Shown in pieces: positions 1-33,551 of a stretch of DNA of 33,551 bases. The position numbers were made by a program, and so were the translations under genes. The notes beneath the pieces are model-generated. The model ran no database searches, was not told where the DNA came from, and saw nothing but the letters and a program-made list of their open reading frames with translations. Numbering within the stretch: the stretch's first letter is position 1; every line of letters begins with the position of its first letter. Source of the stretch: a virus. The stretch is from the IMG/VR virus record IMGVR_UViG_3300042380_000408, positions 1 to 33,551 of that record, one strand, 5' to 3'.

Positions 1-127
1 GCCAACGTCCTGTTTGACGGACGGATGGCGGCGTATTCGATTGGTGAGCCTATGACTGCATCGCAAGCGACTGCTTATTACACAGCGATGCAAGCATTTC
101 AGACAGCTTTAGGCAGAAACGTATGAC
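1..127. repeat. Terminal direct repeat (circle overlap), copy 1
   Basis: These 127 bases are identical to 33425-33551. They hold the last codons of the LamG-like fibre protein (stop at 124-126) and the ATGA junction into the next gene. The reading frame runs across the junction without damage, which is what a circular molecule cut at an arbitrary point gives. A length of 127 equals a common maximal assembler k-mer, so the copy is probably redundant rather than a real terminal repeat. Confidence 0.95.
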
Positions 128-425
128 ACTTTCGGAAGTAACGCTGCCGGTGTCCTACCAGTGGGGCTGCGACCACGCCCTTGTGTTTGGCCCATCGCTG
201 GCACAGAGGCTCGCGGAGGTTCACTCGCAGTACGGCGATCCGACCATTGTGCCAAACGCGGTTTCGATGACAGACGGGCGATTCATGTTGACTGCCGACA
301 TTCTCACAGAGTGCGTCAGCGGGTTTCTGTCGGTGCCGTTCTCGCACCTTGACGCGAGCAGGTTTGATGAGATCGAAGTGATGCCGATTGCGGACGCCTT
401 GGCCCTGCTGCCGCAGCCGGAATGA
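123..425 (+). CDS. Small hypothetical protein at end of fibre cassette
   Basis: A 100-residue protein whose ATG overlaps the stop of the fibre gene (ATGA at 123-126), so translation is probably coupled to it. The sequence is soluble and mixed alpha/beta, with one internal Cys (TECVSG) and no signal peptide or membrane segment. I do not recognise the family. On the circle it is the last gene of the fibre cassette, which suggests a fibre chaperone or a short accessory protein, but only position supports this. The product may be expressed late together with the fibres. Confidence 0.7.
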   Translation: MTLSEVTLPVSYQWGCDHALVFGPSLAQRLAEVHSQYGDPTIVPNAVSMTDGRFMLTADILTECVSGFLSVPFSHLDASRFDEIEVMPIADALALLPQPE

Positions 426-556
426 CCGTACACCCACAGAGTACAGCCTCCCTGCGGTCTGCTGAACGGTCGCGTTCCACGCGGCTCACGGGCTTCATGC
501 TCTTAGGCAGCGCGGGGCGGCTTTACTCACCGTAGAGAGAGACAAAACACTTTGCT

Positions 557-604
557 CGCCGTCAACAGGCCGGACGCCACATCTCGGCCATGACGTTGAC
601 GGCG
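557..604. repeat. Long inverted repeat (hairpin) in intergenic region
   Basis: CGCCGTCAAC at 557-566 is the exact reverse complement of GTTGACGGCG at 595-604, giving a 10-bp stem. The enclosed 28 bases contain an inner GGCC/GGCC pair (568-571 and 586-589). There is no T run after it, so it is not a standard intrinsic terminator. It lies in the gap 426-736 between the end of the fibre cassette and the next small gene. It may end or separate transcripts, or be a protein-binding or packaging site. Confidence 0.6.
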
Positions 605-676
605 GGCAGGGGCGAGACGTAACGCAGCCCGACAACGGCTTGGCGACGAGTGGGCCGCCCCAGTGGCACTTTCCAG

Positions 677-686
677 ATTCGCGAAT
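677..686. promoter_or_regulatory. Perfect 10-bp palindrome, operator-like
   Basis: ATTCGCGAAT is a perfect palindrome, followed at once by a partial second copy (TCGCGAA at 686-692). It sits just upstream of a TTGACC hexamer at 703-708, where a repressor or activator of the following promoter could bind. The binding role is inference. Confidence 0.4.
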
Positions 687-702
687 CGCGAACGAATGAG
701 CG

Positions 703-737
703 TTGACCCGATTGCCTCGCCATGTAGGCTGCGGTCA
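703..737 (+). promoter_or_regulatory. Possible promoter giving a leaderless message
   Basis: TTGACC (703-708) and TAGGCT (725-730) are separated by 16 bp and resemble -35 and -10 boxes. Transcription would start close to 737, the first base of the ATG of the next gene. That gene lacks any Shine-Dalgarno sequence, unlike most genes here, so a leaderless message is a consistent reading. Not proven. Confidence 0.4.
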
Positions 738-952
738 TGAAGGCTCTGCTACGGTTCGACCTGAGCGACCCCGACGACGCCCGCGAGCATCGGTACTGCC
801 TCGCGGGCCGGGATGCCCTCATCGCCCTGGAGGTGATCGACAACCGCTGCCGGTCGATCCTCAAGCACGGCGAGCCAAGCGAAGAGACGGAGCGGGCCTT
901 GGAGGAGATTCGCAGCCTGATCCCGCATGAGCTTGTGGAGTTGCTGGTATGA
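737..952 (+). CDS. Small acidic phage protein, helical
   Basis: A 71-residue protein, acidic and mostly helical. It begins with a short beta segment (MKALLRFDL) followed by charged helices with a D-N-R-C-R-S core near residues 36-41. It resembles a widespread group of small phage proteins that start with a MKA-x-F-x-L strand and continue with a helix containing D-N-x-x-R. I know no function for them. The start has no ribosome site and sits right behind a promoter-like pair. The stop overlaps the first copy of a 21-bp repeat. It is isolated from neighbours by gaps on both sides, so it may be transcribed on its own. Confidence 0.65.
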   Translation: MKALLRFDLSDPDDAREHRYCLAGRDALIALEVIDNRCRSILKHGEPSEETERALEEIRSLIPHELVELLV

Positions 953-969
953 CGTTCCCGCTCGGGACA
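949..969. repeat. 21-bp direct repeat, copy 1 (operator-like)
   Basis: ATGACGTTCCCGCTCGGGACA, whose centre is a small dyad (TCCCG-CT-CGGGA). The same 21 bases recur exactly 50 bp downstream. This copy overlaps the stop codon of the 71-residue gene. Paired dyads on the same face of DNA or at fixed spacing suggest sites for a dimeric regulator. Confidence 0.6.
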
Positions 970-998
970 GTCCAAGGCGAAAACACGCGATTTGGGCG

Positions 999-1019
999 AT
1001 GACGTTCCCGCTCGGGACA
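999..1019. repeat. 21-bp direct repeat, copy 2 (operator-like)
   Basis: Exact second copy of 949-969, with the same internal TCCCG/CGGGA dyad and a 50-bp start-to-start distance. It lies in non-coding sequence, so conservation of the 21 bases is not explained by coding. Confidence 0.6.
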
Positions 1020-1184
1020 ACGCCGCGCCGGCGGCGATAGCTTGCGGAAGCGACCGGAACGATAAACCGGCACCGCGACCCGCAGGCACCGGCGATACAC
1101 AAGATGGCGCGAATCGCCAATAGATGCGCGGTTGGTAAGAAATAGGCATCATTAATGCATACAGAATGACATATTGGAAGCAAA

Positions 1185-1215
1185 CAGTTTTTTTGCGACG
1201 GAACCTGACACTACA
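1185..1215. repeat. 31-bp direct repeat, copy 1
   Basis: The block starts with CAG, a run of seven T and GCGA, and ends with TGACACTACA. It matches 1250-1280 at all but four positions. The local sequence 1120-1190 is clearly more AT-rich than its surroundings. This copy has CTGACA where the second has TTGACA. Confidence 0.6.
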
Positions 1216-1232
1216 CGCCGCAGAGAGGGACG

Positions 1233-1259
1233 TTGCCATGAAACGCTGGCAGTTTTTTT
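1233..1259 (+). terminator. Possible weak intrinsic terminator
   Basis: TGCCA (1234-1238) and TGGCA (1247-1251) form a short stem with an 8-base loop, followed one base later by seven T (1253-1259). The stem is only 5-6 bp, so this is weak. The T run is also part of the 31-bp repeat, whose first copy lacks a stem. It could separate upstream transcription from the head operon. Confidence 0.3.
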
Positions 1260-1280
1260 GCGAAGAAACTTGACACTACA
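1250..1280. repeat. 31-bp direct repeat, copy 2, with TTGACA
   Basis: Second copy of 1185-1215, 65 bp downstream. Its end contains a consensus-like TTGACA at 1270-1275, about 25 bp ahead of the HNH gene start, but I see no convincing -10 box at the right distance. The pair lies just before the packaging and head operon, so tandem late-promoter or activator sites are likely uses. Confidence 0.55.
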
Positions 1281-1300
1281 GCGGCGACATGGAGGCACGG

Positions 1301-1594
1301 ATGCCTGATCGCGTCGAACGATGGCGGCCGCAGCGTGTGCAGCACACCCACACGAAGGAGCGAGCCCACTACCTCACGCCCGACTGGCGAGCCAAGCGGG
1401 AGCGGATCCTCATCCGCGACGCGTTCACCTGTGCCGACTGCGGCCGCGTCACGTCGGGCCAGGCGGCGCACGTCGATCACATCATCCCGCTCGAGGACGG
1501 CGGCACGGACGCCGACGCGAACCTCCAGACGATGTGCAGCTCGTGCCACGGGCGGAAGACACGCCGCGAGCAGCGGCAGCGCGGGCTCGGCTGA
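1301..1594 (+). CDS. HNH endonuclease next to terminase
   Basis: A 97-residue HNH nuclease. It has the paired zinc ligands CADC (about residues 43-46) and C-S-S-C-H near residue 83, around the catalytic core H-V-D-H-I-I-P-L and the conserved G-G...N-L-Q-x-M-C. Small HNH proteins beside HK97-type terminases are known to cooperate with the terminase in DNA cleavage during packaging, and the position directly upstream of the terminase genes fits. An in-frame ATG at 1289 exists, but GGAGG at 1291-1295 is well placed for the ATG at 1301, so I chose the latter. The start context is almost identical to those at 19676 and 22848. Confidence 0.9.
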   Translation: MPDRVERWRPQRVQHTHTKERAHYLTPDWRAKRERILIRDAFTCADCGRVTSGQAAHVDHIIPLEDGGTDADANLQTMCSSCHGRKTRREQRQRGLG

Positions 1595-1748
1595 CGCTGG
1601 AATCAGGCCGAAACTCTGCCACGATGGCAGACGCCCAACCCGACCCGCCGGGGGGGGTGGGGTCCGCCGGACGCCTGAAAACCGACGGAAAGCCCCACGG
1701 TCCCTCGGCGCGAATTTCTGACCGGCTTTTGAGAAAATGGAGAAGCCC

Positions 1749-2252
1749 ATGGGCCGCCGCGGCCGCCTGCCTGATCCCAACTCGAAGCGATCCCAGGCCG
1801 CCGTGGCCCGGGCTCGGCAGATCGGAGCCGCGGCCCCGAAGCCTGCCGCGAAACCTGAGTCCACTCAACTTGACCCGCCGCCGTCCGTGGCGAAGGTGCC
1901 GACCGCTCTCGGCTTCTGGGAACGCAACGCCCCGACGCTGATCGCCGACGGCAGGCTGACGAGCGACAGGATCGACGCGTTCGCGATCTGCTGCCGCCTC
2001 CATGCCGACATCGAGCAGCTCGCCGACCAGGTCTACACCGAGGGCTGGATCACCGCGACCGACAAGGGCCAGGCGGCGAGCCCGGTGGCGAAGCTGCTCC
2101 GCGACGCCCGCCGCGACTTCGTCGCCCTGGCCCGAGACTTCGGGCTGACGGCGGCCGCCGCCGCCCGCCTCCCCCAGGAGCCGATCCATGCCGGCGAGAA
2201 AGAAGCCGACGAAGAAGACCAGGTCCTCGCGAAGCTCTCGATCCGCGGCTGA
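1749..2252 (+). CDS. terS: Terminase small subunit, P27 family
   Basis: A 167-residue protein that starts M-G-R-R-G-R-L-P, the typical opening of P27-type small terminases. A Pro/Ala-rich linker follows (residues 25-50), then a helical body with F-W...A-P-x-L near residue 60 and a D-x-x-A-F-x-x-C-C segment. It would recognise phage DNA and load the large subunit during packaging. An ATG at 1737 is in frame, but GGAGAAG at 1739-1745 serves the ATG at 1749 and the family pattern starts there. Its 3' end overlaps the large-subunit gene by 65 bp, implying coupled translation. Confidence 0.85.
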   Translation: MGRRGRLPDPNSKRSQAAVARARQIGAAAPKPAAKPESTQLDPPPSVAKVPTALGFWERNAPTLIADGRLTSDRIDAFAICCRLHADIEQLADQVYTEGWITATDKGQAASPVAKLLRDARRDFVALARDFGLTAAAAARLPQEPIHAGEKEADEEDQVLAKLSIRG

Positions 2253-3828
2253 CCCGAAGAACCGGCCGGAGTACGTGCCGGGGTATCAGTGGGACGAGGC
2301 CGCGGCGAACGCGCCGGTCCAGTTCATCGAAACGCTCTGCCGCCATCCCGACGAGCGCGGCGGCGAGCCGCAGCGGATCAAGCTGGTCGAGTGGCAGCGG
2401 GACCGCGTGCTACGGACGCTGTTCGGCTGGCGTCGAGCCGACGGCCGCCTTCGGTTCCGGCGGGCCGGCATCTTCGTCCCGAAGAAGAACCGGAAGTCGT
2501 CGCTGATGTCGCAGCTCGCCCAGTACATCGCGACCTGTCACGCCCCAGCCCAGGACGTGTTCCTCGCCGCGAACGACCGCCTCCAGGCTCGCACGATGTA
2601 CCGCATGGTGCGGCAGAGCGTTGAGGCGAGCCCGAAGCTCTCGCAGCTCCTCGAGGTCGTCGACTCACGTAGCATCATCCGCAACCGAGACACCGGGAAG
2701 GAAATCCGCTGCCTGTCCTCCGACTCGTGGCGGAACGAAGGCCTGAACGGTTCAGTGATCCTGGACGAGATCCACAGCTTCCGCACGCCCGACCTGGTCG
2801 ACGCGTTGATCTACGCGACCCGCGGCACGGCCAACGGCCTCGTGATCTCGATCTCAACGGCAGGCTCCGACCGGAACGGCATCGGCTGGCGGTGGTGGCA
2901 GGACTGCGAGCTGGTGATCAAAGACCCGAAGACCAACCCGACATTTTACGGGCTGATCTACGCGGCCTCCGAGGATGACGACTTCTCCGACCCGAAGGTC
3001 TGGCGGAAGGCGAACCCGTCGATGGGCGTCGCGTTCCCCGAGGACGAGTTCGCGGCCGACTACCAGGACGCGACGACCGACCCGCGGAAGATGTCGAAGT
3101 TCCTCCGCTACTCGCTCAACGTCTGGCAGGCCGCCGATTCTCGGTGGTTCGTCGGGAACATCGACTGGCCCTCGTGCAGCTCCGGCCCGCTCGCCCCGCC
3201 AGCCGGCCGGCCGTGCTGGGTGGGCGTCGACCTGGCGAGCAATCTCGACATGACGGCGGCCGCGTTCGTGTTCAAGGAATCCGACGGCAGCTACTCGGTC
3301 GAGTGGCGCTACTGGGTGCCACGCGAGACGGTGGCCGACCGCGTCCGTGAGGGCATCCCCTACGATGCCTGGATTCGCGACGGATGGGTGACGGTCACGG
3401 ACGGTTACCGGCTCGATCACGAGGCGGTCGCCCGCGACATTCTGGCCTATGGTGAGCGGTGCCCGATCCGGGCCGTCGGCGTCGACCCGTGGCAAGCCGG
3501 TGCCCTGGAGACGCTGCTCCAGAAGGAGGGCGTCACAGTCAAGGACATCCCGCAGCGGACGGGCTACCTCAACGCGCCTTGTAAGCTGCTCGAGGCCCTG
3601 GTCGTCGAGAAGCGGCTCCGGCACGGCGGCAACCCGGTCGCGACGTGGAACGCGAACAATGTCTGTTGCTATACCGATGCCACTGGCATGATCAAACCGG
3701 ACAAGGCGAAGTCGACGGAGAAGATCGACGGCATCGCGGCCCTCGTGAACGCCCTGGCCCTGGCGAGCACGGACGACGAGGACGGCGGGCCGGCCAACGT
3801 GGACGACTACAAGATCCGCGTCATCTGA
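2188..3828 (+). CDS. terL: Terminase large subunit (HK97/phage-type ATPase-nuclease)
   Basis: A 546-residue packaging motor of normal family length. The N-terminal ATPase has a Walker A-like P-K-K-N-R-K-S-S (98-105), a Walker B V-I-L-D-E-I-H (190-196) with catalytic Glu194, and S-I-S-T-A-G as a coupling motif (221-226). The C-terminal RNase H-like nuclease shows the expected acidic residues in G-V-D-L-A-S (Asp348), V-G-V-D-P-W (Asp432) and K-I-D-G-I (Asp514). It translocates DNA into proheads at the portal and cuts it. AGGAG lies before the start. The basic N terminus (first 20 residues) looks disordered. Confidence 0.95.
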   Translation: MPARKKPTKKTRSSRSSRSAADPKNRPEYVPGYQWDEAAANAPVQFIETLCRHPDERGGEPQRIKLVEWQRDRVLRTLFGWRRADGRLRFRRAGIFVPKKNRKSSLMSQLAQYIATCHAPAQDVFLAANDRLQARTMYRMVRQSVEASPKLSQLLEVVDSRSIIRNRDTGKEIRCLSSDSWRNEGLNGSVILDEIHSFRTPDLVDALIYATRGTANGLVISISTAGSDRNGIGWRWWQDCELVIKDPKTNPTFYGLIYAASEDDDFSDPKVWRKANPSMGVAFPEDEFAADYQDATTDPRKMSKFLRYSLNVWQAADSRWFVGNIDWPSCSSGPLAPPAGRPCWVGVDLASNLDMTAAAFVFKESDGSYSVEWRYWVPRETVADRVREGIPYDAWIRDGWVTVTDGYRLDHEAVARDILAYGERCPIRAVGVDPWQAGALETLLQKEGVTVKDIPQRTGYLNAPCKLLEALVVEKRLRHGGNPVATWNANNVCCYTDATGMIKPDKAKSTEKIDGIAALVNALALASTDDEDGGPANVDDYKIRVI

Positions 3829-3910
3829 GGCCCGCGGCCGGTTCAAGCGTGCGGCCGGCGGCCGGACACTGGTACACGTCCGGGCGGCCGCCTGGACCCA
3901 GGCGACCAGC

Positions 3911-5473
3911 ATGCCACGAGCCAAGGCCGCGAAGCCCAGACGACAGTCCACCCGCCGCACGCCACCACGGCGGGCCGTGCCGGTCTCGCATGTGATCTCC
4001 CTCCGCGGGAGCCTCTCCGATCCCGGAGCGTGGGGCTCGTCGTGGTCCGCCACGATCGGCCCCGAGACCGCCATCCGCGTAACCTCGATCCTGGGCGTCG
4101 TCCGCTGGATCGCCCAGGCCGTGGCCGTGATGCCGGTCCACACCATGCGGTCGCTGTCGACCGGCCGGCGGGAGGTGACCTCGCTCCCCTGCTCCTACAC
4201 CATGCGGAAGCGGCCCAACGCGTGGCAGTCGGCCTATGACTTCTACCAGCTCATCGCCTACTGGACGGCCCTGCATGGCAACGCGTTCGCCCGCATCCTG
4301 CCCGGCGATCGCGGATGGTGCTCCGAGCTGCGGCCCATGCACCCGACGCGGGTCAAGATTCACCGGAACGCAGACTATACGGTGAGCTACGAGTTCCTCG
4401 ACGAGAATCACCGCTGGGTGCCGCTGCGGCAGCAGGAAGTCCTCCACTGGCGCTGGCTGTCGGACAACGGCCTCGTGGGGATGGCCCCGCCGGAGCTGTG
4501 TTCGACCTCGATCGCCCTGGCTCGCAAGCTCGACGCCGCGGCCACGTCCTTCTGGGACAACTCGGCCCGCCCCGACATGGTCCTCGAAACGGACGAGAAG
4601 ATCCCCGACGAGGCGGTCGACGCCCTGCGGTCTGCTCTCCGCGAGGTCTACGGCGGCGCGGCCAACCGCGGGAAGACGGCGGTCCTGCCGAAGAAGACGC
4701 GGCTCAAGCCCATCGAATCGAACTCGATGGAGGCAAACCAGTTTCAGGAGCTGCGGGACGCGATCCTCCCCGACGTGTGCCGGTGCTGGGGCGTGCCCTC
4801 GACGCTGCTCGGTGACGCCCGAATGGCCCGGTGGTCGAACGTCGAACAAGAGCACCTGTCGGCCCAGGTGTGGTGTTTGCTTCCGTGGATGCGTCGCATG
4901 GAGGGGCCGCTCGACATGGCCCTCCAGCCGGTCTACGGCGACGACGTGTACGTGAAGTTCGACAACCGCGGGCTACTCCGCGGCGACACCGCCAGCCGCG
5001 TCCAGCTCTACCAGTCGATGTTCAACATGGGGGCGCTGGCCCCCAACGAGCTGCGAGACCTCGAGGACTTCGATCTGCTGCCCGATCCGGCGGCGGACGA
5101 GACCTACATGCAGCTCGGATTCTCGACGCTCGCCGCGGCCGCCGCCCAGGCATCTCCGGCCGCTCCGGCTGACAACGCGGATCAACCAGCCGACCAGGTG
5201 GCGGCCGACACGACCGAGATCGACTCGACCGTCGACCCGTTGGCTGCGGCCGCGTCCGGTGCGGACTTGGCGGCCACGGAACTCAACGGTACCCAGGTCA
5301 CATCGCTCCTCGAGGTGCTGGCCCATGTCGCGGCCGGCACGATCGACAAGGACGCGGCGGTCGCCCTTATCACCGCTGCCTTCCCGACGATCACGGAGGC
5401 GCTCGTGTCCGAGATGGTCGACGGCACGAACATCACGCCACCGCAGGCAGGAGGCCAGGACAATGCAACTTGA
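3911..5473 (+). CDS. Portal protein, HK97 family
   Basis: A 520-residue HK97-type portal forming the dodecameric DNA gate at one capsid vertex. Family signs are the early V-T-S-I-L-x-V-V-R-W-I-A-Q segment (about residues 58-70), L-H-G-N-A-F-A-R-I, the P-x-x-V-x-I strand region, and W-G-V-P-S-T-L-L-G-D near residue 298 ahead of N-V-E-Q-E. After about residue 400 the protein becomes Ala/Asp-rich and low in complexity, longer than many portals, ending in a helical tail. The ATG of the prohead protease lies inside its last codons (11-bp overlap). The 82-bp gap before it is GC-rich without a clear site. Confidence 0.93.
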   Translation: MPRAKAAKPRRQSTRRTPPRRAVPVSHVISLRGSLSDPGAWGSSWSATIGPETAIRVTSILGVVRWIAQAVAVMPVHTMRSLSTGRREVTSLPCSYTMRKRPNAWQSAYDFYQLIAYWTALHGNAFARILPGDRGWCSELRPMHPTRVKIHRNADYTVSYEFLDENHRWVPLRQQEVLHWRWLSDNGLVGMAPPELCSTSIALARKLDAAATSFWDNSARPDMVLETDEKIPDEAVDALRSALREVYGGAANRGKTAVLPKKTRLKPIESNSMEANQFQELRDAILPDVCRCWGVPSTLLGDARMARWSNVEQEHLSAQVWCLLPWMRRMEGPLDMALQPVYGDDVYVKFDNRGLLRGDTASRVQLYQSMFNMGALAPNELRDLEDFDLLPDPAADETYMQLGFSTLAAAAAQASPAAPADNADQPADQVAADTTEIDSTVDPLAAAASGADLAATELNGTQVTSLLEVLAHVAAGTIDKDAAVALITAAFPTITEALVSEMVDGTNITPPQAGGQDNAT

Positions 5474-6422
5474 ACGCCGATACCTTCCGCTGGCCGAAGG
5501 CTGCGATCTGAGCGTCGAGGAGCGTGACGGCGAGGCCCCCAAGATTCGCGGCATCGCTCCGCCGTGGGATTCGCTCTCCGTGGATCTCGGAGGCTTCCGC
5601 GAGAAATTCAGCTCGACGGCCTTCGACAAGGTGCTCGCGAAGAAGCGGATCGACGTTCCTCTCCTGTTCAACCACGACGACTCGCGGATCCTCGCCAGGA
5701 CGACAAACGGAACGCTCCGAATCGAGAAGACCGACAAGGGGCTCGCCTACGAGGCAGACCCGGTCGCGACGCCGACGGCGGCGGAGGTGCTGACGCTCAT
5801 CCGCTCAAAAACGATCTTCGGGTCGTCCTTCGCCTTCACGGTCAATCCGAGTAAGGGGGAGACCTGGGAAGAAGACGATCGCGGGAACGTCGTGCGGACC
5901 GTGACCGAGGCGTCCGGCCTTTACGATTTGTCGCCAGTGACGCGAGCGGCTTACCCATCGTCGGCGCTCTCGTCGCGATCCCTCGACGCGTGGCGTGCCG
6001 CCCGCGGCATGGTCAATCACGGCCAGGCCGATCGGTCGCTGACGATCTCGCTCGACTTCGACCAGACGTTCACCGCAGCCCCCGGCCTGTGGCGGTCGTT
6101 CGTGGCCGATGCCACGGGCCGCGGGTCGCGCGTGTGGTGCATCACGCGACGCGAGGACACCGAGGCCAACCGCCACGAGCTGCGGCTCGCGTTCGGCGAG
6201 CTGTACACCGAGCTAGCCGGCGTCCTGCTGTGCGGGCCAGACCAGCAAAAGCGGTCGGCCGCCCAGGACGCCGGCGTTGAGATCGACGTGTGGATCGACG
6301 ACTCGCCGGAGAAGATCCCGGCAGTCGAGCCCGCCCCGCGGTCGCTGACGGTCTCGTCGCTCGCCGGTGCCCGGGCCGCAGCCGCGGCAGCAGTCGCGAG
6401 GATGCGAGCCCATGCCGGCTAG
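5463..6422 (+). CDS. Prohead protease fused to a HAD-like phosphatase domain
   Basis: A 319-residue protein with two parts. Residues 1-180 are an HK97-type prohead maturation protease (U35): catalytic His71 in L-L-F-N-H-D-D and Ser121/122 in F-G-S-S-F-A-F, followed by D-L-S-P-V-T-x-A-A-Y-P. This part would cleave the capsid delta domain. Residues 190-285 carry the four HAD-superfamily motifs in order: D-F-D-Q-T (Asp198, Asp200), C-I-T-R-R (Thr228), Lys263, and W-I-D-D-S-P (Asp279, Asp280). Standard proteases of this family end near residue 200. The frame is continuous, with no sign of a merge error. An ATG at 6009 could give a separate HAD product, but I see no ribosome site there. The start overlaps the portal gene. 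Confidence 0.88.
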   Translation: MQLERRYLPLAEGCDLSVEERDGEAPKIRGIAPPWDSLSVDLGGFREKFSSTAFDKVLAKKRIDVPLLFNHDDSRILARTTNGTLRIEKTDKGLAYEADPVATPTAAEVLTLIRSKTIFGSSFAFTVNPSKGETWEEDDRGNVVRTVTEASGLYDLSPVTRAAYPSSALSSRSLDAWRAARGMVNHGQADRSLTISLDFDQTFTAAPGLWRSFVADATGRGSRVWCITRREDTEANRHELRLAFGELYTELAGVLLCGPDQQKRSAAQDAGVEIDVWIDDSPEKIPAVEPAPRSLTVSSLAGARAAAAAAVARMRAHAG

Positions 6423-6567
6423 TTGCCAGAAGTGCGGGGGCCGCCTCCGCGTCGAGTCGAGCAAGCGGGCCGGCGACCGCCAGGTCCGCTACGTGGAGTG
6501 CCAGAAGTGCCGCGAGCGCCGCCGCCAGGTGGTGCCGGCCGATGCCGTCTGGAGGAGAAGCCGATGA
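6412..6567 (+). CDS. Short zinc-ribbon protein
   Basis: A 51-residue basic protein with two Cys pairs, C-Q-K-C-G-G (about 5-10) and C-Q-K-C-R-E (about 29-34), spaced as in a zinc ribbon. The tail is rich in Arg. It starts inside the end of the protease gene (11-bp overlap) behind GAGGA, and the following gene starts inside its end. It may bind nucleic acid or act as a small regulator, like other phage zinc-ribbon miniproteins such as Com. The exact role is unknown. Confidence 0.7.
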   Translation: MPASCQKCGGRLRVESSKRAGDRQVRYVECQKCRERRRQVVPADAVWRRSR

Positions 6568-6935
6568 TCGCCGCCGCACCGGTCGCCGCCGCCACCAATC
6601 TGGAGGACGGCCTCCTCGCGAAGATCGCCGCGTTCGTCGAGACCTCGAGGTCCGCGGCCGCCGGCGGCATCACCTGGGCGGAGTTCGGCGAGCTGATGCT
6701 CGCCCTCCTGCGTCTGGTCGTGACCGCTCTCGACACGGTCTCGTCGATGACCGGCCCCGAGAAGAAGGCCCTCGCGCTGTCGGCCGTGGCGAGCCTGTTC
6801 GACGCGGTCGCCGACCAGGCGGTCCCGGCCGCCGTCTACCCGCTCTGGATTCTCGTCCGCTCGCCGGTGCGGTCGCTCGTGATCGCGATCGCCGCCGGTG
6901 CCATTGAGCAACTGCTGCCACTCGTGAGGGTCTGA
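6564..6935 (+). CDS. Small membrane-associated protein (holin candidate)
   Basis: A 123-residue Ala/Leu/Val-rich protein with GGAGGAG before its ATG. It has hydrophobic stretches near residues 42-56 (L-M-L-A-L-L-R-L-V-V), 70-85 and 95-118, separated by a T-G-P-E-K-K segment. G-x-E-K-K between hydrophobic helices is seen in some small phage holin families, but I cannot confirm membership. It begins a run of membrane-linked genes that continues to 9186. Only its composition and its place beside a membrane-anchored peptidase suggest a lysis role. Confidence 0.6.
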   Translation: MIAAAPVAAATNLEDGLLAKIAAFVETSRSAAAGGITWAEFGELMLALLRLVVTALDTVSSMTGPEKKALALSAVASLFDAVADQAVPAAVYPLWILVRSPVRSLVIAIAAGAIEQLLPLVRV

Positions 6936-6936
6936 C

Positions 6937-7503
6937 ATGGACACGCTCCTCCTGGTTGCCCTGGCCGCCGGGGCGGCCTACGCGTTCCTGGGTCGCGACC
7001 GCCTCGAGCAGCTCGTGACCGTGGCCCACGCGAAGCTGCCGTCCGTCGAGCTGCGGCACGTCGTCGGGGCCGGCCTGCTCGCCGCCCTGGCCCTCGTCTG
7101 GTCGGGCCGCAACCGCACGGAACCGACGCCCGCCCCGCCGGCCCCCGACGCCCCGCTCGTGCTGCGTGGCCTGTTCAACGCCCACCCCGAGGCCGCCTCC
7201 GACGCGGCGAAGCTCGCGGCCCTGTTCGGCGAGCTGGCCGGCGAGGTCGAGTGGGACGCCATGCAGTCGACGCCGATCGTCACGAGCGGCGTGGCGTTCG
7301 ACGACCTTCGGGTCCGGGCGTTCGATCTCCGACTCCGCGGTGACTCGATCGGCGACCGCCACCCGCGGGTCCGGTCCGCCGTGAAGGACTACCTCGACCG
7401 CGTCGCCGGCACCAGCGGGAAGCCCCTGACGCCGGAGCAGCGGGCTACCTGGATCGCGGCCTATCGCGAGGTCGCCGCCGCCGCGGAGGCCGCCGCGAAA
7501 TGA
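6937..7503 (+). CDS. Two-helix membrane protein with soluble tail
   Basis: A 188-residue protein with a transmembrane helix at about 2-19 and a second at about 42-57 (V-V-G-A-G-L-L-A-A-L-A-L-V-W), then a Pro-rich linker and a charged soluble domain of about 120 residues. The soluble part includes R-G-L-F-N-A-H-P-E and a C-terminal Ala-rich helix. I recognise no family. Its stop overlaps the start of the papain-like peptidase gene (ATGA at 7500-7503), so the two are probably made together and may work together in the envelope. Confidence 0.65.
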   Translation: MDTLLLVALAAGAAYAFLGRDRLEQLVTVAHAKLPSVELRHVVGAGLLAALALVWSGRNRTEPTPAPPAPDAPLVLRGLFNAHPEAASDAAKLAALFGELAGEVEWDAMQSTPIVTSGVAFDDLRVRAFDLRLRGDSIGDRHPRVRSAVKDYLDRVAGTSGKPLTPEQRATWIAAYREVAAAAEAAAK

Positions 7504-8609
7504 GCCGCCGCAACACCTACCGCTGGCTCGCGCTGGCCGGCTTCCTGGGGATCGCGTTCGCCGTGATCGTCGGCGAGTTCGTCGCCGGCCCCAGGCCTGC
7601 CGGCTGGGCCGGTGACTGGCAGGACAACTACGGCTACACGCCAAACCCGGAAGGCGTCCGGAAGTTCCTGGCAGAGCTGCCGCAGCCGTTGTTCAGGCAG
7701 GCCGGGGCCGAGTGCATGGAGAAGGCGAAGGGGACCGACACGCTTCTCTATCGGGCGATGTTCAAGGCACACCGCGCGAGGTACGGCACGGACTTCGTTG
7801 TCGGTCGGCAGATGAACGGAAGCTGCGTCGCGTGGGGTGCCATGCACGCCGTCTACTGTGCCGAGGCCGTGTCGTGGGAGGTCGGCGAGCTGGCGGAGCC
7901 GCCGCTGATGCCAGCGACCGAGCCGCTGTATGGAGGCTCGCGCGTCGAAGCGCGTCGCAGCAACCCGGAAGGATATGACGGCTCGCAGCCTGTCGGCGGC
8001 TGGTCGGATGGCTCGTTTGGCGCAGCCGCCGCACGCTGGCTCCGTGACTGGGGCGTCGTGTATCGCAAGCCATACCCTGGCGTGTTCGATTACACGACCT
8101 ACAACGCCACCCGCGAGAAGCACGAAGGAGCGTATGGGGCCGGAGGCCAGGGCGACGACTACAAGCTCGACCGCCTGGCGAAGAAGCACCCATGCCGGCA
8201 CGTCGTCAAGGTCGAGACCTGGGACGAGCTGGCCGCGGCCCTGGAGTCCGGCTATCCCTGCACGGTCGCAAGCTCCCAAGGCTTTTCGTCGGTCGCGAAT
8301 CGCGGCATCGCGGAAGCAAGCGGGACGTGGCACCACCAGATGATGATCTGTGGGATTCTCCACAAAAAGCACGGAGCGCCCGACGACCTGGCGGTCGTGC
8401 TGAATAGCTGGGGTCCGCGGTGGCTGCGGTACGAGGGCGGCAAGTTCCCGGCCGACCTCCCGGACGGTGCGTTCCTTGCACGCCGCAGCGTCGTCGAACG
8501 AATGATCCGCGAGGACACGTGGGCCATTGGCGGCGTCTCCGGATTCGGCTGGCGTGATCTCGACAACGGCGCGTTTCTGACGCCGGCCCCGACTGAGGTG
8601 ATTCGATGA
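7500..8609 (+). CDS. Membrane-anchored papain-like cysteine peptidase
   Basis: A 369-residue protein with an N-terminal hydrophobic anchor or signal (about 9-29) and a C1-like peptidase core. The core has Q-M-N-G-S-C-V-A-W-G with oxyanion Gln104 and nucleophile Cys109, W-H-H-Q-M-M-I-C-G with His278 or His279, and L-N-S-W-G-P-R-W with Asn302, in the papain order C-H-N. Such peptidases cut protein or peptide bonds. Finding one with a membrane anchor between the prohead protease and the capsid gene of a phage is unusual. No other lysin is visible in the genome, so it may act in lysis, in envelope remodelling or in virion entry. Start and stop both overlap neighbours by 4 bp. The catalytic assignment is from motifs only. 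Confidence 0.82.
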   Translation: MSRRNTYRWLALAGFLGIAFAVIVGEFVAGPRPAGWAGDWQDNYGYTPNPEGVRKFLAELPQPLFRQAGAECMEKAKGTDTLLYRAMFKAHRARYGTDFVVGRQMNGSCVAWGAMHAVYCAEAVSWEVGELAEPPLMPATEPLYGGSRVEARRSNPEGYDGSQPVGGWSDGSFGAAAARWLRDWGVVYRKPYPGVFDYTTYNATREKHEGAYGAGGQGDDYKLDRLAKKHPCRHVVKVETWDELAAALESGYPCTVASSQGFSSVANRGIAEASGTWHHQMMICGILHKKHGAPDDLAVVLNSWGPRWLRYEGGKFPADLPDGAFLARRSVVERMIREDTWAIGGVSGFGWRDLDNGAFLTPAPTEVIR

Positions 8610-8869
8610 AGCTCGACAGGAACACAGTGTTCGTCATCCTGGCCGCGGCGGCGATCGGCTACTGGCTCGCCGGCGACCGCTCGCCACGCCCTGGCCCGCC
8701 CGACCGGCCGGTCCTGACGTGGATCGCCAGGGCCGCGAAGAACCTCCTCTGGATCGCCGCCTTCGCCGACCCGCCGCCGCCGGCCGCTCGCCAGGACGCC
8801 CGGCTCGTCCAGGCCCCAACCATCGGCGACGACGGGTTTCCACTGATCGACCACGCACGAGGGCTCTGA
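8606..8869 (+). CDS. Small single-pass membrane protein
   Basis: An 87-residue protein with a hydrophobic helix at about 8-22 (V-F-V-I-L-A-A-A-A-I-G-Y-W-L-A), a second amphipathic segment near 38-52, and a Pro-rich then acidic tail. Its ATG overlaps the peptidase stop (8606-8609). No family recognised. It is part of the membrane cassette and could be a partner or inhibitor of the peptidase. Confidence 0.6.
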   Translation: MKLDRNTVFVILAAAAIGYWLAGDRSPRPGPPDRPVLTWIARAAKNLLWIAAFADPPPPAARQDARLVQAPTIGDDGFPLIDHARGL

Positions 8870-8871
8870 TC

Positions 8872-9186
8872 ATGTCGCTCTGGCAGTGGATCGTGGCGTT
8901 CCTCGTCTGGCTCTCGGCCGACCCGGCCGTGATCGACCTCGAGCAGCCGCGGGCGTTCGCCGCGGTGGCGGCCGCCCGGGCGTCGATGCTCCCCGAGGCC
9001 CCGGCCCCAGGCCCCGGCCCGGCCCCGGTGGCATGCGACTGCGGCCAGACATGCGTCCGCGGAGTGTGGAAGCCCGACGGCCGCGTCTCGCAGACGTGCC
9101 GCTGCCAGTGCAAGCGCTGCGTGGCCGAGCGTGCGAAGGCCGCCCCGCCCTGCCCCGACGGCAAGTGCCCGACCGTCCTACGGTAG
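8872..9186 (+). CDS. Cys-rich protein with N-terminal membrane segment
   Basis: A 104-residue protein with a hydrophobic N-terminal segment (about 3-15), an Ala/Pro-rich linker and a Cys-dense C-terminal half: C-D-C-G-Q-T-C, then C-R-C-Q-C-K-R-C, then C-P-D-G-K-C. Ten cysteines in about 55 residues suggest disulfides outside the cytoplasm or metal clusters. A longer upstream frame exists, but GAGGG before the ATG at 8872 and the hydrophobic start support this start. It closes the membrane cassette; only 81 bp separate it from the capsid gene. Role unknown; a spanin-like or surface role is conceivable. Confidence 0.6.
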   Translation: MSLWQWIVAFLVWLSADPAVIDLEQPRAFAAVAAARASMLPEAPAPGPGPAPVACDCGQTCVRGVWKPDGRVSQTCRCQCKRCVAERAKAAPPCPDGKCPTVLR

Positions 9187-9267
9187 TACGAAGCAATTCA
9201 AGCGCTGGCGGCCGCGTCCTATCGTGCGGGCAGTTTCGGAAACCGCACACACGCAAGGACGCGAACC

Positions 9268-10464
9268 ATGCCCAGCGCCAAGCTCGCCCAGCTCCAGGAC
9301 GAATCGGTCACCATCGAGAAGGAGATCGTCGATCTCCGCGCCATCGAGCCGAAGGACGACGCCGAGAAGGCGCAGATCGAGGAGCGGCTCGCCGAGCGGT
9401 CCGCCCGGGCTGACGAGGTTTCGAAGCTCGCCGCGAAGGAGCACGAGCTGGACGCTCGTCTGGCTTCGCTCCGTGGCGTCCGCAACAGCGATTCGGACAG
9501 CATCGCGACCGTCGAGGCCAACAAGGCCCCGGCCGTGCATGTGATGCCGGGCCGGACCGACAAGCGGCACGCCGACATGGAGGTCGCTGGCCGCGCCCTG
9601 CGGGCTCTCGCCCGTCGGGACGTTCGCGAGCTGCGGGCGATGTCGGGCAGCTCGAACAACACCGGCGGCGAGCTGGTGATCCCCGAGCTGTTCAACGGCT
9701 TCATCGACGTTCTCGGCTACAGCTCGGTGGGCGTGCAGCTCGCCAGCCTGTACCCGACCTCGTCGAACAGCATCACCGTGCCGAAGATCGGCGAGGTGAG
9801 CGCGGACTTCTTCAACGAGAACCAGGCGATCACGGACGCCGACGCCCCGACCGACGACGTGGAGATCGCTCTCCACAAGCTCGGCCGCCTCATCAAGGTG
9901 TCGAACGAGCTGGTCGAGGACGTGGCCGCCGGCGTGGCCCTCGCCCAGACGGTCGCCAACCGGCTCGCCATGGCGATCGGCAAGAAGATCGACGAGGTGT
10001 GGCTCCAGGGCTCCGAGGCCAAGAGCATCGACGGCCTGGTCGGCGAGATCGCCGCAGGCAACACGGTCGCCCAGGGCACCGACAACGACGGCGTGGATCT
10101 CGCGGAGCTGGTCGGCAAGATCGACAGCCGAGCGACGAACACCGCCTGGGTGGTCAGCTCGGCCGGCTGGGCTCATCTGATGAAGGCTTCGGTGGTGACG
10201 CAGTCGACGACGATCGGCGAACGCGTCCTCCCGGTCGTGATGGGTGCCCCGGTCTTCCGCTGCCTGGGTCTGCCTGCGGGCACCTTGGCCCTGTACGGTG
10301 ACTTCTCGATGGCGACGGCTGTGGCCTACAAGGCCAACGGCCTCCAGATCGCGGCATCGACCGACGCGGGCTTCGCAAACGACCAGGTGGTCTACCGCGG
10401 CACGCAGCGGGTCGGCATCGCGAACCACGACGCCAGCTTCGTCGCGAAGCTGATCGTCGACTGA
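9268..10464 (+). CDS. Major capsid protein, HK97 fold, with delta domain
   Basis: A 398-residue major capsid protein. Residues 1-70 are a charged coiled coil (delta or scaffold domain), followed by a variable linker to about 125. The shell part has the family pattern G-G-E-L-V-I-P near residue 133, V-P-K-I-G-E-V and F-x-x-E-N-Q-A-I-T for the E-loop and spine region, then G-x-P-V. The fused protease encoded upstream would remove the N-terminal domain during maturation; cleavage around residues 115-130 would leave a shell protein of about 270 residues. AAGGA precedes the ATG. A strong hairpin follows the gene. Confidence 0.93.
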   Translation: MPSAKLAQLQDESVTIEKEIVDLRAIEPKDDAEKAQIEERLAERSARADEVSKLAAKEHELDARLASLRGVRNSDSDSIATVEANKAPAVHVMPGRTDKRHADMEVAGRALRALARRDVRELRAMSGSSNNTGGELVIPELFNGFIDVLGYSSVGVQLASLYPTSSNSITVPKIGEVSADFFNENQAITDADAPTDDVEIALHKLGRLIKVSNELVEDVAAGVALAQTVANRLAMAIGKKIDEVWLQGSEAKSIDGLVGEIAAGNTVAQGTDNDGVDLAELVGKIDSRATNTAWVVSSAGWAHLMKASVVTQSTTIGERVLPVVMGAPVFRCLGLPAGTLALYGDFSMATAVAYKANGLQIAASTDAGFANDQVVYRGTQRVGIANHDASFVAKLIVD

Positions 10465-10490
10465 CGACTGACCCTTCACGCTGATGTTGA

Positions 10491-10524
10491 GGCCGGGGGG
10501 CCGCAAGGATGCAGCCCCCCGGCC
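10491..10524 (+). terminator. Strong hairpin after major capsid gene
   Basis: GGCCGGGGGGC at 10491-10501 pairs perfectly with GCCCCCCGGCC at 10514-10524, an 11-bp all-GC stem with a 12-base loop. No T run follows, so it is either a leaky or factor-dependent terminator or a 3' stabiliser. Either way it would raise the dose of capsid mRNA relative to the connector genes. It ends 21 bp before the next start. Confidence 0.6.
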
Positions 10525-10545
10525 GCCCCATATCTGGAGCGGCCC

Positions 10546-10755
10546 ATGCTCATCGGCTCCACGCCCGGCCACCGGATCCTGCGGCTCGTTCGCTCCTACC
10601 GGGGCCGGCCAGCGGGCTCGGTGATCGCGGCGACGCAGGGGCTGGCCGAGCACCTGGTCGAGGCCGGCTGGGCTGTGTGGGCCACGCCCACCGACGCCGA
10701 TCGGTCGAGCCGCCTGGAACGAGCAGTCGCCCCCGCCGCCGCTGAAACGAGGTAG
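10546..10755 (+). CDS. Small protein after capsid gene
   Basis: A 69-residue basic protein. R-S-Y-R-G-R-P-A-G-S-V followed by L-V-E-A-G-W-A resembles a common short phage protein family found directly after capsid genes, with a strand, a P-G-x-V turn and an L-x-x-x-G-x-A helix end. In relatives it is annotated only as hypothetical or as a head or connector accessory. CTGGAG precedes the start. It is followed 3 bp later by the connector gene. Confidence 0.65.
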   Translation: MLIGSTPGHRILRLVRSYRGRPAGSVIAATQGLAEHLVEAGWAVWATPTDADRSSRLERAVAPAAAETR

Positions 10756-10758
10756 ACC

Positions 10759-11304
10759 ATGAAGCCGGACACCTGCGTCGTGACGGAGGAGCCGGAGGTC
10801 GAACCCGTTTCCCTCTCCGAGGCGAAGCAGCAGCTCGGCATCATGGACGACTTCGAGGAGTGGGACGCGTTCCTCCTCGAGAAGATCTCCGTCGGCCGCG
10901 AGCTGGTCGAGTCGCGGCTGGGCCGGTCGATCGCCGTCAAGAAGTTCCGGGCAAAGTGGCGGACCCCGGGCCGCACGCTGACCCTCCCGAATCCGCCGCT
11001 CGTGCTCGACGCGGAGCATCCGCTCACCGTGACCGCCGACGGCGACGCGGTGGCCGAAAGCCAGTACGAGGTCGAGGCCGACGCCCGCCCGGCATACCTC
11101 GAGTTCGATGTCGCCCCGGCGGCCCCGGCCGTCGTCGAGTGGTGGGCCGGCGGCAGCGTGTCGAAGCGGATCAAAGCCGCCATCCTGCTCTACGTGGTCC
11201 ACCTGTTCGAGAACCGCGGCGTCCTGGCCGCGAACAGCTCGGTCGAGCTGCCGCAGGCCTTCGAGGCGCTGCTCGCCAGCGACTCGCATAACGGGGGCTG
11301 GTAA
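10759..11304 (+). CDS. Head-tail connector protein, gp6-like
   Basis: A 181-residue adaptor of the HK97 gp6 type that forms a ring below the portal. The N-terminal half has the family pattern V-S-L-S-E-A-K-Q-Q-L-G near residue 17, then E-W-D-A-F-L-L-E-K-I helices and the R-x-L-G-R-S/T-I strand start. A beta insert follows, and the C-terminal half has K-R-I-K-A-A-I-L-L-Y-V helix. The length is typical. Its stop overlaps the next start (TAATG at 11302-11306), consistent with coupled expression of connector components. Confidence 0.85.
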   Translation: MKPDTCVVTEEPEVEPVSLSEAKQQLGIMDDFEEWDAFLLEKISVGRELVESRLGRSIAVKKFRAKWRTPGRTLTLPNPPLVLDAEHPLTVTADGDAVAESQYEVEADARPAYLEFDVAPAAPAVVEWWAGGSVSKRIKAAILLYVVHLFENRGVLAANSSVELPQAFEALLASDSHNGGW

Positions 11305-11642
11305 TGATCCCGGCCGCCCTCCTCGCCGAGAAGTTCGTCGCGGAGGCCCGCCCGACTGCGGAGCGTGACGATCACGGCGGCCTGACGGCCGGCCAGGAGT
11401 GGACGACCGTCCGGTCGTTCTACGGCTCCTACGAGGCCCAGGCCTACGTGGAGACCGAGACCCGGGCAAAGGTCGGCGGCACGGTCCAGGCCCTCATCCG
11501 CTGCCGCTACTTCCCGGACATCGTCGGCGGCATGCGGCTGCGGTGGTCCTCGAGGTCGGACCGCCTGCTCTACGTGTCGAGCGTGGTCGAGCGGGCCAAC
11601 CGCACGGAGTTGGAGATCACGGTGGAGGAACAGGTCGCATGA
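11304..11642 (+). CDS. Head closure (head-tail joining) protein
   Basis: A 112-residue beta-rich protein of the small head-tail joining type: E-x-W-x-T-V-R-S-F-Y-G-S-Y-E-A near the middle, then R-C-R-Y-F-P-D-I and R-L-x-W-x-S-R-S-D-R-L-L-Y-V, ending in strands. This matches the family that closes the connector channel before tail attachment. It sits in the standard place after the gp6-like gene and overlaps the next gene by 4 bp. Confidence 0.78.
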   Translation: MIPAALLAEKFVAEARPTAERDDHGGLTAGQEWTTVRSFYGSYEAQAYVETETRAKVGGTVQALIRCRYFPDIVGGMRLRWSSRSDRLLYVSSVVERANRTELEITVEEQVA

Positions 11643-12163
11643 TCTCCCTCTCGTGGAACAGCTCGTTCGAGCCGAATAGCTTCGACGCCGACAAACACAT
11701 AGCGGCGCTCATGAAGGCCTACCGCGAGCTGCCGCGGCACATCGCCCGGAAGCACCTGGGGGCGGCCATGCGGCGGGTGCTACGGCCTGGGATCTCGATC
11801 CTCCGCCGCAACTCGCCGCCGCTGGGCGTCACCAGGGGGCGAAGGAAGAAGGGGGCGAAGGCCAGGTCGACCGGCGCGCTCCGCAAGGCCGCCACGGTCC
11901 GCGTCGGCCAGACCGGCACCAACAAAGCGTTCGACGCGTTTGTCTACGGCGTGCTCGGCTACAAGGCCGGCATGGAGAGTCGCAAGGCGATTTGGCTTGA
12001 GTTCGGCACCGGCAACGGCGTCCGTTCTTTCAAAATGATGGAAAAGACTGTTGCCGAGTTTGGCCCGGTCGCCGCCGGCAAGTTGGCGGCAGAAATGGCC
12101 GCCGCATTGGAGAAGGCCGCCAACGAAGTCGGCGGCGGAAAAAACCAAGGATACTCAGGCTAA
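11639..12163 (+). CDS. Neck/tail completion protein, HK97 gp10-like
   Basis: A 174-residue basic protein with a helical start (I-A-A-L-M-K-A-Y-R-E-L-P-R-H), a very basic loop with G-R-R-K-K-G near residue 68, and the family-like E-F-G-T-G-N-G-V-R near residue 120, corresponding to the F-G-T...P-x-P-F region of gp10-type proteins. It would act at the head-tail interface. A longer frame extends upstream, but the ATG at 11639 overlapping the prior stop (ATGA) and the family pattern support this start. Confidence 0.78.
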   Translation: MISLSWNSSFEPNSFDADKHIAALMKAYRELPRHIARKHLGAAMRRVLRPGISILRRNSPPLGVTRGRRKKGAKARSTGALRKAATVRVGQTGTNKAFDAFVYGVLGYKAGMESRKAIWLEFGTGNGVRSFKMMEKTVAEFGPVAAGKLAAEMAAALEKAANEVGGGKNQGYSG

Positions 12164-12166
12164 CCC

Positions 12167-12559
12167 ATGCCAATCCCCGAGAAGTGGATCAAGGGAGCGA
12201 TCGAGGACGCCGCGGAGGACTGCCTCGCTTGGCCGGTCGCCATGACCGGCACGGGCGACCCGCCCTATGTCGTCTACTTCCGCGAGGGCACGGCCCGTGA
12301 TTCGCTGCTCGGTGACATCGCAGCCGCGCCGGTCGCGACGTTCCGGCTCGACATTTACGCAGACTCGCACGTTCAGGCCTGGGAGATCGCGGAGGCGGTC
12401 GGCACAGCACTGAACCGGTTCAAGGGCACGGCCTACGGCCTGACAATCGAACTCTGTCTTCTGACCGACGAGCGTGACGGCGACGCCGTCCGCCTTGATG
12501 GTCGCGAAGACCCGACCTACATCGTCGAGCAGACCTACACGATCTCCTGGCAGGAATGA
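12167..12559 (+). CDS. Tail terminator-like protein
   Basis: A 130-residue protein with the layout of tail terminators (DUF3168-like): a helix, P-P-Y-V-V-Y-F-R-E-G strand pair, a strand F-R-L-D-I-Y-A-D-S followed by a helix (A-W-E-I-A-E-A-V-G-T-A-L), then two C-terminal strands ending Y-T-I-S-W. It would cap the tail tube and fix tail length. Its place between the gp10-like gene and the tail-tube genes is standard. Confidence 0.75.
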   Translation: MPIPEKWIKGAIEDAAEDCLAWPVAMTGTGDPPYVVYFREGTARDSLLGDIAAAPVATFRLDIYADSHVQAWEIAEAVGTALNRFKGTAYGLTIELCLLTDERDGDAVRLDGREDPTYIVEQTYTISWQE

Positions 12560-12562
12560 CAC

Positions 12563-12901
12563 ATGGCCCTCTCAGGACTCCCCACCGGCGGCCCGGCGAT
12601 CCCTGTCGGGGCGACTCGCGTCTCGATCAAGAACATCGACACCGCATCGAATCAGTCAAAAGAGGACGTGACGGACCTCTCGCACAGCGAGCGCACCTAC
12701 GAAGACCCTCCGCTCGTCGATGGCGGTAGCGGCGCGGCCACGAAAACCTGCTCGGCCACAGGCTTTTTGTATCCGGCTACAAGTCTCCAGGTAACTCCCA
12801 TCGAGACGACGACGGGCTGGATTTGCGAGGACATCGAGAAAGTCTACGAGGTCGGGAAGTTCGTGACGTGGTCGGCTAACTGGTCCTATTACGAGGCTTG
12901 A
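12563..12901 (+). CDS. Tail-tube-like protein, paralog 1
   Basis: A 112-residue beta-rich protein. It shares clear pieces with the next gene: a V-T/S-D-L-S segment leading to R-T-Y-E-D near residue 45, and a C-terminal C-x-D-I/V-E...V-G/A-x-x-V-x-x-x-A-N strand pair ending in Y-x-A. The size and strand pattern fit a small tail-tube fold. It is the first of three consecutive genes of this kind and overlaps none. Confidence 0.65.
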   Translation: MALSGLPTGGPAIPVGATRVSIKNIDTASNQSKEDVTDLSHSERTYEDPPLVDGGSGAATKTCSATGFLYPATSLQVTPIETTTGWICEDIEKVYEVGKFVTWSANWSYYEA

Positions 12902-12904
12902 TCA

Positions 12905-13267
12905 ATGTCAGGAACATCGCCGGTTACGTCGCAGGGCGACGACTTCGGGATCAGTGGGGCCATCAAGGTCACTATCAAGTCCAGCCGCGGAGATGCGGCA
13001 GGCAACAAGCTCGACTCATCCGATTTGTCTCTCGCGCACGGCAGCAGCAGAACCTACGAGGACGGCCTCGAAGACAACAGCACCGGCGGCGGCGGCATCG
13101 TCACGACCGTTGCGGTTGAGTTTCTAGCGGACACTCCGCCGGCGACTGGCGGCATCACCAACTTCGACGGCGTAGATTGCAAGTGCATTGATGTCGAGAT
13201 CACGCACGAAGCCGGCGAGCTTGTCAAGGGTACGGCTAACTATACGTCCGACTACGACGCCGCATAG
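12905..13267 (+). CDS. Tail-tube-like protein, paralog 2
   Basis: A 120-residue beta-rich protein related to the previous gene by eye (shared S-D-L-S, R-T-Y-E-D, and the C-terminal E-A-G-E-L-V-K-G-T-A-N-Y strand). It has a Gly-rich loop (G-G-G-G near residue 61) and two Cys in C-K-C. Tail-tube subunits often end with such a K-G-x-A-x-x strand. The repeat of related genes suggests duplication and specialisation, for example tube, decoration and distal ring. Confidence 0.65.
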   Translation: MSGTSPVTSQGDDFGISGAIKVTIKSSRGDAAGNKLDSSDLSLAHGSSRTYEDGLEDNSTGGGGIVTTVAVEFLADTPPATGGITNFDGVDCKCIDVEITHEAGELVKGTANYTSDYDAA

Positions 13268-13288
13268 CCGCTAACCCAAGGCGCAGCA

Positions 13289-13687
13289 ATGGCAGGCGAC
13301 ACGCCGACCTCGCAGGGCTCATCCGTGTCGTTTGGCGGCGCGACGATCGGCCGCCTGACCAGCTTCCGCGTCTCGCCTGGGACCGCCCAGTTCGAGGACG
13401 TGACCAGCGTCGGGAGCGACGTGATCGGCAGCGGCTGGGACGCCCGCGTTCTTCGTGAAATCGCCTGTACGGGTATTGAACCAGGCGGGCTGGACATCAA
13501 CCTATTCGGTTGCCCGCCGTTCCTAACGACCGACATCGGCCTCGTCAGGACGCTCGAGGTCTCGTTCCCCGAAGGTGGCTTCGAGTTCATGGCCCACCTC
13601 GAGACGTTCGAGGTCACCGGCAGCGTCGGGCAATTCCTGACGGGATCGGCCCGATTCAGGATCGCCGGCCAGGTCGACAACGACTGA
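13289..13687 (+). CDS. Tail-tube-like protein, paralog 3 (possible main tail protein)
   Basis: A 132-residue beta-rich protein with G-R-L-T-S-F near the start, F-E-D-V-T-S-V-G-S-D near residue 36 and a C-terminal F-L-T-G-S-A-R-F-R-I-A-G strand, all typical of small phage tail-tube proteins. It lies just before the chaperone pair, where the major tail protein usually sits, so it is the best candidate for the main tube subunit. Similarity to the two preceding genes is weaker than between those two. Confidence 0.68.
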   Translation: MAGDTPTSQGSSVSFGGATIGRLTSFRVSPGTAQFEDVTSVGSDVIGSGWDARVLREIACTGIEPGGLDINLFGCPPFLTTDIGLVRTLEVSFPEGGFEFMAHLETFEVTGSVGQFLTGSARFRIAGQVDND

Positions 13688-13694
13688 GGAACCC

Positions 13695-14060
13695 ATGAGC
13701 ATCGCGTCGGAAGTATTCGGTGAGTGGAAGCCCGAGCTGGTCGAGGTCACGCCCCCGGGCTGCGACAAGCCAGTGAAGCTCCGCTACCCAACGTATGGCG
13801 AGTGGCACAAGCTCGCCGTGGCTCACCAGCAGCTCGCCGGCAAAGCACCGGACGCGGCGCTGATCATCGACACCATTGCGGCCTGTATCGCCGACGACGC
13901 CGGAAAGCGGAAACTCTCGTCGGAGAAGGCCCGCGGCCTGCTCGACGCCAGCCCCCGGGCTGTCATGTGGCTCTACAAGCAATGTTGGGAGACCGTGCTG
14001 AAAAGCGACGACGAGACCGTAGCGGAGATGGAAAAAAACTCCGCAGCCGGGCAGGAATGA
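13695..14060 (+). CDS. Tail assembly chaperone, G-like
   Basis: A 121-residue helical protein in the place of lambda gpG: Y-P-T-Y-G-E-W-H-K-L, several helices and an acidic end. It would bind the tape measure and recruit tube subunits. Its last codons carry an in-frame A-AAA-AAC heptamer (14033-14039), followed by a stem-loop. A -1 slip there fuses it to the overlapping frame up to 14362, giving a protein of about 222 residues, as lambda makes gpG and gpGT. Confidence 0.85.
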   Translation: MSIASEVFGEWKPELVEVTPPGCDKPVKLRYPTYGEWHKLAVAHQQLAGKAPDAALIIDTIAACIADDAGKRKLSSEKARGLLDASPRAVMWLYKQCWETVLKSDDETVAEMEKNSAAGQE

Positions 14061-14083
14061 TCGAACGGTTCCTGTACCGGCTG
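14033..14083 (+). promoter_or_regulatory. Programmed -1 ribosomal frameshift signal
   Basis: A AAA AAC (14033-14039) is in the correct zero-frame phase for simultaneous slippage. Four bases later a stem-loop begins: CAGCCGG (14044-14050) pairs with CCGGCTG (14077-14083), and CAGGAA (14052-14057) with TTCCTG (14069-14074) inside it, with an 11-base loop. After a -1 shift the frame is open through to 14362. Slip site, spacer and structure are all as expected for tail-chaperone frameshifting. The efficiency is unknown. Confidence 0.88.
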
Positions 14084-14362
14084 GCCGCACATCACCGAAT
14101 TTGGGACGTGGATAACTGGAAGTATGAAATAAGCCTCCGCCAGGTCTTGCGATGGATCGCGGCCTACAAGGTCGAGCCCTTCGGCGAGGACTGGCTGAGA
14201 ACGGCACGGTCGACCGTGACGATCCTCCGGGGACTGGGCTGCAAGGTGGACGAAGACTTCGAGCAAAAGTTCCTGCCTGGCTATGACCCAAATCGTGAGA
14301 TGACGCCAGACGAGATCGAATCCGAGTTGAAGAAGCTCACAGTGTTCAAGGGACGCAAGTAA
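14057..14362 (+). CDS. Tail assembly chaperone, T-like frame (made by frameshift)
   Basis: A 101-residue frame from an ATG overlapping the G-like stop (ATGA at 14057-14060). The same frame is open upstream to the slip site at 14039, so it is most likely expressed mainly as the C-terminal part of the G-T fusion. It contains Y-R-L-A-A-H-H-R-I-W-D-V and M-T-P-D-E-I-E-S-E-L-K-K-L. In lambda the T part contacts tube subunits. The ATG is buried in the frameshift stem, which may limit independent initiation. Confidence 0.8.
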   Translation: MIERFLYRLAAHHRIWDVDNWKYEISLRQVLRWIAAYKVEPFGEDWLRTARSTVTILRGLGCKVDEDFEQKFLPGYDPNREMTPDEIESELKKLTVFKGRK

Positions 14363-15885
14363 TGGCCGCCATCGGCAAGGTATCGGCTGTCTTTACGGCC
14401 TCCACGAGTGGGCTCACTACCGGCGTCAACCGGGCGGCTTCGTCGTTTAAGCAGCTCGAGACATCGACCAGGTCGCTCCAGTCCGGGATGAGTACGCTGG
14501 TCGCGATCAACGCGACCCAGTTCTTCGCCGGGATCGCGAGCACGGCCGCCGGCTATGTGTCGAGCCTCGTCCGCATGGGGGCCGCCCAGGCGGAGGTAGT
14601 CGACTCCACGAGCAAGCTCGCCGCCCGGCTCGGCATGACCTATGCGGAGCTGGCTGGCCTGTCTCTGGCCGGCAACCTGGCCGGCGTGTCACTCGACCAG
14701 ATCGGCGCGGCCGCCACGAAGGCGGACGTGGCCTTCGTGCGGGCCGGCCAGGGATCAAAGAAGGCGATCCAGGCCTTCGCCAGCTTGGGGCTCACTGTTG
14801 AGCAGTTGAACGGCCTGAGCGCCGCAGACCGGTTCGACGCGATCGCGTCCGCTATCGCGGCCCTGCCGACTGAGGCCGAGCGGGCCGCGGCTGCTGTCCA
14901 GATCTTTGGCCGCGCCGGGGCCGAGCTGATGCCGCTATTCGCGGGCGGAGCCGGTGCGATCGCTGAGGCCCGGGCGGAGGCGGAGCGGTTCGGACTGGCC
15001 CTGACGAACGCCCAGGGCCAGGACATCGAGGCCATGAACGACGCTTTCACGCGAGCCCAGCAGGCCGTGGCCGGCGTCGTCCAGCAAGTCGTGGCCTACC
15101 TGGCCCCGGCCGTCCAGGCCGTGACCACGGCCTTCTCCGACCTGATCGGCTCGATCGGCGGAGCGAATATCGGCCAGGCGATCGGCGACGGCATCCTCCA
15201 GGGGGCGCGGTTCCTGGCCCAGATCGGTGACTTCATCATCCAGAACTTCGGGAGCGTGTTCTCGTACCTCTCCCAGGTCGGGCAGCAGTGGGGTGGCGTG
15301 GTCGACTTCTTCAACCGGACGGCCCTGTTCCTCTCCGGCATCGCCGACGGCCTCCAGGCGGCATTTGGGATCATCATCCAGGGTATCTCCGGTCCGGTTC
15401 AGTCGCTGATGGAGGCGGCCCAGTACATCGGCGAGGCTCTCGGCTTCGACACCTCGAGCTTGGACGCCGCGGTCGCCGGCATGCAGGCCTTTAACTCTGA
15501 GATCTCGAGCGGCATCACCGAAAACCTCAACTCCGCCGCCGCCAACTTCAGTGCCGCCGTCGCTACCAGCGGTGCCCCTGTCGGCCAGGCGATCGCCGGC
15601 CCCGTCACAACGGCCTTCGACGCCGCAGTCGCGAAGGCGAAGGCGTCCGCTGCTGAGGTAGACAAGGCCGCGGCGACGCCGGTCGAGGTCAAGCAAACCG
15701 TCGAGATAGCGTCGATCAACCAAGCACTGAAGGGCATCGACTCCCGCTCGACCGAGGGCGTGGCCGAGATGTTCCGCCTGATGCGGGGCCAGGGTGCCGA
15801 CGTGCAGCAGCAGCAACTCTCCGTGCTCGAGCAGATCGCCGAGAACACCGGGGCCGGCGAGGAAGTCCTCGTCGCCGACTTCTAG
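14362..15885 (+). CDS. Tape measure protein (short)
   Basis: A 507-residue Ala-rich, mostly helical protein directly after the chaperones. It has K-V-S-A-V-F-T-A-S-T-S-G near the start, long amphipathic helices, R-A-G-A-E-L-M-P-L-F near residue 195 and a hydrophobic central part (about 255-345), as in tape measures. It would set tail length. At the usual about 1.5 angstrom per residue the tail would be near 75 nm, short for a siphophage. The start overlaps the previous stop (TAATG). Confidence 0.87.
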   Translation: MAAIGKVSAVFTASTSGLTTGVNRAASSFKQLETSTRSLQSGMSTLVAINATQFFAGIASTAAGYVSSLVRMGAAQAEVVDSTSKLAARLGMTYAELAGLSLAGNLAGVSLDQIGAAATKADVAFVRAGQGSKKAIQAFASLGLTVEQLNGLSAADRFDAIASAIAALPTEAERAAAAVQIFGRAGAELMPLFAGGAGAIAEARAEAERFGLALTNAQGQDIEAMNDAFTRAQQAVAGVVQQVVAYLAPAVQAVTTAFSDLIGSIGGANIGQAIGDGILQGARFLAQIGDFIIQNFGSVFSYLSQVGQQWGGVVDFFNRTALFLSGIADGLQAAFGIIIQGISGPVQSLMEAAQYIGEALGFDTSSLDAAVAGMQAFNSEISSGITENLNSAAANFSAAVATSGAPVGQAIAGPVTTAFDAAVAKAKASAAEVDKAAATPVEVKQTVEIASINQALKGIDSRSTEGVAEMFRLMRGQGADVQQQQLSVLEQIAENTGAGEEVLVADF

Positions 15886-15896
15886 GAGTAGCACCG

Positions 15897-16832
15897 ATGG
15901 CGATTCTCGGCTGGCGGCGCGTGGTGGACGGGACCGGCTTCTCCGGCAAGGTCGGCGAAGCGCTGCGCTATGACGAGGCCTGGCTGATCCGCTGCTCGTC
16001 GCCGCTCGACTCGAAGCAAGCGATCACCCGGGCCGTGCCCTGCGGCTGGTACGCGGCCCACTGGGAGAACGAGCAATGTAAGGCGATGGAGTTCAAGCTC
16101 TCGCCGAAGAACCAGGACGGCCTCCTGTGGCGGCTCGACGTGGCGTTCTACCCGCCGCCGCCGAATCGGAAGATCGACGACTCCACCGGCATCCCCGAGG
16201 ACTTCTGGGAGCGATCCGGCGGCACCTCGACCGTGCCGGTGTTCGAGGACTACTACGGCGACATGATCGTGAACGCCGCCGGAGACCCGATCGAAGGCCT
16301 CCAGAAGGAACGCGAGGAGAAGGGCTGGACGCTCACGAAGTACTACACCGACGACTCGTGGAAGGACGACGCAGAGCTGTACGCTGGCAGCGTGAACAGC
16401 GACTCGTGGGACGGCGGCGATCCCGATACGTGGAAGTGTGGCCTCCGGTCGGCGAAGCGGCGCGAAATCCAGAACGTGGCCCGCGGCCGCACGGCCAGCG
16501 ACACAGCCGAAAGCGACAACGCGACGACCGGCGGCGACGAGGACAACCTGGTCGTGGTCGAGACCGTCTGGGAGTTCCGCTACGAGCCTGGTACGTGGAA
16601 GTGCATGCCGTGGGACGTTGGCTTCCACGAGCTGGTGAGCGGCGAGCGGAAGGCGATCGTCGGGGCTGACGGGAAGGCCGTGAAGCAACCGGTCGCGCTC
16701 AACGCGAACGGCACACAGAAGGGGGCCGGCGCGGCTCCTTCTGTGATAAATGACGGCGACGGCGTGGACCTGTACCCGAAGACCACATTCTCCGCGAAGT
16801 TCGGAACGCCCTTTATCATCCCGGCGGTCTGA
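15897..16832 (+). CDS. Distal tail protein (unassigned)
   Basis: A 311-residue protein rich in Trp, Asp and Lys, directly after the tape measure, where distal tail or baseplate proteins are encoded. It starts W-R-R-V-V-D-G-T-G-F-S-G-K and has several aromatic clusters (P-C-G-W-Y-A-A-H-W, E-T-V-W-E-F-R-Y) that suggest a beta-rich structure. No family recognised. GGAGTAG lies before the start. It is assigned to the tail from position only. Confidence 0.6.
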   Translation: MAILGWRRVVDGTGFSGKVGEALRYDEAWLIRCSSPLDSKQAITRAVPCGWYAAHWENEQCKAMEFKLSPKNQDGLLWRLDVAFYPPPPNRKIDDSTGIPEDFWERSGGTSTVPVFEDYYGDMIVNAAGDPIEGLQKEREEKGWTLTKYYTDDSWKDDAELYAGSVNSDSWDGGDPDTWKCGLRSAKRREIQNVARGRTASDTAESDNATTGGDEDNLVVVETVWEFRYEPGTWKCMPWDVGFHELVSGERKAIVGADGKAVKQPVALNANGTQKGAGAAPSVINDGDGVDLYPKTTFSAKFGTPFIIPAV

Positions 16833-16835
16833 CGC

Positions 16836-17189
16836 ATGGCAGGCGAGCGGAAAGTCGCGTTCACCGAGGACGCCGCCCGCCGGGTGGCGGCCGCCACGCT
16901 CGCCTACGAGCGCGGCAATCGGGACATGCCGCCGATCAAGTTCCGGCAAGCCGGCGGCGACGATTCCGATGGCGGCGAGCCGCCGCGGCTGGGCACGATC
17001 GCCGCGACCTGGACGAAGAACACGACCGCGACCGTGACGCAGATCAACGCCGACGGAGCGACCCTCTCGCCGACGGTCACGTTTACGGCCACGAACTACT
17101 TCGCCACCGTGACGGTGACGAGCGGCACGCGGAAGGTGCTGTGCGTGTTCGTGGGCGACCGCTGGCTCCTCACGGCTGCGGAGTGCTGA
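16836..17189 (+). CDS. Small tail-module hypothetical protein
   Basis: A 117-residue protein with a charged helical start (residues 1-35), an Asp/Gly-rich linker and a Thr-rich beta C-terminal half (T-A-T-V-T-Q-I, F-A-T-V-T-V-T). The last part, V-F-V-G-D-R-W-L-L-T-A-A-E-C, could be a strand pair. It lies 3 bp behind the previous tail gene and 1 bp before the next, so it is cotranscribed. No function recognised. Confidence 0.6.
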   Translation: MAGERKVAFTEDAARRVAAATLAYERGNRDMPPIKFRQAGGDDSDGGEPPRLGTIAATWTKNTTATVTQINADGATLSPTVTFTATNYFATVTVTSGTRKVLCVFVGDRWLLTAAEC

Positions 17190-17190
17190 C

Positions 17191-19176
17191 ATGCTCGGAA
17201 GCGAGTGCAATCCGTGTTGCAAGGCTAACGACGAGTGTCGCGTGTGTCTTGTCTGCACGGACGAGCCGGAGCAGGTCGTGCTGGACTTCACAACAGGGGG
17301 CGGAAGTGGCGGCCAAATACTCACCGAGGGTGTCTATAACTTCGGGCTCGACGCTCAAATCCTTGCGCCGGCCTACGATCTAGCTTGCGACGACGCGAGC
17401 GTGTCGGCTGTGCTGGACATTTGCTGCTCTGTTCAGCACGCGTTCGAGGTCTGCGCATCCACGGCCACGCGACTGCCGCCATCTAATCCGGAATCTCACC
17501 TCTGGGTCGACTCCGCATGGACCAAGGCGGGCGCAAACTGCATTTATGCAGAACAAAACTCAATCGGCTTTACCGCCGATTTTACGACTAGCGGATTCCT
17601 TCGGTATCAGATGCCCACCGAGTCGGGGGCTCCGTCCGTTTTCCCCCAGGAGGGGCTTTACGGAAACGAAGTGATCACGCTCCGCAGCAACGCCGGGTTC
17701 TCTGGCTCGCAAGCTGCGTCCTCTACGCTTCGCGTGCTAAAGCACCGCGACAGAAAGCCGCCTGAGGTTCAGATCAAGGCGCTCTACTTTGACGAAGTGC
17801 AAAACAAAACCGTAGAGCATCCTGTAGTTTTGACGCCCAGCATCGAGCAAAAGGCAGACGATTACGGACGGCCATACTGGCGGCTCAATTCCGTGGCGGT
17901 GTCGGGGGCTCCAGTGACAATCGGGCAAGGCCCGGTCCTCGAGGCAAAAGTACTCAACGGATCCGGAGACTTTCCCTACTTGCATCCTGTGTTTAAGGGG
18001 CCAGGCGGCGCGCTGTCTGAAGTTCAGGTGTATGACGGCGGGTTTCCGTTTGGGTTTGAGAAATATAAAAACTACTTAAGCGGGCTTTCTGGCGTGCAAG
18101 TCACGCGCGCCAGGCTTGAGCCGACCGTGTCTGCCATACCACCGGCAAGCACCTCCGGGATGGATTTGTCGGTGACTTTAGCGCAGCAGGGAACGGGGCT
18201 GTCGGCGACCTGGTCGGTCCAGTCTGTTTCGGTGACGACCGCCGGCAGCGGGTGGGAGGACGGGGATGCCGTGACGTTTAGCGCTGCCGGTGGGCCAGAC
18301 ATTGTGGTCGAGGCGGAGGCTACTGCCGTTCTGAACGTCTCGCGCGTAGCGCCAACTCTAACGGCAAAAATCGGCGGCGGAACCGGAGGCACATTCACAG
18401 TTTCTGTTACTCCAAACGAATCGACCCCGCCCACCTGGGGCGTCGCGTCTGTTAGCGTCTCAGGATTGACGAATGGATACGATGACATGGAGCCGGTTGT
18501 TTTTTCAGCCGAGAACACAGGCATCGACTCAGGCGCGATTGCGTTTGCAAGGACAGGCCGCGAAGAACCAGACGTTGGCGTCGGTATCGTTGGCTCCGGC
18601 ACCGGGGCAGATTTCTCCATCACGCTTACGGAAACGAGCGACTGGGCGGAGTGGCCGAGCCGGCCAGCGTGGGCCATTTCGTCTGTCGCGATCACTGACG
18701 GAGGAACGGGCTACGCCGTCGGGGATCAGCTTCAGGCGACGACCACCGGCCAGCAGTCCCCATCTTCTTCTTTCTTCGCAATCGTCGATTCAGTCGACGA
18801 AAACGGCGCAATAACATCTGTTCAGATTTATGACGGCGGTCTTTTTTTTCGCAGCACAGGCGAAATCGAATCCGTTCAGGTCAACGACCCGGGCCAGTAT
18901 TACGGCAAGCAACTAAACGGCATCACGATAACGGCCGCCGGCAAGTACTACGTCCAGACATACGTCGACACGACGACGCCGATTGAGCCGGTGGCGTGCC
19001 GGAATTATTCGGGATGGGAACAGTTTGGGCCGCTCGTCTCTGGGACTAAGGTAGGCGAGGAGTTCACGAACCAGGTCAGCGTTCGTGTAGAAGGCGATCA
19101 GTTCGCGAGAACTGTCCATGGATACACACCCACGCGCCGCTGCGGGCTTGGGTCGCTCGAGGTCAGCGTTCAGTGA
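17191..19176 (+). CDS. Large beta-rich tail protein with Cys-rich N terminus and internal repeats
   Basis: A 661-residue protein. The first 25 residues are Cys-dense (C-N-P-C-C, C-R-V-C-L-V-C). The middle has at least three related beta repeats of the form S-V-x-V/I-x-x-x-G-x-G-Y/W-x-x-G-D near residues 343-358, 412-424 and 497-513, and Y-D-G-G units with S-V-Q-I/V near the end. Such repeats are common in tail-tip and fibre proteins. Base composition is less GC-rich than in the head genes, as usual for host-contact genes. Its stop overlaps the GTG of the next gene. Confidence 0.65.
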   Translation: MLGSECNPCCKANDECRVCLVCTDEPEQVVLDFTTGGGSGGQILTEGVYNFGLDAQILAPAYDLACDDASVSAVLDICCSVQHAFEVCASTATRLPPSNPESHLWVDSAWTKAGANCIYAEQNSIGFTADFTTSGFLRYQMPTESGAPSVFPQEGLYGNEVITLRSNAGFSGSQAASSTLRVLKHRDRKPPEVQIKALYFDEVQNKTVEHPVVLTPSIEQKADDYGRPYWRLNSVAVSGAPVTIGQGPVLEAKVLNGSGDFPYLHPVFKGPGGALSEVQVYDGGFPFGFEKYKNYLSGLSGVQVTRARLEPTVSAIPPASTSGMDLSVTLAQQGTGLSATWSVQSVSVTTAGSGWEDGDAVTFSAAGGPDIVVEAEATAVLNVSRVAPTLTAKIGGGTGGTFTVSVTPNESTPPTWGVASVSVSGLTNGYDDMEPVVFSAENTGIDSGAIAFARTGREEPDVGVGIVGSGTGADFSITLTETSDWAEWPSRPAWAISSVAITDGGTGYAVGDQLQATTTGQQSPSSSFFAIVDSVDENGAITSVQIYDGGLFFRSTGEIESVQVNDPGQYYGKQLNGITITAAGKYYVQTYVDTTTPIEPVACRNYSGWEQFGPLVSGTKVGEEFTNQVSVRVEGDQFARTVHGYTPTRRCGLGSLEVSVQ

Positions 19177-19625
19177 GCTACTGCGAGTTTGATATACAGC
19201 GACTCGCCGACGGCAAGTACGACGCTGTGTGCCGGGCTTGCGGCCGTCGCGTAGTTGCCAAGTCCGACAACATCGTCGCCGCCTGCCGTTCGTCCAGCGA
19301 CTACAAGCTTTCGCAGGATCGCATAGCGTTGGCCGCCGCAGGGCGTGGAGGCCCGGGAACCGAATTGAAGTCCCTTCTGTCTGATTGGCTTGGCTTTACG
19401 GCCGAGCCCGGGTGCGCCTGCGAGCGGCGAGCCCTGGTCATGGACATGTGGGGGCCGGATGAGTGCGCGCGCCGGATCGACGAGATCGTCGGCTGGCTGC
19501 GAGAGGAGCACGCCAAGCGGCGAGACGCGGGCGAGACGCGGCTCCCCTGGAGCGACTACGCCGCCACGCAGCTCGTCCGCCTGGCCTGCCGCAGGGCGAG
19601 GGCGAAGGCCCCGCCTGGCGATTGA
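19173..19625 (+). CDS. Hypothetical protein with Cys motifs
   Basis: A 150-residue protein starting at GTG (GTGA overlap at 19173-19176). It has C-R-A-C-G-R-R near residue 20 and a C-A-C-E-R-R-A-L-V-M-D-x-W-G-P-D-E-C block near residue 85, then a helix with E-I-V-G-W-L-R-E-E. The second block resembles small phage proteins with a G-C-x-C-x-x-R-A...M-D pattern whose function is unknown; zinc binding is plausible. It ends the tail operon, followed by a GC-rich inverted repeat. Confidence 0.6.
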   Translation: MSYCEFDIQRLADGKYDAVCRACGRRVVAKSDNIVAACRSSSDYKLSQDRIALAAAGRGGPGTELKSLLSDWLGFTAEPGCACERRALVMDMWGPDECARRIDEIVGWLREEHAKRRDAGETRLPWSDYAATQLVRLACRRARAKAPPGD

Positions 19626-19629
19626 CTCA

Positions 19630-19644
19630 GGCCGGCCGCCGGCC
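19630..19644. repeat. GC-rich inverted repeat at end of tail operon
   Basis: GGCCGGC (19630-19636) and GCCGGCC (19638-19644) are perfect reverse complements around one base. No T run follows. It lies in the 50-bp gap between the tail operon and the phosphoesterase gene and may weakly stop transcription. It may also be chance in GC-rich DNA. Confidence 0.3.
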
Positions 19645-19675
19645 ACACTTCCCAGACCCCACCCAGGAGGCACGG

Positions 19676-20677
19676 ATGCCAACCGGAGGAGATCCCCTCA
19701 CCGCCGCAGCCCGGCGGATCGTCCGCGAGAACCCGGACCACCCGGCCCGCGGCCTCGCGAGGATGCTCGCCCAGGAGTCCCGCGGGGCTCTGACGATTGA
19801 GCAGGCCCGCAAGCGGATCCAGCGGCAGCTCGGCCTGCATGGCGAGCGAAGCCGGAAGCAGATGAAGAACATCAACCGCCAGCCCCGGATGGCCGGCGTC
19901 GAGTATCGGCTCGTGCCCACCTCCGCGGAGCCATGGCGGCCGCACGTCCTCGAGGTCGTCGGCCGCGTCGGCATCCTCTCGGACGTTCACGTTCCCTATC
20001 ACGACGAGGTTGCCGTCCTCGCCGCCGTCCATCACCTGGCCGAGCTGGGCCTCGACGCCCTGCTCCTGAACGGCGACATCGGCGACTTCTACGCGCTTTC
20101 GCGTTGGATCAAGGATCCGCGTCAACGCGACTTCTCCGGCGAGCTGGAAGCCCAGCGGCAGTTCGTCGGCTGGATCCGCGAGACGTTCCCCGACATTCCG
20201 ATCGTGTACAAGGCCGGCAACCACGAGGAGCGGTGGCAGCACTACATCTGGCAGCACGCCCCCGAGCTGTCGAAGGACAAGCTGAGCAGCCTCCAGTCCT
20301 GGCTCTACCTCGACAAGCACGACATCACGCTCGTCGAGGAGGGCCGGCCGGTGATGCTGGGCGAGCTGCCGGTCCTCCATGGGCACGAGCTACAGCGGGG
20401 CGTGGCGGCCCCGGTCAACCCGGCCCGCGGGGCGTTCATGCGGACCCATCACACGACGCTCGTCGGCCACTCGCACCGGTCGAGCACCCACGCCGAAAGC
20501 GACATGTGGCACGCGGAGACGACGACCTGGTCGACGGGTTGCCTGTGCGACCTGACGCCGGCCTACGCCCGCATCAACTCGTGGAACCACGGGTTCGCGG
20601 TCGTCACGGTTCACCAGGGCGGCGAGTTCGACGTTCAGAACATGCGGATCGCCAACGGCAAGGTGAGGGCGTCGTGA
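19676..20677 (+). CDS. Calcineurin-like metallophosphoesterase with HTH-like N terminus
   Basis: A 333-residue protein. Residues 95-300 show the metallophosphoesterase motifs in order: S-D-V-H (Asp103, His105), N-G-D-I-G-D (Asp134), G-N-H-E (Asn182, His183), L-H-G-H-E (His235, His237) and G-H-S-H-R (His265, His267), so a two-metal centre is complete. The first 55 residues are basic and helical (A-R-R-I-V-R-E-N-P...L-T-I-E-Q-A-R-K-R-I) and may bind DNA. It could cleave phosphate esters in nucleic acids or nucleotides. AGGAGG and ATG context is shared with the HNH gene and a microprotein gene. A longer upstream frame is not supported. Confidence 0.85.
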   Translation: MPTGGDPLTAAARRIVRENPDHPARGLARMLAQESRGALTIEQARKRIQRQLGLHGERSRKQMKNINRQPRMAGVEYRLVPTSAEPWRPHVLEVVGRVGILSDVHVPYHDEVAVLAAVHHLAELGLDALLLNGDIGDFYALSRWIKDPRQRDFSGELEAQRQFVGWIRETFPDIPIVYKAGNHEERWQHYIWQHAPELSKDKLSSLQSWLYLDKHDITLVEEGRPVMLGELPVLHGHELQRGVAAPVNPARGAFMRTHHTTLVGHSHRSSTHAESDMWHAETTTWSTGCLCDLTPAYARINSWNHGFAVVTVHQGGEFDVQNMRIANGKVRAS

Positions 20678-21210
20678 TGCACTGGCTCACAGATGACGAG
20701 CTGCGGGATGCGGAGCAGCGGGCGCGGCGATTCAGCGGGGCTTACCACGGCACGAGCGGCACGCTCGCCGGGCTGCTGCTCCACACGATCCACATGGTCA
20801 GACACTACCAGGAGGCAGACGAAGTGAAGGAGCAGGAAGGGGCGAACGTGCGGTTCGCCACTGGGGCCGTGCGGTCGAGCGACGCGGAGGCCACGCGATA
20901 CGATTTGATCTCCCCGATTGGCCTCGAGGCCGTGGCCCGCACGTGCGCGGAGGGGGCGGCGAAATACTCCGACTTCAACTGGGAGAAGGGGATGCCGGTC
21001 GGCGATCTCCTGAACCACGCCCTCCGCCACGTCTACAAGTATCTGGCCGGCGATCGCTCGGAAGACCATCTTCCCCATGCGGCCTGGGGGCTGCTCGCGG
21101 CGATCCACTCCGAGCAGCTCTGGCCGGAGCTGAACGAGGGCACGCTCCGCGGACCCGGGTGCCGGGCTCCGGATGCCGGTTGCGACGGTCGCACGGATCG
21201 CGACGCATAG
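20677..21210 (+). CDS. dATP/dGTP diphosphohydrolase-like protein (DUF5664 type)
   Basis: A 177-residue protein. From residue 64 it follows the DUF5664 pattern: G-A-V-R-S, R-Y-D-L-I-S-P-I-G-L-E-A, E-G-A-A-K-Y-S-D-F-N-W-E-K-G-M-P, L-N-H-A-L-R-H, G-D-R-S-E-D-H-L-P-H-A-A-W-G. This family is named after dATP/dGTP diphosphohydrolases and is expected to act on deoxynucleotides. The first 60 residues are a separate helical part. The ATG shares one base with the previous stop. It faces the integrase gene, with 29 bp between their ends. Confidence 0.75.
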   Translation: MHWLTDDELRDAEQRARRFSGAYHGTSGTLAGLLLHTIHMVRHYQEADEVKEQEGANVRFATGAVRSSDAEATRYDLISPIGLEAVARTCAEGAAKYSDFNWEKGMPVGDLLNHALRHVYKYLAGDRSEDHLPHAAWGLLAAIHSEQLWPELNEGTLRGPGCRAPDAGCDGRTDRDA

Positions 21211-21239
21211 GATTCGACCGTCGGCAAAATCCGGGGACG

Positions 21240-22139
21240 CTACGCCGTTTTGGCCGGCGGATCCTCGTCGGGCTTGAAGATCCGCGGCATCGCCTGCCAG
21301 GCCTTCGGCCGGCGGGCGTCGACCACGCGAGGGTCGAGGTAGCTCCGGCGAGTGATCCGGTCTGACGAGTGGCCCAGGAACGCGGTCGCGTCGAGGCCGG
21401 CCGCCGCCAGGTGCGACGCGGTCGACCGCCGAAGGGCGTGAAACTGGACCTCGCGGCCGTCCCCGAGGCCGGCCCGCCTCGTGATCGTCTTCCATCGCTT
21501 GCGCAGGGCCGTCCCGGAGGCCATCCACCAGAAGACCGTCGGCCCCGTGTGGGCCGTGACGCGGTCCACCAGGTCCGATGCCTCCGGGGACAGCTCGTAC
21601 ACCCGCTCCTGGCGGCGGCCCTTCCTGACGCCCGCAGGGACCGTCAGCGTGGGCCGGTTCCAACAATGCCGCGGCGTCGAGAGGATCGCGTTGATCCGCT
21701 CGCCGGTCTCCAGGCCGACGGCGACGAGGGCCGGGAAGAACACGCTCGCCGGCACTGGGCCGACCCAGCCGCTCGCCTGCCGGGCTGAGGCGGCGAGCCG
21801 GGCCAGCTCGTCGGTCGTGAACGCCCGCGGCACACGCTCCGGGATCAGCTCCGGCGCGACGGCCGGCCGCAGCTTTACGAGCCCGCGGGCCTGGGCGAAG
21901 TTCCACAGGGCTAGGATGCCGCTCCGCTCACGGGCTACGGAGTTTGGCGACAGCTTCTGGCCGCGGGCCGTGAGCCACTGCGAGACGACCAGGTCGTCGA
22001 GATCCTCGAGCAGGGCCGGCCGGCCGAGCCACCGGCTGAACTGGGTGACGGCATGCTTCAGGAGCCGGACACGTTCTTGAGATCGGCCCCGGAGCCGGAG
22101 CGGCACGTAGATAGTTTCGAGAAAGGCGCTGAGTGTCAT
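21240..22139 (-). CDS. int: Tyrosine integrase
   Basis: A 299-residue phage integrase, the only gene clearly on the - strand. The N-terminal half is a helical arm and core-binding region (residues 1-100). The catalytic half has E-T-G-E-R-I-N (Arg148), a Lys-containing beta hairpin (Lys173), H-A-L-R-R (His234, Arg237), L-G-H-S-S (His257) and S-Y-L-D-P-R with nucleophile Tyr267. It would recombine attP with a host site. A TTG 15 bp upstream is in frame, but GGAGG at 22149-22153 (complement) fits the ATG at 22139. It is divergent from a small HTH gene. Confidence 0.93.
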   Translation of the reverse strand: MTLSAFLETIYVPLRLRGRSQERVRLLKHAVTQFSRWLGRPALLEDLDDLVVSQWLTARGQKLSPNSVARERSGILALWNFAQARGLVKLRPAVAPELIPERVPRAFTTDELARLAASARQASGWVGPVPASVFFPALVAVGLETGERINAILSTPRHCWNRPTLTVPAGVRKGRRQERVYELSPEASDLVDRVTAHTGPTVFWWMASGTALRKRWKTITRRAGLGDGREVQFHALRRSTASHLAAAGLDATAFLGHSSDRITRRSYLDPRVVDARRPKAWQAMPRIFKPDEDPPAKTA

Positions 22140-22154
22140 GGCGTGATCCTCCAA

Positions 22155-22161
22155 CTAGGGG
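22155..22161 (-). promoter_or_regulatory. CCCCTAG element upstream of integrase
   Basis: On the - strand CCCCTAG lies just upstream of the integrase GGAGG. The same seven bases appear on the + strand at 22383-22389 in the same place before the divergent gene. The mirror arrangement suggests a shared promoter or regulator element. Confidence 0.35.
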
Positions 22162-22203
22162 ATAGGTCACGCTTCCATGCGGTGTCGCCCCTCCATGGCC
22201 GGA

Positions 22204-22229
22204 TTCCGGTTTTTCCGCCGGTTCCGGTT
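22204..22229. repeat. Paired TTCCGGTT repeats, possible integrase arm sites
   Basis: TTCCGGTT occurs at 22204-22211 and again at 22222-22229, 18 bp apart, between integrase and the HTH gene. Short direct repeats beside an integrase gene are typical of arm-type binding sites at attP. This is inference; no core site is identified. Confidence 0.3.
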
Positions 22230-22282
22230 GGCCGCCGCACGGCTGGTCGGGAAAGTTGCGTCCCGTCCCCGCCACTGCCAAA

Positions 22283-22309
22283 GGTTTCAATCCCGACGGG
22301 ATCGAAACC
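22283..22309. promoter_or_regulatory. 27-bp dyad between integrase and HTH gene
   Basis: GGTTTCAATCCCG (22283-22295) and CGGGATCGAAACC (22297-22309) are inverted repeats matching at 12 of 13 positions around one central base. GCCAAAG flanks it on both sides (22277-22283 and 22314-22320). It could be an operator for a dimeric repressor or the attP core region. The GTTTC...GAAAC ends also resemble a CRISPR repeat; only one copy is present in the window. Confidence 0.6.
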
Positions 22310-22328
22310 GGCGGCCAAAGAAGGCTAC

Positions 22329-22360
22329 GCAGCCCGCATGCCGCAAGGCAAGCGGGCTGC
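22329..22360 (+). other. Strong structured hairpin with GNRA-type loop
   Basis: GCAGCCCGC (22329-22337) pairs with GCGGGCTGC (22352-22360), and inside it GCC pairs with GGC around a GCAA tetraloop (22343-22346). The design (9-bp stem, small symmetric bulge, GNRA loop) looks like structured RNA in the leader of the HTH gene. No T run follows, so termination is unlikely. It could be a leader control element, a small RNA or part of attP. Confidence 0.5.
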
Positions 22361-22382
22361 GGGCTTGAATGGAGCAGCGTCG

Positions 22383-22389
22383 CCCCTAG
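22383..22389 (+). promoter_or_regulatory. CCCCTAG element upstream of HTH gene
   Basis: Mirror copy of 22155-22161, located five bases before the GGAGG of the HTH gene. See the integrase-side element. Confidence 0.35.
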
Positions 22390-22406
22390 CATCGGAGGCT
22401 ATGGAC

Positions 22407-22646
22407 ATGGTGATCGAGCCGAAGACGGGCCGGAAGCTGGTCTCGCCCCGCGAGGCCGCGAAGGTGTTCGGGTGCGACGACAGCTACTTCCGGAAGCTCG
22501 CCCTGTCTGGCGAGCTACACCGCGTGGTGGAATCCCCGCGCCGGGTCTTCTACTATCTCGACGAAGTGGAGCGCCTGAGCAAGGAGAAGGCCCGGGCCAG
22601 GACCAAGCGCGGCGGGCGGCCCCGGAAGGGATCCACGGCGGCCTGA
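22407..22646 (+). CDS. Small HTH protein, excisionase-like
   Basis: A 79-residue basic protein with a MerR/excisionase-type helix-turn-helix: L-V-S-P-R-E-A-A-K-V-F-G (about 12-23), a recognition helix S-Y-F-R-K-L-A, then L-H-R-V-V-E...V-F-Y-Y-L-D-E-V-E-R-L as wing and helix, and a basic tail (G-G-R-P-R-K-G). Position beside the divergent integrase suggests an excisionase or a switch regulator. ATGs at 22401 and 22407 are in frame; GGAGG at 22394-22398 fits 22407 better. It could bind the 27-bp dyad upstream. Confidence 0.75.
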   Translation: MVIEPKTGRKLVSPREAAKVFGCDDSYFRKLALSGELHRVVESPRRVFYYLDEVERLSKEKARARTKRGGRPRKGSTAA

Positions 22647-22699
22647 CCAGAATCCGCCGCATGATCTCCCAGGCCACCGGACGCTAGCAGCGCCGGCGG

Positions 22700-22725
22700 C
22701 CCGCAAACCTCGCGTTTCTCGCGGG
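22700..22725 (+). terminator. Possible hairpin after HTH gene
   Basis: CCCGC (22700-22704) and GCGGG (22721-22725) enclose AAAC/GTTT pairs with a small bulge. It is followed by a purine run rather than T residues, so termination on the + strand is uncertain. It lies in the gap 22647-22847, which otherwise holds AT-rich promoter-like sequence and no gene. Confidence 0.3.
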
Positions 22726-22760
22726 AAAAGCCCCTGCCGAAAAAATTCTGATCCTGGGCT

Positions 22761-22800
22761 TGATCAATTCACGATCTATTGACTACCTTCCGCGTCACGT
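22761..22800 (+). promoter_or_regulatory. AT-rich promoter-like region of early operon
   Basis: The stretch from about 22740 to 22790 is clearly AT-rich in GC-rich surroundings and contains TTGATC (22761-22766) and TACCTT (22785-22790), 18 bp apart. ATTCACGATC (22768-22777) is repeated at 22934-22943. It lies ahead of a long + strand gene row with no other good promoter, so an early rightward promoter is likely here. The exact boxes are uncertain. Confidence 0.4.
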
Positions 22801-22847
22801 CATGGATGACTTCGACGCTTGAAGTGATTCAGTGCATGGAGGCACGC

Positions 22848-22919
22848 ATGAACGTCACGGTCTGGATCGAGTTGGCAATCGTTTTTCTACGTGTTCTTTC
22901 CGCCGGCCTCGCCGGCTAA
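22848..22919 (+). CDS. 23-residue hydrophobic microprotein
   Basis: ATG at 22848 follows GGAGG with five bases between, an ideal ribosome site, and opens a 23-codon frame to TAA at 22917. The product has two short polar ends around a hydrophobic stretch (W-I-E-L-A-I-V-F-L-R-V-L), and could insert in a membrane or act as a leader peptide. The start context matches that of the HNH gene at 14 of 15 bases. It is the first frame behind the candidate early promoter. Confidence 0.45.
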   Translation: MNVTVWIELAIVFLRVLSAGLAG

Positions 22920-22955
22920 TTTCACGCTCACCTATTCACGATCAGGAGACTTGGC

Positions 22956-23201
22956 ATGGACGCCACGAATCGGATGCCTGGTGACGCGGAGGCCGCCGCG
23001 GCCGCCGCAGGGATGCAAGAGACCTACGGCCGACGCGGCCTGTTGCCCAGCGTCGGCGATTCGATCTGGTTCCAGCACTGCGTCGGGGCGTTCCCCCGTC
23101 CTGGCCGGATCGAGCAGTTCACCGACTTCGGCTCGCTCGTCGTTCGCGACGACGCCGGAGACGCCTACGTGATCGAGGCCTCGCAGCTCGCGGAGTTCTA
23201 A
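22956..23201 (+). CDS. Small early hypothetical protein
   Basis: An 81-residue protein with CAGGAG before its ATG. An Ala-rich acidic start is followed by a compact beta-rich part: V-G-D-S-I-W-F-Q-H, R-P-G-R-I-E-Q-F-T-D, S-L-V-V-R-D-D-A-G-D-A-Y-V-I-E, like a small SH3-type barrel. No family or function recognised. It is the first larger gene of the early row and is followed 3 bp later by the next one. Confidence 0.65.
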   Translation: MDATNRMPGDAEAAAAAAGMQETYGRRGLLPSVGDSIWFQHCVGAFPRPGRIEQFTDFGSLVVRDDAGDAYVIEASQLAEF

Positions 23202-23204
23202 GCC

Positions 23205-23453
23205 ATGGCGAAGCCACGGTCCGCACATCACCGCGAGAAGGAAAAAGACGCATGGGTCCGCCGTCGTGCGGATTCGCTGCGGCGACTGGCCGGCCCGGGC
23301 CGCGTGCTCGAGCGGCTCATCGCCGACATGACGCCGGTCGGCATCAACACGTTTCACATTCGCGCCGGGGCCGTGCTGATGCTCCGGGCGAAGACCGCCC
23401 TCGACGAGTGGCGGCCACTGGCCGAGGACGAAAACGGGGAGACATGGCGATGA
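23205..23453 (+). CDS. Small basic early hypothetical protein
   Basis: An 82-residue protein with a very basic helical first half (H-H-R-E-K-E-K-D-A-W-V-R-R-R) and a second half with I-A-D-M-T-P-V-G-I-N-T-F-H. It could bind nucleic acid, but no motif is decisive. It lies 3 bp behind the previous gene, and its end overlaps the start of the next. Confidence 0.6.
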   Translation: MAKPRSAHHREKEKDAWVRRRADSLRRLAGPGRVLERLIADMTPVGINTFHIRAGAVLMLRAKTALDEWRPLAEDENGETWR

Positions 23454-23680
23454 GCATGGGAGTCGTCGATGGGGTGATTCTGGCCCTACTGTCCGCCGCC
23501 GTGACGCTGGCCGTCGTCGCGGTCGCGGCCGTCGGCCTGGTCGCCATGAAGATTCATGAGGAGCGGCGAGGCACGGATTGCCCTGCCGCAGGATGCCGCC
23601 GGAGGCGGCCTGGGAAGGGATGCACCATCGAGCTGCGGGGGGCGGAGACCGCCCGCGGCGAAACTAACTGGAGGGAATGA
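23450..23680 (+). CDS. Single-pass membrane protein with Cys-rich tail
   Basis: A 76-residue protein with one long hydrophobic helix (about 6-33: V-D-G-V-I-L-A-L-L-S-A-A-V...) and a basic cytoplasmic-type tail containing C-P-A-A-G-C and G-K-G-C. ATGs at 23444, 23450 and 23456 are in frame; GGGGAG at 23436-23441 best fits 23450, which also overlaps the previous stop. Role unknown; early phage membrane proteins can be superinfection-exclusion factors, but nothing specific shows this. Confidence 0.5.
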   Translation: MSMGVVDGVILALLSAAVTLAVVAVAAVGLVAMKIHEERRGTDCPAAGCRRRRPGKGCTIELRGAETARGETNWRE

Positions 23681-23682
23681 GC

Positions 23683-24633
23683 ATGGCTCTGAAGATCACG
23701 CGCGGCCGTCAGTGGTCGCCGGTTCGGTTCACGGTCTACGGGACCGAGGGGATCGGGAAGTCGACGCTGGCGGCGAGGTTTCCGAATCCGCTGATCCTCG
23801 ACACCGAAGACGGCACGCGGCATCTCGACGTGGCCCGCGTCCAGTGCCAGGACTGGGCAACGCTCGAGGGAGCGATGCACGACCTGGCCCGCGACGCCCA
23901 GGGCTTCGAGACCGTGGTGATCGACTCGGCCGACTGGGCTGAGCGGTTGATGATCGACCAGATCCTCCGCTCGACCGGGAAGAAGTCGATCGAGGACTTC
24001 GGGTTCGGCAAGGGCTACACGCTTGTCATGGAGCGGATGGCGAAGTTCCTGGCCCTGGCTGACTCGCTCGTGGCCCGCGGCCTCCACGTTGGGCTTGTCG
24101 CCCACGCGAAGGTTCAGCGGACCAGCCCGCCCGACATGCAGGACGGGTTTGATCGCTACGAGCTGAAGCTCACGAAGCAAACCGCCCCGATCGTGAAGGA
24201 GTGGTCGGACCTCCTTCTGTTCTGCACCTACCGGACGAACATCGTCGAGGGTGCGGACGGGCGGAAGAAGGCCAGCGGCGGGAAGGAGCGGATCATGTAC
24301 GCGGAGCGGTCCGCGGCCTGGGACGCGAAGAACCGATTCGGCCTGCCGGCCTCGATGCCGATGTCGATCGACGCCCTGGCCTCGATCTTCGGCGAGTCGG
24401 CCAAGCCGGCCACGCCCAAGGGCAAGCGGGCCGGGGCCGAGCTGGTCGAGTACGTCCGTCCGCTGATCGCGGCGGCCCCGACCGTCAAGGATCTCGGCAA
24501 GCTCGTCGACGGGATCGACACCGCCCTCTCCGAGGGCCGGCTGTCAGACGACGAGTGGAGCGACCTCACCGACGCGGCCAACGCCCGGCACGACGAGATC
24601 GAGCCGAAGGAGGCCGCCGATGCCGTGGCATGA
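23683..24633 (+). CDS. Sak4-like RecA-fold ATPase (recombination)
   Basis: A 316-residue RecA-fold ATPase of the AAA_24/Sak4 type. It has Walker A G-T-E-G-I-G-K-S-T (20-28), L-I-L-D-T-E-D-G-T (37-45) and Walker B T-V-V-I-D-S-A-D-W (77-85), then V-A-H-A-K-V-Q as a sensor region. Sak4 proteins promote single-strand annealing or strand exchange in phage recombination and usually work with an SSB, which is encoded two genes on. GGAGGG at 23670-23675 suits the ATG at 23683 rather than 23677. The C-terminal 80 residues are a helical extension. Confidence 0.87.
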   Translation: MALKITRGRQWSPVRFTVYGTEGIGKSTLAARFPNPLILDTEDGTRHLDVARVQCQDWATLEGAMHDLARDAQGFETVVIDSADWAERLMIDQILRSTGKKSIEDFGFGKGYTLVMERMAKFLALADSLVARGLHVGLVAHAKVQRTSPPDMQDGFDRYELKLTKQTAPIVKEWSDLLLFCTYRTNIVEGADGRKKASGGKERIMYAERSAAWDAKNRFGLPASMPMSIDALASIFGESAKPATPKGKRAGAELVEYVRPLIAAAPTVKDLGKLVDGIDTALSEGRLSDDEWSDLTDAANARHDEIEPKEAADAVA

Positions 24634-24856
24634 AGGCTGGCGGGCCATGGGTAGCCGCACGAAGGAGCCGGGCTGGGGCTGGTCTGAGTTCTCGGCCAGG
24701 TGCCGGGCGGCCGGTGTCCGCATGAACTCCGCCGTGATGCGGCGGGTGCTCGAGGAGGCAGGGCTGCGGGTGGCCGGCACGGCCAACCGCTACACGGAAA
24801 AGCACATTGAGGCGGTCGCGGCGTTCGCGGCGGCACGGAAGAAGGCGAAGGAGTAA
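24620..24856 (+). CDS. Small basic hypothetical protein between Sak4 and SSB
   Basis: A 78-residue basic helical protein beginning inside the end of the ATPase gene (14-bp overlap) behind GGAGG. Its middle reads like a helical DNA-binding unit (V-M-R-R-V-L-E-E-A-G-L-R-V), and the end is a Lys/Ala helix. A role in recombination is suggested only by its place between the Sak4-like and SSB-like genes. Confidence 0.6.
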   Translation: MPWHEGWRAMGSRTKEPGWGWSEFSARCRAAGVRMNSAVMRRVLEEAGLRVAGTANRYTEKHIEAVAAFAAARKKAKE

Positions 24857-24861
24857 CGACG

Positions 24862-25353
24862 ATGGACGACTGGGGATTCGACGACATCGACCAGGTGGCG
24901 GCAACGCCGGAGCCGCAGGCGACCGGCACCCGCGAGATGGTTCCGGAGGGCCGGCACGGCCTGAAGATCGAGCGGGCCGGCGAGGACGACGCGAGTCTGA
25001 AGATCACGCTCGCCCATCCGGACAAGCGGCTCGGCTGGGTGTGGGACACGATGCCGAAGGGCAACGGGATCGCGAAGGCCCGCCTGGCGTCGCTGCTGCG
25101 TGCCCTGGGCGTGCAGCTCGACGACTGGCGGCGGATGGACCCGGGCGACCTGGTCGGCCGCCACGTCGAGGCGGAGATCTACCACAAGGTCGGCACGAAG
25201 GGCGGCACGTTCGTCAACGTGCGGAAGTACTACGAGCCGGAGGCGGCGGCCCCGGCGGCGAAGCCGGCCTCCAAGCCGGCCGCAGCTCGCACCCAGGCGG
25301 CGAAGGCACACCGAGAGGTCACGGAGGGCGACGCCGATGTCATCCCCTTCTGA
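24862..25353 (+). CDS. SSB-like protein with IPF C-terminal tip
   Basis: A 163-residue protein of the DUF669-like phage SSB kind. The OB-like body starts M-V-P-E-G-R-H-G-L-K-I-E-R-A-G (about 26-40), with S-L-K-I-T-L and R-H-V-E-A-E-I-Y-H-K as strands. An Ala/Lys linker follows, and the protein ends in D-A-D-V-I-P-F, the same acidic-hydrophobic tip that cellular SSB uses to recruit partners. It would coat single-stranded DNA during replication and annealing by the Sak4-like ATPase. It lies 5 bp after the preceding gene. Confidence 0.78.
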   Translation: MDDWGFDDIDQVAATPEPQATGTREMVPEGRHGLKIERAGEDDASLKITLAHPDKRLGWVWDTMPKGNGIAKARLASLLRALGVQLDDWRRMDPGDLVGRHVEAEIYHKVGTKGGTFVNVRKYYEPEAAAPAAKPASKPAAARTQAAKAHREVTEGDADVIPF

Positions 25354-25579
25354 AAACTTCCGCCGCGACTTCGAGACCGTGGAGGAGTATCGGATCCGGC
25401 TGGCCCGCGAGGACCAGGCGGAGCCGGCTCCCGAGGTGCTCGAGCCGAGGGCGGTCGAGCCGCCGGCCGTGACGACGCCGATCAAGCCGGGCAACTACCA
25501 CGCCAGGCTGGCCTACGAGGCCGGCTGTGAGGACGAGTACTCCAACCGGATGAAAGCCCGCTACGGCGGCGAGTGGTGA
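25337..25579 (+). CDS. Small acidic hypothetical protein
   Basis: An 80-residue protein starting inside the SSB-like gene (17-bp overlap) behind GGAGG. It is charged, with a Pro-rich centre and a C-terminal helix (Y-H-A-R-L-A-Y-E-A-G-C-E-D-E-Y). No family recognised. Overlap suggests co-production with the SSB-like protein. The 172 bp after it (25580-25751) hold no gene I can support. Confidence 0.6.
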   Translation: MSSPSENFRRDFETVEEYRIRLAREDQAEPAPEVLEPRAVEPPAVTTPIKPGNYHARLAYEAGCEDEYSNRMKARYGGEW

Positions 25580-25751
25580 TCTTGTGGTCGGCCCGCGGTG
25601 GCCGCAGCGGCTGTCCTCCAAGCCGCATCCGCCGGCGACGCCACGGTGCCGACTAACCGAGCGAGCGTGGGCCGTTGACCTTTCCAGCGGTGACCACGCC
25701 GACCGCCCCACGTCACGGGGCCAATACACACGGAAGAACGAGGGCTCACGG

Positions 25752-26063
25752 ATGGGCACATACATCGAATCAGACGCGGACCTCCCGCTCGTGGCGCTCT
25801 GCCGCCGGGCTGATCCACCGACCTCGAGGTCGGCCGCTTCCACCGCGCCGACGTTCGTCGGCAGTCACGAGGACCGGATCCTCGCCGCCCTGGCGGCCGG
25901 CCCAGGAACGAAGGACGAGCTGGCCGTCCGGTGCGGGCTGACGGAGCAACAGGTCGCCCGCCGCATGCACGAGCTGCGGCGTCGAGGCCTGGTCGTGGAG
26001 ATCGGCGAGTCGGTCTCGCCGACGGGGAATCGGGAGATGAGGTACGGGAGGGCTGGGGCGTGA
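25752..26063 (+). CDS. Winged-helix DNA-binding protein
   Basis: A 103-residue protein. After an acidic, probably flexible first 38 residues comes a winged helix: E-D-R-I-L-A-A-L-A-A-G-P-G-T-K-D-E-L-A-V-R-C-G-L-T, recognition helix E-Q-Q-V-A-R-R-M-H-E-L-R-R-R-G-L-V, then the wing strands I-G-E-S-V-S-P-T-G-N-R-E-M-R-Y. It is probably a transcription regulator. GAGGG lies before this ATG, and a longer upstream frame has no support. The following nuclease gene starts at its stop (GTGA). Confidence 0.75.
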   Translation: MGTYIESDADLPLVALCRRADPPTSRSAASTAPTFVGSHEDRILAALAAGPGTKDELAVRCGLTEQQVARRMHELRRRGLVVEIGESVSPTGNREMRYGRAGA

Positions 26064-26473
26064 GCGTTAAGGATGGAGCTGAGTACGTTTCGCACGCAGC
26101 CGAGATATGCGACTCGCTCGGCTACTCAGTTTTTGTTCCAGAACGCGAGACGTGTGGACCTTGGGACTTGCTTGTGAATGAAAAGAGAGTCCAAGTCAAG
26201 AAACGTAGCGTCTGCACATCGAAGCCAAATAACATCAGGCTCCGCACCAGCAACGGGCCGGCGACTGACGCTTACACGTTGTCAGAGGTAGACGTTTTTG
26301 CGATCCACTGGCGTTCCTTCTGGTACGTGATTCCGTCGGAGTTTCTCGCCAGGCAAGACGGAACCGTCAGGAACGGAATCTACATGCCGGACGTTGCAGA
26401 GTGGGTCAATCGTTGGGAAGTGCTGGACGGATCGCGAGTCGTGTACGCGATGCAAAAGGAGTTTGATTTTTGA
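26060..26473 (+). CDS. PD-(D/E)XK-type endonuclease
   Basis: A 137-residue protein starting at GTG (GTGA overlap with the previous stop). It matches the small PD-(D/E)XK pattern: a first helix with A-A-E-I-C-D-S-L-G-Y-S-V-F-V-P, W-D-L-L-V (Asp36), V-Q-V-K-K-R (Gln45, Lys47), then Y-T-L-S-E-V-D-V-F-A-I-H and Y-V-I-P. Gln in place of Glu in the last motif occurs in several nuclease subfamilies. It could resolve branched DNA, act as a homing or exclusion nuclease, or degrade host DNA. This stretch is less GC-rich than its surroundings, a sign of acquisition. Confidence 0.75.
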   Translation: MSVKDGAEYVSHAAEICDSLGYSVFVPERETCGPWDLLVNEKRVQVKKRSVCTSKPNNIRLRTSNGPATDAYTLSEVDVFAIHWRSFWYVIPSEFLARQDGTVRNGIYMPDVAEWVNRWEVLDGSRVVYAMQKEFDF

Positions 26474-26477
26474 CGTT

Positions 26478-26597
26478 ATGAGCATAGGAGCGAAGGAGAT
26501 GGCCGGCTGTCTTGGCGACCCGCGCCAGCGGTCGATGGCAGCGGGAGTGGAAAGCAACGGCGGCGTCTCGTTGACGTGCGGCCGAGGTTTTGATTAA
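26478..26597 (+). CDS. Possible 39-residue small protein
   Basis: An ATG at 26478 opens a 39-codon frame to TAA at 26595. A second ATG at 26499 lies directly on an AAGGAG. No good ribosome site fits either start, and composition is not distinctive. I list it because it fills the 139-bp gap between two real genes. It may not be translated. Confidence 0.2.
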   Translation: MSIGAKEMAGCLGDPRQRSMAAGVESNGGVSLTCGRGFD

Positions 26598-26612
26598 CGA
26601 AAGGAGGCCGCC

Positions 26613-27401
26613 ATGCGGCTACTGAAGACTGAGAATCGGAAGATCGGCGTCGATGAACTCAATATCTCCGAGGCATACCAGCGGACGATCGTGCCGGCTC
26701 GCGTCAACCGGATCGCGAAGGCGCTCGACCAGGACGCCTTCGGATCTCTCACGGTCGGTGAGCGTCGCGATGGCTCCTACTGGGTCGTCGACGGCATGCA
26801 ACGGCTCACGGCGGCCCGGAAGCTTGGGATCGGGATGGTTCCGTGTGACGTTTTTCAGTCTGATGGACAGGAGCACGAGGCGCGGGTTTTTCGCCTGAAG
26901 AACCGCGAGCGGACGAACGTCTCGGCCGTATCGCTTTTCAATGCACAGATGACCGAGGGAGACCCGCAGACCCTCGAGATCGCCGCTGTAGTTAAGCGAG
27001 CCGGGCTAAAGCTTCGCCTCCGCGAAGACGGCGGACAGGGCTGGCCGTACATAAAGGCAGTCAAGTGCCTTGAAAGGTCATTCCAGCGAGTCGGACCAGA
27101 GGGACTTCTGGCTGCGCTGCGCGTATTGTGCGGGGCGTGGCCCGGCGAAGATGGCGCTCTTCAAGGGGACATGATTGAGGGGATGTCTTGGTTTGTAAAA
27201 AAGCACGAAGACTTTGACGAAGAGCGGCTCATCGAAAGGCTGTCGAAGAATTCGATCGCCGGAGTGATCCGCGCGGCGGACGCGAACTTCAAGCTCGGAC
27301 GAGACAGGTCGACAGGCCAGTACGGCCGATCGCTGGCGACATACGACGCGATCGCCTTCATCTACATGAAGGGGCTCCGACGCAAGAAAGTGGAGGCCTG
27401 A
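26613..27401 (+). CDS. ParB/Srx-like domain protein (DUF6551-like)
   Basis: A 262-residue protein with a ParB/sulfiredoxin-type N-terminal fold: Y-Q-R-T-I-V near residue 22, V-N-R-I-A-K-A-L-D-x-D-A-F-G-S-L-T-V-G-E-R, then the conserved V-V-D-G-M-Q-R-L-T-A-A (58-68). The rest is helical. Such proteins in phages are thought to bind or nick DNA or to regulate, and some family members bind nucleotides. AAAGGAGG before the ATG is an excellent ribosome site. It lies with the PD-(D/E)XK gene in a less GC-rich segment. Confidence 0.78.
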   Translation: MRLLKTENRKIGVDELNISEAYQRTIVPARVNRIAKALDQDAFGSLTVGERRDGSYWVVDGMQRLTAARKLGIGMVPCDVFQSDGQEHEARVFRLKNRERTNVSAVSLFNAQMTEGDPQTLEIAAVVKRAGLKLRLREDGGQGWPYIKAVKCLERSFQRVGPEGLLAALRVLCGAWPGEDGALQGDMIEGMSWFVKKHEDFDEERLIERLSKNSIAGVIRAADANFKLGRDRSTGQYGRSLATYDAIAFIYMKGLRRKKVEA

Positions 27402-27404
27402 AAC

Positions 27405-28292
27405 ATGGCCGGTGAATGGGTTCCCTACGATGTCTGCCTCCCCCAGAAACCGGAGGTGCTCGAGCTGGTCGACCGGACGGGGCTCGCCCCGGACCAGGTC
27501 GTCGGCCGGCTGCTGATGCTCTGGGGCTGGGCGGCCCTGAACTGCTCCGACGGGACGGCCCGGATGTCGGTCCGGCTCCTGGGGCGGATCTGCGGAGGAG
27601 ACGAGGAGTTCTGGCGGGAGGTCGAGGCGGTCGGGTGGCTCGTGATCGACGCGGACAACGGAACTGTGGCGATCCCCGGATGGGAGCGTCGGTTCTCGAA
27701 GTCGGCCAAGTCGCGGGCGCTGGAAACCGTGCGAAACCAGGTCGCCAACGCCAAAAAGGACGCCGATACGCGCCCGGCGCGTACATCTACGCGCGCGGCG
27801 CGTGCGCACAACGCGCGCGGCGCGTCAGAGAGAGGAGATAGAGGAGATAGAAATTCTTCTTCTTCCCCCGGTGTAGCTGCGCAGCCCCAGGAAGGCAGCG
27901 GCACCGACGGGCCGCCAGGCTGGGACACGCTCCGCAAGGCCTGGGCCGCAGGCACCGGCCGCCCATGGAAGCTGCCAGACCCGCCCGACAAGGCCGCCGA
28001 CAGGCTGGCCGAGGACGGCTGGTTCCAGAAGGCCCTGGCTGCTATCGAGGCCCTGCCGCGGTGCAAGTACTTCCGAGACCCCGTCACGCTGCCGCAGCTC
28101 GTGGCCGCGGGCTTCGTCGACAAGGTGCTGGGAGGCCAGTTCGACAACGCCCGCGACACGCCACGGGCCACGGGCTACCGAGGGCCGGAAGACCGCGGCC
28201 CGCCCCAGGCCTTTCAGGGCGACGACGCGGCACGGTTTGAGGCGACGAAGCGGGCTCTGGCCGAGAAGCTCCGCCAGGAGGCCGCACCGTGA
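27405..28292 (+). CDS. Replication initiator-like protein with internal iterons
   Basis: A 295-residue protein. Residues 1-115 form a likely winged-helix domain: W-V-P-Y-D-V-C-L-P-Q-K-P-E-V-L, V-G-R-L-L-M-L-W-G-W-A, then a strand-turn V-A-I-P-G-W-E-R-R-F-S-K-S-A-K. A low-complexity linker follows (116-155), and its DNA contains three iterons. A C-terminal helical domain ends R-A-L-A-E-K-L-R-Q-E-A. This order, DNA-binding domain, linker with origin, partner-binding domain, matches lambda O-type initiators. I do not recognise the exact family, so the function is inferred from layout and from nearby SSB, Sak4-like and RusA genes. Confidence 0.7.
   Translation: MAGEWVPYDVCLPQKPEVLELVDRTGLAPDQVVGRLLMLWGWAALNCSDGTARMSVRLLGRICGGDEEFWREVEAVGWLVIDADNGTVAIPGWERRFSKSAKSRALETVRNQVANAKKDADTRPARTSTRAARAHNARGASERGDRGDRNSSSSPGVAAQPQEGSGTDGPPGWDTLRKAWAAGTGRPWKLPDPPDKAADRLAEDGWFQKALAAIEALPRCKYFRDPVTLPQLVAAGFVDKVLGGQFDNARDTPRATGYRGPEDRGPPQAFQGDDAARFEATKRALAEKLRQEAAP
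27768..27850 (+). other. Candidate phage replication origin: three iterons plus purine/AT tract
   Basis: ACGCGCSCGGCGCGT occurs three times, at 27768-27782, 27789-27803 and 27811-27825, 21 and 22 bp apart, about two helical turns. Each copy is a dyad (ACGCGC and GCGCGT arms). Directly after comes a purine-rich direct repeat (GAGGAGATA twice, about 27832-27849) and an AT-richer tract. Iterons followed by an easily melted tract inside the initiator gene is the lambda origin design. Recognition by the encoded protein is inference. Confidence 0.72.
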
Positions 28293-28588
28293 TCCTCGAC
28301 GTGACTCCGGAGCAGATCGCGTCGGCCTGCCGCACGGTCTACGAGCCGAGCGGGTGGCAACACGCGCCGGCCCAGGTGCTGATGGACCATTTCGCGAACG
28401 ACACGACGTTCCTCCGGGTGTCGTTTCCGGAGCGGTTCAGCCACGCCGCGGCGACGAAGCTCGACCGGCTGCGGTCGACGCTCAAATCGCTCTACGGCAA
28501 CAGGGCGAACGTGGTGTTCGTGATCTACTACGATCGCGTAGACCCAGACGAGATGGCCCTTCATTCGGCCCGGATCGCCCTGCGATAG
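28289..28588 (+). CDS. Small hypothetical protein after initiator
   Basis: A 99-residue protein starting at GTG (GTGA overlap with the initiator stop), with CAGGAG before it. It has I-A-S-A-C-R-T-V-Y-E-P-S-G-W at the start and V-V-F-V-I-Y-Y-D-R-V-D-P-D near the end, a mixed alpha/beta fold. No family recognised. Coupled translation with the initiator gene suggests a replication role, for example a loader or partner, but there is no motif for it. Confidence 0.6.
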   Translation: MILDVTPEQIASACRTVYEPSGWQHAPAQVLMDHFANDTTFLRVSFPERFSHAAATKLDRLRSTLKSLYGNRANVVFVIYYDRVDPDEMALHSARIALR

Positions 28589-28630
28589 ACCCTAGATTCA
28601 GGCGGTGGCCGCCCTACCTTCGACGGTCGC

Positions 28631-29092
28631 ATGGAAGCGACCACGATCACCTTCGAGGTGCTGGGGCCACCGGTGCCGCAGCCGCGGGCACGCTGGGCCA
28701 ACGGCCACACGTACACGCCGACGAAGAACGGGATCAAGGTCTTCAAGGCCGCCGTGGCCCTCCAGGTCGCCGCCGTGGCCCGTCGGGCCGGCTGGGAGGC
28801 CAGCGACGGGCCGCACGCGATCGACATCGAGTGTGTCTTCGAGCGGCCTCCGTCCCACCTGACGCGTAGCGGCGAGCTGCGGGCCGGCTCGCCCTCGTTC
28901 CCCGGCATGCGGGCCGGTGACTGGGACAACCTGGCGAAGGGTGCCCAGGACGCGATCACGACCTCCGGGGCGGTCTGGCACGACGACACCCAGGTCGTCG
29001 ACGGCCACTGCCGCAAGCGTTACGCGTCCCGCGGCGAGCTGGCCCGGACCGTGGTCACGATCACGAGGCTCCCCGATGCCGCGGCGTCGTGA
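28631..29092 (+). CDS. rusA: RusA-family Holliday junction resolvase
   Basis: A 153-residue RusA-type resolvase of normal length. It has the opening strand F-E-V-L-G-P-P-V-P-Q-P-R-A-R, then G-D-W-D-N-L-A-K-G-A-Q-D-A-I with Asp97, Asp99 and Asp107, and W-H-D-D-T-Q-V-V-D-G (Asp118, Asp119) followed by K-R-Y, the acidic residues that bind Mg and cut junctions. It would resolve branched DNA from replication and recombination before packaging. Its ATG has no ribosome site; CTACCTTC 11 bases upstream repeats a motif seen at 22784. The next gene starts inside its end. Confidence 0.9.
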   Translation: MEATTITFEVLGPPVPQPRARWANGHTYTPTKNGIKVFKAAVALQVAAVARRAGWEASDGPHAIDIECVFERPPSHLTRSGELRAGSPSFPGMRAGDWDNLAKGAQDAITTSGAVWHDDTQVVDGHCRKRYASRGELARTVVTITRLPDAAAS

Positions 29093-29405
29093 CGGGCCAC
29101 CGGCCCCGGCGAAGAAGATGCTGACGCGAGCCCAGGAGCGGCACGTCCGCAGGCTCTGGCGTTCGGGAGGATGCCAGCAAGAGATCGCCAGGGCCGTCGG
29201 CATCACGGTCGACACGCTGCGGGCCAGGCTGCGGGACCAGCTCGCCGACCTACCCAAGCGTGGCCGAGGCGGCGGATGGCGGCCGCCGGCCCCGGACCCG
29301 ACGCCCGACGAGGTGCGGGCGCGGCTGCTCGAGGTCCAGGCCCGATGGACCGACGAGGTCCGCGAGCTGCGGTGGGTCGGTTCAAGCGATCGCACGAGGC
29401 AGTGA
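29076..29405 (+). CDS. HTH protein at end of early operon
   Basis: A 109-residue basic protein starting inside the RusA gene (17-bp overlap) behind GAGG. It has a helix-turn-helix of the homeodomain/transposase kind: H-V-R-R-L-W-R-S-G-G-C-Q-Q-E-I-A-R-A-V-G-I-T then V-D-T-L-R-A-R-L. The tail is helical and acidic. Place at the end of the early genes, directly before the fibre cassette, suggests a late-gene activator or a small-terminase-like DNA binder. Both are inference. Confidence 0.7.
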   Translation: MPRRRDGPPAPAKKMLTRAQERHVRRLWRSGGCQQEIARAVGITVDTLRARLRDQLADLPKRGRGGGWRPPAPDPTPDEVRARLLEVQARWTDEVRELRWVGSSDRTRQ

Positions 29406-29418
29406 CACTGGCGGGACT

Positions 29419-29496
29419 ATGGCTATCGTCTTTCGGCCCAGAAACCTTCGCATCCTGAGCCTTCTCCGGCGCAAGCTCCGTCGAAACAAGGGTTAG
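29419..29496 (+). CDS. 25-residue very basic microprotein
   Basis: ATG at 29419 opens a 25-codon frame to TAG at 29494 with a strongly basic amphipathic product (L-R-I-L-S-L-L-R-R-K-L-R-R-N-K-G). A weak GCGGGA lies before the start. It fills the gap between the early HTH gene and the fibre cassette. It may be real or only chance. Confidence 0.3.
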   Translation: MAIVFRPRNLRILSLLRRKLRRNKG

Positions 29497-29499
29497 CCA

Positions 29500-29814
29500 A
29501 TGCCCTCCTACGACCAGACGCCGGGAACGCTGAACCTGTCGTTCGTGCGAGGGGATGACTTCTCCACGCTCATCGACTTCTCGATCACCATGACCGGCTA
29601 CACGGTCACGGCCTCGATGTTTTCGACGGTGAGCGGTGCCGAGGTGCAAGCGTTCACGGTCACGGCGGCGAACGCTGCGAGCGGCCAGTACAACATCAGC
29701 CTCACCGACACGCAGACGGCCGCCCTGGCCCGTGGCACCTACGGGTGGCGGATGACGTGGGTCGAGAACAACGCCACGCGAACCGCCCTAACAGGCTTCG
29801 TGGAGGTGCTGTAA
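29500..29814 (+). CDS. Fibre/baseplate adaptor-like protein
   Basis: A 104-residue beta-sandwich-like protein with L-S-F-V-R-G-D-D-F near residue 13, [10 protein letters not shown] near 31, and [15 protein letters not shown] near 70. This is the layout of small phage proteins that join fibres to the tail (BppU N-terminal-like). It is the first gene of the fibre cassette, and the next start overlaps its stop (TAATG). Confidence 0.68.
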
Positions 29815-30893
29815 TGCCGATCAACGCGAACGTCAGCGGTGGCAGTCAGATCACGGCGAGCGTCGGCGAGACGCAGATCGACGTTGGCGTGAGCGGTGGG
29901 TTTGGCCCGAGCGGTGCCGCTGGGCCGCAGGGTGCCACGGGGGCAACGGGTGCCACTGGGGCGACGGGTCCGCAGGGGCCGCAAGGTGCAACCGGGGCAA
30001 CGGGTGCCAAGGGTGACACCGGCAGCACAGGCCCGACCGGACCCGCCGGGCCAACAGGCCCACAAGGCCCACAAGGCCCGCAGGGTGTAAAGGGTGACAC
30101 CGGAGCCACTGGCCCAACTGGGGCCACTGGCGCGACGGGATCGCAAGGCGCGCCTGGGCCGGCCGGAGCTGCTGGCGCAACCGGCCCGATGCCCTACAAC
30201 TATCGCGGTGAGTGGGATAACTTCACCAATTACAGTCTGTACGACGCGGTGACGTTTGACGGCGGCCTGTGGTGGCTGCCGGCGACCGGCGGGTGGACGA
30301 TCGGCGGGGCTCCGCCGGGGTACAACTGGCAACTGTTGGTCGCAAAGGGCGCGACGGGGAGCACCGGGCCGCAAGGCGAGCGCGGCGAGCAAGGCATCCA
30401 AGGAATCCAGGGAGTTGCCGGGGCCACCGGGGCCACGGGGCCAGCCGGCCCCGCCGGAACAGCAGGCCCGCAAGGCGATCCAGGCGTCGTCGCAGCCACG
30501 GCTCCCGTCACCTACGACGCTGGCACGCAGACGGTCGCCCTGTCCATCGGCACGGGGCTCACGACTTCGAGCGGCTCGCTCGCCCTGGCGGCGCACAAGT
30601 CGAGCCACGCGACGGGCGGCACCGACGCCTTGACGCCTGCCGACATCGGGGCCGCGACCGCACTTCATACACATAGCGCAGCTGACATCACCAGCGGCAC
30701 CGTCGCTACGGCTCGTCTCGGCAGCGGGACGGCAACCTCCACGACGTTCCTCGCGGGGGATCAAAGTTGGAAAACCGTCACAAGCGGCAGCACCAGCGCC
30801 AGCGACCTGACCTCTGGCACGCTCTCCAACGCCCGCCTCGCCAGCCGCGCCCGCGCGGCGGTCAACATTTTTAACTGGTCTTCGTTTCGCTAG
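29814..30893 (+). CDS. Collagen-like tail fibre with embedded carbohydrate-binding-like block
   Basis: A 359-residue fibre. After a 30-residue start come Gly-X-Y collagen repeats (about 30-124), then an aromatic block (about 125-177: Y-R-G-E-W, L-W-W-L-P, Y-N-W-Q-L-L) like a chitin-binding CBM5/12-type module, then a second collagen stretch (about 178-223). The end has [19 protein letters not shown], common near the tips of tail fibres. It would trimerise and bind the host surface. Mirror-strand frames rich in Pro are shadows of the repeats. Confidence 0.85.
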
Positions 30894-30902
30894 GAGCTTC
30901 AC

Positions 30903-31286
30903 ATGGCCGCCGATCCCGCATTTGCCGTCACCCCCCGAATTGGTTCAGTTGCCATCAGCACGCTGGACTCAAGCCTCACGGCCCCGACTAACTTCGGAAC
31001 ACTGATCACAGGCGCTGCCACCGGAACCCGCGTGGCAGAGATTGTTGCGAAGTGCGCCGCAACCTCAGTAGCCGCCCTTGTGCGGGTGTTTCTGCATGAC
31101 GGCACCAGCACATTCTTGCTGGACGAACTCACCATCGCTGCGGCGACATCGTCAAACACGGCGGCGACAACCCGCGTCATCACCACCTACAACAACCTCG
31201 TCCTGCCGTCTGCGTCTTGGTCGATCCGCGTAACCACCACCGCTGGGCAGGCGGTTCATATGACCGCCTTCGGGGCTGACCTGTGA
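30903..31286 (+). CDS. Small beta-rich fibre-associated protein
   Basis: A 127-residue beta-rich protein with AGGAG before the ATG. It has V-T-P-R-I-G-S-V, then alternating strands (A-A-L-V-R-V-F-L-H-D-G-T-S-T-F-L-L-D-E-L) and W-S-I-R-V-T-T-T-A-G-Q-A. It resembles small proteins found beside phage fibre genes, possibly a tip or capping subunit. It overlaps the GTG of the large LamG-like gene by 4 bp. Confidence 0.62.
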   Translation: MAADPAFAVTPRIGSVAISTLDSSLTAPTNFGTLITGAATGTRVAEIVAKCAATSVAALVRVFLHDGTSTFLLDELTIAAATSSNTAATTRVITTYNNLVLPSASWSIRVTTTAGQAVHMTAFGADL

Positions 31287-33550
31287 ATCCCGGCATCCTG
31301 ACCAGCGGCTACCGGCCGCCGCCGATGCCATATGGCTTGCTGGGCCTGCCCTCTAGGGGGTTCGATCCGCGTTCGATTGTTGGTCTTGGCGGCTGGTGGG
31401 ACGCGATGGACTCCAGCACGCTCACGACCGGAACTGGCGTGAGCGAGTGGAGAGACAAGAGCAGGTTTGGGCAGGCGTTTTCGCAGGCGACTAGAGGGAG
31501 CCAGCCCACGCTGACGGCATCGGCCATTTCTGGCAGGCCGGGGGTCACATTTAGTAGCGGTAGATTTTTGAACCTTGGTTCGCAAACGATTGGCGGAAAC
31601 AACTTGGTTTCCGCGCCGGGAAATCCTTGGTCGATCTACATCGTTTGTCGCAGCACAGACAGCAGCGCGCTTGTGAAAACCCTGTTTGGCAAGGGGCAGA
31701 ATCAGGTACAGCTCGCGCAAAATACTGCCGGGTCGCTTGTTCAGGCCAACGGGGCAGCCCCGACCTCTGTTCCGGCATTTCCAGCGAACGTCAACGGCTT
31801 GTTTAGTTTTGACTACAACGGGTCGTTTGTGCAGATGCGGTTCAACGACGGCATCTCCACCACCGCCACGCCGACAAACACAACTAACGAAGCCGTCAAC
31901 ATCGCCCTTGGAATGCGGAACGCATCGTCGCCTTTCCAGCATTTCGTCGGCCACATTGGCGAAGTGCTGTTTTACAATCGGTCGCTCAATGCCTCCGAAC
32001 GGTCGTCGGTGGTGAGTTACTTGAGCAGCAAGTGGGGGGTTGCCATTCCGCAATACTCACCCCCTACCTATGCCGACGCCGACGCCAACGCCTACATCAC
32101 CCGCGTTGAGTTCGCGGACACACTGGCATTGGAAACGGCTACCCGCGATGCGATCAACGATTTCATCGTCGGATGCAAGGCAGACGGCATCTGGCCTGCG
32201 ATCAAGGCCAGTTGCATCCTCTGCGGCGCTCGCACGCTTTCCGGTGCGTTGACGCCGCTGGTTGGTGCGGCACCGACGAACAGCAACTTCGTCGGTGCCG
32301 ACTACAACCGCAAGACGGGGCTGGTCGGCAACGGTTCAATAAAAAACCTAAACACTGGTCGGGCGGAAAATGCTGATCCGCAAAATGCCCACCACATCGC
32401 TGCGCATGTGTCCTCCATTGGGTCGGGCGAAATCGTCCGAAACGGCAGTAATACCACAATAATCACCACGACGGTCACCCGCAGTCGCAGCAGTTCGTCC
32501 GACGCATACACAGCCGTCGCGGGCTTCATTGGCGTGTCTAGGTCGGCGTCGAATGCTTACTTGCGGCGCAATGGAGGCAGCACCACCAGCGTGGCAAGTG
32601 TGTCGCAAGGTTCCGTTGCCGATAGCTTTTTAGTTGCGACCGGCACCTCAAGGGTGGCATTTTACAGCATCGGAGAGTCGATTAATCTCGCGCTACTGGA
32701 CAGCCGCGTGACCACGATCTCCAGCGCCATCTCAACCGCCATCGTCCCGCAGGTCGCCAGCGCCGACGCGCAGGATTGGCTCAACCGCGTCTACGACAAC
32801 GGCGGCACCGTATCCGCGACGACTGCCGCTGCGGTCAACGACTTTTGCAACGCAATCAACGCCGCTGGCATCCGCGACCGCTTTGCAAGACTCAATCTGT
32901 TCTGCGGCGGCAACCTAGCGGCCTGCCGCACGCCGCTCTACAGAGCAAAGTCGCTGGCCGGTACGCAACTTGGCAACACCATCGACACCAACGTCGGCCC
33001 GTTCGTTGACGCGGACTATGTGGAGGCTGGCGGTAGTGGCGGATTGAAGGGCAACGGCAGCAGCAAATACCTGTCTACTGGCCTGCTGGTTGGCGACGCG
33101 ATGCCCTCTGGTAATGGTCATATGTCCGTTTATGCCGCGAGCGCTCAATCGGCTGGCAGCGGAAATTTCCGGTATCATCTAGGCACACCCCAAATCTACC
33201 TGTTCGCAAGGGACGGCGGCCCAAACGCGGGACTCTTATGGGTCAGTGGCTCCGCTGCAATTTTGACATCAGCGGCAGACATCACTGGTCATTTAGTCGG
33301 AACTAATTCCGCCAGCAATGCGCGCGAGTATTTCCGAAACGGCACCTCAATCGGATCAAACTCTGTAACCACCTCCCCCCCGACCGCCACTTCTGAGTTC
33401 ATGGTTTTTGGCAGGTCATCTCAAGCCAACGTCCTGTTTGACGGACGGATGGCGGCGTATTCGATTGGTGAGCCTATGACTGCATCGCAAGCGACTGCTT
33501 ATTACACAGCGATGCAAGCATTTCAGACAGCTTTAGGCAGAAACGTATGA
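31283..33550 (+). CDS. Large LamG-like tail fibre/adhesin
   Basis: A 755-residue protein starting at GTG (GTGA overlap). Residues 30-255 form a concanavalin/LamG-like lectin domain: G-G-W-W-D-A-M-D-S-S, W-R-D-K-S, R-P-G-V-T-F, then F-V-G-H-I-G-E-V-L-F-Y-N-R-S-L. Two related units follow, with A-I-N-D-F-I-V-G-C and A-V-N-D-F-C-N-A-I openings (about 285 and 520), each leading to V-G-N-G-S or K-G-N-G-S and a lectin-like half ending I-G-E. It would bind the host surface. Its last codons are duplicated at 1-126 because the circle was cut here. Base composition is less GC-rich than the head genes. Confidence 0.78.
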   Translation: MNPGILTSGYRPPPMPYGLLGLPSRGFDPRSIVGLGGWWDAMDSSTLTTGTGVSEWRDKSRFGQAFSQATRGSQPTLTASAISGRPGVTFSSGRFLNLGSQTIGGNNLVSAPGNPWSIYIVCRSTDSSALVKTLFGKGQNQVQLAQNTAGSLVQANGAAPTSVPAFPANVNGLFSFDYNGSFVQMRFNDGISTTATPTNTTNEAVNIALGMRNASSPFQHFVGHIGEVLFYNRSLNASERSSVVSYLSSKWGVAIPQYSPPTYADADANAYITRVEFADTLALETATRDAINDFIVGCKADGIWPAIKASCILCGARTLSGALTPLVGAAPTNSNFVGADYNRKTGLVGNGSIKNLNTGRAENADPQNAHHIAAHVSSIGSGEIVRNGSNTTIITTTVTRSRSSSSDAYTAVAGFIGVSRSASNAYLRRNGGSTTSVASVSQGSVADSFLVATGTSRVAFYSIGESINLALLDSRVTTISSAISTAIVPQVASADAQDWLNRVYDNGGTVSATTAAAVNDFCNAINAAGIRDRFARLNLFCGGNLAACRTPLYRAKSLAGTQLGNTIDTNVGPFVDADYVEAGGSGGLKGNGSSKYLSTGLLVGDAMPSGNGHMSVYAASAQSAGSGNFRYHLGTPQIYLFARDGGPNAGLLWVSGSAAILTSAADITGHLVGTNSASNAREYFRNGTSIGSNSVTTSPPTATSEFMVFGRSSQANVLFDGRMAAYSIGEPMTASQATAYYTAMQAFQTALGRNV

Positions 33551-33551
33551 C
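33425..33551. repeat. Terminal direct repeat (circle overlap), copy 2
   Basis: Exact second copy of 1-127. Removing one copy gives a 33,424-bp circle in which the fibre gene ending at 33550 is followed directly by the gene at 123-425. Confidence 0.95.

Follow-up and report, generated by a model that had tools for sequence, protein, structure and literature searches.

A covarying hairpin beside a probable tRNA-fMet attachment core in phages of freshwater planctomycetes

The region between the integrase and HTH genes

The window, by which we mean the whole stretch of 33,551 nucleotides analyzed here, is a tailed-phage contig, with terL at 2188-3828 along with portal, major head protein and tape measure genes in its left part. 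No Rfam family matched anywhere in it. The region studied, 22140-22400, separates the genes of a tyrosine integrase and a small HTH protein, and contains or adjoins the following features:

21240-22139, minus strand: tyrosine integrase, 299 aa (Pfam Phage_integrase, E = 4e-9; phrog_1, E = 7e-24)
22204-22248, strand unassigned: candidate Int arm region with a putative role, comprising three 9-bp units (TTCCGGTTT TTCCGCCGG TTCCGGTTG) and a conserved block, GGTTGGCCGCCGCACGGCTGGTC
22265-22276, plus strand: probable attP core, GTCCCCGCCACT, matching host tRNA-fMet from the 3' strand of its acceptor through base 73 (22274) to the second base of the trailer
22283-22309, plus strand: dyad, proposed phage-borne tRNA-fMet trailer hairpin (from covariation, spacer variation and fold)
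22328-22361, plus strand: second hairpin, without a U-tract, directly before promoter-like sequence of the HTH gene
22401-22646, plus strand: small HTH protein, possible excisionase or regulator
23677-24633: Sak4-like annealing protein

The integrase gene adjoins the presumed attachment site and reads away from it. Versions of this integrase that are 81-99% identical occur in about 50 IMG/VR contigs, and a comparison with the phage record collection gave no match; other relatives have the HTH gene in common and carry a different integrase. The HTH protein is weakly similar to excisionase-type HTH proteins (phrog_66, excisionase and transcriptional regulator, E = 4e-5), with a slightly better score to phrog_57 (E = 1e-5), and a start at 22407 would be better suited to the GGAGG preceding it.

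All repeats named in a first-pass annotation of this DNA are present in 22140-22400. The 27-bp dyad at 22283-22309 has 13-nt arms, matching at 12 of 13 positions, around a 1-nt center, and copies of GCCAAAG flank it at 22277-22283 and 22314-22320. The hairpin with an inner GCC-GCAA-GGC, described there as 9 bp, is larger (22328-22361), its 15-nt arms being 93% complementary; several relatives retain it with altered sequence. The paired repeats, TTCCGGTT at 22204-22211 and 22222-22229, are by eye the outer pair of the three 9-bp units, which are candidate arm-type sites for Int. The window has four dyads with at least 12 of 13 matches and a gap of at most 8, and two of these lie inside the 261 bp; six dinucleotide shuffles yielded 0, 0, 1, 0, 0 and 1. 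The other two lie in coding regions (10491-10524 and 32268-32300). When folded as RNA, 22275-22370 reaches -57.2 kcal/mol (z = -6.9; 0 of 200 shuffles).

A pattern scan for the int-side flank returned 88 stretches. These gave 46-52 distinct attP variants, the total varying with the way the regions were cut. In their alignments the int-side flank is conserved as far as GTTNNRATCC, and the right flank often comes from unrelated phage modules. The candidate arm region shares the int-side conservation in most relatives. Within it, relatives retain the CGG/CGG/CGA rhythm of 22204-22230. Immediately upstream of int, GCGTGA...TCACGC (22141-22172) surrounds the int ribosome-binding site (CCTCC on the plus strand) and appears in relatives as GTGTGA...TCACAC, a matched change; it could act as an operator or as a hairpin that masks the SD.

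The probable attachment core and its tRNA target

The box CCCCGCCAYT (22267-22276), in most cases with TCCTGT or TCCTGC before it, is present in each of the 49 attP variants compared, a count to be read knowing that the retrieval pattern itself included the box. In an independent search, 39 of 72 host-family genomes had a T-loop with the box behind it, and a reversed control gave one match. All examined matches to the full GTTCGAATCCTxxCCCCGCCA are tRNA-Met (CAT) genes. Given their body, GTGGAGCAGCCCGGTAGCTCG...GGCTCATAACC, and their mismatched 1-72 pair, we take them to encode the initiator tRNA-fMet. The longest exact words shared by the 49 variants and tRNA-fMet 3' ends measure 12-20 nt, as opposed to mostly 6-7 nt, and once 10, for reversed-tRNA controls. 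The window's own attP has 12 nt of exact identity only, or 16 with one mismatch, and lies at the lower end of a range that extends to 20 nt in its relatives. The shared words and the box together place the predicted crossover within 22265-22276, outside the dyad. By these comparisons 22140-22400 is most likely the attachment region, with insertion at the 3' end of the host tRNA-fMet gene, and we infer that the window's own phage would integrate there. The dyad itself had been considered as the attP core, and was dropped once the tRNA-fMet box was seen beside it. Also rejected as attB was tRNA-Glu, at which GGTTCGAATCCCGTCGG occurs in four of the 72 genomes; the phage would not restore its acceptor end.

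In relatives that share the HTH gene and have another integrase, the slot between int and the HTH gene is occupied by CATCGGTCTACGGAACCGAAGGTTG..GGTTCGAGCCC..C.GGGTGTA, which corresponds to the 3' half of tRNA-Arg(ACG). This sequence matched 58 loci in bacterial genomes, nearly all in planctomycete MAGs and many of them freshwater. One, a 40-kb contig of a Planctomycetaceae MAG (JAIXPT010000413.1), contains a prophage of ~34 kb with the gene order of the window (terL 54%, tape measure 57% and integrase 28% identical). An intact tRNA-Arg(ACG) lies at one end of it, and at the other, beside the integrase, the 3' half of this tRNA occurs again. The tRNA-Arg half in the relatives' slot and this prophage together identify the slot as attP for the phage group, and the matches of the tRNA-Arg(ACG) 3' end identify the hosts, by sequence comparison, as freshwater planctomycetes of one family. 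Across the group, integrase and target appear to have been exchanged together, the targets being tRNA-fMet, tRNA-Arg(ACG) and, in some relatives, a tmRNA-like 3' end (GGTTCGACTCCCCTCGCCTCCA, judged by sequence).

The region had been annotated at first pass as a lysogeny switch and attP. The second half of that reading holds for the region, with the core beside the dyad instead of in it. As to the first half, no lysis-lysogeny repressor was identified among the ORFs searched, a set that took in only some of the small ones, and no promoter was called at 22140-22400. The direct repeat expected of attL and attR was found in the collinear relative with the other integrase, and none was seen for the window's integrase type. 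The genomes searched contained no lysogen with that type, the best chromosomal relative being 39% identical. Two planctomycete chromosomal integrases about 36% identical (G248:C1 and G337:C61) have a tRNA-3'-end-like sequence upstream, then a strong U-tract terminator, the layout expected of an attR beside a displaced tRNA terminator. Another relative, 38% identical, in a host-family genome (G148:C36:11742-12605), has one in-frame TGA.

A covarying hairpin directly after the tRNA end

The dyad begins 9 nt past tRNA base 73, and the RNA fold lengthens its stem to 22275-22314 by pairing CUGCC with GGCGG, so that it reaches the first trailer base. Among 18 distinct relatives, a set picked for showing the dyad and hence biased in favor of this count, the 11-bp stem has 90.9% standard pairs, and three pairs are changed on both sides. 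Double-changed cells number 11 versus 4.2 in shuffles (0 of 500), and the covariation score is 0.145 versus 0.063 (0 of 500); it drops off when the stem is slid. For 46 variants, the left arm matches its own right flank at 7.9 of 10 positions on average and swapped flanks at 7.3 (maximum of 500 swaps, 7.6). The spacer measures 5, 6, 7 or 8 nt in relatives, with pairing retained. About one third of the variants lack the exact dyad and have other hairpins from the same starting place, or none that is clear. Stems of at least 10 bp just after the box occur in 38% of 52 phage trailers versus 0.6% of 833 control segments. In phages that use tRNA-Arg this position is mostly taken by another hairpin, unrelated to the dyad, which suggests that a hairpin is tied to the slot and not to one integrase. 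For the variable hairpin on the right, an integron-like attC was considered and rejected, the flanks being ordinary phage genes.

The tRNA-fMet genes of the host planctomycetes offer a parallel: each of the 28 examined trailers contains a hairpin that begins 0-11 nt past the tRNA, often with a second one behind it, as in the phage. The host hairpin is in some cases a U-tract terminator and in the others a small stem with a terminator after it; the phage hairpins, in contrast, have no U-tract. Of the 52 phage trailers, 48 contain 0-2 T among the 8 nt that follow the hairpin; about half of the host trailers contain at least 4. This difference bears on whether the dyad is itself a terminator, one that works without a U-tract on tRNA-fMet read-through or another rightward transcript. 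Its position is that of host tRNA-fMet terminators, and its fold with the second hairpin is very stable. Yet the GC hairpin at 22283-22309 is not followed by a U-tract and no terminator-like site was called there on the plus strand, and we regard this explanation as quite unlikely.

An alternative is that the symmetry reflects dimer binding by a protein, either at inverted core- or arm-type sites of Int, of the lox or dif kind, or at an operator for the HTH protein. The inverted 11-bp arms indeed recall lox, dif and att cores, and the left arm, GTTNNRATCC, is conserved in every captured attP variant, even next to an unrelated right flank, although in part by selection, since the arm was in the retrieval pattern. 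A rigid dimer site with fixed spacing should not allow a spacer of 5-8 nt with pairing kept; moreover, the tRNA-matching box lies outside the dyad, and phages with other integrases carry unrelated hairpins in the same place. Covarying arms with a variable spacer are more consistent with an RNA hairpin than with a rigid protein site, so that we consider the protein-site explanation improbable, though the left arm, being kept wherever the integrase is kept, may also serve Int as DNA. Finally, the ends GTTTC...GAAAC had been read at first pass as a possible solitary CRISPR repeat, carried by the phage and interfering with CRISPR in the host. These ends occur in the window phage and two near-identical contigs; in most relatives they become GTTGC/GCAAC, GTTCC/GGAAC or GTTGG/CCAAC, the changes on one side compensated on the other. 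Searching 22283-22309 in 72 host-family genomes returned no array within 3 mismatches and only four single matches, and we consider this origin extremely improbable.

A possible replacement trailer for tRNA-fMet

We therefore favor, as the probable explanation of the whole, an attP in the tRNA-fMet end with the dyad then serving as a tRNA trailer hairpin. Int would recombine the CCCCGCCAYT box with the tRNA-fMet gene of the host at its 3' end, with the predicted attL junction joining tRNA-fMet (GTTCGAATCCTGTCCCCGCCACT) to CTGCCAAAGGTTTCAATCC. The tRNA would be rebuilt, its own trailer and terminator would be shifted to the far prophage end, and the right side of the phage, dyad first, would be placed downstream. 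We infer that the dyad hairpin would then be transcribed with tRNA-fMet and function as its replacement trailer hairpin. Its proposed role is in tRNA 3' processing, by guiding or protecting 3' maturation, and/or, with the second hairpin, in damping read-through into the HTH gene. Should the HTH protein be an excisionase, such read-through would threaten lysogeny.

The nearest known arrangements are the attP sites at tRNA 3' ends described for tyrosine-integrase phages and islands (Williams 2002, as summarized in PMC2951348 and PMC8371274), for which the general rule is that int lies beside attP, attP carries the tRNA 3' end and the tRNA is rebuilt on integration (PMC8371274). The window shares the position of int and the tRNA 3' end in attP, and differs in its very short identity (12-20 nt), its tRNA-fMet target, an int divergent from attP, and a covarying hairpin after the tRNA end. 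Closer to our proposal is ICEKp1 (PMC13023037), whose integration at tRNA-asn displaces the tRNA terminator and whose stem-loops at attL attenuate the transcript that reads through from the tRNA. In that element the gene reached by read-through is int, whereas in the window phage it would be the small HTH gene; unlike in ICEKp1, the phage hairpin starts right at the tRNA end. The part of the literature searched yielded no comparable tRNA trailer hairpin in a phage, ICEKp1 being the nearest case.

Insertion at tRNA 3' ends poses a problem in that the tRNA must be rebuilt, yet loses its trailer and terminator; the covarying attP hairpin suggests that some phages bring a replacement trailer. More broadly, and tentatively, planctomycete phages may carry an attP-borne mimic of the host tRNA trailer that keeps processing of the essential initiator tRNA intact after integration and shields an excisionase-like gene from tRNA transcription, a trait gained repeatedly with different integrases and tRNA targets. 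The comparison also links these freshwater phages to a planctomycete family, and supplies an integrase for which a target, tRNA-fMet, is predicted, in bacteria that have few genetic tools.
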